A stretch of 64,000 bases of DNA, taken from contig NZ_JACSET010000013.1 of assembly GCF_014334325.1 (NCBI RefSeq), positions 1 through 64,000 of the forward strand. Reading direction: 5' to 3'. The first letter of the stretch is position 1. Every line of letters starts with the position of its first letter. Both the position numbers and the translations under genes were made by a program. This DNA comes from Treponema sp. Marseille-Q4130. GTDB lineage: Bacteria > Spirochaetota > Spirochaetia > Treponematales > Treponemataceae. A model generated the notes under the pieces. That model had not been told where the DNA came from. It searched no databases and was given only the letters and a program-made list of their open reading frames with translations. This document shows positions 1 through 64,000 of this stretch, one piece after another.

Positions 1-320
1 CCCGCTTGCTCTCGCTTAATTCGGGAGACTTTTTTATCTCCGCATGCGTCTTGCTTTCTTTCCTTCCCTCTACCTGTCAAACAGCGCACCCGTGATTTGC
101 GCGGGTAGCTTGTAATTTACTACTTTTCTCACCTCTATGTCAAGTACTTTACCCCCCCTTCAAAACTTTTTTCACCACCGCACCACACCCGCTCCCGCCG
201 GTACTCGCACCGCACCACAGTTTCCACACGAACTTGCGCCGCATCCGACTTGAAAGTAGCGCACAGGGCATATACACTCAGACGGCAAGCGCGCGAATGA
301 AACCGCCTTTCGAAAATTTA
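1..320. other. Gene-free edge region
   Basis: No reading frame here resembles a known protein. The stretch contains a short inverted repeat around 24-41 (GGGAGA...TCTCC around a T-run) and another around 89-107 (ACCCG...CGGGT), then a C-rich, A-poor tract at 150-230. It ends in an AT-rich word (TTATTAATTATTAAT, about 317-331) that overlaps the end of the neighbouring WYL remnant and recurs elsewhere in the window. The hairpin at 24-41 could be a terminator for a gene lying outside the window. Confidence 0.4.
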
Positions 321-766
321 TTAATTATTAATATCGTTTTTCGCCCTTTTCATCATAGCTTTTACGATCTTTTTCCAATCCGACACAAACCACTGCGGAC
401 TTTGCGGAACGACATTCGCTCCCTGCGCTAAAATCCATCCCATAACTTTCAGGACTTGCGTCAAAGAAAATTCTATCCGTATCTTTTCTTCATCTTCAAA
501 ATCCGTAAGTTTCTGATTGTCCGCCCAAAGACGCTCTTTTACATACGGCCGGGCATCGCCGTAAAAATCGATTATAAAATCGACGGAATCTTCCGACATA
601 AATGCGCCGAACTTTCCGCAGCCGCAATATGAAGAAAAATCAAAATTATCAGGAAGCTCAAAATGCTCATTCGTAACGATAAAGTCTTTCATTCTGTTCA
701 AGGCGAAAAGACGCACAGCCTTTTTGTTCAAATCATAGCCGGATACAAACGTACAGAGCAGCGTTG
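321..766 (-). pseudogene. WYL-domain transcriptional regulator, C-terminal remnant
   Basis: The translated segment reads like the last third of a WYL-domain regulator: a 'SGYDLNKKAVRLFALNRM' block as in the WYL fold, an 'F..P..FD' strand, and a C-terminal 'QVLKVMGWILAQGANVVP' helix with the usual 'W....' tail. Intact WYL regulators are about 300 residues and start with a winged helix-turn-helix. Here that DNA-binding half and most of the WYL domain are missing, and the frame runs into the 5' region of the divergent gene at 833 with unrelated hydrophobic residues. I infer a 5' deletion. The left boundary is a normal stop codon at 321-323; the right boundary (about 766) is where resemblance ends. 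A short functional protein started at 857 is possible but unlikely. Confidence 0.6.
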
Positions 767-820
767 CAGCAAAGAAAAGCCGATAGAAAATCGATATAGA
801 AAACAACCAAATATATCCGC

Positions 821-826
821 TATAAT
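821..826 (+). promoter_or_regulatory. -10 box, probable leaderless start of the next gene
   Basis: A perfect TATAAT ends six bases before the ATG at 833, so transcription would begin at or next to the start codon. No Shine-Dalgarno sequence lies in between. No convincing -35 box is seen 17 bases upstream. The flbD promoter has the same six-base spacing. Confidence 0.5.
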
Positions 827-832
827 ATCCGT

Positions 833-2146
833 ATGAAAAAGATACTCGTTGTGTCATCGAATGAAAAAATTATTAACACGGTGCGCGAAGGCTGCACCGC
901 ATTTTCGGACGACTTCGGCATCGACATCAAAACGGATATCGACGATATCATCAGCTATATCAATTACGAACTGCCGGAGATAAAGGTACTCGACTACACT
1001 TCGGCGAACATCGACTACGACACAATTCTTTCCGAAGTAAACGCCGATCCGTGGCTGCACTACGGCGGCATCATCGCAGTCTGCAAAGACAGAAAGCAGA
1101 TGCGAGAGCTCGAAGATCTGAAAGACTCGAATATCCTTTCGATTCAAACGATAAACGATTTTTCTTTTCATTTTATTCACTTGCTGCGTATCTTGTGGCA
1201 AAACCAAAAGTTTCTGTTGAGCCGCGGCATGCAGGAAGATTTCGGCGGCGAAGAAAACGGCACCTTCGTTTGCGGCAACGATCCGCTCGATATCAGATTT
1301 TATACGTCGTTTCTTATTAATTATTTATACAGCACGAACCGCATAAACAGCGACGACCGCAGTGATCTTCAGATGACGCTTACCGAACTTTTAACAAACG
1401 CACTCGAACACGGAAACTTACATATCTCGTACGACGAAAAAACGAGATGGATGGAAGAACACGGAGATATATTCAGTCTCATCGCCGAGCGCGCCGCCGA
1501 CCCGCGATACGCAAACAAGCAGATTACGATCAAGTACGCGATCGGAAAACGCAAATCGGTCGTATCGATTCAGGATGAAGGAGACGGTTTCGATTGGCGA
1601 AAATACGTCGGCAAAAAAAACGCACACGAGGGGGAATTGCACGGCAGAGGTATCGGCCTTGCATCGGAGCTTGTTTCGAAAATCACGTACAACGAAAAAG
1701 GAAATCAAGTCGTATTCGAAATCGACAACAGGATCGACGAATCGAACACGGTGCCGCTCGTCATGTCGAATTTCGAAACGATCTCCTACACCGACAAACA
1801 GATTGTCTGCCGCCAAAACGAGGCGACAACCGATCTTTTTTTTATCGTATCGGGGCGTTACGCCGTCTATTCGGGACGCAAGCTCGTCACCGTCATGTCG
1901 CCGAACGACGTGTTTATCGGCGATATGTCCTTTTTGCTCAACGACAAACGTTCTGCAACGATCCTCGCAGTCGGCAACTGCAAACTTATTAAAATTCCGA
2001 AAGGCGATTTTCTTCAGATGATACGAAAAAATCCGCACTACGGCCTGTTCCTTTCGCGAATGCTCGCACAGCGGCTTGAAAAGCAAACGCACCGGACGAT
2101 CGAGCTGAACGAAAAGATTGCAAAACTCAGGGAAAGCGAAAAATGA
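833..2146 (+). CDS. Receiver-like / anti-sigma-type HATPase / cyclic-nucleotide-binding regulator
   Basis: 437 residues in three parts. Residues 1-120 fold like a response-regulator receiver, with a candidate phosphoacceptor Asp54 in 'KVLDYTS' but without the full acidic pocket. Residues about 150-300 are a GHKL ATPase of the anti-sigma (RsbW/SpoIIAB) type: N-box 'LTELLTNALEHGN' and G-boxes 'DEGDGFDW' and 'HGRGIGLA'. Residues about 310-425 are a Crp/PKA-type cyclic-nucleotide-binding domain ('FFIVSGRYAVY', 'DVFIGDMSFLL') followed by a short coiled tail. There is no DNA-binding domain and no phosphatase. I infer a switch protein that phosphorylates an anti-sigma-antagonist-like partner under nucleotide control; the partner is not in the window. 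Its last bases are followed 37 bases later by the GTG start of the NFACT gene, suggesting an operon. Confidence 0.7.
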   Translation: MKKILVVSSNEKIINTVREGCTAFSDDFGIDIKTDIDDIISYINYELPEIKVLDYTSANIDYDTILSEVNADPWLHYGGIIAVCKDRKQMRELEDLKDSNILSIQTINDFSFHFIHLLRILWQNQKFLLSRGMQEDFGGEENGTFVCGNDPLDIRFYTSFLINYLYSTNRINSDDRSDLQMTLTELLTNALEHGNLHISYDEKTRWMEEHGDIFSLIAERAADPRYANKQITIKYAIGKRKSVVSIQDEGDGFDWRKYVGKKNAHEGELHGRGIGLASELVSKITYNEKGNQVVFEIDNRIDESNTVPLVMSNFETISYTDKQIVCRQNEATTDLFFIVSGRYAVYSGRKLVTVMSPNDVFIGDMSFLLNDKRSATILAVGNCKLIKIPKGDFLQMIRKNPHYGLFLSRMLAQRLEKQTHRTIELNEKIAKLRESEK

Positions 2147-2183
2147 TTTTTTACTATATCGCATTATTATTAAAGGAACCGTC

Positions 2184-3638
2184 GTGTCGCTCAACTGCAA
2201 CGAAATAAACGTTATCCTCTCGGAGCTCGACCTCGAAGGCGCTTTTATTCAAGACATCATTCAGCCCTGCTACGATACGCTCACGCTCTGCACGTATAAA
2301 AACGGAAGGGCGCTCACGCTTTTTATCTGCACCGCGCACTCTTCATGCCGCATACACGAAACGAAACGGAAAATCACGCGGAACGATAAGCCGCTGCGCT
2401 TTATGGAATTTTTAAAATCGCACATCAAAGGCTCCCGGATCACATCCTGCGCTCAAGTCGATTTTGAGCGGATTATTAAAATGACGCTTACGCACGCCGA
2501 CGAAAATTTTATTATGTACATACGTTTGTGGAGCGGAGCTGCAAATATCGTATTGTGTACGGGATCGAACATAATCCTCGATACGATGTATCGCCGTCCG
2601 GCAAAGGGCGAAATCGCAGGCGGCACCTTTGCACTTCCCGAAGGCGGAAGAGCGTCCCTGCAAAAAGAGCATCCCGTCCGCACCTTCGGCGATATCGAAG
2701 AGCGCTACGCAAGGGAGCATCCCGATGCCGCCCCTCTTTCGTTCAATGAAAAAATCGATCTGTGGTACGGAGAGCATGCCCGCTCTCTTTCGCGCGCGGC
2801 GCTTTTGGCGCAAGCGGAAAAATGGTATGCCGCGCAAAAATCGAAAAAAGAAGCCTCACTCGAACGGCTGAAAGCGAAACGGGAATCTTTTAAAAATGCA
2901 GGGCAATACAAACATCAAGGCGATTTGATTTTATCCTACGGCCACTTGCTCGACGGCAAAAGCGAATTTCTCGAATGCGACGATTACGATACTGGCGGAA
3001 CGGTACGGATCAAAATCGATCCGAAAAAAAACGCGCAGGAAAATGCGGCGGCATATTACGAGCGGTATCGGAAAGAAACGCGGGGAGCGGAACAGCTCAT
3101 TCACGATATTGCGGTTGAAGAAAAGGAGATCGCAGCCCTCGACAAACGCTACGACGACATCATACGCGAACAAAATCCCGTAAAGATAGAGCAGATGCTC
3201 AGACGGAACACAAAACCCGAGCAGCAAAAGAAAAAAGCGCATCCGGGTCTCGACTACACGGTCGACGACTGGTACATCATCGCGGGGCGCGACGCGGACG
3301 AAAATGATGAACTCTTGCGCCGCCATGTCCGAGGCGAAGATATGTGGCTGCACGCGCGCGACTTTCCGGGAGGCTACGTTTTTATTAAAAACCGGCCGGG
3401 AAAAACCGTACCGCGCGATGTGCTGCTCGACGCGGCAAACCTTGCAGTCTACTATTCGAAGGGACGTAAAGCGGGAAAAGCCGACGTTTACTATACGAAG
3501 GTAAAATATCTCCGACGCGCAAAAAACGGACCGAAAGGACTCGTGCTTCCGACACAGGAAAAAAATATTTTCGTCGCACTCGATCAGAGGCGGCTCGACC
3601 GCCTCGACGATATCCGGCGGGAATTGTCGCACGAATAA
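2184..3638 (+). CDS. rqcH: NFACT-family protein (RqcH / FbpA-like)
   Basis: About 484 residues. The N-terminal NFACT-N domain (1-~230) is followed by a helical coiled-coil section with many Lys/Glu, and a C-terminal NFACT-R domain from about residue 375 ('DWYIIAGRDADENDELLRR', 'GEDMWLHARDFPGGYV', 'AVYYSKGRKAGKADVYYT'). Bacterial RqcH binds stalled 50S subunits carrying peptidyl-tRNA and directs alanine tailing for degradation; older names call it a fibronectin-binding protein. I chose the GTG at 2184 because AAAGGA sits seven bases upstream and NFACT-N begins there; an ATG at 2118 would overlap the previous gene. The Asp-Arg pair used by RqcH appears to be Glu95-Arg96 here, and the protein is shorter than the usual ~570 residues. 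Confidence 0.75.
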   Translation: MSLNCNEINVILSELDLEGAFIQDIIQPCYDTLTLCTYKNGRALTLFICTAHSSCRIHETKRKITRNDKPLRFMEFLKSHIKGSRITSCAQVDFERIIKMTLTHADENFIMYIRLWSGAANIVLCTGSNIILDTMYRRPAKGEIAGGTFALPEGGRASLQKEHPVRTFGDIEERYAREHPDAAPLSFNEKIDLWYGEHARSLSRAALLAQAEKWYAAQKSKKEASLERLKAKRESFKNAGQYKHQGDLILSYGHLLDGKSEFLECDDYDTGGTVRIKIDPKKNAQENAAAYYERYRKETRGAEQLIHDIAVEEKEIAALDKRYDDIIREQNPVKIEQMLRRNTKPEQQKKKAHPGLDYTVDDWYIIAGRDADENDELLRRHVRGEDMWLHARDFPGGYVFIKNRPGKTVPRDVLLDAANLAVYYSKGRKAGKADVYYTKVKYLRRAKNGPKGLVLPTQEKNIFVALDQRRLDRLDDIRRELSHE

Positions 3639-3711
3639 AACCGCCGAACGACGCGTACAAAACGAACGAAGTTCTCGCCGAAAACGCAGCCGCGTCTATA
3701 AAACAGCCGAT

Positions 3712-5880
3712 CTAAAAGCGTTCCGCCCTTCCGGACGATTTACGCCGATACAAGCCTGCGCTTCCGCTCCGCTCCGTCGGCGTGTGTACGTTCGGTCTTC
3801 CGTGCGCTCTGAATTTTTTTTCGCCGAAACCGCCCGCGCTCCTTTCAAAACGTCCCGCTTTCTTTTTTCCGCCGAAAGATTCGCCTGTGCTTCGAAACGA
3901 TGAACGCGTTTTTTTTTCAAAGCCGCCGGATTTCGAATCGACGTGTATGTGCGGAACGTCGCCGCCGCTTTTGGACAGTTCGAGCGCTTTTTTTGCCGAA
4001 TCGGCGGGAAGACTCAACAGCGTAAAATTTGCGGCCATATCGATGCGGTCGACGAAGCGCCCCGGAATATGCAGGAGATCGCTGAAATAATCCGCGATTT
4101 CGCGCGGACCGTATCCGTCGCGCCGTCCCATCTGCACGTAGAGGCGCATCTGATCGCCCGCTTCTCCGAACGAAGCGCGGTTTCGCCCCGTTTCGCCTTT
4201 TTGACGTACAATCTTTCCGTAGCGGGAAACATCGAGCGATGTGCCGTAGAGTACGGACATAACCGCCGCAAGCACGTCTTCGGCATCGTTGTCTTTGCAC
4301 AGCTCTTTCGCCATTTCCGCAAACTGTGCATCGGCTTTGATGAGCGCCGTCTTTTGAACTTCCGCATCATCATGCGTTTCCGTATCGTTCTGCGCGGTCG
4401 CATCGGATGCCGCAGTCTCAACGGACACATCGTTTTGCCCCTCCGCATCGGGCACACCGTACATATCGCTTTCGGCATTCGAAGCGGAGATATCCGCCTG
4501 TGCATCAAAATTATTAATTATTAATTTATCGGCATTGCCGGCTTCCCCGTCCGCGATGAAAGCGGTGTGCGCATCTTCCGTACTGCACACATCTTCGGTA
4601 CCGCGTACGTTATCTTGCATATCGGGCGAAACACGAGCGGTTTCGACATCGCTTTTGCGATCGTGCCGCGGAGACAAGCCGATGTCGCTTTTAAGTTTAT
4701 CGAAGAGCCGCTCCCGTTTCTTTGCGACGACTTCTTCGACCGTCGGAACGGCTTCTTCTTTGAGTTCGCCCTTCGTGCTTTTTCGGATCGCATTTTGCAT
4801 ATAGCTGAGTTTGCGTTTCCTCTCTTCGGGACGGACAAAGGTGATCGCCGTTCCCGCAGCTCCCGCCCTGCCCGTGCGTCCGATACGGTGCACGTACGTC
4901 GCACCGTCGAACGGAAGGGAATAATTGACGACGTGGCTTAAGCCCGTGATATCGATACCGCGGGCGGCAACGTCGGTCGCAACGAGGATGCGCGTTTTTT
5001 TTCGGCGGAATCTTGCGAGAATTTTTTCGCGCTGGCTCTGTGCAACGTCTCCGTGGAGAGCTGCGACTTCATAGCCGCGTTCGTCGAGTTGGCGCGCGAC
5101 GGTGTCGGCGTCCATCTTCGTCTGCGTAAAGACGAGGCCGTAAAAATCGTCGGCAATATCGATGAGGCGCACGAGGGCGTCTATCTTTTCGCTTTCGCGG
5201 AGCACCCAAAATTTTTGTTCGATGAGCAGCGGCTCGTCGACGACGCCTTCTTCTTCGACGATTTCGTATTCGCCCATAAACTGAGAAGCGATTTTGAGAA
5301 TCGGAGCAGGCATCGTCGCGCTGAAAAGCAGGATGCGGCTTGCGGGATTGGCTTTTTCGAAAATCGCTTCGATGTCTTCGATGAAACCCATATCGAGCAT
5401 TTCATCGCCTTCGTCGAGAATAAAATAATCGATTTTGCCGATGTCGAGCGTACCGCGTTCGATGTGATCCTGAATGCGGCCGGGTGTACCGACGACGATT
5501 TCAACGCCGCGTTTCAAATCGCGTATCTGTGACAGCATCGACGCGCCGCCGTAGACGACGCAAGTGCGCGGAAACGTTCCGTCTGCGAACGACTGCATTT
5601 CGGTACACGTCTGAACGGCAAGTTCCCGCGTCGGCTCAAGGATGAGCGCTTTGACGTGATCGCTTCCGCCTCTCAAGCGCTGCACGAGAGGCAAGCCGAA
5701 TGCGGCAGTTTTTCCCGTTCCCGTACGCGCGCGTGCGATAACGTTCGCATCTCCGCTTAAAAGGCGCGGAATTGCGAGAACTTGAATCGGAGAAGGAGTG
5801 ATAAAGCCTTTACGGGCTACTGCGGCCAGGGTCTGTTCGTCCAGACCGAGGTCTTCGAAAGAGATGTCTTCTGAATCCAT
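3712..5880 (-). CDS. deaD: DEAD-box ATP-dependent RNA helicase (DeaD/CsdA type)
   Basis: 722 residues. The RecA-like core carries a Q motif near residue 8-33, Walker A 'ARTGTGKT' (51-58), 'PTRELA' (83-88), motif II as DEGD (156-159) rather than DEAD, 'SAT' (187-189) and 'HRIGRTGR'. After the core comes an unusually long acidic low-complexity linker of roughly 100 residues, then a DbpA-type RNA-binding domain ('DGYGPREIADYFSDLLHI', 'HIHVDSK') and a basic Gly/Arg/Ser-rich tail. Such helicases unwind structured RNA during ribosome assembly and cold adaptation. The linker includes an AT-rich 20-base patch (4508-4527). The gene has a long leader (see promoter at 6026) with a GC hairpin close to the start codon. 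It converges on the NFACT gene. Confidence 0.9.
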   Translation of the reverse strand: MDSEDISFEDLGLDEQTLAAVARKGFITPSPIQVLAIPRLLSGDANVIARARTGTGKTAAFGLPLVQRLRGGSDHVKALILEPTRELAVQTCTEMQSFADGTFPRTCVVYGGASMLSQIRDLKRGVEIVVGTPGRIQDHIERGTLDIGKIDYFILDEGDEMLDMGFIEDIEAIFEKANPASRILLFSATMPAPILKIASQFMGEYEIVEEEGVVDEPLLIEQKFWVLRESEKIDALVRLIDIADDFYGLVFTQTKMDADTVARQLDERGYEVAALHGDVAQSQREKILARFRRKKTRILVATDVAARGIDITGLSHVVNYSLPFDGATYVHRIGRTGRAGAAGTAITFVRPEERKRKLSYMQNAIRKSTKGELKEEAVPTVEEVVAKKRERLFDKLKSDIGLSPRHDRKSDVETARVSPDMQDNVRGTEDVCSTEDAHTAFIADGEAGNADKLIINNFDAQADISASNAESDMYGVPDAEGQNDVSVETAASDATAQNDTETHDDAEVQKTALIKADAQFAEMAKELCKDNDAEDVLAAVMSVLYGTSLDVSRYGKIVRQKGETGRNRASFGEAGDQMRLYVQMGRRDGYGPREIADYFSDLLHIPGRFVDRIDMAANFTLLSLPADSAKKALELSKSGGDVPHIHVDSKSGGFEKKTRSSFRSTGESFGGKKKAGRFERSAGGFGEKKFRAHGRPNVHTPTERSGSAGLYRRKSSGRAERF

Positions 5881-5897
5881 GTGTATACCTGTACCCT

Positions 5898-5913
5898 GCG
5901 GGCAAACGCCCGC
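5898..5913 (-). promoter_or_regulatory. GC-rich hairpin in the deaD leader
   Basis: GCGGGCAAACGCCCGC is a perfect six-base stem (GCGGGC/GCCCGC) about 17 bases before the deaD ATG and directly upstream of its weak AGGT ribosome-binding site. It could limit translation initiation. No T-run follows, so it is not an intrinsic terminator. Confidence 0.4.
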
Positions 5914-6025
5914 CCCTGATTTGTGTGACGGGACTGACAGGAAGCACTATACAGGATCCGGAAAATCGATAGATGCGGCTTTACACGCCGCGCATGCGTC
6001 CATCAGACACAGCACACATAGCTTT

Positions 6026-6054
6026 ACTCTAACGTAAATAACAAACAATTACAA
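6026..6054 (-). promoter_or_regulatory. Candidate deaD promoter
   Basis: On the minus strand, TTGTAA and TAGAGT are separated by 17 bases. Both boxes match the sigma-70 consensus at four of six bases. The predicted leader is about 140 bases, long as is common for cold-shock helicase mRNAs. Confidence 0.4.
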
Positions 6055-6117
6055 GTGAAAATAGTGATATAATTTGAAATATTCCGCATTTACTGCCGTT
6101 TTTTTACCGATTTTTTA

Positions 6118-7026
6118 CTAAAATCTGACGACGGCTTGAAATCCGTTCGGAAGTACGGTAAGCGAAGCGCCCCTTTTCTTTTTCGCAGACGAATCCTTTG
6201 TGCCGATGCCGATCCGGTGCAAAAGCGGCACGCCGATACCGAAAACCGTACCGAAGGCGGCGCCGGAAAGGACATCGGTTAAAAAATGGTTGCCGCTGGA
6301 AAGACGCAGTACGGCGACCGTCGCCGCAAGCGCATAAGATCCGGCACTCACGGGAATATTCCACAGCGAGCCGGGAAAATACATCGCAAACACAAAGCTC
6401 GTAAACGAAGCGGCGGCAAAAGCCTGCATCGTATGTCCCGACGGAAAAGAATTGTTCCAATCACCCGAATCGACGTACTTTTGCGGATAACCGTCGAAGT
6501 ACATATAGGGGCGCGGACGAAACGTAAGCGATTTTATCAAATCCTTTACGACGTGCGTGAGGAGCATCGTTTCGGCATACATGAGACCGATCGTAATCCA
6601 TTCGTGCTTGTCGACGGAGGCAAACACGAGCGGTGTCGCCATCGTACATCCTATAAACACATCGCCCGTTATGTCGAGCGCGCGCGAATACGGCCGCATC
6701 GCCCACCGATCGAATGCGCTCACATCGTCACGGTTGTACAGAGCGCCGTCGAAACGTCGATCGTTTTTTAAACGATGCAGATTCAAATCGACTGCAAAAA
6801 GCCCGATCCCGCTTCCGATGAGGATCGGATCCGTTATCGGATTTAATACGAAGTAATCGCCCGATCCTGCAAGGTACGGAAGAAATCGGTTCGGCGAGCG
6901 TTCGGCATTCCGCTTTTCACTGTCGGAAAGGCTCGCTTCGGACAGCAAAGAAAAAGCATCGTCCGAATATGCAAAAGCGCATGACAGCGCGGCAAAAACA
7001 CAGAATGCAACAATCGACTTTATCAT
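6118..7026 (-). CDS. PAP2-family phosphatase (lipid phosphatase type)
   Basis: 302 residues from the ATG at 7026, which opens a clear signal peptide (MIKSIVAFCVFAALSCAFA). An ATG further upstream would add 19 residues before it. The three PAP2 motifs are complete: K-S-L-T-F-R-P-R-P, 'SFPSGHT', and 'RLSSGNHFLTD' with the catalytic His-Asp pair. Several hydrophobic segments flank them. Family members dephosphorylate lipid pyrophosphates such as undecaprenyl pyrophosphate or phosphatidic acid on the outer face of the inner membrane. It lies upstream of deaD in the same orientation but deaD has its own promoter, so the two are probably separate units. The substrate cannot be told from sequence. 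Confidence 0.85.
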   Translation of the reverse strand: MIKSIVAFCVFAALSCAFAYSDDAFSLLSEASLSDSEKRNAERSPNRFLPYLAGSGDYFVLNPITDPILIGSGIGLFAVDLNLHRLKNDRRFDGALYNRDDVSAFDRWAMRPYSRALDITGDVFIGCTMATPLVFASVDKHEWITIGLMYAETMLLTHVVKDLIKSLTFRPRPYMYFDGYPQKYVDSGDWNNSFPSGHTMQAFAAASFTSFVFAMYFPGSLWNIPVSAGSYALAATVAVLRLSSGNHFLTDVLSGAAFGTVFGIGVPLLHRIGIGTKDSSAKKKRGASLTVLPNGFQAVVRF

Positions 7027-7066
7027 TCGCGCATTATACGAAAACACTGCGGCGCTGTCCAGATAG

Positions 7067-7168
7067 ATGAATTTCAGTATCAAGGAATTTCAGTCGGAAA
7101 GCAATCTCAAAAAAATCGCGAAACGGAAACACAAGGTTTCTTTTGAGACAGCAAAAGAAACTCTATGA
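7067..7168 (+). pseudogene. BrnT-type toxin, N-terminal remnant
   Basis: A 33-residue frame starting MNFSIKEFQSESN and ending 'KRKHKVSFETAKETL' matches the start of BrnT toxins (F.WDE.KS..N..KHGVSFE.A...). The rest of the roughly 90-residue RNase is missing: the frame stops at 7166-7168, overlapping the ATG of the antitoxin remnant. I infer deletion of most of the toxin. Confidence 0.5.
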
Positions 7169-7414
7169 AGAGCATTTACAATAACCCCGAGAAATCAGTA
7201 ATGAAAGCATTGGATTCTGCCGTCGTAGTGGCGGATTTCCTTCCTGCTCCATCAGAGCTTGTAAAAAAATCTATAAAAGAAAAAATAACAATTTCAATCG
7301 ATTCAGATTGTATTAATTTTTTCAGAACAGAAGCTAAAAAAGAATCATACAAAATATCAGACTATGATGAATGAAGTGCTTTCTCAATATGCAAAGCATT
7401 ATGCTGCAAATTGA
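7165..7414 (+). pseudogene. BrnA/CopG-type antitoxin, frameshifted
   Basis: Residues 1-60 read 'MKSIYNNPEKSVMKALDSAV', 'DFLPAPSELVKKS' and 'ITISIDSDCINFFRTEAKK', the pattern of antitoxins paired with BrnT. The frame then ends early at 7372-7374. In the +1 frame the missing end is present: 'HTKYQTMMNEVLSQYAKHYA' to a stop at 7412-7414, the expected ribbon-helix-helix tail. The two halves join if one A is removed from the A-run at about 7335-7340. Either the gene is a pseudogene, or the run is a slippery or mis-sequenced site. The toxin next to it is also truncated, so decay is more likely. Confidence 0.6.
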
Positions 7415-7624
7415 ATTGCAGAATAGAACAATCACATAACACCGTTTTCAGAATTGACAAATATCTTTCAAAACCTCATGCAGTACACGGATCGTCTTTT
7501 TAAATTATCTTGATGTTTTTCAGCTTTATCTTTTTCGTAAAAACTGCAATTCTTTAGAGGTATCCGGGAGATGCAAACATCACAAAAGACGCGTCCCCCG
7601 TCTACCTGCTTTCTCTCCGCCCTT

Positions 7625-8686
7625 TTACCGGCAAAATCCGTATACCGTAACCGATTCGTATTTTTTTCCGGGAAGCAAAACACAGGACGGAAAACGCGCG
7701 ATATTCGGTGAATCCGGAAAACATTCGGTTTCGAGGCAGAGCGCGCTGTGCTTGCCGTAGATGCGTCCGTTTTTGCCGCACACGGCTTTCAGCATATTGC
7801 CGGTATAGAGCTGTATGCCTTCCGCATTCGTGTCGACCGTCATCGTCCTGCCCGATTGGGGATCGCATAATTCGGCGACACGGATGATTTTTTTAGCCGA
7901 TTCGGGAACGCCGGAGCTTCCGCCTTTTTCGTCGTAGATCCGCGTGACAAAGCAGTCATCGTAACCCGTCCCCGTTTTTTTAATATCGCGTCCGATGCGT
8001 TTTTCCTTTAAAAAATCGTACGGGGTATCTTTTACCGAAAGGATTTTTCCCGTCGGCATCAAAGCGCTCGTACTTTCGAGATAGGAAGGACAGTCGAGTT
8101 TTAAAACATGATCTTCGATCGTGCCTTTTCCTGCAAGATTAAAATACGAATGATTGGTAAGGTTTACGGGACAGGCTTTATCGCTCGATGCCGTATAGCG
8201 GCAGGTAAGATTGTTTTTTTCGTCGAGGAGGTAGCGTACTTTTACGCGCATGGTCCCCGGAAAGCCCTGCTCTCCGTCTTTCGAAACGCGCGTAAATTCC
8301 ACTCCCGCGTATTTATCGGTGGAAACGATTTTCGCTTTCCACACTTTTTTGTCCCAGCCGTCAAAACCTCCGTGCAACATATTGCGCCCGTCGTTTCTAT
8401 CGAGCGTATAAAGCTTGCCGTCAAGCGTGAACGACGCATTTTTAATTCTGTTTGCAAAACGCCCGACAAAAGCGCCGAAATAGCTCGTGTCGGAAATATA
8501 GCCTTCGAGCGTCGAATAGCCGAGCGCGACGTCGGTTTCGCTGCCGTCAGGATCGCGCAGCACGATACTCGTAATCCTGCAGCCGTAATCCGTAACGGAA
8601 AAGGACATGTGCTTGTTTTTGACGGTAAAAAGAGAAACCTTTGTTCCGTCGGAAAGCACGCCGAAATTTTGCACCGTTGTTTTCAT
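7625..8686 (-). CDS. galM: Aldose 1-epimerase (galactose mutarotase)
   Basis: 353 residues. It interconverts alpha and beta anomers of D-galactose and related sugars in the cytoplasm, at the entry of the Leloir pathway. Family landmarks are 'DYGCRITSIVLRDPDG', 'YFGAFVGRFANRIKNASF', 'NMLHGGFDGWDKKVW' with the catalytic His, 'NLTNHSYFNLAG' with the second His, and a late Glu in 'ALCLETECFPDSPN'. I chose the ATG at 8686 because GGGGGAAG lies five bases upstream; an in-frame ATG at 8698 lacks a ribosome-binding site. It lies 59 bases behind the last motility gene in the same orientation. No other galactose gene is nearby, so it may be read through from the motility operon or have its own weak promoter. 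Confidence 0.92.
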   Translation of the reverse strand: MKTTVQNFGVLSDGTKVSLFTVKNKHMSFSVTDYGCRITSIVLRDPDGSETDVALGYSTLEGYISDTSYFGAFVGRFANRIKNASFTLDGKLYTLDRNDGRNMLHGGFDGWDKKVWKAKIVSTDKYAGVEFTRVSKDGEQGFPGTMRVKVRYLLDEKNNLTCRYTASSDKACPVNLTNHSYFNLAGKGTIEDHVLKLDCPSYLESTSALMPTGKILSVKDTPYDFLKEKRIGRDIKKTGTGYDDCFVTRIYDEKGGSSGVPESAKKIIRVAELCDPQSGRTMTVDTNAEGIQLYTGNMLKAVCGKNGRIYGKHSALCLETECFPDSPNIARFPSCVLLPGKKYESVTVYGFCR

Positions 8687-8745
8687 ATCTTCCCCCATAA
8701 AAATTTTTGAGAACCGTCAAAATCAAAGCGATTTTCCAGCGGTCT

Positions 8746-9420
8746 TTACTGCATATCGAGTATCATTTGCACTTCGGTTTTCGAACACGAAAGCTGTTTT
8801 GCGATCTGTTCGATTGCGAGTCCCATCTCCGCCATCTCGAGCACTTGCTTTGTAAAATTCTTTTTCGGTACGATCGGCGTTTCCGAAAAGTACACGTCGG
8901 GTTTTATAACCGGCACTTTCGCATAGGACGCACCGTCGCCCGTCACGTTCATCTCGGTTTTTGTGCGCACTTCTTCTTGCCTGTCATCGAAGAGAGAATG
9001 CTGCCTTTCCGAAATCGCTTCACCCTCTCTCGTTACGGCATAGGACGCATCGGGGGCGGGGCGGGAGCGAGGAGCGTTTTTTTTATAAGTGTTCGCAGCG
9101 CGGCGGGAGACTTCGGAAACCGCCTTTTTATCAAGCGTATCGCGGAGAGCGGACACCGAAATCTTTTTCGCTTCTTCGCTTCGAGCAAGCGCTATCCTTC
9201 TGTCCGCTTCTTCGATGAGGCGATTCAGCTGCTTTTTTCTATCGTCGATGATATCGATCGCGCGGACGGTATTATTGTTGATGTCGCGGATCATATTGTC
9301 CATTTCGGCTCTCGTTTTTTCGATAACATCGTCGGACGAAAAGAGGCGCTTAAAGCGGATGAGAAAGATGACCCAGAGCGCGACATTGATTGCAACGATC
9401 GCAAATAAAACCGTCGACAC
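8746..9420 (-). CDS. Membrane-anchored protein with C-terminal HTH-like segment, motility operon
   Basis: 224 residues from the GTG at 9418-9420, chosen because GAGG lies six bases upstream and overlaps the stop of the previous gene; a longer ATG form would overlap that gene by 52 bases. One N-terminal membrane segment ('VLFAIVAINVALWVIFLI') is followed by a long charged helix likely to form a coiled coil (residues about 30-110), a disordered middle, and a final ~30-residue helix-turn-helix-like unit ('VLEMAEMGLAIEQIAKQLSC'). Such tails occur in DUF2802-like proteins at the end of flagellar operons. No catalytic residues are seen. Its exact role is unknown; I infer an accessory motility or envelope protein. 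It is the last gene of the operon. Confidence 0.65.
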   Translation of the reverse strand: MSTVLFAIVAINVALWVIFLIRFKRLFSSDDVIEKTRAEMDNMIRDINNNTVRAIDIIDDRKKQLNRLIEEADRRIALARSEEAKKISVSALRDTLDKKAVSEVSRRAANTYKKNAPRSRPAPDASYAVTREGEAISERQHSLFDDRQEEVRTKTEMNVTGDGASYAKVPVIKPDVYFSETPIVPKKNFTKQVLEMAEMGLAIEQIAKQLSCSKTEVQMILDMQ

Positions 9421-9422
9421 GT

Positions 9423-9758
9423 CTACCTCGTAATATCTATGTGCTGTCCGATATAGGATTCCCGTACGAGGCATTCGCGCCCTTCGTCTTTTTTTTCGCG
9501 CTTTCCGTCTTTACCTTTTTTTTCAGTCCCGCCGTGAGAAGGAGACGAGCCGTCGTTTTTTACGGCGCGCGATTCGGCTTCCGATTCATCCGATGCGGGA
9601 CGGGAGACGCGATCGACTTCTTCCAAATTTTGCCGCACGATATTTTGCTGCTGCATCGCTTCGGCGAGCTTACCGCCGTCTTGGGCATGCGCGGCGTTTT
9701 GCGCGATATTCGCCATTTGAGAATACATCGTCTGCAAGTCAATTGGTTGTATAGCCAT
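9423..9758 (-). CDS. Small charged hypothetical protein, motility operon
   Basis: 111 residues. The N-terminus ('MAIQPIDLQTMYSQMANIAQ') is helical and Gln-rich; the rest is disordered with many Lys, Glu and Ser ('KKGKDGKREKKDEG'). I do not recognise a domain. The start ATG at 9758 has AAAGGGA six bases upstream and lies inside the end of fapA (20-base overlap), so translation is probably coupled. The next gene follows two bases after its stop. Position between fapA and the anchored protein suggests a motility-related function conserved by synteny in treponemes, but that is inference from context. Confidence 0.6.
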   Translation of the reverse strand: MAIQPIDLQTMYSQMANIAQNAAHAQDGGKLAEAMQQQNIVRQNLEEVDRVSRPASDESEAESRAVKNDGSSPSHGGTEKKGKDGKREKKDEGRECLVRESYIGQHIDITR

Positions 9759-11706
9759 CGGGTCCCTTTATCTTCGAAGCAGCCTCGTATTTGCCGCGCT
9801 TGACGAAATTATTGTCGAAATAGAACGTTACGCCCGACACTTCGTTGTGCACTTCATCGAGTACGTCGCGCACGTAGATTTTGACGCCCGCGTACACCGT
9901 TCCCGACGCTTTCACTTTTCCGACCGCTTTCAATTCGCGCAAGTGTTCCTGCAGCGTTTGAATTTCTTCGGTCATCTCCGCCGATTCCGAATCGATCTGC
10001 GCTTTGCGCTCTTTGAGTTTCGTAAGATTATCTTCTTTTTCTTTCGGAAGCGAGCGGCGTATCTTTTTTTGATTTTCGAGCGTCGAAATATCGAGTTCGA
10101 GATTTTCAAGCTCTTTGACAAGCGCTCCCTGCTTTTCCTGCAAGCTGTCGAGGCGCTGCTTCGCTCTCGGATCGAATCCTACTTCGAGTATCGTTTCCGC
10201 TCCCCCTCCCGGTGAGCCGATACTCTTTGCGGAAATCTCTTCCGTCGCAAACAAGTGCCCGCCCATGATCTGCGCTTTTTTCCCGCTCAAAACGATGCTT
10301 TTCATCGCCATCACTTCCGAATTCATAATACTGTCGGTAACGATGACGGATTCATCGACTTCGACTTTCGCCGCCTGTATGAATTTCGCCCACAGCGATT
10401 TTTTACTCGTCAGCGTTCCGCCGTTTTTACCGAATATGCCCTGCTGCACGATGATATTGCCGCCGGCGTTGATTTTACAGTTGCCGACCGTGCCGCCGAC
10501 TTCGACATTGCCCGACGCGTCCACGTTGAAACCGTCTTCGACGCTTCCGCGTATGATGACGGAGCCGAGGAATTTGATGTTTCCCGTTTTGATGTTGACG
10601 CTCATGAGCTGGAGTACGGGTTCCACGGTAATCTTGCCGGCAAAGAGCATGACCTGGCCGTCGGTATCGGCGATCACCGTCATACCGTCGGGAGCGAGCG
10701 AAACGTTTTGCCCGAGCGGGATGGGAATATCTTTTCCGTTTTTCGCTTCGGTATAGCGCCCCAACAGCGTTTTGCCGGGTCTTCCCTTTTCCGCGGGAAT
10801 TTTTTGTGCAAGGCGTCCGCCTTTGATGACGTTTTGAATGAGGTTCAGCTCTTTGAAATCGACTTGTCCCGTCGCCGATTCGGTCGCACGCAGTTTTTTC
10901 GGATCCGTTTCGAAATCGTATGCGATATACGCGTCTCTACCGTCCTGTGCGGGAGTGCCTGCAGCGACTTCGTACGGAGTTTCGTACACGGGATCATCGA
11001 CAAAGGCTTCGATTTTATCTTCTTCAAACCCCGTGACGATACCTTGAGCGCGAAGCGCCCGCTCGATCATCGAATAGGAAACATCCGCGCCGCTCATCGA
11101 AGGAGCCGATGCGACGATCTCCGCTTTCATTTCGTCGCTTGAAATGCTCACCGAAATGCTCGCGTCTCCGGCTGCTATATGCTTGTAGATGCCGACTTCT
11201 TCATAGCGTCCGGACGTCCCCTGTTTGACATATTTTTTTACGAGATCGTCTTCTACGGAAACCGTATCCGGCCGCGAAATCGTCTGTGCAACCTCGCTCA
11301 CGTCGACGGCTTTTCCCGTTCCCGTAGGAAGCAAAACTTTCAGCATGATCCTGTCGCCGAAGTGACGGACGTAATACGCACCGTCTCTGTCGACGATTTT
11401 CGTTTCCTCTTCTCCGCTGTCTTCGCCGAAGAGGTCGTCCTTTGCAGTCTTCCGTTTTGCGTGAAGCGTATTCGGATTTTCATAGATGCGAAGCTTCCAC
11501 GGTTTTTTCCCGAAACCGAGAAAACCGTTGCTCCCCTTTTCGACGACTTCATATTCGAGATTGACGGCTTTCGTGTCGAGTTGAACTGCGGCATCGGCAA
11601 GCGCTTCGTCGATACTTTCGGCATGGACGTCGACGTTGTGCAGCTGCTTATCGCGTTCCAAGAGCTCCTGCATATCCGCACGCATTTTCTCGAGCGATAC
11701 CATCAC
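9739..11706 (-). CDS. fapA: FapA (DUF342) flagellar assembly protein A with N-terminal Jag/KH-like domain
   Basis: 655 residues. Residues about 20-75 form a Jag_N/KH-like module ('VHAESIDEALADAAVQL', 'GFLGFGKKPWKLRI'). From about residue 230 to 520 is the DUF342 right-handed beta-helix typical of FapA: repeated turns such as 'IKFLGSVIIRGSVEDGFNV', 'ASGNVEVGGTVGNCKIN' and 'AGGNIIVQQGIFGKNGG'. A coiled coil (about 530-595) and a short beta end follow. FapA proteins are tied to polar flagellum or surface-polymer assembly. The first codon is GTG at 11706, with an ATG three bases on; both overlap the fliA stop, so it is translated with the sigma factor. AAAGGA lies upstream. The pairing with fliA suggests control of late flagellar genes, which is inference. 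Confidence 0.8.
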   Translation of the reverse strand: MMVSLEKMRADMQELLERDKQLHNVDVHAESIDEALADAAVQLDTKAVNLEYEVVEKGSNGFLGFGKKPWKLRIYENPNTLHAKRKTAKDDLFGEDSGEEETKIVDRDGAYYVRHFGDRIMLKVLLPTGTGKAVDVSEVAQTISRPDTVSVEDDLVKKYVKQGTSGRYEEVGIYKHIAAGDASISVSISSDEMKAEIVASAPSMSGADVSYSMIERALRAQGIVTGFEEDKIEAFVDDPVYETPYEVAAGTPAQDGRDAYIAYDFETDPKKLRATESATGQVDFKELNLIQNVIKGGRLAQKIPAEKGRPGKTLLGRYTEAKNGKDIPIPLGQNVSLAPDGMTVIADTDGQVMLFAGKITVEPVLQLMSVNIKTGNIKFLGSVIIRGSVEDGFNVDASGNVEVGGTVGNCKINAGGNIIVQQGIFGKNGGTLTSKKSLWAKFIQAAKVEVDESVIVTDSIMNSEVMAMKSIVLSGKKAQIMGGHLFATEEISAKSIGSPGGGAETILEVGFDPRAKQRLDSLQEKQGALVKELENLELDISTLENQKKIRRSLPKEKEDNLTKLKERKAQIDSESAEMTEEIQTLQEHLRELKAVGKVKASGTVYAGVKIYVRDVLDEVHNEVSGVTFYFDNNFVKRGKYEAASKIKGPDGYTTN

Positions 11707-12491
11707 ATGATTCCTTTCCTGAGATTCGTCAATTTTGCACGCATTCTGATATTCGCTTTCGTATGCAGCTGTGAAATGCGCGACTCGCTTACGTTGAGCA
11801 CTTGCCCGATTTCTTTAAACGTCAAATCTTCGTGATAGTACAAAACGATGACCATCTTTTCTTTTTCAGGCAATTCGTTTATCGCCTGCACGATCACTTT
11901 TTTGATCTCTTCGCGTTCGACGATCGCATCGGGGTTCATACTCGACGGAGATTCGATACTGTCACCGATCGATGCGTTCGCCGCATCATCCCCGTTATGC
12001 CACACGTCGTTGAGGGAAAGCACGCTCGTCCCCGACACTTTCATGATGATGCGGTGATAATCGTCTTCGCTCACGCCGAGAGATTCCGCGATTTCAGCAT
12101 CGCTCGCCGTCCGTCCGAGTCGCGATTCGAGCGTATTGATCGCGTCCTCTATTTCGCGCGATTTTTGACGGACTGAGCGCGGCACCCAATCGATCTGCCT
12201 GAGCTCATCGAAGATCGCGCCGCGGATGCGGGTAACGGCGTATGTTTTGAATTTGACGTTTTTCGACGGATCGTATTTTTCGATCGCATCGAGCAGACCG
12301 AATTGACCGAAGCCGACGAGGTCATCGAATTCGACGCTGCCGGGCATACCGACGGACACTTTTCCCGCGACGTATTTAACAAGCGGCATATACTGCCGTA
12401 TAAACGCGTCGCGCAGCGCCTGCGATTTCGTCTTTCGGTATTCTTCCCAGAGTCTGTCTTCTTCTTTTTCGTCGTTTACCGGGTCTGCCAT
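11703..12491 (-). CDS. fliA: RNA polymerase sigma-28 (FliA/WhiG family)
   Basis: 262 residues. Region 2 is 'KYVAGKVSVGMPGSVEFDDLVGFG' with 'GLLDAIEKYDPSKNVKFKTYA'; region 3 is 'IRGAIFDELRQIDWVPRSVR'; region 4 ends in 'DLTFKEIGQVLNVSESRISQ', the helix-turn-helix reading the -35 box. The family directs late flagellar and chemotaxis genes (flagellin, mot, che). The ATG at 12491 is preceded by AAAGGTG at five bases; a GTG three codons upstream is less well placed. No anti-sigma FlgM is seen in the window. It follows the membrane protein gene after 14 bases and overlaps fapA. Confidence 0.93.
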   Translation of the reverse strand: MADPVNDEKEEDRLWEEYRKTKSQALRDAFIRQYMPLVKYVAGKVSVGMPGSVEFDDLVGFGQFGLLDAIEKYDPSKNVKFKTYAVTRIRGAIFDELRQIDWVPRSVRQKSREIEDAINTLESRLGRTASDAEIAESLGVSEDDYHRIIMKVSGTSVLSLNDVWHNGDDAANASIGDSIESPSSMNPDAIVEREEIKKVIVQAINELPEKEKMVIVLYYHEDLTFKEIGQVLNVSESRISQLHTKANIRMRAKLTNLRKGIM

Positions 12492-12505
12492 ACTATGCAC
12501 CTTTC

Positions 12506-13231
12506 TTATGTTTCTTTATCCTTCGCGAGCGCTGTGCTTATCGCTTTCGCCATAAGCGTCGTATCTTTTTCACTGTATTTGCTCGCCTTATCGGATTTTT
12601 TCGTTTTGTCCGAAGCGGCGGAAAAAGCGGTATCTTCGACGATCTCTCCGGACGGAGCCAAATCCTCAAGATCGGGTAAATCGTCGAGCGTATCGTCTTT
12701 GAGCGAAAAACCGTCGTCGGAATCGACTCCCGCTTCTTTTCCCGAAATCGTCCGCGCATTCTCATGCAGCTGCACGGGAACGAAACCGTCATCCGACTGC
12801 TCCGTCCGATCCGCAGACAAGACATCTCCATTTACCGCATGAATCGTATCGACGGCACCGCTTCCGGCGGAACGACCTTCTTTTTCTCCGCCCGCATAAT
12901 CATCTTTGTTCAACATCTGGTGGTTTTCGCCGACATAAAACTCAGGTGATCCCTCTTCCGTCGGAAGCTCTTCGTCCTGCACAACGATATCGACGTTGTT
13001 CCCCGTCGTTCCGCGCGGCGCTTCGCCCTCACCTCCCGCCGACGCATCGATATTCAAAAACGTCGAACCGATAAACTGCACGGCAAAGCCCACGACGGCA
13101 AATACCGCTGAGAACATAAAAGCATAGAGCAGCATACGCCCGATGCCCCCGCGGGAAAAAAAGCCGAAAAAAAACGAGATGAGAAAGCCGGCAAGAGCAA
13201 AACCTGCGATAAACCGAACCTGCTTCACCAC
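12506..13231 (-). CDS. Two-span membrane protein with acidic tail, motility operon
   Basis: 241 residues. Two membrane segments lie at about 5-27 and 33-57 ('FIAGFALAGFLISFFFGFF', 'MLLYAFMFSAVFAVVGFAV'). The remaining ~180 residues are acidic and disordered, with repeated Asp/Glu/Ser. It begins at one of two adjacent GTG codons (13231 or 13228) behind a strong AGGGAGG that is the last part of the structured repeat element described next. I do not recognise a family. Its position directly before fliA suggests a motility role or control of sigma-28. It is the first gene after the 477-base gap that follows flhG. Confidence 0.6.
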   Translation of the reverse strand: MVKQVRFIAGFALAGFLISFFFGFFSRGGIGRMLLYAFMFSAVFAVVGFAVQFIGSTFLNIDASAGGEGEAPRGTTGNNVDIVVQDEELPTEEGSPEFYVGENHQMLNKDDYAGGEKEGRSAGSGAVDTIHAVNGDVLSADRTEQSDDGFVPVQLHENARTISGKEAGVDSDDGFSLKDDTLDDLPDLEDLAPSGEIVEDTAFSAASDKTKKSDKASKYSEKDTTLMAKAISTALAKDKET

Positions 13232-13575
13232 ACCTCCCTAAAAACTTTTGCAGGTAATTGCAGCCAAGCTTCAAGCAAGGTGCAACTTCCGAAAAAGTTT
13301 TTAGCCGTGCGCGAGAGCGCACACGGTAAATATGCGAGTTTGCAAAATCAGTACATCGTATTCATAATAATTTTTATCAAAACAATACGTATGCACGTTT
13401 TCTGCAAACATCCATGCAAACTCGCGATAAGAACGCTGCGATTTCGAGCAATGCGCAGAAATCGCGAGTGTCTCCGATAAAAGAAAAACGCTTCAGCGTT
13501 TTTTGGCTCCAGACTCCAACAACGGCGATATTTCAGACGTTATTTTTTATCCTACCTCCCTAAAAACTTTTATTA
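13232..13575 (-). repeat. Structured intergenic repeat element, copy C
   Basis: Read on the minus strand the element starts with AAAAGTTTTTAGGGAGGT (about 13572-13555) and ends with the same word just before the GTG of the next gene. Between them are AAAACGCTGAAGCGTTTT (about 13489-13507), a stem GCGATTTC...GAAATCGC (13438-13466), a long-range stem GCGAGTTTGCA...TGCAAACTCGC, a stem CCGTG(T)GCGC...GCGCACGG (about 13304-13327), and a terminal pair AAAAACTTTTxCGGAAgTTGCA...TGCAATTACCTGCAAAAGTTTTT. The blocks GTCTGAAATATCGCCG, GGATGTTTGC, GAATACGAT and GCAAACTCG are shared with the copies at 39870-40380. It encodes no protein I can see. Confidence 0.7.
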
Positions 13576-13708
13576 CTTATTATATTCTCATAATAATAAA
13601 AATACAATGCCGCTTTCGCGACGGTGCACGTACCGCTGCTTTTCTGCCCGCACTCGCCCCTTGCAGAACGCCCGCAGTTTGCAGCGCCTTCCTCGTTCTG
13701 CGACGCGC

Positions 13709-14596
13709 TCAGCGCTTTCTGCGCAAAAACTTTTTCAAAAAATTCGATACGCCTTCGTTTTCCGCTGGCTCCGTTTTTTCGATGCGGCCGACGATGTGCT
13801 TGATGCACATTGAAGGCTTCGATGTCGGATTGATGACGATAAAGGGTTTTTGCCGGATGACGGAAGCCTGTACGACAGGATCGTCGTACACAAAGCCGAT
13901 GTAGTCGACTTTGTAATTCAAAAACTGGCTTACGATCGTAATGATGCGCTCCGAAATACGCTTACCCTCGTCCGCTGAATGCGCACGGTTTACGAGCAGC
14001 TTTAAGTTGACCGGATGCTCGACTATTTCTGTCGTGATGATTTTAATAATGCCGTATGCGTCGGTGATCGCCGTCGGCTCGGGCGTCGTCACGACGTACA
14101 CTTCATCGGCGGCGGCGACAAACTGCAAAACGTTGTTCGTGATGCCCGCTCCCGTATCGATGATGATGATATCGGCGGAACCGAGAGACGCGAATTGCTT
14201 TGCAAAATCTTCAAGCTCTTTGACGGAGAGGTTTGCGATTTTTGAAAGCCCGTTTGCACCCGCGATGAATTTGATATTGAATTCGGTATCGAGAATGATC
14301 TCTTTCATCGTCTTTTTTTTATCGATGACGTGCATGAGATTGTACGGCGGCACTTGATTGAGCAGCACATTGATGTTCGCCATGCCGAGATCCCCGTCGA
14401 TCAAAATGACACGCTTGCCGGTCTGCGCGTAGGCTATGGCCATGTTTACGGCTATATTCGATTTACCGACGCCGCCTTTGCCGCTCGTGATCACGAGGAT
14501 ACGCGTTTTATGCGCGTCTTTTGCCGAAGACGCCCTCTTTTTTTCCTGAGCGCTGTCTTTCATCAATTCACGCAAACCTTCTGCCTGTTCTTCCAT
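13709..14596 (-). CDS. flhG: FlhG (YlxH/MinD-like) ATPase, flagellar number and position control
   Basis: 295 residues. The N-terminus has 'EEQAEGLRELM', matching the conserved 'DQAxxLR' helix that stimulates the FlhF GTPase. A deviant Walker A 'SGKGGVGKSN' (residues about 34-43), 'LIDGDLGMANINVLL' and 'IIIDTGAGI' follow. The C-terminus is basic with 'FLKKFLRRKR', a likely membrane-binding amphipathic end as in MinD-type proteins. FlhG dimerises on ATP at the membrane and restrains FlhF. It starts three bases after flhF stops, with GGAG upstream. The next gene lies beyond a structured 477-base gap, so expression downstream may be modulated there. Confidence 0.92.
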   Translation of the reverse strand: MEEQAEGLRELMKDSAQEKKRASSAKDAHKTRILVITSGKGGVGKSNIAVNMAIAYAQTGKRVILIDGDLGMANINVLLNQVPPYNLMHVIDKKKTMKEIILDTEFNIKFIAGANGLSKIANLSVKELEDFAKQFASLGSADIIIIDTGAGITNNVLQFVAAADEVYVVTTPEPTAITDAYGIIKIITTEIVEHPVNLKLLVNRAHSADEGKRISERIITIVSQFLNYKVDYIGFVYDDPVVQASVIRQKPFIVINPTSKPSMCIKHIVGRIEKTEPAENEGVSNFLKKFLRRKR

Positions 14597-14599
14597 ACC

Positions 14600-15856
14600 T
14601 TATTCTCCAAATTCATCTTCAATATGCACGCGATCGACATCGAAGCCCGAAAGCCTGATGAGAAACTCGACGACGTCCGCACGGTGGATATCCCGCACGA
14701 CTTTTTGCCCGTCGGCGATGTATGAAATTTTTTTGTTTTTTTCGTGGAGTACACTGATGATGTTTCCGTATTGCTTCGATTCGTCGCACTTCGTCACGAT
14801 GACGGAATTGTATCCGAATTGCTCGTAATTTTGCATGATGTTCGCCAAATCCTTGGCTTTCGTAGAAGCGGCGACGGCGAGGTATATATCCGGTTTCATT
14901 CCGCGCACATCGAGAACGGCTTTCATCTTGCCGATATTTTCGGTATCGTTCGGACTGTAACCGCTCGTGTCGATAAAGATCGCGTCGAGGTTTTCGCGCT
15001 TTTCGTCGTAGAGCTTTTTCAAGTCTTCGACCGTTTCCGCTTTTTCGAGTTCCGTTTCAAAGATTGTGCTGTACGAAGCGAGCTGTTCGTAAGCTCCGAC
15101 ACGCATCGTATCGGTCGTGATAAACGCGAACGACGGAATTCTCCGTTCCTCTCTCTTCGCTTCACTCACCATTTTCGTCGCAAGCTTTACGAGCGTCGTC
15201 GTCTTACCGACTCCCGTGGGACCGACGATAACGACGACGTGCGGCGGCCGCTGGATTTTTTCCGGCGCGATCGAAATCGTCTTTCCGATCCAATCGACGA
15301 CTTTGCGCTCCACGGCTTTGAAATCGTCGAGAGAATCGAGCGTAAAATTCGATTGCAGCTTTTCCGTTATCTCGTTGATGTATGAAAACGTAAATTCGTT
15401 TTCTTCCAAAAGCTCTTCAATTTTTTTGATCGACGGATGCTTTTCCGAAGCGGCGAATGAAATGCTTTTGAGCTGCTTCGAAAAATTCTCCTCCATTTGC
15501 GTCATGCGGGCATTGAGTGCGGTATTGAAAGCCGTCATCTGAGCCGCGCGCAAAAGTTCGTCTTTTGTTTTATTGAACGCGGCGGCCGCATCGAGCGCAT
15601 CCGTTCCGTCTCTGGATGAAAGCTTTGTCGTATATGCGGCCGTATTTTTCTGCACATCCTCTTCGCGGTCTACCGTGTAAGAAACTTCGACGACTTCTTT
15701 TTGTCCGATGCCGAAAAATCCGCCTTTGAGCATCGTGCGTTTTCCGCAGATCGTATACTCGTTATTGAATTTTTCAAACAGCTTCGCTTTGCATTCGTCG
15801 AGCGTCCGACCCGTTATCTTCAATACGGGCATATCCCGTCTTTCTGCGCTATACAT
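14600..15856 (-). CDS. flhF: FlhF SRP-family GTPase, flagellar placement
   Basis: 418 residues. Residues about 1-60 are the FlhF B domain with basic and aromatic residues. A helical N domain is followed by the GTPase G domain from about residue 210: G1 'GPTGVGKTT', G3 'IDTSGYSPND', G4 'TKCDES', and 'SYIADGQKV'. Note 'DTSG' where many SRP GTPases have DTAGR. FlhF recruits the first basal-body components to the cell pole, which in spirochaetes means subpolar periplasmic flagella. The first ATG (15856) overlaps the flhA stop by eight bases. An ATG at 15832 gives a form eight residues shorter with a better AGACGGG upstream, so the start is uncertain. Confidence 0.93.
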   Translation of the reverse strand: MYSAERRDMPVLKITGRTLDECKAKLFEKFNNEYTICGKRTMLKGGFFGIGQKEVVEVSYTVDREEDVQKNTAAYTTKLSSRDGTDALDAAAAFNKTKDELLRAAQMTAFNTALNARMTQMEENFSKQLKSISFAASEKHPSIKKIEELLEENEFTFSYINEITEKLQSNFTLDSLDDFKAVERKVVDWIGKTISIAPEKIQRPPHVVVIVGPTGVGKTTTLVKLATKMVSEAKREERRIPSFAFITTDTMRVGAYEQLASYSTIFETELEKAETVEDLKKLYDEKRENLDAIFIDTSGYSPNDTENIGKMKAVLDVRGMKPDIYLAVAASTKAKDLANIMQNYEQFGYNSVIVTKCDESKQYGNIISVLHEKNKKISYIADGQKVVRDIHRADVVEFLIRLSGFDVDRVHIEDEFGE

Positions 15857-18026
15857 TCTGTATCGTCACTCCTGCTTTTTCCTCTGCGATTTCTCCGAGT
15901 ACTTCAACTTTTATGCTTCTGCCCGCGGCGATGATTTCTCTGTCGGAAATGACGATGATGTCGGGCATTTCACGGTTCGTCATATTCCACACGAGGCGGC
16001 GCACGACCGACGAACACATGACGATCGGAAGACTGCCCTTGCTGCGAAGCGCGTTGTAGGCGCCGTGGATCGCGCGCTCCCACATCCGCAAATCGACAGG
16101 ATCGAGGGCGACGAAAGGCTCCGTGCCCGCGCTCTTTGCGACATGATCGAGGAGGAGCTGCGACAGCCCCTGCGACAGGCTCATAACGCGCAGCGTATCG
16201 TCCTCGTCCACGTACTGCTTGCATATCTGCAGCCCCAGCGCTTCGCGAACTTTTTCGGCGAGATCCCACGCGTTGTGCGTGACAGGTCCGAAGTTGGCGA
16301 GCGTTTCGAGAATGATAACGATGTTGCGTATCGAAACGCGCTCCTGCAAAAGCATCTTCAATACTTTTTCAATATCGCCATAGGTGAATTTGCATTTTTC
16401 ACTGTTGAGCACTTCGTCGACGACGACCGGATTCGTCTCTTTGATATTGTTGATGATCCTCGACACTTCCTGCCGACCGATGATTTCCGCCGCATGCGCT
16501 TTGATGATTTCCGTCAAATGCGTTGCGATGATCGTCGGAGGATCGACGACGGTATAGCCGTTCCGCTCGGCTTCGGCTCTTTTTTCTTCCGGCAGCCAAA
16601 TCGCGTTCATACCGAAAGCGGGATCTTTCGTCTTTTCTCCCTGCAGCTCTTCGGTCACCGTGCCGTTGTTCATGCACATATAGTAGCCGAGCCTGATCGT
16701 GCTGCGTCCCGCTTCGATACCGCGTATTTTAAAACTGTATTCGTTCGGATCGAGCGTCATATTGTCGAGGATGCGGATCGGCGGAACGATGAGTCCCATA
16801 TCGAGAGCGGCTTCATGCCGTATGCGCCCGATCCGCTCGACGAGCTCCGCGCCGTTTTCTTTATCGACGAGGGGGATGAGCGCATAGCCGAGTTCGAGCG
16901 ACAGCGTGTCCAGCGGTGCTATCGCCGCAGTGTCTGCAGGACTCGCTCCTCCCGTCTTTTCCTTTGCCGTCACGGCTGCCGCCGCCTGCGCTTTTTCGCG
17001 CACTTGGGAAGAGGAGATGCGGTATCCCATAAAAAAGAAAAATGCCCCGAGCAAAACCAAGAGCACCGTCGCCCCCGCACCGTTTCCTATAAACGCGATG
17101 CCCATAAATGCAAGCGCGGCTCCGACGATTTCGTAGATGTGCCCGTCGACCGAAAAATTTTTCGAAAGCTGTTTGTCGAAAGCTTCATCGGTACTGCTTC
17201 CCGTAACGATGAGACCGGTCGCAAACGAAAGCATGAGAGAAGGGATCTGCGACATGAGACCGTCGCCGATCGTAAGCTTCGCATAGGATAAAAGCGCGTC
17301 TCCCGCCGACATGCGGTTGATCGCCATACCGACGGCAAAGCCGCCGAAGATATTTATCGCCGTGATAAAGATGCCGGCTTTGACGTTGCCCGAAACGAAT
17401 TTCGAAGCGCCGTCCATCGTCGAATAAAAATCGACCGAGCGGTCGAGCGCTTCCTGCTCTTTTTGCGCTTCCTCTTCCGTTATGATGCCGCTGTTGAGCC
17501 GGTTGCCGATATCGAATTTTTTCGTGCTCATCGAATCGAGGGAAAACCGTGCGGCGACTTCCGATACGCGCGTGGCCCCTTTTGTGATGACGACGACCTG
17601 CACGACGATCAAAATAATAAAAATCACAAAGCCGATGACGACAGGCGTCGCGCCGGCACCTCCTCCCGTAACGATGTTTGCAAAGGCCTGCACCATCGCG
17701 CTTTGGCTTTTCGAAAGCCCCGCGGGATTTACGGGGTTCGCGAGGATGAGGCGCGTCGACGAAATATTGATACCGAGTCCGAAAAGCGTCATAAACAAAA
17801 GCACGCGCGGAAAGGTTATGAAATTCGTCGCGCGGGGCGTATACATGACGATGAGCAGGACGACGATCGAAAACGCGATATTGAGCGCCATCGAAAAATC
17901 GATGAGGATGCGAGGCATGGGTATAACGAGAAAGAGCGCAACGACGACGACTGCGACACCGACGATATTGCGCTGCAAAAAATTTAAAATGCTTTGATTT
18001 GAAATTCGTCTCGCTTCATCAGGCAT
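15849..18026 (-). CDS. flhA: FlhA, flagellar type III export gate
   Basis: 725 residues, close to the family length. The first ~350 residues hold eight membrane segments, starting 'GVAVVVVALFLVIPMPRIL' and including 'LFGLGINISSTRLILANP' and the conserved FHIPEP region ('VSEVAARFSLDSMSTKKFDI', where the Asp is present). The cytoplasmic domain (about 370-725) forms the nonameric ring that accepts chaperone-substrate complexes. It starts at the ATG at 18026 behind GGTGGGG, 17 bases after flhB. FlhA works with FlhB, FliPQR and the FliHIJ ATPase complex, the latter absent from this window. Confidence 0.96.
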   Translation of the reverse strand: MPDEARRISNQSILNFLQRNIVGVAVVVVALFLVIPMPRILIDFSMALNIAFSIVVLLIVMYTPRATNFITFPRVLLFMTLFGLGINISSTRLILANPVNPAGLSKSQSAMVQAFANIVTGGGAGATPVVIGFVIFIILIVVQVVVITKGATRVSEVAARFSLDSMSTKKFDIGNRLNSGIITEEEAQKEQEALDRSVDFYSTMDGASKFVSGNVKAGIFITAINIFGGFAVGMAINRMSAGDALLSYAKLTIGDGLMSQIPSLMLSFATGLIVTGSSTDEAFDKQLSKNFSVDGHIYEIVGAALAFMGIAFIGNGAGATVLLVLLGAFFFFMGYRISSSQVREKAQAAAAVTAKEKTGGASPADTAAIAPLDTLSLELGYALIPLVDKENGAELVERIGRIRHEAALDMGLIVPPIRILDNMTLDPNEYSFKIRGIEAGRSTIRLGYYMCMNNGTVTEELQGEKTKDPAFGMNAIWLPEEKRAEAERNGYTVVDPPTIIATHLTEIIKAHAAEIIGRQEVSRIINNIKETNPVVVDEVLNSEKCKFTYGDIEKVLKMLLQERVSIRNIVIILETLANFGPVTHNAWDLAEKVREALGLQICKQYVDEDDTLRVMSLSQGLSQLLLDHVAKSAGTEPFVALDPVDLRMWERAIHGAYNALRSKGSLPIVMCSSVVRRLVWNMTNREMPDIIVISDREIIAAGRSIKVEVLGEIAEEKAGVTIQNV

Positions 18027-18043
18027 CAGTCCCCACCCGCCTA

Positions 18044-19165
18044 CTAAAGCCGTTTATGCAAATTCATAACATGAGCATAGATATCGGCAATAATTCTAAA
18101 GTATTCTTCAGGTATTATATCACCAACATTCGTGTTTGCATAGAGACCGCGCGCGACGGGGCGATTTTCCACGACGGGCACGTCGTTTTCTTCGGCTATC
18201 CTGCGCATGGAAAACGCGACTTCGTCTTCGCCCTTTGCCGTAACACGCGGAGCTTCGTAACCGGCTGCCGCATCGTATTTGAGCGCGACGGCGAAGTGCG
18301 TCGGGTTCGTAATGACGACATCGGATTCTCTGACGGCCTGCGGCATATTTTGCTGCAGGATAGCGCGTTCGGCCTGCTGCAGTCTGTTTTTTACTTCGGG
18401 ATCGCCTTCGAATTCTTTGTATTCCTCTTTTACTTCCTGTTTCGTCATCTTCATCTGTTCCATAAATTCGCGACGCTGCACGAAATAATCGGGAATCGCG
18501 ATGACGAGAAAGACAAGGCTCGCCATTATTAAAATTTCCGCGCTCATAACTCCGATATGCCGAATCGCCATGCCGATGCTTCCGTTTTGAATTTCGAGCA
18601 TGAGAATCGGAACGTCTCGACGGAGCAGCATAAAAGCGAGTATCGAAATGACGGTCACTTTGCCCAGTGATTTTGCGACATTAAAAAGTCCGCGCAACGA
18701 AAAAAGCGTGTTGCGGAAATATTGGATGAAGTTCGGAACGATTTTTTGAAACTTCGGTTCGATCGTCTTCGTCGTAAAGATAAAACTTCGGTTTTGAATG
18801 ATATTTCCCGCAACTCCGCCTGCGATACCGATGATGCCGATCGGCAGCACGAGGCGTAAAAAAAAATAATAAAATGCGCGAGCGATCGCGGGATCGTTTA
18901 CGCTCGATGAAGCGCAGCGCGAAAAATAATAACGGAAAATCGCCGCACATTCTTTGAGCATCGAAGGCGCAAGGACGATGAGGAGCACCACGCACAAAAG
19001 CATGACGAGAGCGCTGTTGAGTTCGGCGCTTTTTGCGACACGCCCTTCCTTCCGCGCTTTTTCGAGCTTATATTCCGAAGGTTCTTCGGTTCTGCCTTCG
19101 TCTTCCGCGGCGAACCACTGAAGGTCGATATACAGATACGGCGGTACGGGAAGCACATCGTTCAC
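18044..19165 (-). CDS. flhB: FlhB, export switch protein
   Basis: 373 residues from the GTG at 19163-19165, which overlaps the fliR stop as GTGA and has GGGAGG six bases upstream. A longer frame open to 19528 merely runs antisense-like through fliR in another frame and is not part of the protein. Four membrane segments precede the cytoplasmic domain with the self-cleaving 'NPTHFAVALKY' (cleavage between Asn and Pro), then 'RGLYANTNVGDIIPEEYF'. FlhB switches export from rod-hook proteins to filament proteins. The N-terminus 'TEEPSEYKLEKARKEGRVAK' is the family signature. Confidence 0.95.
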   Translation of the reverse strand: MNDVLPVPPYLYIDLQWFAAEDEGRTEEPSEYKLEKARKEGRVAKSAELNSALVMLLCVVLLIVLAPSMLKECAAIFRYYFSRCASSSVNDPAIARAFYYFFLRLVLPIGIIGIAGGVAGNIIQNRSFIFTTKTIEPKFQKIVPNFIQYFRNTLFSLRGLFNVAKSLGKVTVISILAFMLLRRDVPILMLEIQNGSIGMAIRHIGVMSAEILIMASLVFLVIAIPDYFVQRREFMEQMKMTKQEVKEEYKEFEGDPEVKNRLQQAERAILQQNMPQAVRESDVVITNPTHFAVALKYDAAAGYEAPRVTAKGEDEVAFSMRRIAEENDVPVVENRPVARGLYANTNVGDIIPEEYFRIIADIYAHVMNLHKRL

Positions 19166-19959
19166 GAAGAGCCTCCCGAAATGATTGCGATAAGAGATGT
19201 GATGCCCGCATTGAACGAACGTTCGAAAAAATCGCACAATTGAGGCATGAGAGCTGCGATGACGAAAAACGACGTGAGCAAAAGCAGCGCAAATCCTTCG
19301 GACAAAAGATTCATCTGAGGAGCCGCCCGCGCAAGGATCCCCATGCAGATATTGATAAGCAAAAGCGTTCCCATAAGCGGAAGCGCGATAACGAGAGAAG
19401 CCGAAAAAAGCTCGGTGAGGCTTCCGACCAAAAAACGCACGATTCGCTCTTTCGCATCCAAAAGCGCAAACACGTTCATCGACGCAAAACTTGAAACCAG
19501 TCCGCGCAAAAACAATTTTTGAAACCACTTGCTCTGCAAAAAAAGTAGCATCGCGACGAGATTCAAATACTGTCCCATAAGAGGGTTTTCGATTTGCGCA
19601 AGCGCATCGTACACTTCGGATGCGCTCAATCCCATTTGAAATGCGAAAAATTGACCTGCCGTGCTGAACGCGGAAAAAAGGATTGTGATAAAAAAACCGA
19701 TGATGAGTCCGATCATCGCTTCTCCCGCAAGCAAAAACACATACGACAGATCGAAAAGACCGCTCGACGAAATATACGGAGCGTAGGATGAAAAATCGAC
19801 GTGCGGAACGAGGGCGTATGCCATATAGCCTGCAAGCGCGACCTTCGCCGTCCTCGGCACCGAGCGCATCGAAAAAAGCGGCAGCGTCATCAAAAGCGCA
19901 AAACAGCGCACGGCAATGAGCAAAAATATCGGCGCATGACTTACGATACGATCGATCAC
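19162..19959 (-). CDS. fliR: FliR, export gate membrane protein
   Basis: 265 residues with about six membrane segments ('FLLIAVRCFALLMTLPLF', 'FLLAGEAMIGLIIGFFITIL', 'ALPLMGTLLLINICMGILA'). FliR joins FliP and FliQ in the helical core of the flagellar export gate. The start codon is GTG at 19959, with AAGGA upstream. The 3' end overlaps flhB by four bases, so the two are translationally coupled; in some bacteria they are fused. Confidence 0.95.
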   Translation of the reverse strand: MIDRIVSHAPIFLLIAVRCFALLMTLPLFSMRSVPRTAKVALAGYMAYALVPHVDFSSYAPYISSSGLFDLSYVFLLAGEAMIGLIIGFFITILFSAFSTAGQFFAFQMGLSASEVYDALAQIENPLMGQYLNLVAMLLFLQSKWFQKLFLRGLVSSFASMNVFALLDAKERIVRFLVGSLTELFSASLVIALPLMGTLLLINICMGILARAAPQMNLLSEGFALLLLTSFFVIAALMPQLCDFFERSFNAGITSLIAIISGGSS

Positions 19960-19976
19960 CGCTTTCGTCCTTATCT

Positions 19977-20246
19977 CTAGCGCGCCATGAGCGGTATGAG
20001 ATTAAAAAGAGAAACCGTATAATTTCTCAGATGCGTAAACATCCAGCCCCCCAACAGAGCCAGCACCGCAAGGATCGTCAAAACCTTCGGCAAAAAAGTC
20101 AGCGTCTGTTCCTGGATCGACGTCGTCGCTTGAAAGATCGCAACGACGAGCCCGATAAGCAGCGCGGCTCCGAGTACGGGAGAAGCGAGGATAAAGATTT
20201 CAAATACGCCGCCGCGGATTAAATTGACAAGCTGCCCTATCGACAT
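19977..20246 (-). CDS. fliQ: FliQ, export gate membrane protein
   Basis: 89 residues, the normal family size. Two membrane hairpins: 'VFEIFILASPVLGAALLIGL' and 'VLTILAVLALLGGWMFTHL', with the conserved 'AIFQATTSIQEQTLTFLPK' between them. Four copies are expected in the gate with FliP5 and FliR1. I chose the ATG at 20246 with AAGGA eight bases upstream; an in-frame ATG three codons earlier and a longer form to 20303 would overlap fliP. Confidence 0.95.
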   Translation of the reverse strand: MSIGQLVNLIRGGVFEIFILASPVLGAALLIGLVVAIFQATTSIQEQTLTFLPKVLTILAVLALLGGWMFTHLRNYTVSLFNLIPLMAR

Positions 20247-20257
20247 CACTACCATCC

Positions 20258-21127
20258 TTAACGCAACACGGAAACGAAAAGCTGCTGCGTCAAAAGTCCC
20301 CATCCGTCGACGAGGACGAAGAGCATCAGTTTGAACGGCATCGATATCTGCACCGGCGGCAGCATCATCATGCCCATCGACATGAGGATACTCGCGACGA
20401 CCATATCGATGATGATAAACGGAATGTAAAGCAGTACGCCGATTTTAAACGCGACGGTAAGCTCGTGCAAAATATAAGCGGGCACGAGGATATGAGTCGG
20501 AACGTCGGCGAGCGTATTCGGCCGATCCATCTTCGCCATGGACATAAAAAGGGAAATATAGCTCGTATCTTCGGCCATCTGCGTATACATAAAGATACGA
20601 ATCGGAGCTTCGGCTTCGCGGTACGCTTCTTCGACGCCGATTTCTCCGCTCGAAAGCGGACGGAACGAATTGTCGTACACCCTCGTAAAAGTCGGCCACA
20701 TGACAAAGAGCGTCATAAAAAACGCGATCCCGTTGAGCACGGCGGTCGGCGGCACTTGCTGCAAAGAGAGCGCGCGTTTAATAAAATCGAGGACGATCGA
20801 AAAACGCAAAAAGCACGTCGTCAAAATCAAAATGCTCGGCGCGAGCGTGAGTACCGTAAGCAGGAGAAGCACTTGTACCGAAAACGCGACTTCCCTGCCC
20901 GTTTGAGGCTGCGTAAGGGTTATATCGACGTTCGGCACGACAGGATTTCGCACATTGCGATTCATCTCCGTCGTCCCCCTCGCAGAGCGTTCGGGAAAAT
21001 TATTATTCTGCTGAGCGGAAAGTGAAAGCGTACACAAAAGGAGAGCGAGAACGAGTGCCGCACGGACGATGCGCGACGCCCGCATTCGATACGCTTTTTT
21101 TTCGGTACAAATAGATGAAACTCTCAT
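20258..21127 (-). CDS. fliP: FliP, export gate membrane protein
   Basis: 289 residues. A signal sequence ('VRAALVLALLLCTLSLSAQ') is followed by a periplasmic stretch and four membrane segments, with the conserved 'APSILILTTCFLRFSIVLDF', 'QQVPPTAVLNGIAFFMTLF' and 'GMMMLPPVQISMPFKLMLFV'. The ATG at 21127 comes one base after the fliO stop (TGATATG), so coupling is likely. An internal ATG at 21085 would place the signal peptide more normally at the N-terminus; the choice is open. FliP makes the pentameric base of the export pore. Confidence 0.95.
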   Translation of the reverse strand: MRVSSICTEKKAYRMRASRIVRAALVLALLLCTLSLSAQQNNNFPERSARGTTEMNRNVRNPVVPNVDITLTQPQTGREVAFSVQVLLLLTVLTLAPSILILTTCFLRFSIVLDFIKRALSLQQVPPTAVLNGIAFFMTLFVMWPTFTRVYDNSFRPLSSGEIGVEEAYREAEAPIRIFMYTQMAEDTSYISLFMSMAKMDRPNTLADVPTHILVPAYILHELTVAFKIGVLLYIPFIIIDMVVASILMSMGMMMLPPVQISMPFKLMLFVLVDGWGLLTQQLFVSVLR

Positions 21128-21128
21128 A

Positions 21129-21767
21129 TCAGTTTTCCGAATCGAGGCGGCTTCTCTGCGCCCGAAGCATATCGCGCGCTTTATCGCCGTCGCCGCTGAA
21201 AACGCTTTCGCCCTTTTTCGTTCCCTGCGGCATAAAGATCGAAAGGATATCGCCGAAATTTCGCGGACGCCTCACGTTTTGGCGAGTATCCGCATAGAGG
21301 TTCATCGCGTGGATCGTCTCTTTATCGGTAACTTCACCGATGAGATTGACCGCGTTGTCGGTGACGCCGATGAGATACGCTTTATCGTCGAGGAGCGAAA
21401 TGACGTGCACCGATTTTCCGGGAGCGATCGACACGGAAGAGACGACGCGCAAAAATTGATCGCCTTCCCCGACGTCTTTATTCATGCTGCGCTTCATAAG
21501 ATAGACGACCGCATACACGCACGCAACCACTACGGCAAGAACAAGTATCATGCGTATAAAAAGCCAAAGCGTCGACGACGGCCGCTCTGCTGCGGACGGC
21601 GAAAGCGCGGGATCGGCTATCGGAAGAGAAGATTCGTCGACGGCCGCACTTTCAGTCCGCTCGATGCGCGTATCTTCGGTCACCTGCGTCTGCGCGTACA
21701 ACGAAAGAGATACGGCGAGCAGCAAAAACGAAAACGCCGCCGTTTTTAATAATTTCGAGTATTGCAA
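21129..21767 (-). CDS. fliO: FliO (FliZ), export gate assembly factor
   Basis: 212 residues. An N-terminal signal peptide ('FSFLLLAVSLSLYAQ') and a membrane segment at about 68-92 ('LFIRMILVLAVVVACVYAVV') precede a FliO-type beta domain ('FLRVVSSVSIAPGKSVHVIS'). FliO helps FliP oligomerise. The likely start is TTG at 21765-21767 behind GGGGGGAA. The protein carries a long Asp/Arg-rich tail. It sits between fliN and fliP as usual in spirochaetes. Confidence 0.85.
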   Translation of the reverse strand: MQYSKLLKTAAFSFLLLAVSLSLYAQTQVTEDTRIERTESAAVDESSLPIADPALSPSAAERPSSTLWLFIRMILVLAVVVACVYAVVYLMKRSMNKDVGEGDQFLRVVSSVSIAPGKSVHVISLLDDKAYLIGVTDNAVNLIGEVTDKETIHAMNLYADTRQNVRRPRNFGDILSIFMPQGTKKGESVFSGDGDKARDMLRAQRSRLDSEN

Positions 21768-21792
21768 CTGTTCCCCCCACCCTGTAAAACTA

Positions 21793-22929
21793 TCAGTGCA
21801 GTTCCGTCACCCTCTCAAGCGAAGACAGGATTTCGGTAACACGCACACCGAAGTTTTCGTCGATGACGACGACTTCGCCCTTTGCAATCGGCTTGTGATT
21901 GACAAGGATATCGACCGGCTCCCCTGCAAGTTTGTCGAGCTCTATGATCGTACCTTCTCCCATGCCGAGAATGTCTTTGATCTGTTTTTTCGTACGGCCG
22001 AGCTCTACGGTCATCTCCATGTACACGTCCATGATAAGACCGATATTGCCCTGCTCGGCGCTTCCGGCCGTATTGCCTTGCATGCCTTGGAACATCGGAT
22101 ACTGCAGGGACTGCACGTTCGGAATGCCGCTTCCCATCTGAGCCATCATGGGCATCGCCTGTCCCATGTTCATGCCCTGCCCCATGCTTCCCATATTCAT
22201 ACCGGGCGAAGCCATCGTTCCCACGGATGCGATATCGGCAGCGCTGAGCGTTCCGCCCGAACTCATTTCGGGAGCCGAATTTCCGCCACCGAGTGCGTTG
22301 CATATCTGTTCGGCAACCGAAGCGCTGACGGCTTCCCACAAGGTATAGCCCTGCCCGTCAAGCGAAAGGGGATAGTTGAAAAGGATAAATTGATTTTGCG
22401 GAACTCTTATCATCGCTTTCGGATCGTTACGGGCAGTGGGCGGGTTGCACGAAATACCCGAAAGCTTACCCGTCTTTTCGAGGGCTTGAATTTCGTCGTT
22501 CGTATGCGTGGACACGGTTTCGGCGATGACTGAAAGCGCCATGTCGTCGATGTCCGCGTTGTCCTCTTTGTTCATGAGACCGACGATCTTTTGCGCAAAC
22601 TCGGGCGCGAGGATGTAGAGGTGATCGCCTGAGAGTCCGCTTGAAAAGTCGGCGAGGATATTGACGACGATTTCCGGCAACTTTGCCAATAAGCGATCGC
22701 GGTCGAGCTGTTCGACGACGGGAGTATCGGCCGAAAAATTCGCACCGGTCATTTTGTTGAGATTTTCTGCGAGCGGCGTTTTGAGTTCATCCGCAAATTT
22801 CTGGAGAACGGCGGTATCCACCTGTACGGAAGGAGCGCTTCCGACTCTGCCGGATGCATTGAGACCGTCTACGGATACGCCCGAAAGCAGAGCATCAATC
22901 TCATCCTGCGATATTGCACCATCACTCAT
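21793..22929 (-). CDS. fliN: FliN/FliY-type flagellar switch protein
   Basis: 378 residues, so the long FliY-like form rather than short FliN. It starts with an EIDALL peptide ('DGAISQDEIDALLSGVSV') like that of FliM, which binds CheY-P in other species. A CheC/CheX-like middle (residues about 50-215) follows, then a Met-Gly-rich linker (about 235-285) and a C-terminal SpoA domain ('VYMEMTVELGRTKKQIKDI', 'EVVVIDENFGVRVTEIL'). It forms the lower C-ring with FliM. The CheC-type phosphatase helices are not clearly conserved. The ATG at 22929 overlaps the fliM stop by eight bases and has AAGGAG at nine bases. Confidence 0.9.
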   Translation of the reverse strand: MSDGAISQDEIDALLSGVSVDGLNASGRVGSAPSVQVDTAVLQKFADELKTPLAENLNKMTGANFSADTPVVEQLDRDRLLAKLPEIVVNILADFSSGLSGDHLYILAPEFAQKIVGLMNKEDNADIDDMALSVIAETVSTHTNDEIQALEKTGKLSGISCNPPTARNDPKAMIRVPQNQFILFNYPLSLDGQGYTLWEAVSASVAEQICNALGGGNSAPEMSSGGTLSAADIASVGTMASPGMNMGSMGQGMNMGQAMPMMAQMGSGIPNVQSLQYPMFQGMQGNTAGSAEQGNIGLIMDVYMEMTVELGRTKKQIKDILGMGEGTIIELDKLAGEPVDILVNHKPIAKGEVVVIDENFGVRVTEILSSLERVTELH

Positions 22930-23959
22930 ACGAATCATCTCCTTCTACAGAAAGTTCTTCAAAATCATCCGCCGAAATATCTTCCAACTTGCCGGTCACC
23001 TGCACCGCCATCTTTTTTCCGACGACGCCCGGCTGACAATAAAATTTCTTTTTGCTGCCCACGCTGAGCGTAAGCGGATCACCGACACGGATATTCGACA
23101 GGCGCACGACGTCTCCCACGCGAAGAGAAAGCACTTCACGTATCGGTAAATCGATGGAACCGACTTCGGCGACAACGTCCATCTCCACCGACGAAAGTTT
23201 TTCTTTCAGCGTTCCGAGGTACTGAGTCGTCGAACTTCTGCGCACCGAGCTGAACCAAAACTGAGAGGACAACTTTGAAATGATCGGTTCGATAGTCAAA
23301 TACGGGATGCAGAAATTCATCATGCCTTCTTCTTCGCCGACTTTCATTTCGAGCGTAACGAGGACGACCATTTCCGAAGGAGGCACGATCTGGGCAAACT
23401 GCGGATTCGTTTCGATCTGCCCGAGCCGGGGGCGCAAATCGATGACCTGCGTCCACGCTTCCCGCATATTCGCGAGGATGCGCACGATGATGCCTTCCAT
23501 GACCGACTGTTCGATATCGGTCAAATCGCGGTTTTTATTGCCCGTGGTCGTACCGCGGCCGCCGAACAGGCGGTCGATCATGCAAAACGTGATCGTCGGA
23601 TCGATTTCAAGTACCGCGTTCCCTTTCAGCGGATCCATATTGACGACGGCAAGCGTCGTCGGCGTCGGAATGGATCGGATAAACTCTTCGTACGTGAGCT
23701 GATCGACGGAAGCAACGTGAACGTGCACGAGGCTCCGCAGCTGAGCGGAAAGGCTCGTCGTCGTCAAACGCGCAAAGGTTTCGTGCATGTTCGACACGGT
23801 ACGCAGCTGTTCTTTTGAAAATTTGTCGGGACGCTTAAAATCGTAAATCTTGATTTTACGCGTATCGCTGACCGGCTTAAAATCGTCGGTTTCCGAATCG
23901 CCCGAACTTATCGCGGTGAGCAGCTGATCTATTTCATCCTGTGACAGAACTTCGTTCAT
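22922..23959 (-). CDS. fliM: FliM, flagellar switch protein
   Basis: 345 residues. The N-terminal CheY-P-binding peptide is 'VLSQDEIDQLLTAI'. The middle domain contains 'TTTSLSAQLRSLVHVHVASV', 'GGRG' at 'CMIDRLFGGRGTTTGNK', and ends in a SpoA domain with 'DLPIREVLSLRVGDVVRL' . FliM carries the chemotaxis signal into the rotor. The ATG at 23959 has AGGAAAAAGC upstream. It follows fliL after 25 bases. Confidence 0.95.
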   Translation of the reverse strand: MNEVLSQDEIDQLLTAISSGDSETDDFKPVSDTRKIKIYDFKRPDKFSKEQLRTVSNMHETFARLTTTSLSAQLRSLVHVHVASVDQLTYEEFIRSIPTPTTLAVVNMDPLKGNAVLEIDPTITFCMIDRLFGGRGTTTGNKNRDLTDIEQSVMEGIIVRILANMREAWTQVIDLRPRLGQIETNPQFAQIVPPSEMVVLVTLEMKVGEEEGMMNFCIPYLTIEPIISKLSSQFWFSSVRRSSTTQYLGTLKEKLSSVEMDVVAEVGSIDLPIREVLSLRVGDVVRLSNIRVGDPLTLSVGSKKKFYCQPGVVGKKMAVQVTGKLEDISADDFEELSVEGDDSYE

Positions 23960-23984
23960 GCTTTTTCCTAATCAAACCGCCGTG

Positions 23985-24533
23985 CTATTGCTCGATGACA
24001 TCGAGCTGCTGAAACGAAACGTCGCGGATCTTCGAACCGCTTAAGATTTCGTCGTTGATCGCGTTGCGCAATTCTATTTTCAATTTCTGTTCGTTTTGCG
24101 GCTTCAATTCGTCGATCGTCTTCTGTGTAAAATATCGGCGCAAATAATCGGTGAGTTCAACTCTCCGTTCGGTTATCTCGGTTGCCGCAACTCGGTCGTC
24201 TTTTTTATAACCGAGGAACACATTCACGACGACGCTCGCGGGGATGTCGTCGCTTGTACGCGTCCTGATAGCTCCGAGCGATGAGTACCAATCGAGCACT
24301 TCCCGCTGCGCCTGATATTCGTCGCTCATCGGGATCGCCGTCTGCGCCGACGTATTGCTCGAAACGATGCGCACCGTAACGAACACGACGACGACGATGA
24401 GGATGACAGCGCCGAGCGCTATGAGTATCCATTTTAATAATCCGGGAACGAGTCCGCCGATTCCTTTTCCTTTCGCACTGCCGCTTCCGCCGTCGGACGC
24501 GCTTTCATCGAAATTAATATCGTTGTCTGCCAT
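23985..24533 (-). CDS. fliL: FliL, stator-associated membrane protein
   Basis: 182 residues from the ATG at 24533, preceded by AGGTGGGG. A Gly/Ser-rich cytoplasmic N-terminus leads to one membrane helix ('LLKWILIALGAVILIVVVVF') and a periplasmic FliL domain with the typical 'RRVELTDYLRRYFTQKTIDEL' and 'IELRNAINDEILSGSKIRDV'. FliL forms rings around the MotAB stator and supports torque, and in spirochaetes affects filament orientation. It lies between motB and fliM. Confidence 0.92.
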   Translation of the reverse strand: MADNDINFDESASDGGSGSAKGKGIGGLVPGLLKWILIALGAVILIVVVVFVTVRIVSSNTSAQTAIPMSDEYQAQREVLDWYSSLGAIRTRTSDDIPASVVVNVFLGYKKDDRVAATEITERRVELTDYLRRYFTQKTIDELKPQNEQKLKIELRNAINDEILSGSKIRDVSFQQLDVIEQ

Positions 24534-24596
24534 GATCCCCACCTATACAAACGCACGGTCTACATTTTACGGAATATTTAATTATATATTTTACCA

Positions 24597-25325
24597 TCAA
24601 AAATGTCCTTCGTCTAGGATAATTATATCGACCCGCCGGTTGTACGCTCTGCCTTCCGGCGTATTGTCCGAAAACATCGGGCGGGTATCCGCATAGCCTG
24701 CTATCGAAAACTGCTGCTCGTTTACGCCGAAGTCGGCAAGATAGTGGAGCACGTTCATCGCGCGCGAAGCGGAAAGCTCCCAATTGCTCGGATACGGCGA
24801 GGATGCGGGAACGGGCGTACTGTCGGTGTGCCCTTCGATGCGAAATCTCCTTGCTTTCAGTTCGGGATCGCTGAAAAATTCCGAAAGGCGCAAAAGCGTA
24901 TCGCGCGTTTCATCGATATTGATTTCGGCGCTTCCTTCGGCGAAAAAACTGTCGGATGCAAGCGTGATGACAAGCCCCCTCTCGTCGCTCGTTATCGTTA
25001 TCCTGTTCGATTTGATATCGGGTGCAAAAAGGCTCACCGCTTTTTTTCGCGCGTTTGCAAGGGAACGCCCCTTTTCCATCGCAGGCAGAGCATTGATATT
25101 GTTTCCCAAATCCGCAAGCCGTCCCGTCGCAAGCGAAAGACCGCCGGCCGTCGTTTCCGTTTCGCGCATTTGGAGCGACTGCGTTATCGTCGCAAGCTGC
25201 GTCACATCGATTTCCGACGGATTGTACAGCATGACGAAAAAGCAGAGCATGAGCGTAATCATATCGCCGTATGTACCCTGCCATGCCGTTGACGGCTTTT
25301 CGGGCTGTTTACTTTTCCGTCCCAT
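24597..25325 (-). CDS. motB: MotB, flagellar stator protein
   Basis: 242 residues. The single membrane helix carries the proton-conducting Asp in '[18 protein letters not shown]'. The C-terminal OmpA-like peptidoglycan-binding domain has '[12 protein letters not shown]', '[16 protein letters not shown]' and 'AGYADTRP'. The start is the ATG at 25325 with AAGGA six bases upstream. It comes two bases after the motA stop. MotB anchors the stator to the wall. Confidence 0.96.
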
Positions 25326-25327
25326 AC

Positions 25328-26110
25328 TCAATCCTTGAGAACATCGGCTTCGATCGCGTGACGCGCGACGGGGTCAAGATAGGTGAGCAGCTTTTGCGCC
25401 ATGATGCGCGGATTTTCTCCCGCTTGAATGGCAAGCACGCCTTCGATAACCATCTCTTTCGTCCGCATTTCGGCGGCATTGTGTCCGACGAGTTTTTGCC
25501 CGATAGGACCGATGATCCAGTTTGCGAGCAAAGACCCGTACAGCGTCGTGATAAGAGCGACGGCCATGTTCGGACCGATAGCCGATTTGTCTTCCATGTT
25601 GCGCAACATGCCGATAAGACCGACAACGGTACCCATCATGCCGAAGCCCGGAGCGAAACCCGCCCACTGGTTTACGAGGCCTATCCACATCATGTGGCGC
25701 GCTTCACACTGATTCATTTCGTTTTCCATGATCGCGCGGATGACCTGTCCGTCCGTACCGTCGACGACGAGGCGAAGTCCGCTTCTCATAAACGCGTCTT
25801 CGATATCGTCGAGTCCGTCTTCGAGGGCGAGGATGCCTTCGCGGCGAGCTTTTTCGGAAAGAGCGACCATATTTTGGATGATCTGTTTTTCACCGAAATC
25901 GAACACCTTAAACGAGCGCCCCATGATGCGGAAAAGACCGATACAATATGAAATCGGAGCGCAGAGCCACAGCGCAAAATATGAACCGCCTATCGTCATG
26001 AAAATGGAAGGCACATCGAAAATACCCGCCAATGAACCGCCGGAAAAGATAACGGAGACCATGATACACGCGCCGCCGCCTACGATTCCGATTATTGTCG
26101 CTATATCCAT
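25328..26110 (-). CDS. motA: MotA, flagellar stator protein
   Basis: 260 residues with four membrane segments. It starts '[20 protein letters not shown]'. The last two helices carry '[17 protein letters not shown]' and '[19 protein letters not shown]', lining the proton channel with MotB. The cytoplasmic loop contains charged residues (for example '[18 protein letters not shown]') expected to contact FliG. GAGGAATT precedes the ATG. It follows flbD after six bases. Confidence 0.96.
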
Positions 26111-26116
26111 AATTCC

Positions 26117-26314
26117 TCACACCTCTTGCGTATTGATGCCGATCTTTTTTCGATAGGCTATGATCTTTTCAATTATATCTTCGGGCTTGTCTTTTACGAC
26201 GATTTTTCTGCCGGACAGCATCGCAAGCGTCAAATCGGGATTTTGTTCCATACTTTCGATCATGTGCGGATTGATCCAATATTTTTTTCCGTTTAAACGC
26301 ACCACTTCGATCAT
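26117..26314 (-). CDS. flbD: FlbD-family small protein
   Basis: 65 residues: 'MIEVVRLNGKKYWINPHMIE', then 'TLAMLSGRKIVVKDKPEDI' and 'EKIIAYRKKIGI'. The short FlbD/SwrD family increases flagellar power in Bacillus and sits between the hook gene and motA in many bacteria. In other treponemes it follows flgE; here nothing motility-related lies upstream, so it opens the operon. No Shine-Dalgarno sequence is close, and a promoter -10 box ends six bases from the ATG, suggesting a leaderless start. Confidence 0.85.
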   Translation of the reverse strand: MIEVVRLNGKKYWINPHMIESMEQNPDLTLAMLSGRKIVVKDKPEDIIEKIIAYRKKIGINTQEV

Positions 26315-26320
26315 CGTTAT

Positions 26321-26349
26321 ATAATGCTCCGATTGCTTCGAGCCGTCAA
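26321..26349 (-). promoter_or_regulatory. Motility operon promoter before flbD
   Basis: On the minus strand TTGACG (26344-26349) and CATTAT (26321-26326) are 17 bases apart. The -10 box ends six bases before the flbD ATG. It looks like a sigma-70 site, not a sigma-28 site, as expected for a class of genes that itself encodes FliA. Confidence 0.5.
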
Positions 26350-26480
26350 GTATTCACCATACCCGTGCCCGCATTTCGATAAAAACCGCGTCATTTCATT
26401 ATCGGACAAGCCGATATACTTGTTTACGGATAATTTTTCGTTTTTACTCCATAAAAAAATGTTATCACTCCCCGTGATTG

Positions 26481-26509
26481 TTGCGCGTTTTTCCGTTTTC
26501 CATTAAATT
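26481..26509 (+). promoter_or_regulatory. Candidate promoter of the two-component operon
   Basis: TTGCGC and TAAATT are separated by 17 bases, each matching consensus at four of six positions. The start codon is 62 bases downstream. Confidence 0.35.
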
Positions 26510-26525
26510 ATTAAAAAGATTGCAT

Positions 26526-26558
26526 ATCGACTTGCATCGAACTTGAAATCGAACTTAA
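26526..26558 (+). promoter_or_regulatory. Three direct ATCGA(A)CTT repeats, candidate response-regulator operator
   Basis: ATCGACTTGC, ATCGAACTTGAA and ATCGAACTTAAA lie in tandem at 26526, 26536 and 26548, with spacing of 10 and 12 bases. OmpR/PhoB-family regulators bind direct repeats with about one helical turn of spacing. The site sits just downstream of the predicted start of transcription of the regulator, which would suit autorepression. Confidence 0.4.
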
Positions 26559-26571
26559 AAAAGGAAAAGCT

Positions 26572-27300
26572 ATGCGTTCCCGTATTTTTATTATAGAAGA
26601 TGTTTCCGAAATTGCCAACCTTATCGCGATGTATCTTTCAAAAGCCGGTATGGATGCTCTTTCTTTCGGTACGGCGGAAGCTGCGCTCGAAAAACTGAAA
26701 TCGGACACGACACCCGACCTCGTCATCCTCGATTTGAATCTTCCGGGTATGAGCGGTTTCGAATTCCTTGAAAAATTCCGCGCCGAATATAAAACGACGA
26801 TACCCGTCGTCATCGTCTCTGCGCGCGATGCCGACGAAGACATCATCAAAAGTTTGGGTTTCGGAGCCGACGAATTCGTCACAAAGCCTTTTTCGCCGCG
26901 CGTCCTCGTCGCCCGTGTTCAGGCAAACTTGCGGAGACAGGCGGCAACCGAAGCCGCTGCGGAAGAGACGATTTCGTTCGGTCCGTACACGCTGCTTTTA
27001 AACAGCTGCGTGCTCAAAGAAGGCGCACAAAAGATCGCCCTGTCGGCAAAAGAGTACGCCGTCCTCGAATACCTCGTCAAGCATGCGGGCGAATCTCTTT
27101 CACCGGAAAAAATCTACGCGGACGTGTGGAAAGCGCAGTACGGGGACATAACCGCCGTCGCAGTGTACATCCAGCGGCTTCGTAAAAAAATCGAAAAGGA
27201 TCCGTCAAATCCCGAATTTATTAAAACGGTGTTCGGGCTCGGCTATTGCTTTTCAAAAGAATCGATCGCCTCGAGGCAAGGAGCGAAAAAAGACGCATGA
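26572..27300 (+). CDS. OmpR/PhoB-family response regulator
   Basis: 242 residues. The receiver domain has Asp54 as phosphoacceptor ('DLVILDLNLPGMSG'), acidic residues near the start ('FIIEDV'), the switch Ser in 'VIVSARD' and Lys in 'FVTKPFSP'. The C-terminal winged helix (about 140-235) has 'LSAKEYAVLEYLVKHAGESL' and 'VAVYIQRLRKKIEKDP'. GGAAAAGC precedes the ATG. Its stop overlaps the ATG of the kinase as ATGA, so the two form a cognate pair. The input signal cannot be read from the sequence. Confidence 0.93.
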   Translation: MRSRIFIIEDVSEIANLIAMYLSKAGMDALSFGTAEAALEKLKSDTTPDLVILDLNLPGMSGFEFLEKFRAEYKTTIPVVIVSARDADEDIIKSLGFGADEFVTKPFSPRVLVARVQANLRRQAATEAAAEETISFGPYTLLLNSCVLKEGAQKIALSAKEYAVLEYLVKHAGESLSPEKIYADVWKAQYGDITAVAVYIQRLRKKIEKDPSNPEFIKTVFGLGYCFSKESIASRQGAKKDA

Positions 27301-28664
27301 CGATCAGGCGCCAATTTCATATCCTTCTTGCAGCGATCATCGTCATTCCGATATGCTGCGCGCTTTTTATTCCGTCGTACCACTATTTTACGTCTCCGGG
27401 ACGGGCGCTCATCCACGATTACAAAGAGCTGCGCAAAAGCGATGCGTTTAAACTTTCGGTGCGTGAATGGAGTAAGCTCCACGATTATATCCGTCGCCTG
27501 CCGCCGGATGTGGAAGTTGCCGTCTTTTCGCTTTCCGGATCGGCCGATATTTTAATTTCATCGATCGCAGAGCTCAAAGCCGGCACTTCTCTCTCTCCGC
27601 TCGTACTGTGGGGATTCGCATCTTCGACGAGCGATACGTATTTTTATCAATTTACCAGTTTCCGTTTTTCAAGTCGAAACGATACGATCGTCATTTTGAC
27701 CCGCGTCGATAAATTCAATAAACGTGAAAGGCACGGCATGGATTACGTCAGCTACCTGGTCGGCATTTTGCTGTGCTTTGCAGCCCTCGTACTCATCATC
27801 ATCGCAAAAATTTCGGGAGACATATTTACATCGATCACGATCCTCGAACAAAAGACACAGAAGATCGCCGACGGGGATTTGAGCGTGCCTCTCACCGACG
27901 ACGCGAAGCAGTCAAAAACGAAAAGCAACGAAATCATTTCTCTGACCGAAAACCTTGAAAAGATGCGGAGCGCGCTGCTCGACGCGCACGAGCGGCGCAC
28001 GAGATTTATCATGGGGATCAGCCACGATCTCCGTACTCCCGTCGCCGTCATCAAAGGCTACACGGAAGCGATTTCGGACGACGTCATCACCGACAAAAAT
28101 GAAATCAAAAAATCGCTCGAAATCATTTCGACGAAGACGAGTCAGCTCGAAAGCATGATCGACACGCTCATCAATTTTGTAAAGCTCGACAGCGCCGACT
28201 GGCGGCAAAAGCTCGTCCCCGAAAGCGTCTTTTCCGTCGTTTCCGAATTCGCAAAAAGCGCCGAAATGACGGGGGCGGTTTTTAAACGCAAAATCACGTC
28301 GGATATCACCCTCTCTCCCGAATGCAAAGTGCCGATGGACAGGCAGCTTTTTTCCCGCGCGCTCGAAAACCTTTTAAGCAACGCGATACGTTATTCGAAA
28401 GACGGAGACGAAATCTCGATTTCTGCGACGGAGACGGACGACGCGTGCGTCGTAAGCGTCAGCGATACGGGGATCGGCATAGCGCAAAAAGACCTCGATC
28501 ACATATTCGATATGTTTTATCGGGCGACCGATTCGCGGCGGGAAGAAGGCATGGGGATCGGCCTCACCGTCGTAAAGAGCATCGTCGATACACACGGCTG
28601 GACGATCGGTGTCGAGTCGGAAACCGGCAAAGGTTCGACGTTTACGATAAGGATTCCGAAATGA
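27297..28664 (+). CDS. Membrane sensor histidine kinase
   Basis: 455 residues from the ATG at 27297, overlapping the regulator stop. Membrane segment 1 is at about 9-25 ('HILLAAIIVIPICCALFIP'), a ~120-residue extracytoplasmic domain follows, and segment 2 ('LVGILLCFAALVLIIIA') leads to a HAMP-like linker. The HisKA motif 'GISHDLRTPVAVIKGYTEA' has the phosphorylated His at about residue 243. The catalytic domain shows 'ENLLSNAIRYSKDG', 'DTGIGIA' and 'GMGIGLTVVKSIV'. It phosphorylates the regulator encoded just upstream. The sensor domain is not one I recognise. Confidence 0.93.
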   Translation: MTIRRQFHILLAAIIVIPICCALFIPSYHYFTSPGRALIHDYKELRKSDAFKLSVREWSKLHDYIRRLPPDVEVAVFSLSGSADILISSIAELKAGTSLSPLVLWGFASSTSDTYFYQFTSFRFSSRNDTIVILTRVDKFNKRERHGMDYVSYLVGILLCFAALVLIIIAKISGDIFTSITILEQKTQKIADGDLSVPLTDDAKQSKTKSNEIISLTENLEKMRSALLDAHERRTRFIMGISHDLRTPVAVIKGYTEAISDDVITDKNEIKKSLEIISTKTSQLESMIDTLINFVKLDSADWRQKLVPESVFSVVSEFAKSAEMTGAVFKRKITSDITLSPECKVPMDRQLFSRALENLLSNAIRYSKDGDEISISATETDDACVVSVSDTGIGIAQKDLDHIFDMFYRATDSRREEGMGIGLTVVKSIVDTHGWTIGVESETGKGSTFTIRIPK

Positions 28665-28727
28665 GTACAACCTCGTCGCTTGCCGAGCGCGAGTTCCCCG
28701 CGCCGCTTGCAAGGCTCGGTTTTTACA

Positions 28728-28756
28728 TTGTATTTTATTTCAAACAATAGTATAAT
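28728..28756 (+). promoter_or_regulatory. Promoter of the GAF/HD-GYP gene
   Basis: TTGTAT (28728-28733) and a perfect TATAAT (28751-28756) lie 17 bases apart, about 64 bases before the start codon. Just upstream, CCGAGC...GCTCGG followed by TTTTT (about 28684-28724) may terminate the kinase operon. Confidence 0.6.
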
Positions 28757-28819
28757 CAATCGGCTTTCGTGCTCTGTGCGCGGAAAGTGTTTTCGATATC
28801 GTATCAGGAAAAAGTGTGC

Positions 28820-30106
28820 ATGAGACGAACAAAAAAAAGTGTTTTGCAAAAAGAGCAGAAGCTGCAAAAAATTCTTGAGCTTGAAAAAAAGCTTGAAGAG
28901 ATCCAAGACATCGACGTGCTTCTCGAACGCATTCTCACCGAAACGCGCGCCATCGTCCGCGCGGACGCGGGTTCCATCTACGAAATCGAAGATAACAAGC
29001 TGCGTATAAAATACGCGCAAAACGATACGCAGCTGAAAAAACTCAAACCCGGAGAAAAGCTTCCGTATCTGTCGTTTTCCGTTCCGATCAATCAAAAGTC
29101 GATTTCCGGTTACGTCGCACTGTCGGGAGAGCCGGTCAATATTCAAGACGCATATCAAATATCCGCTGACAAGCCTTTCGTTTTTAATAAAGAAACCGAT
29201 ATCTCGACCGGCTATCACACAAAATCGATCTACACGCTGCCGCTTAAAATGCAGTCGGGAAAACTGCTCGGCGTCATGCAGCTCATAAACGCGCAGGACG
29301 AATCGGGAAAACTTATCGGCTTCGATGAAGATGCGGTGCTCTATATTACGCACTTTGCCTCCAGCGTCCGCCAAGCGCTGCAAAATACGTATCAGACGAA
29401 TTTGATGGTGCAGCGTATGCTGAGGATGGCGGAGTTCCGAGACCCGAAAGAAACCTATCCCCACGTCATGCGCGTTGCCGAAAATTCTCTCGAAATATAC
29501 GACCGCTGGGCATTCAACCACAATGTCCCCGAGCAGGAAAAGCATCGCTTTCGCGACTGTTTAAAAATCGCCGCAAAATTTCACGACATCGGCAAAGTCG
29601 GCATTCCCGATGCGGTGCTCCACAGCCCGAAGCGCTACGGTCCCGATGACGAAAACCGAGCCATACTAAAAGGACATACGTGCATCGGCGCTCAGATTTT
29701 CGGAGAAGGATCTTCCCAGCTCGATTCGATGTGCCGTGACGTCGCGCTTCATCATCACGAAGCGTGGAATAAATCGAGCGCAGGCTATCCCGGCGATATC
29801 GATTACCGCGCCTATAAAATAGGCGAGCCCATTCCCCATGCCGACGCGTTGGGCGGAGATGCGATCCCGCTCGCCGCGCGCATCATAAGCGTGGCCGATG
29901 TGTTCGATGCGCTCAGTCATCGCCGCTCATATAAAGAAGCGTGGTCGCCCGAACAGGCGTTTGAAGAGATCGAAAAAGAGGCGGGCAGACAGTTCGACCC
30001 TGAAATCGTCTCGGCGTTTTTGCAGATAAAAAGCCGCATCTCGGCCATTCTCCTCGCCTATCCCGACGAAGAATCCGCCCCCGAAGAACGCGGCGAATCC
30101 ATTTAA
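28820..30106 (+). CDS. GAF and HD-GYP domain protein, probable cyclic-di-GMP phosphodiesterase
   Basis: 428 residues from the ATG at 28820 (AGGA upstream); an in-frame ATG at 28769 has no ribosome-binding site. An N-terminal coiled coil (about 5-30) is followed by a GAF domain (about 35-190; 'RAIVRADAGSIYEI', 'LLGVMQLINAQD') and an HD-GYP domain with 'AAKFHDIGKVGIPD' (His-Asp at about 255-256), 'LHHHEAWN' and 'AGYPG'. HD-GYP enzymes hydrolyse cyclic-di-GMP using two or three metals. The catalytic motif reads SSAGYPG in place of DGxGYPxG, but the metal ligands look intact. Downstream of a two-component pair, it could connect sensing to motility. Confidence 0.88.
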   Translation: MRRTKKSVLQKEQKLQKILELEKKLEEIQDIDVLLERILTETRAIVRADAGSIYEIEDNKLRIKYAQNDTQLKKLKPGEKLPYLSFSVPINQKSISGYVALSGEPVNIQDAYQISADKPFVFNKETDISTGYHTKSIYTLPLKMQSGKLLGVMQLINAQDESGKLIGFDEDAVLYITHFASSVRQALQNTYQTNLMVQRMLRMAEFRDPKETYPHVMRVAENSLEIYDRWAFNHNVPEQEKHRFRDCLKIAAKFHDIGKVGIPDAVLHSPKRYGPDDENRAILKGHTCIGAQIFGEGSSQLDSMCRDVALHHHEAWNKSSAGYPGDIDYRAYKIGEPIPHADALGGDAIPLAARIISVADVFDALSHRRSYKEAWSPEQAFEEIEKEAGRQFDPEIVSAFLQIKSRISAILLAYPDEESAPEERGESI

Positions 30107-30207
30107 AAAAGATTCGGCCGCCGAACGCCGTACAATCACACACAATGCCCCGCAAAGGCGCACGAGATGCCGCCGCTTCCACATACGCTGCGAGAGAACG
30201 GTATCGT

Positions 30208-30705
30208 TTATAGGATCGAATGAGAGCGATCGCGTATCAATTTAATAATTTCTTTGTCGAAGCACGCGGCAAACGCTGCAAACTCTTTTTTGCCGTAGAC
30301 GTTTTTTTTATTGCCCGTAAGCCCCGCCTCTGCAAGCTGCATATTGAAATTTCTGTCGGCAAGTTTTTTTTTGGCACTTTCTTTCGTGTAGCACGTACCG
30401 CGGTCGTTCAAAACGCAAAAACCGCGTTCGGCAAGTTTCGCTGCAAGAGGAATGTCGCGCGTGACGATCATATCGCCCTCTTCGGCATGATCTGCGATAT
30501 AGTCGTCGGCCGCTCCGGGCGTATTTTCACAAGTGAGCATTTCGAAAGACGATTTTTTATTAATTAATAATTTATCATCGACGGGGACGGCGCGGTTTGC
30601 GACGAAGGTGACGGCAAGCGAAAGAGACGCCGCCTTTTTAATAATATAATCGCGTACCGATCGAGGGCAGGAGTCGGCATCCACCCACACGTGCACAACT
30701 TTCAC
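30208..30705 (-). CDS. yaiI: YaiI/YqxD family (DUF188) PIN-like protein
   Basis: 165 residues: 'HVWVDADSCPRSVRDYIIKK', 'VTFVANRAVP', 'GAADDYIADHAEEGDMIVTR' and 'IPLAAKLAERGFCVLNDRG'. The family has a PIN-like fold with conserved Asp residues and is thought to be nuclease-related; its function is not established. The ATG at 30705 overlaps the zapA stop as ATGA, so it is the last gene of the infC-rplT-zap transcription unit. An AT-rich word inside it (30555-30572) resembles one inside the deaD linker. Confidence 0.88.
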   Translation of the reverse strand: MKVVHVWVDADSCPRSVRDYIIKKAASLSLAVTFVANRAVPVDDKLLINKKSSFEMLTCENTPGAADDYIADHAEEGDMIVTRDIPLAAKLAERGFCVLNDRGTCYTKESAKKKLADRNFNMQLAEAGLTGNKKNVYGKKEFAAFAACFDKEIIKLIRDRSHSIL

Positions 30706-31004
30706 TCGAGCGCCTTATCGATCCTGTCTATCATGCGAAGCGTAAGGCGTTCGACTTCCTCATCGTCCGTCGATTGCCCGTCTTTCGAGAGTTTTACGTT
30801 TTTCGATTTTTCTTTGTATAATTCGTCGACGAGCGTGATACCGCTCATGATCGCTATTTCGACGGGCTTCGTCAAACCGCCCGTTTTTTTCACTTCTTCG
30901 GTGATGCGTTTATAATAGCCGAGCAGTTTTTCAAGGTAGGCCGATTCTTCGTTCGCTTTGATTGCAAAAGAAGAGCCGAGCAGGTCGATTTGAAGGGAAC
31001 CCAT
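30702..31004 (-). CDS. zapA: ZapA cell-division protein
   Basis: 100 residues. The N-terminal globular part ('LQIDLLGSSFAIKANEESAY') and the long helix ('IAIMSGITLVDELYKEK') are typical ZapA. ZapA tetramers bundle FtsZ filaments at the division ring. It starts directly after the stop of the coiled-coil gene and overlaps yaiI. The C-terminal 'RMIDRIDKALE' is a short helix. Confidence 0.85.
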   Translation of the reverse strand: MGSLQIDLLGSSFAIKANEESAYLEKLLGYYKRITEEVKKTGGLTKPVEIAIMSGITLVDELYKEKSKNVKLSKDGQSTDDEEVERLTLRMIDRIDKALE

Positions 31005-31361
31005 TTAGAAAATGTCGAACTGTCCGTCGTCTTCCGCTTTTTTCGGTTCGGCGGCACGGACGGGTGCGCTCTCGTGCGCTTTCGGACTTTGCGGCGTTTT
31101 TGCAGCGGAGGCTGCGCTTCCGGCTCTCAGTACGGAATTTTCGATGGAATTGAGCCGGTCGAGCGCTTTTAATATACCGTCTTCGATCTTGCTCTGATCC
31201 TGTTCGATAGAGGAAAGCCGCTCCGATTTGTCGGCAAGCGCATTTGTGAGCTCGGCACACTTGGTGCGCAGAGCATCGTTTTCCGACTGCAGCTGTGAGA
31301 TTTTTTCCACAGCGCTTTCCACTTTTCGTTCAAGAAGAAGAATCTGATCGAGCGATATCAT
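31005..31361 (-). CDS. ZapB-like coiled-coil protein
   Basis: 118 residues. Residues 1-75 are an almost uninterrupted coiled coil ('QILLLERKVESAVEKISQLQ', 'NALADKSERLSSIEQDQ'). The remaining part is Ala/Pro/Lys-rich and ends in 'DDGQFDIF'. Position directly before zapA and the coiled-coil form suggest a ZapB-type partner, which bridges ZapA and MatP in enterobacteria. The assignment is by context; the C-terminal FDIF peptide is a candidate partner-binding end. It begins one base after the rplT stop, so it belongs to the ribosomal operon. Confidence 0.6.
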   Translation of the reverse strand: MISLDQILLLERKVESAVEKISQLQSENDALRTKCAELTNALADKSERLSSIEQDQSKIEDGILKALDRLNSIENSVLRAGSAASAAKTPQSPKAHESAPVRAAEPKKAEDDGQFDIF

Positions 31362-31362
31362 A

Positions 31363-31722
31363 TTATGCCTTCAGTGCGTTCTTTGCGATGTCCACGACGG
31401 CTTTGAACGCCGCGGGATCTTCGATTGCCATATTTGCAAGTGCTTTTCGGTTGATCGCAACTCCGGCCTTGGTACAACCGTCGATAAAGCGGGAATACGA
31501 AAGCCCTTCGTCGCGGACAGCCGCGTTGATACGTGCAATCCACAGCGCGCGGAAATTGCCCTTTCTGTCGCGTCTGTCGACGTAGGCATGGCGCAGCGCT
31601 TTTACGACCGCGTCTTTTGCGGCTTTGAAATTCGATTTTCTGTCGCCTCTGAAACCCTTTGCAAGCTTTAGGATTTTGATGCGGCGATTTTTACGTTTTG
31701 ATCCGTCTATTGCTCTTGACAT
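31363..31722 (-). CDS. rplT: 50S ribosomal protein L20
   Basis: 119 residues, standard length. The basic N-terminal extension ('[20 protein letters not shown]') and '[20 protein letters not shown]' identify L20, an early 23S rRNA assembly protein that in many bacteria also represses its own operon through the rpmI leader. It follows rpmI after 17 bases. Confidence 0.97.
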
Positions 31723-31739
31723 GTTTTAACTCCTGAAAA

Positions 31740-31940
31740 TCAGCCGTACGGCAGCATCTGCTTTCTTACTTTTTTTGCAGAGTCTTCGGCCATAATTCCT
31801 GCAGCGCGGAGCTGGCGTTTCCGTTTTGAAGAACGCTTGGTGAGAATATGGCGGAGGTTCATTTTCTTGTACTTGACTTTTCCGCTGCCCGTAAGCGAAT
31901 AGCGCTTGGCGGCGGATTTTTTCGTCTTCATCTTAGGCAT
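31740..31940 (-). CDS. rpmI: 50S ribosomal protein L35
   Basis: 66 residues: '[20 protein letters not shown]' and '[15 protein letters not shown]'. A small basic protein of the large subunit. Its ATG overlaps the infC stop by eight bases (ATGCCTAA), giving coupled translation. Confidence 0.97.
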
Positions 31941-32487
31941 TCGATTTTACCTCACTTGTTGTTTTGGCTTTTCCCGAAATGGTCATCGACATAAACTTGC
32001 CTTCCATAGCGGCCGGTTTTTCGACGACGTATGGGGAAGTAAGCCTTTTCAGAACTTCCTGCAGGACTCCGTATCCGAGCTCGGTGTGAGCCAATTCGCG
32101 TCCGCGGAAGCGGATCGTGATTTTGACTTTATTGCCTTCGTCGAGGAATTCCTGCACATGCTTGGCTTTCGTGTCAAGGTCGCCCGGGCCGATTTTCGGC
32201 TGCATACGGATTTCCTTGAGCTTCAATACCTTTTGGTTTTTCTTGGAGTCTCGGAGCTTTTTTTCCATTTCAAACCGGTATTTGCCGAAGTCGAGTATTT
32301 TACAGACCGGCGGATTCGCGTTTGGCGAAACTTCAACAAGGTCGAGGTCCTCATCCCTAGCCATTCTGAGCGCATCAATCGTAGGTACGATCCCTTTTTG
32401 ATTACCCTCATCATCTATTAACCTGATTTCCCGTACGCGGATTTGTTCGTTAATCCGTAAACCCTTATTGTTGTTAGTATAGGCCAA
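31933..32487 (-). CDS. infC: Translation initiation factor IF-3
   Basis: 184 residues. N-domain '[20 protein letters not shown]', linker, and C-domain '[20 protein letters not shown]' with '[18 protein letters not shown]'. IF-3 splits ribosomes and proofreads the initiator tRNA and start codon. The start is TTG at 32485-32487 with GGGAGG four bases upstream; no ATG or GTG fits the N-terminus. IF-3 discriminates against non-standard starts, and a rare start on infC is the known route of self-limitation in E. coli (AUU). TTG may serve the same end here. Confidence 0.95.
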
Positions 32488-32535
32488 CTATCCTCCCTGT
32501 GTCTGAAAACACGTCTACCATGTAAAGTAAGTAGT

Positions 32536-32565
32536 ATTATATAATAATGTATGCCGAAATGTCTA
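32536..32565 (-). promoter_or_regulatory. infC operon promoter
   Basis: On the minus strand TAGACA (32560-32565) and a perfect TATAAT (32536-32541) are 18 bases apart, leaving a leader of about 45 bases to the TTG start. Confidence 0.65.
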
Positions 32566-32663
32566 GTGCTCGCATCGCATAAAAAAGATTGTGCCGAACG
32601 AATGTCGAAAAGAGCGCGAGCATCGACGCAGTTACACACGTAACAATCCAAGCGAGATGTCGA

Positions 32664-32692
32664 TTGAATGCCGTTTTGCTTTTATATATAAT
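32664..32692 (+). promoter_or_regulatory. hen1-pnkp promoter
   Basis: TTGAAT (32664-32669) and a perfect TATAAT (32687-32692) are separated by 17 bases. Transcription would start near 32699, about 68 bases before the hen1 ATG. It looks like a standard housekeeping promoter, so the repair cassette need not be strictly induced. Confidence 0.65.
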
Positions 32693-32766
32693 TGATACTG
32701 TTTTCCGAAATCGCAATCTTTGAAGATTTTCAAGTGCATCATACAGATCGTAGAGACGGAGCGAAT

Positions 32767-34167
32767 ATGTTGCTGACGATAAGGGCAGAAGGAGATAACG
32801 CCGAAGCTTTAAGTTTTCTGCTGCACAAACATCCCGACACGCTGCAGACGGCGAAGCTGTCGGTCGGCAAGGCGTATATTTTTTATCCCGAATACGGAAA
32901 AGAAAAAGCGACGGCCGCCCTCCTCTTGGATATCGATCCCGTCGGCATGGTTCGCAACGCAAAAAACTTTGCGGGGAAAGATTTTTTACTCGGACAATAC
33001 GTCAACGATCGCCCCTATGCGGCTTCCTCTTTCATGAGTACGGCGATTTCAAAAGCTTTTTCAAGCGCTTTAAACGGAAACTGCAAAGAACGGCCGGAAC
33101 TCGTCGATGTGCCGCTTTCCTTAACGGCGAAGATATCCGTGCTGCCGGCTCCGCACGGCGGGGAAATACTGATCAAAAAACTCTTCGAACCGCTCGGCTA
33201 CACGGTCGAAGCGGAGCGACATCCGCTTGATACGCAGTTTCCCGAATGGGGGTACGGAAAATATTTTACCCTGACGCTCAAAAACAAACTGCCTTTAAAG
33301 CAATTACTGTCCCACCTCTATGTTTTGATTCCCGTTTTGGATAACGAAAAGCATTATTTTATCACGCAGGATGAAGTCGATAAACTGCTTCGAAAAGGAA
33401 AAGGATGGATCGAAGGGCATCCTGAAAAGGAAACTATCGTTTCGCGGTATTTGATCAATTTAAAATCGCTTATGCGTTCCGCCTTTGAAATACTGCAGAC
33501 GGAAGAAAACACCGGCGATGAAGACGCTGCCGATGAAACACCGGCGCAAAAAGAAAAGAAAGAGCGGCTCCACGACATACGCTTACGGCTCGTCGCCGAA
33601 AAATTGCGCATGAGCGGGGCGGCAAGCGTTATCGATTTAGGCTGCGGCGACGGCAAACTGTTGAAGCTGCTTTTAAAAGAAAAACAATATACGCGTATTG
33701 CCGGTACCGACGTTTCATATTCGGAATTGACAAAATGTAAAGAAAAACTGCATTGGGAAGAACTGCCTGCCAAGCAGCGCGAACGGCTTTCATTATTTCA
33801 AAGTTCGCTTGCCTATCGGGACAGGCGTTTCGACGGGTTCGATGCCGCAGCCGTCGTTGAAGTGATAGAACACCTCGATCCGAACAGATTGCCTGCACTG
33901 GAAAAATCGATCTTCATGTATGCCAAGCCGAAGACAGTCGTGCTTACCACCCCGAACAGCGAATACAATGTACGTTATGAACATTTGCCGGAGGGAAAAA
34001 TGAGGCACGGCGATCATCGCTTTGAATGGACGCGGAAAGAATTCGAAGCATGGGCGGAAGAGGTTGCTCGCAAAAACAATTATGCCCTTGCGTTTTTTCC
34101 GGTCGGCGAAGAAGAGGAAAGTATAGGAGCGCCGTCTCAGATGGCGGTATTTACATATGGAAATTAA
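32767..34167 (+). CDS. hen1: Hen1 RNA 3'-terminal 2'-O-methyltransferase (bacterial RNA repair)
   Basis: 466 residues from the ATG at 32767, with GGAG six bases upstream. The N-terminal ~240 residues are the Hen1_L domain of bacterial Hen1. The C-terminal methyltransferase has 'VIDLGCGDGK' (289-298) for SAM, and the Mn-binding pattern E365-x-x-E368-H369 plus H417 ('EVIEHL', 'RHGDHRFEW'), with 'TTPNSEYN' typical of the family. Bacterial Hen1 methylates the 2'-OH at the cleaved end before Pnkp seals it, making the repaired site resistant to renewed cleavage. The stop overlaps the pnkp ATG by 11 bases, so they form one unit, as in other bacteria with this system. Confidence 0.93.
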   Translation: MLLTIRAEGDNAEALSFLLHKHPDTLQTAKLSVGKAYIFYPEYGKEKATAALLLDIDPVGMVRNAKNFAGKDFLLGQYVNDRPYAASSFMSTAISKAFSSALNGNCKERPELVDVPLSLTAKISVLPAPHGGEILIKKLFEPLGYTVEAERHPLDTQFPEWGYGKYFTLTLKNKLPLKQLLSHLYVLIPVLDNEKHYFITQDEVDKLLRKGKGWIEGHPEKETIVSRYLINLKSLMRSAFEILQTEENTGDEDAADETPAQKEKKERLHDIRLRLVAEKLRMSGAASVIDLGCGDGKLLKLLLKEKQYTRIAGTDVSYSELTKCKEKLHWEELPAKQRERLSLFQSSLAYRDRRFDGFDAAAVVEVIEHLDPNRLPALEKSIFMYAKPKTVVLTTPNSEYNVRYEHLPEGKMRHGDHRFEWTRKEFEAWAEEVARKNNYALAFFPVGEEEESIGAPSQMAVFTYGN

Positions 34168-36826
34168 TATACCGAAAACTGCATTGGTAGTGCTCGTCGG
34201 GGTTTCCGGTTCGGGCAAGAGCAGTTTTGCGAAAAAACATTTTGCAAAATATGAGATAGTCTCTTCCGATACGTGCCGCGGAATTGTTTCCAACGATGAA
34301 AACGATCAGACTTCTTCAGGCGATGCCTTCGAGCTCTTTCATTTTATCCTTTCGATGCGCCTTAAAAACGGCTTGCTCACCGTTGCCGATGCGACAAATG
34401 TTCAAGCCGACGCACGGAAAAAATTGCTCGATATCGCGCGCTCCTTTCACGTTCTTCCCGTCGCAATCGTTTTCGATATGCCGCAGGAGCTGTGCGAAAA
34501 CAGAAATGCGGCGCGTACGGACAGATCCGTTTCCGTCCATGTCATCAGGCGGCAGATGCATGATTTAAAGCGCTCTCTTCGAAACTTAAAAAAAGAAGGC
34601 TTCAAAAAGATTCATGTTTTTAAGTCCGAAGGCGAAGTCGACGCCGTTACATCGATCGTGCGGGAAAAATTATACAACGATAAAACCGAACTGCACGGTC
34701 CATTCGATATCATCGGAGACGTGCACGGCTGCTATGAAGAGTTGGTTGCGCTTTTGCAAAAACTGCATTATGCGATAGAACCGACAACCGATGACGGAAC
34801 AAACTTCGGATTGAAAGTAAGCCACCCCGAAAATCGTACGGTTATTTTTTTAGGCGATTTGGTCGACAGGGGACCCGCTTCTCCGGCCGTATTAAAACTC
34901 GTTATGAGTATGGTGAGAGGCGGGACGGCACTCTGTGTTCCGGGAAATCACGATATGAAGCTCCAAAAGAAACTGAACGGAAAGACGGTACAGGAAAAAT
35001 ACGGCTTAGCCGAAACGCTTGAGCAGCTGACAGGAGAATCCGACACATTTAAAAGCGACGTAAAAGAATTTTTATACGGCTTGATCAGCCACTATGTATT
35101 GGATTCGGGCAAACTCGTTGTCGCTCATGCAGGCATTAAAGAGGAAATGCAGGGGCGCGGCTCAGGAGCGGTGCGTTCGTTTTGCCTGTATGGGGAGACT
35201 ACCGGAGAGACGGATGAGTTCGGTTTACCGGTGCGGTACAACTGGGCGTCAGAATACCGCGGACGCGCAAAGGTCGTCTACGGTCATACGCCCGTTCCCT
35301 CCGCCCAGTGGCTCAACAATACGATCGATATAGACACCGGCTGCGCCTTCGGCGGTTCGCTCACGGCGCTGCGCTATCCCGAAGAAGAACTCGTTTCGGT
35401 AAAAGCTCAAAAGACATATTGCAAACCGGTCAAACCGCTTGAAGCGATAGGATCCGGAACTGCGAATACATCGGAAAACGAAAAGGCGGAGCGAGAAAAT
35501 GCGATTGCGTCGGAGACAGGGGCAGCAGACGCAACCAGCGGTAACTATGCTTTCATGGCGCTTCAGCATCTGGATGACGACGTTCTCGACATCGAAGACG
35601 TTACGGGACGGCGTATCGTTCAGACGCGACTTAAAAACAATATTTTGATTCGGGAAGAAAATTCCATCGCCGCCCTTGAAGCGATGAGTCGTTTTGCAGT
35701 TAACCCCAAGTGGCTCATCTATCTGCCGCCGACCATGTCGCCGAGCGAAACGAGTACACTCGACGATTTTTTGGAATATCCGGTCGAAGCATTTGCGTAT
35801 TATAAAAATCGCGGCATCCGAACAATAGTCTGCGAAGAAAAGCACATGGGTTCCCGCGCCGTATTGATCATCTGTCGGGATGAACGGACCGCCAAAAACC
35901 GATTCGGTACTGCAGGTGAGGGCTTCGGTATCTGCTATACCCGCACGGGACGCAATTTTTTTAACGATAAGGAAATCGAAAAAGCGTTTTTGGAAAAAGT
36001 ACGCGATGCGTTGACCCGTTCCGGTTTTTGGGAAAAGCACGATACCGACTGGGTGTGCCTCGATGCCGAACTCATGCCCTGGTCGGCAAAAGCGCAAAGC
36101 CTTATTCACGATCAATATGCCGCAACCGGATCAGCCGCGCTGAACGCGCTTTCGGAAGCGGAAGAGGTTTTACGTTTAACGGCACTGCGCGGCATTGAAG
36201 GTTCCCAAAATCTGTTGCACACGTTTTTGGAAAAAAAGAAGTCGGCGGAACAATTCGTTTCCGCGTACCGTGCCTATTGCTGGGAAGTTGCAAGCGTAGA
36301 CGATTATAAACTTGCACCTTTCCATATTTTGGCAACGGAAGGTAGCGTCCATACCGATAAAAATCATCAATGGCATATGGAGCATATAGCGGAGATATGC
36401 CGTGCGGACACGACGCTTTTCAAAATGACTCCGTATAAAATCGTGCATTTGGAAGATGAAGCTGAAATAAACGATGCGACGATATGGTGGCGTGATCTCA
36501 CGGGTAAGGGCGGAGAAGGTATGGTGGTAAAGCCCTATGATTTTATCGCATACGGTAAGGACGGCGGCATTTTACAGCCCGCCGTTAAATGCCGCGGAAG
36601 AGAATATCTCCGCATCATCTACGGTCCGGAGTATTGCGAGGAGGGAAACCTCAGCCGTTTGAAAAAACGCGGACTTGCAAAAAAGAGAGCGCTTGCCGTA
36701 CAGGAATTTGCGTTGGGGATCGAAGCGCTCGAACGTTTTGTCAAAAAAGAACCGCTCAGGCGGATCCATGAAAGCGTCTTCGCCGTACTCGCAACGGAAA
36801 GCGAACCCACCGATCCCCGTCTGTAA
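34157..36826 (+). CDS. pnkp: Pnkp polynucleotide kinase-phosphatase-ligase (bacterial RNA repair)
   Basis: 889 residues in three enzymes. Kinase (about 1-170): Walker A 'GVSGSGKSS' with Lys21. Metallophosphatase (about 180-430): 'GDVHGCYEE' (187-195), 'GDLVDRGP' (233-240), 'GNHD' (263-266) and 'VVYGHTPVP'. Adenylyltransferase-like ligase (about 480-889): nucleophile Lys562 in 'EEKHMGSR', and a late 'KCRGREYLRIIYGPEY'. Pnkp heals 2',3'-cyclic phosphate and 5'-OH ends left by ribotoxins and, with Hen1, seals them. All catalytic motifs I can check are intact and the length is as expected. No toxin or target gene lies beside it. Confidence 0.94.
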   Translation: MEINIPKTALVVLVGVSGSGKSSFAKKHFAKYEIVSSDTCRGIVSNDENDQTSSGDAFELFHFILSMRLKNGLLTVADATNVQADARKKLLDIARSFHVLPVAIVFDMPQELCENRNAARTDRSVSVHVIRRQMHDLKRSLRNLKKEGFKKIHVFKSEGEVDAVTSIVREKLYNDKTELHGPFDIIGDVHGCYEELVALLQKLHYAIEPTTDDGTNFGLKVSHPENRTVIFLGDLVDRGPASPAVLKLVMSMVRGGTALCVPGNHDMKLQKKLNGKTVQEKYGLAETLEQLTGESDTFKSDVKEFLYGLISHYVLDSGKLVVAHAGIKEEMQGRGSGAVRSFCLYGETTGETDEFGLPVRYNWASEYRGRAKVVYGHTPVPSAQWLNNTIDIDTGCAFGGSLTALRYPEEELVSVKAQKTYCKPVKPLEAIGSGTANTSENEKAERENAIASETGAADATSGNYAFMALQHLDDDVLDIEDVTGRRIVQTRLKNNILIREENSIAALEAMSRFAVNPKWLIYLPPTMSPSETSTLDDFLEYPVEAFAYYKNRGIRTIVCEEKHMGSRAVLIICRDERTAKNRFGTAGEGFGICYTRTGRNFFNDKEIEKAFLEKVRDALTRSGFWEKHDTDWVCLDAELMPWSAKAQSLIHDQYAATGSAALNALSEAEEVLRLTALRGIEGSQNLLHTFLEKKKSAEQFVSAYRAYCWEVASVDDYKLAPFHILATEGSVHTDKNHQWHMEHIAEICRADTTLFKMTPYKIVHLEDEAEINDATIWWRDLTGKGGEGMVVKPYDFIAYGKDGGILQPAVKCRGREYLRIIYGPEYCEEGNLSRLKKRGLAKKRALAVQEFALGIEALERFVKKEPLRRIHESVFAVLATESEPTDPRL

Positions 36827-36898
36827 TCATCCCCGCCGCACATCCGAGTACATACGCAAAAACATCGCGGGGAAAGTGAGTTTTTTCGCGATGCCCTA

Positions 36899-36927
36899 TT
36901 GACTTTTCAAAGCGGTTTTATTAGTAT
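36899..36927 (+). promoter_or_regulatory. Promoter of the RND exporter operon
   Basis: TTGACT and TAGTAT are separated by 17 bases. The leader to the ATG at 36988 is about 55 bases and contains AAGGAG close to the start. Confidence 0.55.
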
Positions 36928-36987
36928 ATGTTCATACGTTTAAGAACTTAAACCAAAGAACACATAAACAAAATACAAGGAGACTCC

Positions 36988-39861
36988 ATGCAGCGATTTT
37001 TTAAGCATCCGAGGATCATCATCGTCGTATGCCTCGTCATAACGGGCATACTCGGTATCCAGCTCAAAAACATTAAGCTCGACAATTCGGTCAGACAATT
37101 TTTCCCGCACAAGCACGCATCCTACACGCGTCTCATCGACACGGAAGATATGTTCGGCAGTACCGTCGTCATCGGCGTTTCGCTCGAAACGGACGGCGGA
37201 TCGATCATCACGCCGGAAAACATCGCGATCATCGACCGCATTACGACCGAAATCGAAGCGCTTGAAAACGTGGAAAGCGTCGATTCGCTCACGAACATCG
37301 ACTTTATCTACGGAAAAGATGACGCGCTCATTGCGGGAAACCTTATCGGCGTCGAACGTGAAAACGGACTTTTGCCGCCGCTCACCGACGAGCAGGCGGA
37401 AACGGTAAAGCGAAACATAAACGATTGGGACGATATGTACCGCCGCGTCATCCTCTCCGACGACGGGCGTGCAGCTCAAATGCAGATCATCTTAAAATCG
37501 AACAACCATCCCGATCCGAATGAAGTACACGAATCGGACGAAGCCGTGAGGCAGCGGACGCTCAATGCGATCCGCGACATCGCAGGCAAAGCGACGGAAC
37601 ACACGAACCTCAACGTCATCTATTACGGAGATCCCGTCCTCACCGAAAGCTCGAGAAAATTCATGCTGCGCGATTTGAAAAATCTCATTCCCCTCGTAGT
37701 CGTCGTCGTATTGATCACGCTGTTTTTAAGCTTTAAAACGCTCGACGGAACGCTGCTCCCGCTCATCGCCGTACTCATGGCGACGATATGGACGTGCGGC
37801 ACGATGGCGGCATCGGGCTTTACGTTTACGATCGTCACGAGCATTATCCCCGTCGCGCTCATCGCGTGCGGGTCGGCATACGGTATCCACGTGCTCACGC
37901 ACTACTACGTAGCCCTCGACGATGCGCTCGAAAAAGGAGGTACGCTCACAAAAGAGACACACAAAGCGCTCATCATCGAAAGCCTCAAAGACGTGTTCGT
38001 TGCGGTGTTCCTTGCAGCGCTCACGACGGCGATCGGCTTTATCTCTCTCGTCACAAGCCCCATCGGGCCGCTCCACAGCTTTGCGATATTCACCGCACTC
38101 GGCATCGCCTTTTCATTGATCCTCGCAACGACGTTTATCCCCGCGCTGCTCATGATAAAAAATCCGGAAAAGGTCGGCTACCGCTCGAAGCGCTTTGCAC
38201 AAGCGGAAGCAAAAGTCAAAGCGAAAATCGAAGCGAAGCGGACGGGATCGCACCGCTCAAGCGAAACGCTGTACGGTATCTACAGCTTTTTTTGCGGCTC
38301 TAAACCGCGCATATATCTGTTCTGTACGCTCATCGTGCTGTTTTCCGCAGTCGGTCTTTCGCGCCTGCACATCGATACCGCGCTCATCAGCTATTTTCCG
38401 TATATGTCGAAACTGCGACAGGACGTCTACTACGTCGACGAGCGTTTTGCCGGAACGAATACCGTATACATGATCGTCAAAGGGCCCGTACAAAAAGACG
38501 AAAACGGAAACGATGTACTCGACGAAGACGGAAAGCGCGTGTACGTTGCGGGAAGCATGACAAAACCGGAAATATTAAAACCGCTCGACGATATGCAAAC
38601 CTATCTGCTCGACAACTTCGACAGCGTCGGAAAAATCGTTTCGTTTACGACGTTTATCAAACGCATGAATCAAGTCATGCACGTTCCGTCAACGGAAAAC
38701 GTTTCGGATGCAAGCGCATCCCTGATCGCCGATGACGGCTTCGGAAGCAGCGATTTCGGTTCAAGCGATTTCGGTTCAAGCGATTTCGGAAACGACTTTG
38801 CCGCAAGCGATTTCGGAGGAGATTTCGGTTCTTCTTCCGCACCCGAAACGGAAGCGCCGGTCGATTTTATCGATCCGAATATAGAATATGCGCGAAAACT
38901 TTCCGAAAAGATGTCGGTACGGGATATGCTCGATATGCTTTCTGCAGCGTATGTAGAAGCCGGCGGGCAGCACGCGACCGTCGAAAAAATCGTGTCCGCC
39001 CTCGAAAAGAAATTCAATTACAACGGGATCGATTATTACGAAATCCCCGACGACGTAAAAAAATATCCCGCGGCAAACCGCGAAGCGCTTTCGGATCTCG
39101 TGTCGCAGTATCTGCTCCTCTTTTCGGGTTCGCTCGACCGCTTTGCAAATAACCAGCTCCAGCCGTCGGTTTTGCGCACACAAGTGCAATTCCGCTCTCA
39201 CAGTACGGACGATATCACGCACTTTATCGATACGGCAAGCGACTATGCGCAAAAGCATTTTCCCGAAGGCTATACGGTCGAATTCACCGGTCCGGGAGAA
39301 ATGGAAGCGACGATGACCGATATGGTCATTTCGAGCCAGCTCAAATCGCTGCTCTTTTCGCTCATCTGCGTGTTCATCGTCATCGCCGTTTCGTTCCGCT
39401 CCGGTTGGGCGGGACTGCTCGGCACCGTGCCGCTCGCGTTTACCATTTTGCTCAACTACATGGTCATGGGATTTTCCGGAATCAAGCTCGACCTCGTGAC
39501 GAGCATTCTCGCGTCGGTTGCGATAGGTGTCGGCATCGACTATACGATTCACTTTCTCGAAACGTACCGCGCCGAGAAGGCGCTCACGCGAGACGGAAAA
39601 GACGCGGCAAAGCGGACGTTCAGAAAAAGCGGCATCGGTATCATCACGAACGCGCTCGCCGTCGGACTCGGTTTTCTCGTGCTCTATTTTTCGCAATTCG
39701 TCGTGCTCCGCTTTATCGGCATCCTCGTCGCGATCGTCATGTTCACAAGTTCGGCGCTCGCGATGACGATAATTCCGGGCTTCCTCGTCGCCTACGATCC
39801 GAAATTCATACGAGCGAAAAAGGAGGTCGAACGCGATATCGGCGAAAACGACACGGAATAG
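36988..39861 (+). CDS. RND/MMPL-superfamily exporter
   Basis: 957 residues. The layout is one membrane segment ('IIIVVCLVITGILGIQL'), a periplasmic domain, five segments from about residue 230 ('LIPLVVVVVLITLFLSF'), and the same again in the second half ('LKSLLFSLICVFIVIAVSF'). 'GVGIDYTIHFLETYR' and 'AYGIHVLTHYYVALDDALEK' are the paired signature helices of this lipid-transport subgroup of RND proteins. The second periplasmic loop carries a repeat of DFGSS units (about residues 585-615). Next genes are a LolA-like protein and a beta-barrel, so I infer export of a lipid or lipoprotein-like cargo across the envelope. It is the first gene of the operon with AAGGAG before the ATG. Confidence 0.85.
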   Translation: MQRFFKHPRIIIVVCLVITGILGIQLKNIKLDNSVRQFFPHKHASYTRLIDTEDMFGSTVVIGVSLETDGGSIITPENIAIIDRITTEIEALENVESVDSLTNIDFIYGKDDALIAGNLIGVERENGLLPPLTDEQAETVKRNINDWDDMYRRVILSDDGRAAQMQIILKSNNHPDPNEVHESDEAVRQRTLNAIRDIAGKATEHTNLNVIYYGDPVLTESSRKFMLRDLKNLIPLVVVVVLITLFLSFKTLDGTLLPLIAVLMATIWTCGTMAASGFTFTIVTSIIPVALIACGSAYGIHVLTHYYVALDDALEKGGTLTKETHKALIIESLKDVFVAVFLAALTTAIGFISLVTSPIGPLHSFAIFTALGIAFSLILATTFIPALLMIKNPEKVGYRSKRFAQAEAKVKAKIEAKRTGSHRSSETLYGIYSFFCGSKPRIYLFCTLIVLFSAVGLSRLHIDTALISYFPYMSKLRQDVYYVDERFAGTNTVYMIVKGPVQKDENGNDVLDEDGKRVYVAGSMTKPEILKPLDDMQTYLLDNFDSVGKIVSFTTFIKRMNQVMHVPSTENVSDASASLIADDGFGSSDFGSSDFGSSDFGNDFAASDFGGDFGSSSAPETEAPVDFIDPNIEYARKLSEKMSVRDMLDMLSAAYVEAGGQHATVEKIVSALEKKFNYNGIDYYEIPDDVKKYPAANREALSDLVSQYLLLFSGSLDRFANNQLQPSVLRTQVQFRSHSTDDITHFIDTASDYAQKHFPEGYTVEFTGPGEMEATMTDMVISSQLKSLLFSLICVFIVIAVSFRSGWAGLLGTVPLAFTILLNYMVMGFSGIKLDLVTSILASVAIGVGIDYTIHFLETYRAEKALTRDGKDAAKRTFRKSGIGIITNALAVGLGFLVLYFSQFVVLRFIGILVAIVMFTSSALAMTIIPGFLVAYDPKFIRAKKEVERDIGENDTE

Positions 39862-39869
39862 GAAATAAG

Positions 39870-40146
39870 AAAGTTTTTATAGGAGGACGATCCGAAGCGC
39901 CGTCTGAAATATCGCCGCCGCTTCGGATCTCGAGTTTGCGCGGATGTTTGCGGAAGATAGGTACACGCATCGTTTTGATGGAAATCGAATGAATACGATA
40001 CAGTATATTTTCGCAAACTCGATTATTAAACGTGTGCGCGTACGCGCACGACTAAAAACTTTTTCGGAAATTGATTCGAAGTCCGCGAAAGCGGACACGT
40101 AGAATCAGTTCTTTGCAGAACGAGCCGAAGGCTCTAATTTCCTGCA
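39870..40146 (+). repeat. Structured intergenic repeat element, copy A
   Basis: Starts with AAAGTTTTTATAGGAGG eight bases after the exporter stop. Stems in order: GATCCGAAGCG...CGCTTCGGATC; CGAGTTTGCG...CGCAAACTCG spanning about 90 bases; GTGCGCGTACGCGCAC; then a terminal pair AAAAACTTTTTCGGAAATT...AATTTCCTGCAAAAGTTTTT, whose loop holds GTCCGCGAAAGCGGAC and GAGCCGAAGGCTC. The right end is followed directly by copy B. No protein is encoded. Confidence 0.8.
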
Positions 40147-40380
40147 AAAGTTTTTATCAGGAGGACGATCCGAAGCGCCGTCTGAAATATCGCCGCCGCT
40201 TCGGATCTCGAGTTTGCGCGGATGTTTGCGGAAGATAGGTACACGCATCGTTCTGATGAAAATCGAATGAATACGATGCAGTATATTTTCGCAAACTCGA
40301 TTATTAAACATGTGCGCGTACGCGCACGGCTAAAGAGTTTTGCAGAAAGTTGCAACTTTCTGCAAAACTCTTTATAGGGG
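40147..40380 (+). repeat. Structured intergenic repeat element, copy B
   Basis: Begins AAAAGTTTTTATCAGGAGG and repeats copy A with only about five substitutions over some 175 bases. The terminal hairpin differs in sequence: AAAGAGTTTTGCAGAAAG pairs perfectly with CTTTCTGCAAAACTCTTT (40332-40373), and AGGGGG follows at once as the ribosome-binding site of the next gene. Confidence 0.8.
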
Positions 40381-40385
40381 GTATT

Positions 40386-41213
40386 ATGAAAAAAGCATCG
40401 CTTATTAAAATCACTTTTGCGGCGGCGGCTTTCGCCGCAGCGGGAGCGGCATTTGCCGAAGACGGGCGCGCTGTCATCGAAAAGGTGCTCAACGTAAAAA
40501 AGCCCGCTTACAATCATTCCCTTATTAAAATGGATTTGATTGCAAAAAACGGTTCGATCGAAGAAAGCCGCGAAATCGAAGAATACGGGCGGCACAACGC
40601 ACAGACGGACACGTCGGACGTCGTCATCATTTTCAAAAACAGTACGAACAAGGGCAATATCAACACGCGCTTTCTCCAAATGGAAAAGAAAAACGACGAC
40701 GACGACAAATGGATCTACCTTCCGGCGCTCCGCAATACGCGCCGCGTCAATTCGAGCGAAGGCGATAAATCGTTTACCGGAACGGATGCAACCTACGACG
40801 ATATGTCGACGCGCGAACTCGACGACGACACGCACGAACTGCTGAAAGAAGAGCAAAAAAACGGCTTTGGCTGCTACGTCGTCAAATCGACTCCGGTAAA
40901 CGCGTCGAAAGCGCAGTACAAATACCGCATCCAGTGGATCGATAAAGCGACCTACGTTCCGGTGTACGCGGAAATGTACGATAAAAAAGACGGCTCGCTT
41001 TTAAAAGTGCTCACCGTAGAAAAGCTTAAAAACATCGGCGGCTACAATATTCCGATGTCAAACGTACTCAAAAACGTACAGACGGGTCACTCGACGCGCA
41101 TTGCAATCACGCAGCGGAAAGACGCAAACGGAAACGCGCTTGACAACATCGTCCTCGATAAGCCGATCCCCGACCGCGTATTTACTCAGAGCTTTCTCAA
41201 CACGGGCAAATAA
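40386..41213 (+). CDS. LolA-like outer-membrane lipoprotein-sorting family protein
   Basis: 275 residues from the ATG at 40386, right behind AGGGGG. A signal peptide ('ITFAAAAFAAAGAAFA') is cut before Glu25. The mature protein shows the LolA-like (PF17131-type) pattern: 'KWIYLPALRNTRRVNSSEGD', 'FTGTDATYDDMSTRELDD' and 'VLTVEKLKNIGGYNIPMS'. Such proteins are periplasmic carriers with a hydrophobic groove for lipids. Neighbouring RND exporter and barrel imply the three act together. There is no lipobox, so it should be soluble. The RNA elements directly upstream may set its expression relative to the exporter. Confidence 0.85.
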   Translation: MKKASLIKITFAAAAFAAAGAAFAEDGRAVIEKVLNVKKPAYNHSLIKMDLIAKNGSIEESREIEEYGRHNAQTDTSDVVIIFKNSTNKGNINTRFLQMEKKNDDDDKWIYLPALRNTRRVNSSEGDKSFTGTDATYDDMSTRELDDDTHELLKEEQKNGFGCYVVKSTPVNASKAQYKYRIQWIDKATYVPVYAEMYDKKDGSLLKVLTVEKLKNIGGYNIPMSNVLKNVQTGHSTRIAITQRKDANGNALDNIVLDKPIPDRVFTQSFLNTGK

Positions 41214-41274
41214 AGGCTGCAGTGAAATCGGCAACGGTAAAAATTATTAATAATTAAACAAAGGGGACACGGAT

Positions 41275-42816
41275 ATGAAAAAGACAAAAGCCATTGCGGC
41301 GCTGATCGGTGCACTGTGTTTTATACTGCCCTATTTTGCGCACGCGCAGGATGCGCTCGATTTCGGAAACGCGGATTTCGGAAGCGATGTGTCCGACGAT
41401 TTCGGCGGCGCATCGCAGGGCGCTAAAAGCGCGGGACTCAGCATCGGAGGCGAAGCGAAAATCGATTTCCGCTATTACGTCGACAGCAGGAACTCGGACG
41501 GCGACAATAAATCGTTTTCCGATTGGGATACGTATATCAAACCGAAAGGGAAGATCGAACTCGCATACGAAGGGAGTAAAACGGAAGCCGACGTAACATT
41601 CGCGTTCAACAAAGATGTCATCGCCGACTACCCCTTCGATATCATCGATGAGATGACGCTCCGCGCGTATCTCGGAAATTTCGTGCTCGAAGGCGGTAAA
41701 ATGAAAGTCGTCTGGGGCAAGGGCGACAAACTGCACGTGCTCGACAACTTCAACGCGAACGATTATACCGATTTTATCATCCCCGACTACATCGACAGGC
41801 GCATTTCCGAACCGATGGTGCGCCTCGTGTGGAACGCGCCGAAAGATGTCGGCATAGTAAACAGCCTGCGCGTCGAAGGCGTCTACGCGCCGTTTATGAC
41901 CGCCGATCGCTACGGAAGCGGTATGTGGCAGCCGGCTGAAATGAGCGCGCTGAAAGCAAGTGTGACGGCGGCAGCGGCGGGTGTCGTCAAACACAAATTT
42001 CCAAGCGGCATTTTCAGCGTTACGACACCTCAAGAGGCCGTACAATATGTGACAATGCTTTCGCTCGCAAATTCGCTCGCCGGCAATAATTTTTATCCGA
42101 ACCTGTACCGGCTGAAATACGGACAGGCGGGAGTGAGAGCGACGGCGACGCTCGGTACTTGGGATGTGGGGCTTTCGTACTATACGGGGCGCAGCAAAAA
42201 AGCGTCGGTCAATGCTGCAAAGCTGCAAAGCTATGTTGAAACGTATCTTAAGACCGGAAATGCCGCCGAGGGCGACAAATTCATCGACTACGACCGGCTG
42301 CACGTCTTCGGCGCGGAAGGAGCGAAAACCTTCGGCGGATTCAATTTCCGCGCGGAAGCGGCGTACACGATGACAAACGATTTTTCCGGCAGCGACGCGG
42401 CGATCCGCAATCACTCGATCGGCTGGGTATTCGGCTTCGACAAAGATCTGCCGCTCAATAACCTCAACATAAACGTGCAGACGATCGGAAGCTGCGTGCT
42501 GAACGACGGCGGCGTGCGCGACAACGGCACATACGACGTCGACTACAATGCGAACGGCATCTACACGAACGACAAAATCGTCGTAAACATTTCCGACAGC
42601 TGGAATCACGAAAAGATCAAACCGGAACTGAGCGTCATCTGGGGCATCGAGCGCGAAGACCTCATCGTCATGCCGCAGATAACGTGGAACGTCGCCGACA
42701 GCTTCGACATCATCGCATCGGGTTTATTTATCCACGCATTCGATTCGGACAAAAGCGAGTTCCCCGCCTTCCGTCACAACAGCTTTGTGCAGCTGGGTAT
42801 GAAATACAGGTTTTAA
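41275..42816 (+). CDS. Outer-membrane beta-barrel (DUF1302-like)
   Basis: 513 residues. A signal peptide ending 'YFAHA' before Gln25 is followed by a short Asp-Phe-Gly repeat (residues 29-44) and then a long series of alternating amphipathic strands ('IGGEAKIDFRYYVDSRN', 'GKMKVVWGKGDKLHVLDNF'), ending '...VQLGMKYRF' with the terminal Phe typical of barrels inserted by BamA. The 'WGKGDKLHVLDNFNANDY' block is like DUF1302 proteins, which co-occur with RND exporters in other bacteria. I infer an outer-membrane partner of the exporter; the cargo is unknown. It follows the LolA-like gene after 61 bases. Confidence 0.75.
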   Translation: MKKTKAIAALIGALCFILPYFAHAQDALDFGNADFGSDVSDDFGGASQGAKSAGLSIGGEAKIDFRYYVDSRNSDGDNKSFSDWDTYIKPKGKIELAYEGSKTEADVTFAFNKDVIADYPFDIIDEMTLRAYLGNFVLEGGKMKVVWGKGDKLHVLDNFNANDYTDFIIPDYIDRRISEPMVRLVWNAPKDVGIVNSLRVEGVYAPFMTADRYGSGMWQPAEMSALKASVTAAAAGVVKHKFPSGIFSVTTPQEAVQYVTMLSLANSLAGNNFYPNLYRLKYGQAGVRATATLGTWDVGLSYYTGRSKKASVNAAKLQSYVETYLKTGNAAEGDKFIDYDRLHVFGAEGAKTFGGFNFRAEAAYTMTNDFSGSDAAIRNHSIGWVFGFDKDLPLNNLNINVQTIGSCVLNDGGVRDNGTYDVDYNANGIYTNDKIVVNISDSWNHEKIKPELSVIWGIEREDLIVMPQITWNVADSFDIIASGLFIHAFDSDKSEFPAFRHNSFVQLGMKYRF

Positions 42817-42842
42817 AAAATAGGATAACAAACAAGGAAGCA

Positions 42843-42887
42843 GGAGCTGTCCCGGAAAGTATTGAAAACTTCGTAAAGGACAGCCCC
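42843..42887. other. Inverted repeat between convergent genes
   Basis: GGAGCTGTCC pairs with GGACAGCCCC around a 25-base loop, between the barrel gene and the convergent binding-protein gene. There is no clear T-run on either side, so a terminator function is only possible. Confidence 0.25.
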
Positions 42888-42945
42888 GCGCAAAAACGCA
42901 TGCGGCGCGCAAAAATCGATATGCGATCTTTGCACGATCCGCAGT

Positions 42946-44118
42946 TTAGTTTCTGTGCGCGATCCAATAATCGCGGACGGTTTCGATATTGTTGTAGATA
43001 TAATCGAAATCGATCTTCCACAGCGGAATATCGGCAAGCGGGATGTTTCCTTTCGCCGACGGATTTTCAGGCCTCACCGACCACGAACCGAGAGAAACGA
43101 GCGGCTCATAGCCCTTCCCTTTTCCGTCTTCGCCTCCCATCCAAAATTTAATAAAAAGCTTTGCGGCGTTCGGATGTTTGCATTCGTTCGCGATTGAAAT
43201 AAAGTTCAGCGCGGGAATGCCGTTCGACACGTGCATCGTCGTCGGACCGTAATTGATCGCGTAACCGTCACGCTGCTTTCGAAGCTTTACGGAAGACGCG
43301 TAGCCGACCGGCGGATTTTTTTGTCCCTTTGCACCGACGAGTTCGATAACTTCATCGGAGCCCTTTGCGATGATCGGCGAGTTTGCGAGAAAGCGCTTGA
43401 TAAAAGCATAGCCCGCGTTCGGCTCGTCTTTTTCAAGCTGAATTTTTTTACCGAACACTTTTTGGTAATCAGCCGCCATTTCGTCCGCGTGCTGCACCAT
43501 AGCCGTAAGCGGAGCGCAGTAGGCATCGTTGCTCGCCGCATCCTGAAATACGACGCGCCCCTTCCATTCGGGTTTTGTAAGATCCCACCACGACGTGATC
43601 GGGCACGTCTTATACACTTCGGTATTGTAAAACCACAGATTGAGTTCGAGCATGAGCGGAGTGAGCGTCATATAAGAAGCCGGAACGTTTTTGAAAATCG
43701 ATGCAGGCTGATAGTTGTGCAGCATGCCTTCGGAAAACATTTCATACGTGTATTCGCCGACCTGCTCTTTCGAATGCAAAATATCCACCGTGCGGATGCC
43801 CGATTTATATTCGGTCGTGAATTTTTCTTTCAATACGCTCGAAGAAATATCGTAGACTTCCACGTTGATGCCGGGGTACGCTTCTTTAAAAGCGTTTGCG
43901 ACTGTTTGCGTACGGCTCGAAATCGAATAAATGACGAGGGAGTCTTCGGCTTTCGCTTTTTGATAGAGCTCGTCGACGCTTTCGTCTTTATCGAGTCCGT
44001 TGTCCTTCGCCCACTTCGCTTCTTGGCTGTTCGATTTCGTTTCGGTTTGTCCCATCGAAAATGCGGACGAAAACATCGCCGCCGCCAACAACATCGCTAC
44101 TGCAATCTTTTTCATCAT
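42946..44118 (-). CDS. Periplasmic solute-binding protein of an Fe3+/spermidine-type ABC importer
   Basis: 390 residues. A signal peptide ('AVAMLLAAAMFSSAFS') without a lipobox Cys makes it a soluble periplasmic protein. The fold is the two-domain type-2 binding protein of the AfuA/FbpA/PotD group: 'LVIYSISSRTQTVANAFKEA', 'TVDILHSKEQVGEY' and 'WWDLTKPEWKGRVVFQDAAS'. Many members bind ferric iron or iron complexes; others bind thiamine, polyamines or phosphonates. The fused permease and MalK-like ATPase encoded upstream are its partners. TAGGAG precedes the double ATG. It is separated from the ATPase gene by a structured 292-base spacer that may raise its expression. Confidence 0.85.
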   Translation of the reverse strand: MMKKIAVAMLLAAAMFSSAFSMGQTETKSNSQEAKWAKDNGLDKDESVDELYQKAKAEDSLVIYSISSRTQTVANAFKEAYPGINVEVYDISSSVLKEKFTTEYKSGIRTVDILHSKEQVGEYTYEMFSEGMLHNYQPASIFKNVPASYMTLTPLMLELNLWFYNTEVYKTCPITSWWDLTKPEWKGRVVFQDAASNDAYCAPLTAMVQHADEMAADYQKVFGKKIQLEKDEPNAGYAFIKRFLANSPIIAKGSDEVIELVGAKGQKNPPVGYASSVKLRKQRDGYAINYGPTTMHVSNGIPALNFISIANECKHPNAAKLFIKFWMGGEDGKGKGYEPLVSLGSWSVRPENPSAKGNIPLADIPLWKIDFDYIYNNIETVRDYWIAHRN

Positions 44119-44410
44119 ATACTCCTATATTCATAAGTTTAATTTCGAGTTTTCGAAAACTCGAAATTTTCCATCCGTTTCGCGCATCAATTGAATGGCG
44201 AGTTTCGAAAACAAATAAAATGATGTGGAGGCGAGGTTCCGGCTGCGTGCCGTTTCGAGCGTTAGGCTTACGGAAGCCTGACTTAAAAAGCTCGACCGCG
44301 GCTAAGCGGACGGGTCCTCGCCGAAAGCATACCTTTATTTAGAAATACTTTCGAAACTCGACATTCGACCTAATAATTAATTACAATATCCGATAATTAC
44401 CTCGATACGA
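44119..44410 (-). repeat. Structured spacer, relative of the intergenic repeat element
   Basis: Read on the minus strand: an outer stem CGAGTTTCGAAA...TTTCGAAACTCG joins about 44350 to 44205; inside are GGCGAGG...CCTCGCC, GGCTTCCGTAAGCC, and others. A terminal palindrome AATTTCGAGTTTTC/GAAAACTCGAAATT (44148-44175) precedes the TAGGAG of the binding-protein gene. The order (long CGAGTTT...AAACTCG stem, short stem, long terminal hairpin, ribosome-binding site) matches the copies at 13.2 and 39.9 kb although little primary sequence is shared. Confidence 0.5.
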
Positions 44411-45541
44411 TCAATCGCTTTCGCCTTCGGCGGATTTTTTTACGAGAACGCCGGACGACGCGTCGAACACGTTGAGCTTTTCGGGGGCTATCGCCGCGTA
44501 AACCGTTTCATCGGCTTTGTAGTGACGGATACCGAGCCGCTTTGCAAGGAAAGCTTCTCCGGCGAGGGAAAGGCGTATGAGCGTTTCACTTCCCGCAGGC
44601 ATGCTCGAATACACGCGGCACTCGACGGCGCCCTTGGAAGCCGTATTGGAAACCGTCACTTCTTCCGGTCGAAAGCCTATTCTGCAGTCGAATGTGCCTT
44701 GGGAAAGAGCATCGGTGCAGTCGCTTTTTTGAAATGTGAAATTTCCGAGCGCGCTTTCGACTTCGAGTCCCGCTTCCGTCCGTTTCGCTTTTCCGCCTGT
44801 GAGATTTATTTTCGGATTTCCGATAAATTCCGCGATGCGCACGCTTGCAGGATTTTGGTATAAGCTCATAGGACTTGCAACCTGTTCGATGTGCCCGTTG
44901 AAAAAAACGGCGATGCGCGTCGACAGCGTGAGCGCTTCCACCTGATCGTGCGTTACGTAGATGATCGTCGTACCCATCTCCTCGTGCAATCGCTTCAGTT
45001 CGCTGCGCATATCGACGCGGAGCTTTGCGTCGAGATTCGACAGAGGTTCGTCGAGCAAAAGGAGTTCGACCGGCGAAGCGATAGCGCGGGCGATCGCGAC
45101 GCGCTGCTGTTGTCCGCCTGAAAGCTCGGACGGATAGCGCCCCGCATATTCGCCGATCTGCATGCGGCTGAGCGCGCTTTCGACAAGCTTTTTGATTTCG
45201 TCTTTCGGCGTATGCTTTACGCGAAGACCGAAGGCGACGTTATCGAATACCGTCATGTGCGGCCACAAAGCGTACGACTGAAACACGAGATTTAAGCCTC
45301 GCTTTGCAGGAGGTGCGAAAAAACTTTCGGCCGCGTTTACGATGCGCTTTCCGTCCATAACGATTGAACCCGACTGCGGTTTTTCAAGTCCCGCGATAAC
45401 GCGCAGCGTCGTCGTTTTGCCGCAGCCCGAAGGACCGAGCAGCGTCATAAACTCTCCGTCTTCGATCGTCAAATCGACGTCTTTTAAAACGCGGTTCGTT
45501 CCGTAATATTTGTTGATGCCGGTCAATACGATTTTGCTCAC
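44411..45541 (-). CDS. ABC importer ATPase (MalK/PotA/FbpC type)
   Basis: 376 residues. Walker A 'GPSGCGKTTT', Q-loop 'VFQSYALWPHM', signature 'LSGGQQQRVAIARAI', Walker B 'LLLDEPLSNLD' and the switch His in 'YVTHDQ' are all intact. From about residue 240 comes a TOBE-type regulatory domain ('IGFRPEEVTVSN'). It energises uptake through the fused permease encoded just upstream. The start codon is GTG at 45541 with GGAGG six bases before it, overlapping the permease stop region. A domain insert 'ESFFAPPAKRGLNLVF' is as in PotA/FbpC proteins. Confidence 0.93.
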   Translation of the reverse strand: MSKIVLTGINKYYGTNRVLKDVDLTIEDGEFMTLLGPSGCGKTTTLRVIAGLEKPQSGSIVMDGKRIVNAAESFFAPPAKRGLNLVFQSYALWPHMTVFDNVAFGLRVKHTPKDEIKKLVESALSRMQIGEYAGRYPSELSGGQQQRVAIARAIASPVELLLLDEPLSNLDAKLRVDMRSELKRLHEEMGTTIIYVTHDQVEALTLSTRIAVFFNGHIEQVASPMSLYQNPASVRIAEFIGNPKINLTGGKAKRTEAGLEVESALGNFTFQKSDCTDALSQGTFDCRIGFRPEEVTVSNTASKGAVECRVYSSMPAGSETLIRLSLAGEAFLAKRLGIRHYKADETVYAAIAPEKLNVFDASSGVLVKKSAEGESD

Positions 45542-45543
45542 GT

Positions 45544-47409
45544 CTAGCCTCCGAGCCCGCCGGCAATATCGGCGTGGAAAAATTTATTTGCGATCCAATA
45601 AAATAAAAACACGAGGATAAAGAGTACGATTGCGACGGCGCTCGCCGGCTGTTGAAAGCCGTTCGTCGAATACGTGTACGCCATATACGGCAGCGTCGCC
45701 TGCGTCGGCGTCATGAGGATGACGATTAAATCGAGCTCCTTTGCGATGCTTATCAAAATGAGCATGAGACCGCTCATAAAACCGTTTTTGGAAAGCGGAA
45801 ACACGATTTTGAAAAAGCGCGTTAAAAAATTCGCACCTGCGATCTGCCCCGCTTCTTCAAGCTCCGTACTTATCTGGAGCATATTGGACGTACCCGCGCG
45901 GGAAGCAAAGGGCAAATGCTTTACGATCGAAACGAGAACGAGTACGGCAAAGGTACCGTACAGCGACGGAATGAGCGTCAGCGGATGTCCGAAAAACGAA
46001 ACGCGGGTCGGAGATGCGAACATGGCAAGGTACATCGCACCGAAAGCGATCGACGGAATGAGGTACGGGATAAACACGAGCTGTTCGACGAGCTTTCCGC
46101 TTTTTAAATGCCTGCCGCGCGAATTGATATAGCCGATGACCTGTCCGCAGATCGTCGCGATGACGGCCGTCCACGCAACAAGTAAGAGCGTATTTTTGAC
46201 GAACATCCAAAACTGCGGCGATTTGAAAACGCCGGGAAGTCCGTCGGAAATCGCGGGGTCGCTTTCGCCGAGCCAGTGATGCAGCGTAAAATTCGAAAAA
46301 CTGTAATCACCGGCTTGGAGCATAAAGGTTTGATAAAGCAAAATGCCGAGCGGCAGTATGACGGCTACGGCCAAAAACGCGGAGAGCACAACGACCGTCG
46401 GCGCTTTCCACGAACCGAGCGAAAGCGGCGTCGAGCGGCCGCCCTTTCCGCCGATCGTCGCATAGGATTTCCGCGAACCGATGAGCTTTTGATTGACGAA
46501 GATGTTTACCGACGCGATGAGGATGAGCATGATGCTGATCGCAAAACCCGTACCCTTTTGCGATTGAACGGTCGCATAGAGCGAGGTCGAAATCGTATAG
46601 TAGCCGACTTTGAGACCGAGGAAAGACGGAACGCCGAAAGTGCCCATCACTTTTGAAAAAGTCAATATGACGCTCGAAAGGATGGCCGGAAGCACGAGCG
46701 GAAAGGTGATCTTCCTAAGCATAAGCCCCTTCGACGCGCCGACGATCTCTCCCATCTCTTCGAGTTCCGAATTGATCGAACGGAGAGCTGCGGAAACGAG
46801 GAGATACGCATAGGCATAATAATGTATGGAAAGCACGAATACGATCGGAAGCGGCCCGTAGGCGAGCCAGTCGGGAGCGTTGATGCCGAAATAGCTCAAA
46901 AATCCTGCAGCCCCGCCTATCGTTTCGTTACGGAACACGGTGAGCCAAGCCATGGATTTGCACCACGACGGCAGCATATACGGCACGATCACCGCAAGAG
47001 AGAAAAATCTTTTTGCCGGCAGATCGGTACGCACTAAAAGCCACGCGACAAGAGAGCCGATGAGGATCGAAAGCGCACTCGTACAAACGGCGATGACAAG
47101 GGAATTGCGGAGCGGAATCCAAAAGAGATTACGCGAAACATCGCTTGCCAAAAGCCGCTTCCAATAGTACAGCGTAAACTGACCTTCGACCGCACCGCGC
47201 ACGCGACGGAGGTCGGTTTTCGCCATCGTAAAGGTCGTACCGATCATCTGCACGAGAGGCACGACGATGAGATAGCATAAAATCGCTACGGAAACGAGCA
47301 TGATGATATTGTACGGATCGGTAAAATAATTTTTCAGGCGATTTTGCAGCCGCCTCCGCCGGGAAAAGGGCGGAAACGGAGAAGCGGCATCGTTCGAAAC
47401 AGATTGCAT
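45544..47409 (-). CDS. Fused ABC importer permease (FbpB/ThiP type)
   Basis: 621 residues from the ATG at 47409, chosen because GGAG lies six bases upstream; two earlier ATGs have no site. Two BinB permease halves are fused: each has five to six membrane segments and an EAA loop ('EEMGEIVGASKGLMLRKITF' and 'EEAGQIAGANFLTRFFKIVF') that docks on the ATPase. The two-in-one form is usual for iron (FbpB), thiamine (ThiP) and related importers. A leader with a strong terminator-like hairpin lies upstream. Substrate is not decided by the sequence; iron is the most frequent for this arrangement. Confidence 0.9.
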   Translation of the reverse strand: MQSVSNDAASPFPPFSRRRRLQNRLKNYFTDPYNIIMLVSVAILCYLIVVPLVQMIGTTFTMAKTDLRRVRGAVEGQFTLYYWKRLLASDVSRNLFWIPLRNSLVIAVCTSALSILIGSLVAWLLVRTDLPAKRFFSLAVIVPYMLPSWCKSMAWLTVFRNETIGGAAGFLSYFGINAPDWLAYGPLPIVFVLSIHYYAYAYLLVSAALRSINSELEEMGEIVGASKGLMLRKITFPLVLPAILSSVILTFSKVMGTFGVPSFLGLKVGYYTISTSLYATVQSQKGTGFAISIMLILIASVNIFVNQKLIGSRKSYATIGGKGGRSTPLSLGSWKAPTVVVLSAFLAVAVILPLGILLYQTFMLQAGDYSFSNFTLHHWLGESDPAISDGLPGVFKSPQFWMFVKNTLLLVAWTAVIATICGQVIGYINSRGRHLKSGKLVEQLVFIPYLIPSIAFGAMYLAMFASPTRVSFFGHPLTLIPSLYGTFAVLVLVSIVKHLPFASRAGTSNMLQISTELEEAGQIAGANFLTRFFKIVFPLSKNGFMSGLMLILISIAKELDLIVILMTPTQATLPYMAYTYSTNGFQQPASAVAIVLFILVFLFYWIANKFFHADIAGGLGG

Positions 47410-47507
47410 CACATACTCCATTGAAAGATCCGACATCGGTCACAGGGTACTGAGGGGCACCCCCGAAAAACTCGGTTGCATTTTTAAAGGTTCACCGATA
47501 CAAAAAA

Positions 47508-47533
47508 CGCGGTTTATGCAAAGCAAAACCGCG
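47508..47533 (-). terminator. Intrinsic terminator in the permease leader
   Basis: On the minus strand CGCGGTTT-loop-AAACCGCG is an eight-base perfect stem followed by TTTTTT. It lies between the promoter at 47555-47583 and the permease ATG at 47409, so it can only be an attenuator for that operon, about 25-50 bases into the transcript. Confidence 0.75.
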
Positions 47534-47554
47534 ATGATTTAATCGATTGATATA

Positions 47555-47583
47555 AGTGTATAGCACATCTTGTGAAAAGTCAA
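47555..47583 (-). promoter_or_regulatory. Importer operon promoter
   Basis: TTGACT (47578-47583) with TACACT (47555-47560) 17 bases away; an overlapping TATACA gives 15. Directly upstream on the minus strand is a tandem 14-base repeat of ACATTTCGCATTGC (about 47583-47612), which may be an operator. Confidence 0.55.
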
Positions 47584-47722
47584 CATTTCGCATTGCACAT
47601 TTCGCATTGCACGCACACTGCTGCATGCACCACAGCGTACGTCGCTGCCGCTTACGTGCGGCAGTTAAGATCGCAAACAAAAATTAATAATTCTTTAAAG
47701 CCGTACACTTTTCGAAAAATTA

Positions 47723-49405
47723 TTAAAAATTTACCGCGCTTACGACTGCGGCGACCCCCGCACGCCCGACGTTACTGCTCCTGCCGGCGCCCCACACTTG
47801 TTTTCCGTCTTCCGTCGTAATCTGCACGTACGCCACAGCGCTCGTATCGCTGCCGCGTCCGATGCTGTGTTCGTGAAACGATGTTATATTGAATTTCGGA
47901 ACCGGTGTCGATTTCAGCGCATTGACGAAAGCGTCGAGCGGACCGTTTCCCCTTGCGCCGATCGTGTACTTTTCACCCTTCCATTCGACTGCGGCGCGGC
48001 ACATAACCTGTTCGTTGTCTGCGTTTTCGCTGCCGCTGTCGAGATGCGTTTCGTTCAAATCGAGTATTTTAAGCGGAGAGGTTTTATTGAGCCATGTCTT
48101 TGCAAAGATATCGTATATCTCTTCGCTTTTGAGTTCCCTCTGCGCTTCGTCCGCAGCAGCTTTAACGATATCGCCGAAAGCCGTATGCATCGCTTTGGGC
48201 AGCATGATGCCGTAGTCCTGTTCGAGGATAAAAGCCGCGCCTCCCTTTCCGCTTTGGCTGTTGATCCTGATGATACCTTCGTATTGCCTTCCGATGTCGT
48301 GAGGATCGATCGGAAGATAAGGCACATCCCACAGCGCATTTTCTCCGGCTTCCGCGCGATAGGCCATGCCTTTTCGGATCGCATCCTGATGGGAACCCGA
48401 AAACGCGGTAAATACGAGCTCGCCCGCATAAGGCACGCGCGGGCCGACGGCCATGTCGGTAAACTCTTCGTAGCGTTCGCGCACACTGTCGATATGCGTA
48501 AAATCGAGAGCGGGATCGACACCCTGCGTATACATATTGAGGGCGACGTTTACTATGTCGAGGTTTCCCGTGCGCTCGCCGTTTCCGAAAAGCGTACCTT
48601 CAACTCTGTCTGCTCCCGCAAGCAAGCCGAGTTCGCACGATGCGACGGCTTCCCCGCGGTCGTTGTGATTGTGCAAACTGACGATGACGTTTTCGCGGTT
48701 CGAAATGTGTTTGCAAAAATATTCGATTTGATCGGCAAAGATGTTCGGCGTCGCACATTCGACCGTCGTCGGCAAATTCAAAATAATTTTATCGCTCGTC
48801 GTTTTCGCCCACGCTTCTTTTACCGCTTCGCAGATTTCGACCGCGTATTCGATTTCGGTCGTCGAAAAACTTTCAGGCGAATATTCGAGGCGGATGTGAG
48901 TGTCGCCCGCCTCCGAAAGGCAGTCCTGTACGCACTTGACGCCGTCGAGGGCAAGCTGCGTAACCTGCGCCTTTGTCATGCCGAACGTATATTTTCGGTG
49001 CGCGGGAGACGTCGAATTGTATATGTGGAAAATCGCTTTCGGCGCATCTTTCAGCGATGCGAAAGTTTTTTTGACAAGGTGTTCGCGCGCCTGGCAGAGC
49101 ACTTGCAGCGTTACGTCTTCGGGCACGCGGTTTTCTTCGATAAGCCTGCGTAAAAATATATACTCCGTTTCGGATGCGGACGGAAATCCCACTTCGATTT
49201 CTTTGAATCCGATCTTTACGAGCAGATCGAAAAAATCGAGCTTTTGCTCTACGCCCATCGGATTGACGAGCGCCTGATTGCCGTCGCGGAGATCGACCGA
49301 ACACCACACCGGCGCTTTTGTGATAAGCTTATCCGGCCACTCGCGCTTTCCGATATCGATTTGCGGAAACTGCCGGTACTTTCCTTTTGCATCCATTCCT
49401 GCCAT
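47723..49405 (-). CDS. leuA: 2-isopropylmalate synthase
   Basis: 560 residues from the ATG at 49405, behind AAGGAG. It condenses 2-oxoisovalerate and acetyl-CoA in the first committed step of leucine synthesis. The TIM-barrel has 'CSVDLRDGNQALVNPMG' with the catalytic Arg-Asp, 'IGFKEIEVGFPSASETEY', 'SLHNHNDRGEAVASCELGLL' with the metal His pair, and 'GNGERTGNLDIV'. The C-terminal LeuA dimer domain (about 440-560) would bind leucine for feedback inhibition. It is of the longer 'type 2' branch also found in actinobacteria and clostridia. No leuB, leuC or leuD lies in the window. Upstream is a candidate attenuator with a branched-chain leader peptide. Confidence 0.95.
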   Translation of the reverse strand: MAGMDAKGKYRQFPQIDIGKREWPDKLITKAPVWCSVDLRDGNQALVNPMGVEQKLDFFDLLVKIGFKEIEVGFPSASETEYIFLRRLIEENRVPEDVTLQVLCQAREHLVKKTFASLKDAPKAIFHIYNSTSPAHRKYTFGMTKAQVTQLALDGVKCVQDCLSEAGDTHIRLEYSPESFSTTEIEYAVEICEAVKEAWAKTTSDKIILNLPTTVECATPNIFADQIEYFCKHISNRENVIVSLHNHNDRGEAVASCELGLLAGADRVEGTLFGNGERTGNLDIVNVALNMYTQGVDPALDFTHIDSVRERYEEFTDMAVGPRVPYAGELVFTAFSGSHQDAIRKGMAYRAEAGENALWDVPYLPIDPHDIGRQYEGIIRINSQSGKGGAAFILEQDYGIMLPKAMHTAFGDIVKAAADEAQRELKSEEIYDIFAKTWLNKTSPLKILDLNETHLDSGSENADNEQVMCRAAVEWKGEKYTIGARGNGPLDAFVNALKSTPVPKFNITSFHEHSIGRGSDTSAVAYVQITTEDGKQVWGAGRSSNVGRAGVAAVVSAVNF

Positions 49406-49445
49406 TGTATTGCTCCTTGCGCATCGCGCCGCACACCGCTGTTTA

Positions 49446-49481
49446 AAAAACAAAAAGACCTGCCGCCGGAGCGACAGGTCT
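49446..49481 (-). terminator. leuA attenuator terminator
   Basis: Minus strand AGACCTGtCGctccggCGgCAGGTCT followed by TTTTTGTTTTTT: a strong intrinsic terminator about 40 bases before the leuA start and beginning eight bases after the stop of the leader peptide frame. It must be bypassed for leuA to be expressed from the promoter at 49573-49601. Confidence 0.8.
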
Positions 49482-49486
49482 GTAAT

Positions 49487-49525
49487 TTATAGAATAACGA
49501 TATACAGCACCGTCACCGTCGACAC
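49487..49525 (-). CDS. Candidate leuA leader peptide
   Basis: A 12-residue frame from a GTG (49523-49525) reads MSTVTVLYIVIL and stops at 49487-49489, just before the terminator hairpin. Seven of the twelve residues are Val, Leu or Ile, and the last four are I-V-I-L, as expected of a peptide that senses branched-chain aminoacyl-tRNA. There is no clear Shine-Dalgarno sequence and the start is GTG, so the peptide is plausible rather than certain. A CTGTA...TACAG pair between its codons and the foot of the terminator could act as antiterminator. Confidence 0.5.
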   Translation of the reverse strand: MSTVTVLYIVIL

Positions 49526-49572
49526 ATCGAGAAAGCATTTACATATAGTAGCGCTGCATATATCATAAAATC

Positions 49573-49601
49573 AGTATTGCACAAAAGGACGGCTGTGTCA
49601 A
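49573..49601 (-). promoter_or_regulatory. leuA promoter
   Basis: A perfect TTGACA (49596-49601) and AATACT (49573-49578) are 17 bases apart. The leader to leuA is about 160 bases and contains the candidate peptide and terminator. Confidence 0.7.
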
Positions 49602-49689
49602 GGCAGCCGAGAGCAGCCGATGACAGCCTGCAGCAGACAATATCAGCCTTGCATCGAGGAGCGATATACGCGATCGCCGATCTGCAAAT

Positions 49690-50523
49690 CTATTCGCCCC
49701 GCTTCGTATCCGGTACGAGCACGATGAGCGCGAGAGATGCAATATAGGGCAGCGCGATCAAAAGAGGAGAGGCGATGTTTTGAAAAACGTTTTGCAAGTT
49801 CGCCGCAACATACTCCGCCGCACAGAGCACGATCACTGCCAGAATCGTACCCCATCCCGTCCGCCTGCCTAAAAATACGGCCGCAAGGGCAAGCCATCCG
49901 CGTCCGCTTGAAATATTCGGCACGAACGACGAAAGCCTGAACGACAGTATGCAGCCGGCAAGGGAACCGTAAAAAGCTGCGATGCACCACGCCCCCGTCC
50001 TGCACGACGACACATCGATGCCGCGCGACACGAGAACGTCGGCATCTTTTCCGGTGATGCGGATGTAGAGTCCGTATTTTGTTCCGTACAAGAATGCGAA
50101 GCCCGCCGCCATAAACACAAGAGCGACGACTCCCGTCCAAAGGCGTGCACTCGCTGCAGGAAACGAAAATAGAGGAGAGGTGAGTACGCCGCGGGTGCCG
50201 AAAAGCGCGACGGAGATGACGGATGCGAGCGCACCGGTAAAAAGATTTAAACCGAGAGACGCCAAAAAGGGATTTGCGTGAAGCGATTCCACGGCGCGGA
50301 TCGAAACGAATATGATGAGCGTACAGCAGAAGACTGAAAGGAAAACGCCTGCAATAAACGAACCGGTCAATACGCTGAACGCATAACAGAAAAATGCCGA
50401 GAGATTGATGATGCCGTCGAGAAAAACCGCCATGCGGCCGGAGTATTCGCTTGTGAGCGCGCCGAACGACGCCAAAAGCAGGGGTGCGGATAAAAGCGCT
50501 ATGCTAAAGACCGCGTTTTGCAT
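49690..50523 (-). CDS. ABC importer permease 2 (riboflavin/nucleoside type)
   Basis: 277 residues from the ATG at 50523 (GGGAGG eight bases upstream); longer forms run far into the neighbouring gene. About eight membrane segments ('LIIFVSIRAVESLHANPFL', 'FLASLGLNLFTGALASVISV'), with 'RITGKDADVLVSRGIDV' as the cytoplasmic coupling loop found in permeases of the simple sugar/nucleoside group. It overlaps the other permease by 20 bases. In treponemes such four-gene sets are RfuABCD (riboflavin) or PnrABCDE (purine nucleosides). The last gene of the operon. Confidence 0.85.
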   Translation of the reverse strand: MQNAVFSIALLSAPLLLASFGALTSEYSGRMAVFLDGIINLSAFFCYAFSVLTGSFIAGVFLSVFCCTLIIFVSIRAVESLHANPFLASLGLNLFTGALASVISVALFGTRGVLTSPLFSFPAASARLWTGVVALVFMAAGFAFLYGTKYGLYIRITGKDADVLVSRGIDVSSCRTGAWCIAAFYGSLAGCILSFRLSSFVPNISSGRGWLALAAVFLGRRTGWGTILAVIVLCAAEYVAANLQNVFQNIASPLLIALPYIASLALIVLVPDTKRGE

Positions 50524-51520
50524 GCCGCATACCTCCCGCATATTTGACGGCGATACACGAAAGCATGACGCCTTGAATGAGAGAGCCCATATCGAAGCCG
50601 AAGTTATTGTTGAGCGCAACCCTGTTTGCCGACGTAAAAAGCCACGAGAGCACAAGACTTGCCGGAACGATCATTGCAGGATTTGAATTTGCGATGAGCG
50701 CACACGAGAGCGCATTCCATCCCATACCGCCGTAAAATCCCGCGTGGCACGTGTAGTACGTTCCCGCAACGGCGATAAAACCCGCAAGCCCGTGAAGCGC
50801 GCCTGCCGCTGCGAGCGTCGCATAGAGCGTGCGGCTTTGCCGATAGCCCGAATATTTTGCAAACTCTTTCGATATACCCGTGATCTGAAGGTGTCTTCCG
50901 CTTACCGTGCGGTATTTGACGTACCATACCGCGCCGCACAGTGCAATCGGAATAAGCGCCAAAGCCGAAAGCGGGGATGGATTTAAAATATGCGCAAAGC
51001 GAAACCGCTCCGCGATAAACGGTGTCGCAAGAAGATTGTTCGTTTGTCCGCGGAACTTTCCCGCGATAAGCGAATCGATAAACGGAATCGCCGCCGCCGA
51101 AACGAGAAAGGACGTGAGAAGTACGTCGGCGTTTTTTAATTGTCGAAGAGATGCCGATACGAGGGCCATCGCGGCGGGAAGCAAAAGAGAGGCGGCAAAG
51201 GCGGCAGCCGTAACGAAGACGGGCGGCCATCCGACGGGAAGCGTAAAGACGACGGCTGCGGCAAATCCTCCGGCATAAATCTGACCTTCACCGCCTAAAT
51301 TGTATTCACCCGCCGCGAGCACGATCGCGTCTCCGAGCGCGCCGCAAGCGAGGAGGGCTGCCGTATTGAGCACGCTTCCGAAATAGTAGCGCGACGTAAA
51401 AGAGCCCCCCAAAAAATCGAGGGCGGAAACGAGGGTGCGCGAAAAGAGAGCGAGGACTGCGACGGTGAGAACGAGACCTGCGATAACGGGGAGCGCATCG
51501 AATATTGTTAATTTTTTCAC
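50504..51520 (-). CDS. ABC importer permease 1 (riboflavin/nucleoside type)
   Basis: 338 residues. It starts at GTG (51518-51520) overlapping the ATPase stop as GTGA, with GGGAGG before it. Eight or more membrane segments ('VLFTLPVGWPPVFVTAAAF'), 'GEYNLGGEGQIYAGGFAAAV' and the coupling loop 'GRHLQITGISKEFAKYSGY' are family features. It pairs with the smaller permease encoded next to form the translocation pore. Confidence 0.88.
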   Translation of the reverse strand: MKKLTIFDALPVIAGLVLTVAVLALFSRTLVSALDFLGGSFTSRYYFGSVLNTAALLACGALGDAIVLAAGEYNLGGEGQIYAGGFAAAVVFTLPVGWPPVFVTAAAFAASLLLPAAMALVSASLRQLKNADVLLTSFLVSAAAIPFIDSLIAGKFRGQTNNLLATPFIAERFRFAHILNPSPLSALALIPIALCGAVWYVKYRTVSGRHLQITGISKEFAKYSGYRQSRTLYATLAAAGALHGLAGFIAVAGTYYTCHAGFYGGMGWNALSCALIANSNPAMIVPASLVLSWLFTSANRVALNNNFGFDMGSLIQGVMLSCIAVKYAGGMRHAKRGL

Positions 51521-52950
51521 GCAGCCTCCCGCACTTCGCGGAGAGCGCCGCCTTCGAGTACGTAGTGCGCCGTACAGAGCGCTTTCGGAAATTCCGACGA
51601 CGAAAGCACGATGACGACGGCGCCGCGATGTGCAAAGTTTAAAAGCAGCTCCTGCGTACGTTCGGCAGCTTTGCCGTCGAGTCCTTGCAGCGGCTCACAC
51701 GCAATGATCAGATTCGGATCGTTTTCGAATTCGCGCGCGAGGATCAAACGCTGCAGCATGCCGCCCGAAAGAGATGCCGCTTTTTCATCGGGCAGAATGG
51801 AAACCTTCGCTTTTTCTATCAGTCGCTTCGTATATTCGTCCGCGCTCTTTCCGCCGTACATTGCGCATAAAAGCTGTTCGATCGAAAGGTCGGGATTCGA
51901 CGCGCGGAACGTTCTGTCCGACGGGATGATAGCCGTACGGAGTTTCGCTTCGGTTCGTAAAAAATACGGCGTCCACTTTCCCGATTTGAGATCGATGCAT
52001 AAGCTTCGTTCCGCCGTTTTGATGCGGCACAATCCCGCCGTACGCGCGCTTTCCATACCCGTGATGACGTTTTCAAGCGTGCCGAGTCCGCTTTCGGGCA
52101 ATCCCTCGATGAGGGTAATGCAGCCGCTCTTCGCAGTAAATGACACGTCGAAAAGAGCCGGTCGCTTTTTCGGCCGCACGCCGATATGCTCGAACGAAAT
52201 GCAATCGTCGCCCGCCCTTTCCGCCCGAACGGCATGAAGGTGCACGGTTTCCGATTTCGTCTTCAGCGCATACAGCGCGCTCCGCTCATAATATTCGGCA
52301 CCCTTCCCCTTTTGCAACACAGTTACCGTATCGGTATAGCGAGAAGCTTCCTGCATGATGTGCGTGATGACGATGATATTCATACCCGCATCTGCAAGTT
52401 CGCGGATATTTGCATAGAGGGAAACCCTCTGTTCCCTGTCGAGCAGCGCGGACGGCTCGTCGAGGATGAGCATGAGAGGTTCGCGTATAAGGGCAGATAT
52501 GAGCGCCGTATAAAAGCGTTCGTCCCCGCCAATATGCGCGGCGAGAGCGCGGAAGTTTAAGTGCGGCGCCCATTTCGATTTTAACAATTCCGCGCGCGAA
52601 AAGATTTCACCTTTTTTGAGCTTTTTTCCCGCAGCTCCGTATTCCGTTCCGAGGAGAATGTTTTCCCATACACTGATACCGTCGGCGATGAGCGGCCTCT
52701 GACGCACACAGACGATACCTGAGCGAAGAGCATCGCGCGGAGAAGAAAAATGTACGGCCTTTCCGTCGATGAGGATCGTACCGCCGTCGGCTTCGAGCGC
52801 GCCGCTTAAAATAGCCGCCGTCGTCGATTTTCCCGCGCCGTTTTCTCCGAGCAGCGCGTGAATCATACCGCCCTGAAAGACGAGGGAAATGTCGTCGAGT
52901 ACCGTTTTGTGCAGATACCGCTTGGAAATATGTTCGAGCGCAACGTTCAT
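51517..52950 (-). CDS. ABC importer ATPase with two nucleotide-binding domains (riboflavin/nucleoside type)
   Basis: 477 residues, two ATPase halves fused as in RbsA/NupO/RfuB. The first half has Walker A 'GENGAGKST' and Walker B 'LILDEPSALLD', but its signature is degenerate ('HIGGDERFY'). The second half has a poor Walker A ('GLPESGLGTLENV') but an intact signature 'LSGGMLQRLILAR' and 'LIIACEPLQGLD'. So one composite ATP site is canonical and the other is not. No ribosome-binding site is visible before the ATG at 52950, 29 bases behind the binding-protein gene. Confidence 0.88.
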   Translation of the reverse strand: MNVALEHISKRYLHKTVLDDISLVFQGGMIHALLGENGAGKSTTAAILSGALEADGGTILIDGKAVHFSSPRDALRSGIVCVRQRPLIADGISVWENILLGTEYGAAGKKLKKGEIFSRAELLKSKWAPHLNFRALAAHIGGDERFYTALISALIREPLMLILDEPSALLDREQRVSLYANIRELADAGMNIIVITHIMQEASRYTDTVTVLQKGKGAEYYERSALYALKTKSETVHLHAVRAERAGDDCISFEHIGVRPKKRPALFDVSFTAKSGCITLIEGLPESGLGTLENVITGMESARTAGLCRIKTAERSLCIDLKSGKWTPYFLRTEAKLRTAIIPSDRTFRASNPDLSIEQLLCAMYGGKSADEYTKRLIEKAKVSILPDEKAASLSGGMLQRLILAREFENDPNLIIACEPLQGLDGKAAERTQELLLNFAHRGAVVIVLSSSEFPKALCTAHYVLEGGALREVREAA

Positions 52951-52979
52951 AGTAAATTAATTAATAAAAATTTGTCATG

Positions 52980-53993
52980 TCAATTTTGCGGAAGAACGAG
53001 CGTACCGTTTTCTATGCTCGCGACGACGTCACGCATCTTTGCGCGCATTTCATCCGTGACCGCTTCGTTTTTGTGATCCGGCGCATCCTGCACAAAGTGC
53101 ACGAAGCCGTCCGCGACGCCGACGGTTTTCGCCGTACCCCATTCGGTTTTTCCTGCAAGGTAATCGACCGTTACGTTTTCCGCCATCTTCGATTGATCGA
53201 GCGGTGTGCACGATATGATATTGTCCGGCGCACGATCGAAACTCGCGTTATCGAAAAATGCGAGATATTTTCCCTTTTCCTTCGCCGCGTTGATGACGCC
53301 TTGCGATGCCCCTCCGCAGATCGGAAGAATCACATCGACTCCGGAAGAGTACATCGCGTTTGCAAATTCGGCGCCCTTCGTCGCATCGTACCAGTTACCG
53401 ACGACGCGGAAATCGACTGTCGTACCCGGGCAAGCAGCTTCCGCGCCTTCTTTGTAGCCCGGAACTATGACGCCGTTCATGACCGGATATTCCTGCCCCG
53501 CAATGAGACCTATCTTTTTAGACTTCGACATGAGGCCCGCCATATAGCCTGTCATATACGACTGTTCGTGCTGATTGTAGCGTACGGTTGCGACCGACGA
53601 GTTTCCCGACTTATAGGCGTCGAGAAGGATAAACTTTTGATTCGGAAACTGCACGGTAAGCGGTTCGACGAGTTCCGGCAGAGACGGGTTCGACGAAATG
53701 ATGACGCTGTATTTTTGCTCCGCTGCGAGGGCGGTGAGCTTTGCCGACCATTCGGCTTGGTTTGTTCCCGCTTCGAGTACCGTGACTGAAGCCTGTGCGC
53801 TTCCGTCTTTTCCGTCGTTATACGAAGCGACGGCATGCTGTACGCCTTCGGCGAGCATCGCGTAGATGGGGCTGTCGGCTATGATACCCGGCACAAAGAC
53901 TGCAACTGATAAAGTTTGTGTTTTTTTTGCACCGCACGAAAACAAAGCGAAGGCGAATGCGGCAAAAACTGCAGCATATATCGATTTTTTCAT
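52980..53993 (-). CDS. BMP-family substrate-binding lipoprotein
   Basis: 337 residues. The signal peptide ends in a lipobox 'LFSCGA' with Cys20, so it is anchored to the inner membrane. The fold is the BMP/PnrA type: 'VAVFVPGIIADSPIYAMLAE', 'YSVIISSNPSLPELV', 'FDNASFDRAPDNIISCTPLD'. In T. pallidum two BMP proteins are known: PnrA binds purine nucleosides and RfuA binds riboflavin. The 'FVPGI...SPIY' opening resembles RfuA more than the 'D.SFN' opening of PnrA, so riboflavin is my first guess. No FMN riboswitch is seen upstream. It is the first gene of its operon behind a near-consensus promoter. Confidence 0.85.
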   Translation of the reverse strand: MKKSIYAAVFAAFAFALFSCGAKKTQTLSVAVFVPGIIADSPIYAMLAEGVQHAVASYNDGKDGSAQASVTVLEAGTNQAEWSAKLTALAAEQKYSVIISSNPSLPELVEPLTVQFPNQKFILLDAYKSGNSSVATVRYNQHEQSYMTGYMAGLMSKSKKIGLIAGQEYPVMNGVIVPGYKEGAEAACPGTTVDFRVVGNWYDATKGAEFANAMYSSGVDVILPICGGASQGVINAAKEKGKYLAFFDNASFDRAPDNIISCTPLDQSKMAENVTVDYLAGKTEWGTAKTVGVADGFVHFVQDAPDHKNEAVTDEMRAKMRDVVASIENGTLVLPQN

Positions 53994-54017
53994 AAAACAG
54001 TAAACCTCTTGCCGACA

Positions 54018-54046
54018 AATATAGTTTTATATAAAACTTTTGTCAA
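54018..54046 (-). promoter_or_regulatory. BMP importer promoter
   Basis: A perfect TTGACA (54041-54046) and TATATT (54018-54023) 17 bases apart. The spacer contains GTTTTATATAAAAC, a palindrome that could be an operator. Confidence 0.7.
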
Positions 54047-54128
54047 GCCGTAGCAGAATAAAAAAACGCTGACGCCCGCGACGCACACCCGACAGGGGGC
54101 GCACGCACACTCCCCCTCCGCCGCACAT

Positions 54129-54159
54129 AAAAAAACGCCGCCCACGGACGTGAGCGGCG
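54129..54159 (-). terminator. Terminator of the rpsL-rpsG unit
   Basis: Minus strand CGCCGCtCAC-loop-GTGgGCGGCG followed by seven T residues, about 30 bases after the rpsG stop. A strong intrinsic terminator. Confidence 0.85.
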
Positions 54160-54189
54160 CGCTTTGAAAGATTTTCGGTTCGCCAAAAA

Positions 54190-54660
54190 CTACCAGCGGT
54201 AGTGCGCGAACGCTTTGTTCGCTTCGGCCATTTTGTGCGTATCTTCTTTTTTCTTGAACGCGGTGCCCGTGCTGTTGTACGCATCGAGCAGTTCGGCGGC
54301 AAGCGTTTCGGCCATGCCGTGTCCGTTTCTGTTGCGCGCAGCGGTGATAATCCAGCGCATCGCAAGCGCTTCTTTGCGCACGTCGCGGATTTCCACCGGA
54401 ACCTGATATGTTGCGCCTCCGACGCGGCGGGATTTTACTTCCACCATCGGCTTGACGTTTTCGAGCGCTTTCAAAAACACTTCGAGCGGATCTTTGTCGG
54501 TTTTCGCTTTTAAATTATCCATCGCCGTGTACATGAGGCGCTTGCACGTTTCTTTTTTGCCCTGCAACATCATACGCGTGATGAATTTCGAAACGACTTT
54601 GCTGTTGTATTTTACGTCCGGCATAACGGGACGGTCGATCGATTTTTTATGTCTTCCCAT
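54190..54660 (-). CDS. rpsG: 30S ribosomal protein S7
   Basis: 156 residues, standard. '[20 protein letters not shown]', '[20 protein letters not shown]' and '[20 protein letters not shown]' are family blocks. S7 binds the 3' major domain of 16S rRNA and, in E. coli, represses its operon. Here it is the second gene after rpsL and is followed by a terminator, so fusA and tuf are not in the unit. Confidence 0.97.
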
Positions 54661-54674
54661 TTTCCGTTCCTCCG

Positions 54675-55049
54675 TTAGGCTTTAGCGCGTTTTGCACCGT
54701 ATTTCGATCGGCCGCGTTTGCGTCCGTCGACACCGAGCGTATCCTTCGTACCGCGGATGATGTGATAGCGCACACCCGGCAAATCCTTTACACGTCCGCC
54801 GCGCACGAGCACGACCGAGTGTTCCTGCAAATTATGTCCGATGCCCGGAATGTATGCGGTCACTTCCATACCGTTGCTGAGGCGCACACGCGCGATTTTC
54901 CGAAGCGCGGAATTCGGTTTTTTCGGCGTCATCGTCATAACACGAGTGCACACGCCGCGTTTTTGCGGACACGAATCGAGAGCGGGCGCTTTCGTTCTGT
55001 TTGCGCTCGACTTGCGTCCCTGATGAATCAACTGATTAATTGTAGGCAT
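54675..55049 (-). CDS. rpsL: 30S ribosomal protein S12
   Basis: 124 residues. '[18 protein letters not shown]' and '[19 protein letters not shown]' hold the decoding-centre lysines (E. coli Lys42 and Lys87 equivalents), both of the streptomycin-sensitive type. It has its own promoter 100 bases upstream and a leader hairpin. Confidence 0.97.
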
Positions 55050-55116
55050 TGCCTATCTCCTATCGCAATAATTAATAATCTTTAACAAAATCCCGGTCAG
55101 CACCCCGGAACACAAG

Positions 55117-55141
55117 CCCTCGTTATCCTGAAAAACGAGGG
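55117..55141 (-). promoter_or_regulatory. Hairpin at the 5' end of the rpsL mRNA
   Basis: CCCTCGTT-loop-AACGAGGG is an eight-base perfect stem only a few bases downstream of the predicted transcription start. No T-run follows. It could stabilise the mRNA or take part in feedback by a ribosomal protein. Confidence 0.5.
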
Positions 55142-55147
55142 AATTAT

Positions 55148-55177
55148 ATCATACTTCATTCCCTCATCTCTCGTCAA
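55148..55177 (-). promoter_or_regulatory. rpsL promoter
   Basis: TTGACG (55172-55177) and TATGAT (55148-55153) 18 bases apart, with a further TATAAT (55143-55148) overlapping. It starts immediately after the rpoC stop, so rpsL-rpsG can be transcribed independently of rpoBC. Confidence 0.65.
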
Positions 55178-55181
55178 TAGC

Positions 55182-58100
55182 TCAATCGGCTTCCGGCTCT
55201 TCCGCATCGAGCGCGGCATCCTCTTCGGTCATGCGCAGCGCTTCCTGCTCTTTTTCGATACGGCGACGTTCGAGAATTTCAGCCATCTGAATATCCAAAT
55301 CTTTGTCGCTTCCGTCGAAGAGTTTGATATTGCGGTAGTTTCTGATGCCCGTTCCCGCGGGGATCATGTGGCCGATCGCAACGTTTTCTTTGATGCCGTG
55401 CAGATAATCGGTCGAACCGGAAATCGCGGCGTTCGTGAGCACCCTCGTCGTCTCCTGGAACGATGCCGCCGAAATAAAGGAATCGACGCCGAGAGAGGCT
55501 TTTGTGATTCCTTGGAACATCGGTCTGCCGGTAGCGGGCTCTCCGCCTTCATCTTTGACCCGTTTGTTCTCTTCGTGGAATTTGTATTTATCCACCTGCT
55601 GACCGTAAATAAAGTTCGTATCGCCGACCGTGACGATTTTCACTTTGCGCAGCATCTGCCGCACGATGATACCGATGTGCTTGTCGTTGATATCGACGCC
55701 CTGAGCGCGGTACACCTGCTGGATTTCATCCATGAGGTAATTCTGCAGCGCGTTTTCACCGAGTATGGCAAGGATGTCGTGCGGGCTCGGTGAACCGTCG
55801 CACAACGGCTCTCCCGCTTCCACATGGTCGCCGTCGCGCACGAGCATACGCTTGTTCATCGGAACGGCGTGCGCTTCCTGTTTGCCGAATTCGTCTTCGA
55901 CCGTCACCATACGCTTGCCTTTGATGATCCCCTTGAATTTGACAAGGCCGGAAATATTTGCGAGCACGCACGGATTTTTCGGTTTACGCGCTTCGAAGAG
56001 TTCGGAAACGCGCGGAAGACCGCCGGTGATATCGCTCGATTTCGCGGCGACTTTCGGCAATCTTGCAAGCGTAACGCCCGCGGAGATCTGCTTTTTGTCA
56101 TCGACGTTGAGGACGGCACCCGCCGGCAGATAATAGCTTCCGAGTTCGTTGCCCGCTTCGTCGGTGATGAGGATGCGCGGCTGTTTTACGTCCAAGTGCA
56201 AATCGGTGATGATGCGTTCGATGTTTCCCGTCTGTATATCGTGCCGCTCTTCGAGCGTCGATCCGACGATGATATCTTCGAAGTGTACGTAGCCGTCGCT
56301 TTCGGCGATGATCGGTTCGCTGAACGGATCGAACTCGCCGATGGGTTTTCCCGCCGAGACGATATCGCCCGTTTTAACATAGATCGTCGAACCGTTTGCG
56401 ATTTCGACTTTTACTTCGCTGCTCGTCAAATAGACCGTATCGCCGATGATCATTACCTTTGCGTCGGCGGCTGCTTTTACTTCTCCGCTTTTCATCGTCA
56501 TGACGACGCTGCCCTTTAAGATGCGGCCGCCGTCTTTTACTTTGACGGACGCGTCTTTTCCGATTTTGATTTCGTCGATGATGCGGATGACGGTCATAAA
56601 GCCTTTACGCGTAAAGAGCCACTTGCCGCCTTTTATCTCTACGTGCGTACCCGTGATGTCTTTGATAAAGGCGTTGAATTTGAGAACGATGTGGTTTTCT
56701 TCCGTCGTCTTTTCGGCAGCCCCTCCCGAGTGGAAGGTCCTGAGCGTAAGCTGCGTACCCGGCTGTCCGATCGACTGAGCGGCGATGATACCGACGGCTT
56801 CTCCGATTTCGACGATTTTGTTCCGCGCGAGGTTCTGTCCGTAGCAGCGCACGCAGATGCCGTGGTGCGCTTCGCACGTGAGTACGGTGCGCAGCTTTAC
56901 TTTTTCTACGCCCGCTTCATCGATCTTTTTCGCCAAATCTCCGTCGATATAGCGGTTGACGTCGCACAAGAGTTCTCCGGTAATCGGATGGATGACGCGC
57001 TCTATCGTGTAGTGCCCCACGATGCGCTCGGCAAGCGGGACGATCACTTCGTCTCCGTCTTCGATCGCCGCATAGTCGATGCCGTTTATCGTACCGCAGT
57101 CGTCTTCGTTGACGACGACGTCCTGCGCAACGTCGACGAGCCGCCGCGTCATATAACCTGCGTCCGCGGTTTTGAGCGCGGTATCGGACAAACCTTTTCG
57201 AGCGCCGTTCGTCGAAATAAAGAATTCGATAACGGACAAACCTTCTTTAAAGTTCGAGCGGATCGGCAGTTCGATGATGTCGCCGTTCGGTTTTGCCATA
57301 AGACCGCGCATCGCCGCAAGCTGCGAAATCTGTTTCGGAGAACCGCGCGCGCCAGACTTTGCCATCATATAGATCGTGTTGAAGCCGTCTTTGTCTTTGG
57401 CGAGGTTGTCCATCATTATCTTTGAAAGTTCGTCGTTCGTTCTCGCCCACAAGTCGGTAACTTTTTGATAGCGCTCTTCGGCGGTGATGATACCTTTCGA
57501 ATACTGTCCGACGATCTCTTCGACTTCTTTGTTCGCTTTGTCGACCATCTTTTTCTTTTCGTCGGGAACGAGGATATCGTCCATGGAGAGCGTCGCGCCG
57601 TAGAACGTCGCATTTTTATAGCCGCACGCTTTGATCGCGTCGAGCATCTTTATCGTGAGCCAGGGGCCCTTCGTGTGATACACGTGCTCGATCATTTTGC
57701 GCAGCTTTTTGTCGTCCATCTGCTCGTTCACGTAGTCGACTTCGTCCGGCATCTCTTCGTTGAATGCGAGGATGCCCGCCGTCGTTTCGATCACTTTGCC
57801 GTTGTACGGAGCCTTTTGGACGGGCGCTTTGATCGCCGCCTGCCATTCGATGCTGCCGTATTCGGCGGCCATACGCGCTTCGTCGCTCGAACTGAAGCGC
57901 CTGCCGGTACCCTTCGCATTCGGCTTGACCGACGTCATATAGTAGATGCCGAGCACCATGTCCTGAGACGGGTAGACGATCGTATTGCCGTTTGCGGGAT
58001 CAAGCAGGTTGCGCGCCGAAAGCATGAGCGTCCAGCACTCCATCTGCGCCGCCTGCGTCAGCGGCACGTGGATCGCCATCTGGTCGCCGTCGAAGTCCGC

Positions 58101-59433
58101 GTTGAACGATTTGCACGCGAGCGGGTGCAGTTTGATCGCTTTGCCTTCGACGAGTATCGGTTCGAATGCGAGGATGCCGAGCCGGTGCAGCGTCGGCGCG
58201 CGGTTCAGCATAACCGGATGTTCGCGCACGACTTCATCGAGGATCGCGTACACTTCCGGAGATTCCTGTTCGACAAGCGTTTTCGCTTTTTTGATATTGA
58301 ACACGACGTCTTTATCGACAAGCTTTTTCATGATAAAGGGCTTGAAGAGTTCGAGCGCCATCTTTGTCGGAAGTCCGCACTGCCACAAATGCAGTTCCGG
58401 TCCGACGACGATGACCGAACGCCCCGAATAATCGACGCGCTTTCCGAGCAGGTTTTGGCGGAATCGTCCCTGCTTTCCTTTAAGCATATCGCTGATCGAT
58501 TTGAGCGGACGGTTCGACGCGCCCTTTACGACGCGCTTTCGCTTGCTGTTGTCGAAGAGCGCATCGACGGCTTCCTGCAGCATACGCTTTTCGTTTCTGA
58601 TGATGATATCGGGAGCCGAAAGCTGCTGAAGTCTCTTTAAACGGTTGTTGCGGTTTATGACGCGACGGTAGAGATCGTTTAAGTCGGACGTTGCAAAGCG
58701 GCCGCCGTCGAGCTGCACCATGGGGCGGAGATCCGGCGGGATGACGGGAATGACGTCCAAAATCATCCAGCTCGCTTTGTTGCCCGATTCGCGGAAATGC
58801 TCGACGATTTCGATGCGCTTTAAAAGCCGCTTATCGCTCTTTTCGCCCTTTTCGATCATCTTCGCGCGGAGTTCTGCGGCGAGGGCGTCGAGGTCGAGCC
58901 CTTCGAGCAGCGTTTTGATCGCTTCGGCGCCCATATCCGCGGTAAAGGTTTCGCCGTAGCGTTCACGCGCTTCGTTGTATTCGTCTTCGGTCAAAAGCTG
59001 CATCTTTTTCAAATCGGTGTCGCCCGGCTCTATGACGATGTACTTTTCGTAATAAAGCACCGAGCGCAAAGCCGCAACCTGCAGATCGAGCAGGAGTCCC
59101 ATGCGGCTCGGCACCGAGCGGTAGTACCAGATATGGCTCACCGGAGCTGCAAGCTCGATATGTCCCGTGCGTTCGCGGCGCACTTTAAAATCGGTCACTT
59201 CGACGCCGCAGCGGTCGCAGATGACGCCCTTATAGCGGATCGATTTGAATTTTCCGCAATAGCATTCCCATTCTTTTGTCGTACCGAAAATGCGTTCGCA
59301 AAAGAGTCCGTCTTTTTCCGGACGCAGCGTACGGTAATTTATCGTTTCGGGTTTTTTCACTTCGCCGTACGACCACGCGCGGATCGTATCGGGAGAAGCG
59401 AGTTTTATTTTAAGGCTGTCGAAATCCTGAATA

Positions 59434-59441
<8 letters not shown>
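55182..59441 (-). CDS. rpoC: RNA polymerase beta' subunit
   Basis: 1419 residues from the ATG at 59441, which has AAGGAG at seven bases and overlaps the rpoB stop by eight bases. The N-terminal zinc site is '[19 protein letters not shown]'; the catalytic '[12 protein letters not shown]' (about residue 447-458) carries the three Mg-binding Asp residues; the second zinc cluster is '[15 protein letters not shown]'. The bridge helix and trigger loop regions are recognisable ('[19 protein letters not shown]', '[17 protein letters not shown]'). The C-terminus is acidic ('[14 protein letters not shown]'). Confidence 0.98.
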
Positions 59442-62985
<3,544 letters not shown>

Positions 62986-63280
62986 CTGGTTCCTCTATGT
63001 GCAGTCGAGCGTTCTTTCGCTACAAGGAGAAACTCTCCTCAGCACGAAAGGCGCCTCGTGTTTCCGTGTTGACTCGGAAACGGCGGGTGTGCCGCGAAAC
63101 GGCGGAAAAGCGCACAGGATACATTCAAGCGCGCTTCGATTCCGCCTTTTTTCGTAGGCATTTCAATCGTTCGGAAAATCGAGAAAACCGCCCGAAAACC
63201 GAAATCTTCGAACGGCTTCGTTTCCGTGCGGAAGCCTCAAAAAAATCGATTTTTCAAGGCTTCCGTCAGATGCAAATTGC
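62986..63280 (-). promoter_or_regulatory. rplL-rpoB spacer with processing-type hairpin
   Basis: At 63230-63264 the sequence GGAAGCCT..AAAAATCGATTTTT..AGGCTTCC forms a nearly unbroken stem of about 16 pairs. No T-run follows it. Further down, AAGGAG-AAA-CTCTCCT (about 63037-63053) and a TTTCCG...CGGAAA pair lie closer to rpoB. In E. coli the same spacer has an attenuator and an RNase III site that set the high L7/L12 to beta ratio; I infer the same role here. No gene is seen. Confidence 0.55.
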
Positions 63281-63664
63281 TTATTTTTTGCTTGCGGTAC
63301 CGCCGGCTTCCGTGAGCTGGGCGATGATCTTGTCGGCATCCGCTTTGCTGACGCCTTCTTTGACGACTTTCGGAGCGCCTTCGACGAGCGTCTTCGCTTC
63401 TCCCAAGCCCAGTCCCGTGATTTCGCGGATCGCTTTGATAACCGGAATCTTTTTCGCCGGATCGAATTTTTCGAGCGTGATCGTAAAGTCGCTCTGCTCT
63501 TCGTCCGCCGCTCCGCCTGCTGCGCCGGGAGCTGCCGCAACTGCTACGGGTGCTGCCGCCGTAACGCCGAATTTTTCTTCCATCGCTTTGACGAGATCGG
63601 CTGCCTGCTGAACCGTCATGTTCGCAATCGCGTCGAGAATCTCTTCATTCGTAAGTGCTGCCAT
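63281..63664 (-). CDS. rplL: 50S ribosomal protein L7/L12
   Basis: 127 residues. The N-terminal dimer domain ('[20 protein letters not shown]'), Ala-rich hinge ('[18 protein letters not shown]') and C-terminal domain ('[20 protein letters not shown]', 'EAGGTASKK') are standard. It forms the multi-copy stalk that recruits elongation factors. GGAG precedes the ATG. Confidence 0.98.
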
Positions 63665-63883
63665 ATTATCTTCTCCTAAAAAATAATAATTATTCGCCCC
63701 GTACGGAGCGATTCCGGCTTTGTCTTTTTAAAAAGACGACCGGTTTTATGCGGACAGTCGACAGCAATGAAGCCTGACCGCAGTTTATACACACAGTGCG
63801 GGGATTCTGCAGAACGCAGCCCCCGTATACACCTTGTACGCACGAAACGCGCACATCGAAATCCGGTATATACCGGAAAAGAG
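63665..63883 (-). other. rplJ-rplL spacer with inverted repeats
   Basis: No gene is seen. Two perfect palindromes occur: TCCGGTATATACCGGA (63862-63877), seven bases after the rplJ stop, and GTCTTTTTAAAAAGAC (63722-63737). GGGG.TGC...GCA..CCCC lies between them. They may protect or process the mRNA between the two stalk genes. Confidence 0.5.
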
Positions 63884-64000
63884 TTACGCTTCGGGAGCGG
63901 CTTCCGCTTTCGGAGCTTCGGCTGCCGCATCGGATCTCGGAGCATCCGGTGAAGCATCTCCTCCTGCCGCTTTTTTGTCGACATAGGCCTGCAGCGTCGC
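63884..64000 (-). CDS. rplJ: 50S ribosomal protein L10, C-terminal part
   Basis: The last 38 residues before the stop at 63884-63886: 'ATLQAYVDKKAAGGDASPDA' and an Ala/Glu/Pro-rich tail ending 'AEAAPEA'. The gene begins outside the window. The position directly before rplL and the helical 'L.AYVDKK' end support L10, the base of the L7/L12 stalk. Confidence 0.75.
   Translation of the reverse strand, partial: ATLQAYVDKKAAGGDASPDAPRSDAAAEAPKAEAAPEA

Follow-up and report, generated by a model that had tools for sequence, protein, structure and literature searches.

A tandem pair of TD-1-type hairpin elements in a Treponema socranskii-like genome: probable mobile DNA with insertion directed by Shine-Dalgarno sequences

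Results

Organization of the tandem locus

The window, i.e., the whole 64,000-nt stretch of DNA that was analyzed, came from a Treponema socranskii-like genome and contained two structured elements (copies A and B) arranged in tandem at 39,882–40,381. The pair was located between an MMPL/RND-type exporter gene (36988–39861, + strand; Pfam MMPL, E 4.9e-43) and a gene for a LolA-like outer membrane lipoprotein-sorting protein (40386–41213, + strand; Pfam LolA_like, E 6.6e-54). Direct repeats at 39874–40070 and 40152–40348 shared 94% identity over 197 nt (12 differences); counted from GGAGG, the two copies displayed five differences across 175 nt, as the original prediction had it.

Both copies were on the + strand and harbored four hairpins, H1 and H4 being recognized from inverted repeats and folding, and H2 and H3 from sequence and folding: (i) copy A had left SD (Shine-Dalgarno) GGAGG at 39882–39886, H1 at 39889–39929, H2 in its long form closed by TCGAGTTTGCG/CGCAAACTCGA at 39930–40022, H3 (GTGCGC GTAC GCGCAC) at 40034–40049, and terminal hairpin H4 with an apical insert of about 70 nt made of small hairpins at 40053–40156; and (ii) copy B had H1 at 40167–40207, long-form H2 at 40208–40300, H3 at 40312–40327, H4 as a 22-nt perfect inverted repeat at 40331–40374, and right SD AGGGGG at 40376–40381, which was 4 nt 5' of the ATG at 40386. 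The GGAGG at 40160–40164 was common to both, serving as right SD of copy A and left SD of copy B, and it was directly followed by copy B instead of a gene, in agreement with the earlier observation of an SD-like end with no gene after it. Each copy folded better than all of its 200 dinucleotide shuffles (z -5.45 for copy A and -6.38 for copy B). The inverted repeats and the terminal hairpin that had been proposed for each unit were thus recovered, and so was the difference between the two terminal hairpins, namely the tip insert of copy A and the perfect repeat of copy B.

Most copies of the element retained a small TTC/TGC internal loop in H4. The perfect palindrome of copy B (40331–40374) is what would be expected if a quasi-palindrome had been corrected by template-switch repair. 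The left flank of copy A, AAAGTTTTTATAGGAGG (39870–39886, + strand), resembled the 3' end of H4 plus SD and possibly represents a remnant of an older copy; the matching junction in the close relative G108 read AAAGTTTTTATCAGGAGG.

A third copy (locus L030; 13228–13409, - strand) was detected in the window with covariance model R1 (see below) at 47.8 bits, and the only other R1 match there, beyond these three, was H4 of copy B read backwards; of the four copies named previously, three were accordingly located by the R1 search of the window and a fourth was not found. Structured inserts recurred across copies in H1 (L003, L004, L010, L021, L025 to L028, and L030) and at the tip of H4 (L001 to L004, L006, L010, L012, L015, L023, and L029), and the H1 insert often included a small hairpin with TTTTATGGGAG-like sequence after it.

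Functions carried by the element itself were looked for as well. Neither an element-borne promoter (two promoter-like sites vs 0.9 in shuffles, all on the minus strand) nor an element-borne terminator (one terminator-like site vs 1.4 in shuffles, on the minus strand) was supported. A leader peptide (ATG/ACG ATA AAA AGC GCC GTC TGA after the left SD) was rejected, since it would start only 1 to 2 nt past GGAGG and its ATG was often missing. An internal guide, in which bases 3' of H1 would pair with the left flank, had single examples (GAAG with CTTC; TTGGA with TCCAA in L038), and no general pattern emerged from 31 further copies of other genomes.

Family size and relationship to Rfam TD-1 and TD-2

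Copy A as a DNA query gave at least 57 matches in its own genome, with 40 of 110 candidates scored. Model R1, built from 24 aligned short copies (alignment A1) and including H1, found at least 111 places in that genome at E<=1 (150 of 1937 candidates scored) and at least 95 at E<=1e-3, so that the search with a covariance model that had been suggested did yield numerous further copies. Near-identical copies preceded different genes, e.g., 97% identity over 377 nt. Across the genus, at least 86 of 196 genomes had an R1 match at E<=1e-4; the filters of this search were stricter, and no more than 14 candidates were scored for each genome. The assemblies of T. socranskii ATCC 35536 (L070) and G108 (L128) broke at or inside the element, and short-read genomes would therefore probably undercount its copies.

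The whole-window Rfam scan at gathering scores gave no match. At relaxed thresholds, copies A and B each matched TD-1 (RF03155, clan CL00124) with 39.5 bits and E 8e-5 over model positions 1 to 120; this was below the gathering score of 64.5, and the H2–H3–H4 architecture of the whole model was present. The order of hairpins, the H4 core, and the 3' edge were the same in TD-1 and the window copies, but the latter had a long H2, copy A additionally had the H4 insert, and the Rfam model lacked the 5' arm of H1. TD-1 matched at least 78 places in the own genome at E<=0.1, six of them above the cut-off (65.1 to 79.3 bits), and 41 of 118 genomes of the genus, while a control set of 14 genomes gave a single match under the cut-off. 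The new RNA family that had been anticipated is thus one already deposited in Rfam.

TD-2 (RF03162, of the same clan) matched the same elements but on the opposite strand: across three scans run with E limits of 0.5 or 0.05 (2 + 12 + 15 matches, three of them above the cut-off), all 29 matches were antisense to TD-1/R1 copies and covered the H1–H2 half. Examples included L065, L047, L032, L269, L267, and L016. As judged from these matches, TD-1 and TD-2 seem to be the two strands of one element class, whereas Rfam files TD-1 as Cis-reg and TD-2 as an sRNA gene. A literature search on TD-1/TD-2 found no paper in the library covered and with the terms used, and neither word occurred in the main text of a 2010 paper taken as their source.

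Insertion classes and gene context

In total, 103 copies (95 model matches plus eight DNA matches) were assigned to 85 sites, 11 of which held more than one copy. The 71 sites with flanking sequence were binned by rule, with a few sites misbinned, into two classes: (i) SD class, with GTTTTTA-type ends plus SD, at 38 sites; and (ii) AAGG class, comprising the rest with mostly TTTTAAGG-type ends, at 33 sites. In the SD class, the copies lay in one orientation relative to the motif, and a start codon followed the right-hand SD at a distance of 2 to 13 nt at 34 of the 38 sites, compared to 67 of 362 GGAG occurrences in the window under the same rule (frames of at least 60 aa; equal distance window for sites and control). 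In the AAGG class, 24 of 33 copies began between -40 and +60 nt from the stop codon of the upstream frame, 15 of 33 had a start within 60 nt, and the copies were often found at gene 3' ends. The genes downstream of the copies examined were unrelated, encoding triosephosphate isomerase, cytidylate kinase, a flagellar rod protein, a nitroreductase, a permease, and others; a common gene set at orthologous places, as a cis-regulatory RNA would have, was not found for the element.

Two copies were located inside rpn-like frames: C5:45717 (45717–45879, L057) and C10:222288 (222288–222450, L062). In each frame, the element was placed at ...AAGGAGG and was followed by ATGAATATG or ATAAATATG plus the C-terminal part; the split pieces were assigned by likeness to the intact paralogue C13:221519 (L051), which matched Pfam Transposase_31 at 24.8 bits (cut-off 21). 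The insertion point in both frames was an internal GGAGG before ATG, through which intact paralogues continued, e.g., ...GGGAGGTGATGAATATG at C1:42262 (L083). The SD thus appears to be targeted even within coding sequence. In E. coli, the RBS of separately translated RpnS is placed at K240–E241...M244 of RpnA (PMC10327210), and the KEVM place here would correspond to that internal site. Both rpn copies belonged to one subtype and might therefore have arisen when a gene that was split beforehand was duplicated. Several copies of this subtype were associated with rpn/Transposase_31-like genes or gene ends, lying either ahead of them or within them; the further loci were C13:221519, C1:42262, C7:4322 (L023), and C16:100769 (L086).

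Presence and absence in relatives

The sequence comparison was applied to G108, whose exporter gene shared 98% identity across 962 nt. The flanks on either side of 20 filled sites of the own genome (13 of SD class and seven of AAGG class) were used as queries: (i) 10 sites were empty in G108, nine of them spanned by a single match and C13:193104 having its aligned flanks separated by 28 nt of different sequence; (ii) one, C16:101373, held a copy without its middle; (iii) four were filled (C10:71709, C11:108589, C13:99437, and, at 86.5% identity, C12:204085); and (iv) five had no clear state (C11:187417, C12:136367, C15:154772, C3:59628, and C1:83101). In the reverse comparison, 20 G108 sites were checked against the own genome, where three were empty (L168, L170, and L173), one was probably empty (L180), 10 were beside an own copy, and six had no clear state. 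The internal deletion at C16:101373 indicates that losses do occur, and an empty site could in principle reflect precise loss, polarity being read here from pairwise comparison.

At the window site itself, G108 contained copy A, inside which its contig stopped. The LolA-like protein was 99% identical to that of T. socranskii ATCC 35536. The contig of this strain started 19 nt before the gene with an apparent H4 end plus SD, so the strain probably has the element there too. Among six other relatives with sequence 5' of the LolA-like gene, an R1 copy was present only in T. berlinense (L073), and L071 and L072 had a plain SD before the gene. In the sequence covered, none of another 28 exporter loci (L129 to L156) was matched by R1 at E<=0.1.

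Junctions and probable target duplication

The cleanest junctions displayed a copy after one SD and a second SD at its 3' end, with 4 to 8 bases shared by the two flanks. The empty site by the triosephosphate isomerase gene read TTTCTAC-AGGAG-TTTTTATG, and in the filled site the element was flanked by AGGAG left and right. Comparable junctions were GAGAGGA at C11:106624 (flagellar rod gene), AGGAGTTG at C14:172686, and GGAG at C15:186385 and at G108 site L173; the target-site duplication was thus clean at five SD-class sites. At C17:12346, GGAG was shared and the spacer to the start codon had diverged. The duplication was not clean at C15:86091, at the four empty AAGG-class sites C2:79898, C13:136377, C11:301046, and C13:193104, or at G108 sites L170 and L180. 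The empty counterpart of G108 site L168 already contained AAAAGTTTTATGGAGG, an end-like remnant that may derive from an earlier copy.

For each copy in alignment A4 (see below), the left flank was matched with the right one, and the result was compared to shuffled pairs; 25 tandem copies and three repeated flank pairs had been removed from the 110 copies beforehand. The flank match, in terms of shared strings, was 5.39 vs 4.45 in the SD class (n=31) and 4.51 vs 4.05 in the AAGG class (n=51), values that 0 of 1000 shuffles reached in either case, which supports target duplication. Where a site shared only GGAG, an element-borne 3' end fits as well as duplication.

The inverted repeats at the ends, formed by the H1 5' arm and the H4 3' arm, were short and imperfect (ATAAAAA in the SD class and TTAAA-like in the other). 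Ends of the same copy were more alike than shuffled ends (5.22 vs 4.69; 0 of 2000 shuffles; n=100), as would be expected if one protein recognized both H1 and H4.

Stem pairing without strand preference

Alignment A4, in which the own genome, G108, and about 30 other genomes were represented by 110 distinct copies and which was fitted to the structure with an RNA model, contained the compensatory stem changes that the original prediction had called for: 42 of 44 pairs had changes on both sides, with 900 cells vs 270 in shuffled alignments, and 92.2% of cells were paired vs 72.5% in shuffles. In the sequence-based A1 (24 rows), four of five covariation measures exceeded nearly all shuffles; the exception was the number of further pair types (32 vs 38.4, with 500 of 500 shuffles as high). 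Compensatory changes alone do not mean RNA.

RNA tolerates G-U pairs and hardly A-C. In the stems of the element, G-U and A-C mismatches were 120:93 over the 110 rows and 66:56 when counted per cluster (36 clusters at 75% identity), compared to 13:0 in a small control of nine tRNAs from the loci retrieved (Fisher p 0.0007, the element cells not being independent); fitting with an RNA model should favor G-U, i.e., lean the opposite way. In H2 and H3 taken jointly, A-C was even the commoner of the two (27 cells vs 17 G-U). With G-U about as frequent as A-C and TD-2 always antisense, the constraint seems to act on DNA, and TD-1 and TD-2 would be the two strands of one element.

Discussion

The evidence makes it probable that the tandem units belong to a TD-1-type mobile DNA element whose insertion is directed by SD sequences. 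Each unit would be a small, non-autonomous, four-hairpin element that inserts right 3' of an SD-like GGAG/AGGA in a single orientation relative to this motif. The second SD, found at the 3' end, would most likely arise because 4 to about 8 bases of the target are duplicated; with the SD duplicated, the downstream gene would keep its ribosome-binding site. A tandem would result when a second copy enters the SD that borders the first. The mobile, SD-carrying module that the original prediction offered as one option fits the many copies, the sites empty in the relative, and the SD on both sides. We infer that an enzyme acting in trans recognizes H1 and H4 as folded single-stranded DNA, and mobilization through such a form is conceivable, if somewhat short of an even chance. 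No transposase was tied to the element, and among the copies read there was no autonomous one, i.e., none whose ends enclosed a gene. As a speculative candidate for the enzyme, the Rpn/Transposase_31 nucleases may be named, several copies being carried by their genes here.

Elements of the IS200/IS605 type have hairpin ends and insert in fixed orientation to a short target. The present element shares these properties and lies 3' of a short motif, and it might be a relic or derivative of this group, in which case a Y1 transposase would recognize the hairpin ends, insertion would occur 3' of GGAG with no true duplication, and the right-hand GGGAG would be the element's own end. This would account for the right end GGGAG opposite a left flank AGGAG at C15:186385, C17:12346, and L173, and a Y1_Tnp fragment was the only trace of the enzyme in the own genome (G000). 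With the searches for the element, Y1_Tnp, and RVT_1 taken as covering the same 196 genomes, Y1_Tnp was found at E<=1e-8 in 51 genomes, and the element was commoner in these (30 of 51) than in those without it (56 of 145; p 0.014, not corrected for kinship). However, 56 of the 86 element-bearing genomes had no Y1_Tnp at E<=1e-8, the element-rich and nearly complete G049, G109, G123, and G042 were not among the Y1_Tnp matches listed, the Y1_Tnp of G120 carried stop codons, and flanks shared beyond GGAG (GAGAGGA, AGGAGTTG, and TTGGAGG) favor duplication. An IS200/IS605 origin is therefore regarded as unlikely.

A cis-regulatory RNA, i.e., a 5'-leader whose SD-adjacent terminal hairpin controls translation of the downstream gene, would agree with the sense orientation next to an SD, found at 34 of 38 SD-class sites, with the strong covariation, and with the Rfam type of TD-1. 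It is nevertheless quite improbable, because the downstream genes examined were unrelated, 10 of 20 sites were empty in a close relative, G-U was in no clear excess over A-C, AAGG-class copies were often 3' of genes, and copies resided within rpn frames. The RNA device proposed earlier is thus unsupported as the primary nature of the unit, given the unrelated genes, the half of the sites lacking a copy, and pairing kept to a similar degree on both strands; a later regulatory role at single genes, the LolA-like gene included, may nonetheless have been acquired.

Copies might also spread with no dedicated enzyme, through slippage, gene conversion, and SD-to-SD recombination. In favor of this are the 11 of 85 sites with more than one copy and the tendency of hairpin arms to undergo template-switch repair, which the perfect H4 of copy B suggests; against it, whole elements inserted at unrelated sites that have no more than 4 to 8 bases in common are difficult to obtain in this way, and we give this explanation very little weight. 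Least probable of all is spread via an SD-ended RNA copy that would anneal to the complementary strand of another SD and be reverse transcribed at that place: the sense orientation, the shared flanks of variable length, the SD at the RNA 3' edge, and the element's presence in 29 of 52 genomes with RVT_1 at E<=1e-8 vs 57 of 144 without it (p 0.051, uncorrected for kinship) speak for it, but G000 had no RVT_1 match at that threshold, 57 of the 86 element-bearing genomes had none either, G049, G109, G123, and G042 were not among the matches listed, and the pairing carried no RNA signature.

The preferred reading, a mobile DNA element inserted at SD sequences, sets the family apart from known systems in several respects. 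Several element-rich genomes not being among the Y1 matches listed, together with the signs of target duplication, would distinguish it from the IS200/IS605 type. Bacterial MITEs are described in a review (PMC10969869) as short, without a gene of their own, and with terminal inverted repeats and target duplication. The element resembles them in being short, gene-less, and polymorphic for presence or absence, with terminal inverted repeats and target duplication, but differs in that its inverted repeats are short, imperfect, and themselves arms of hairpins, it targets the SD, its internal hairpins are conserved, and no parent transposon was seen among the copies read. A fuller proposal would take TD-1 and TD-2 as strands of one class of hairpin DNA, moved as folded single-stranded DNA by a host enzyme not known for such activity that targets and copies the ribosome-binding site, so that insertion into operons is silent; we put it forward as speculative, and as a whole it is rather unlikely to hold in every part.

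The comparison of G-U with A-C mismatches in stems suggests itself as a check for other orphan RNA motifs. If the mobile-element reading is true, two curated RNA families of unknown function become one mobile DNA element, and the presence of TD-1/TD-2 before many unrelated Treponema genes is explained. An element that targets the ribosome-binding site and leaves one on each side would represent an unusual way to inhabit operons without breaking them.
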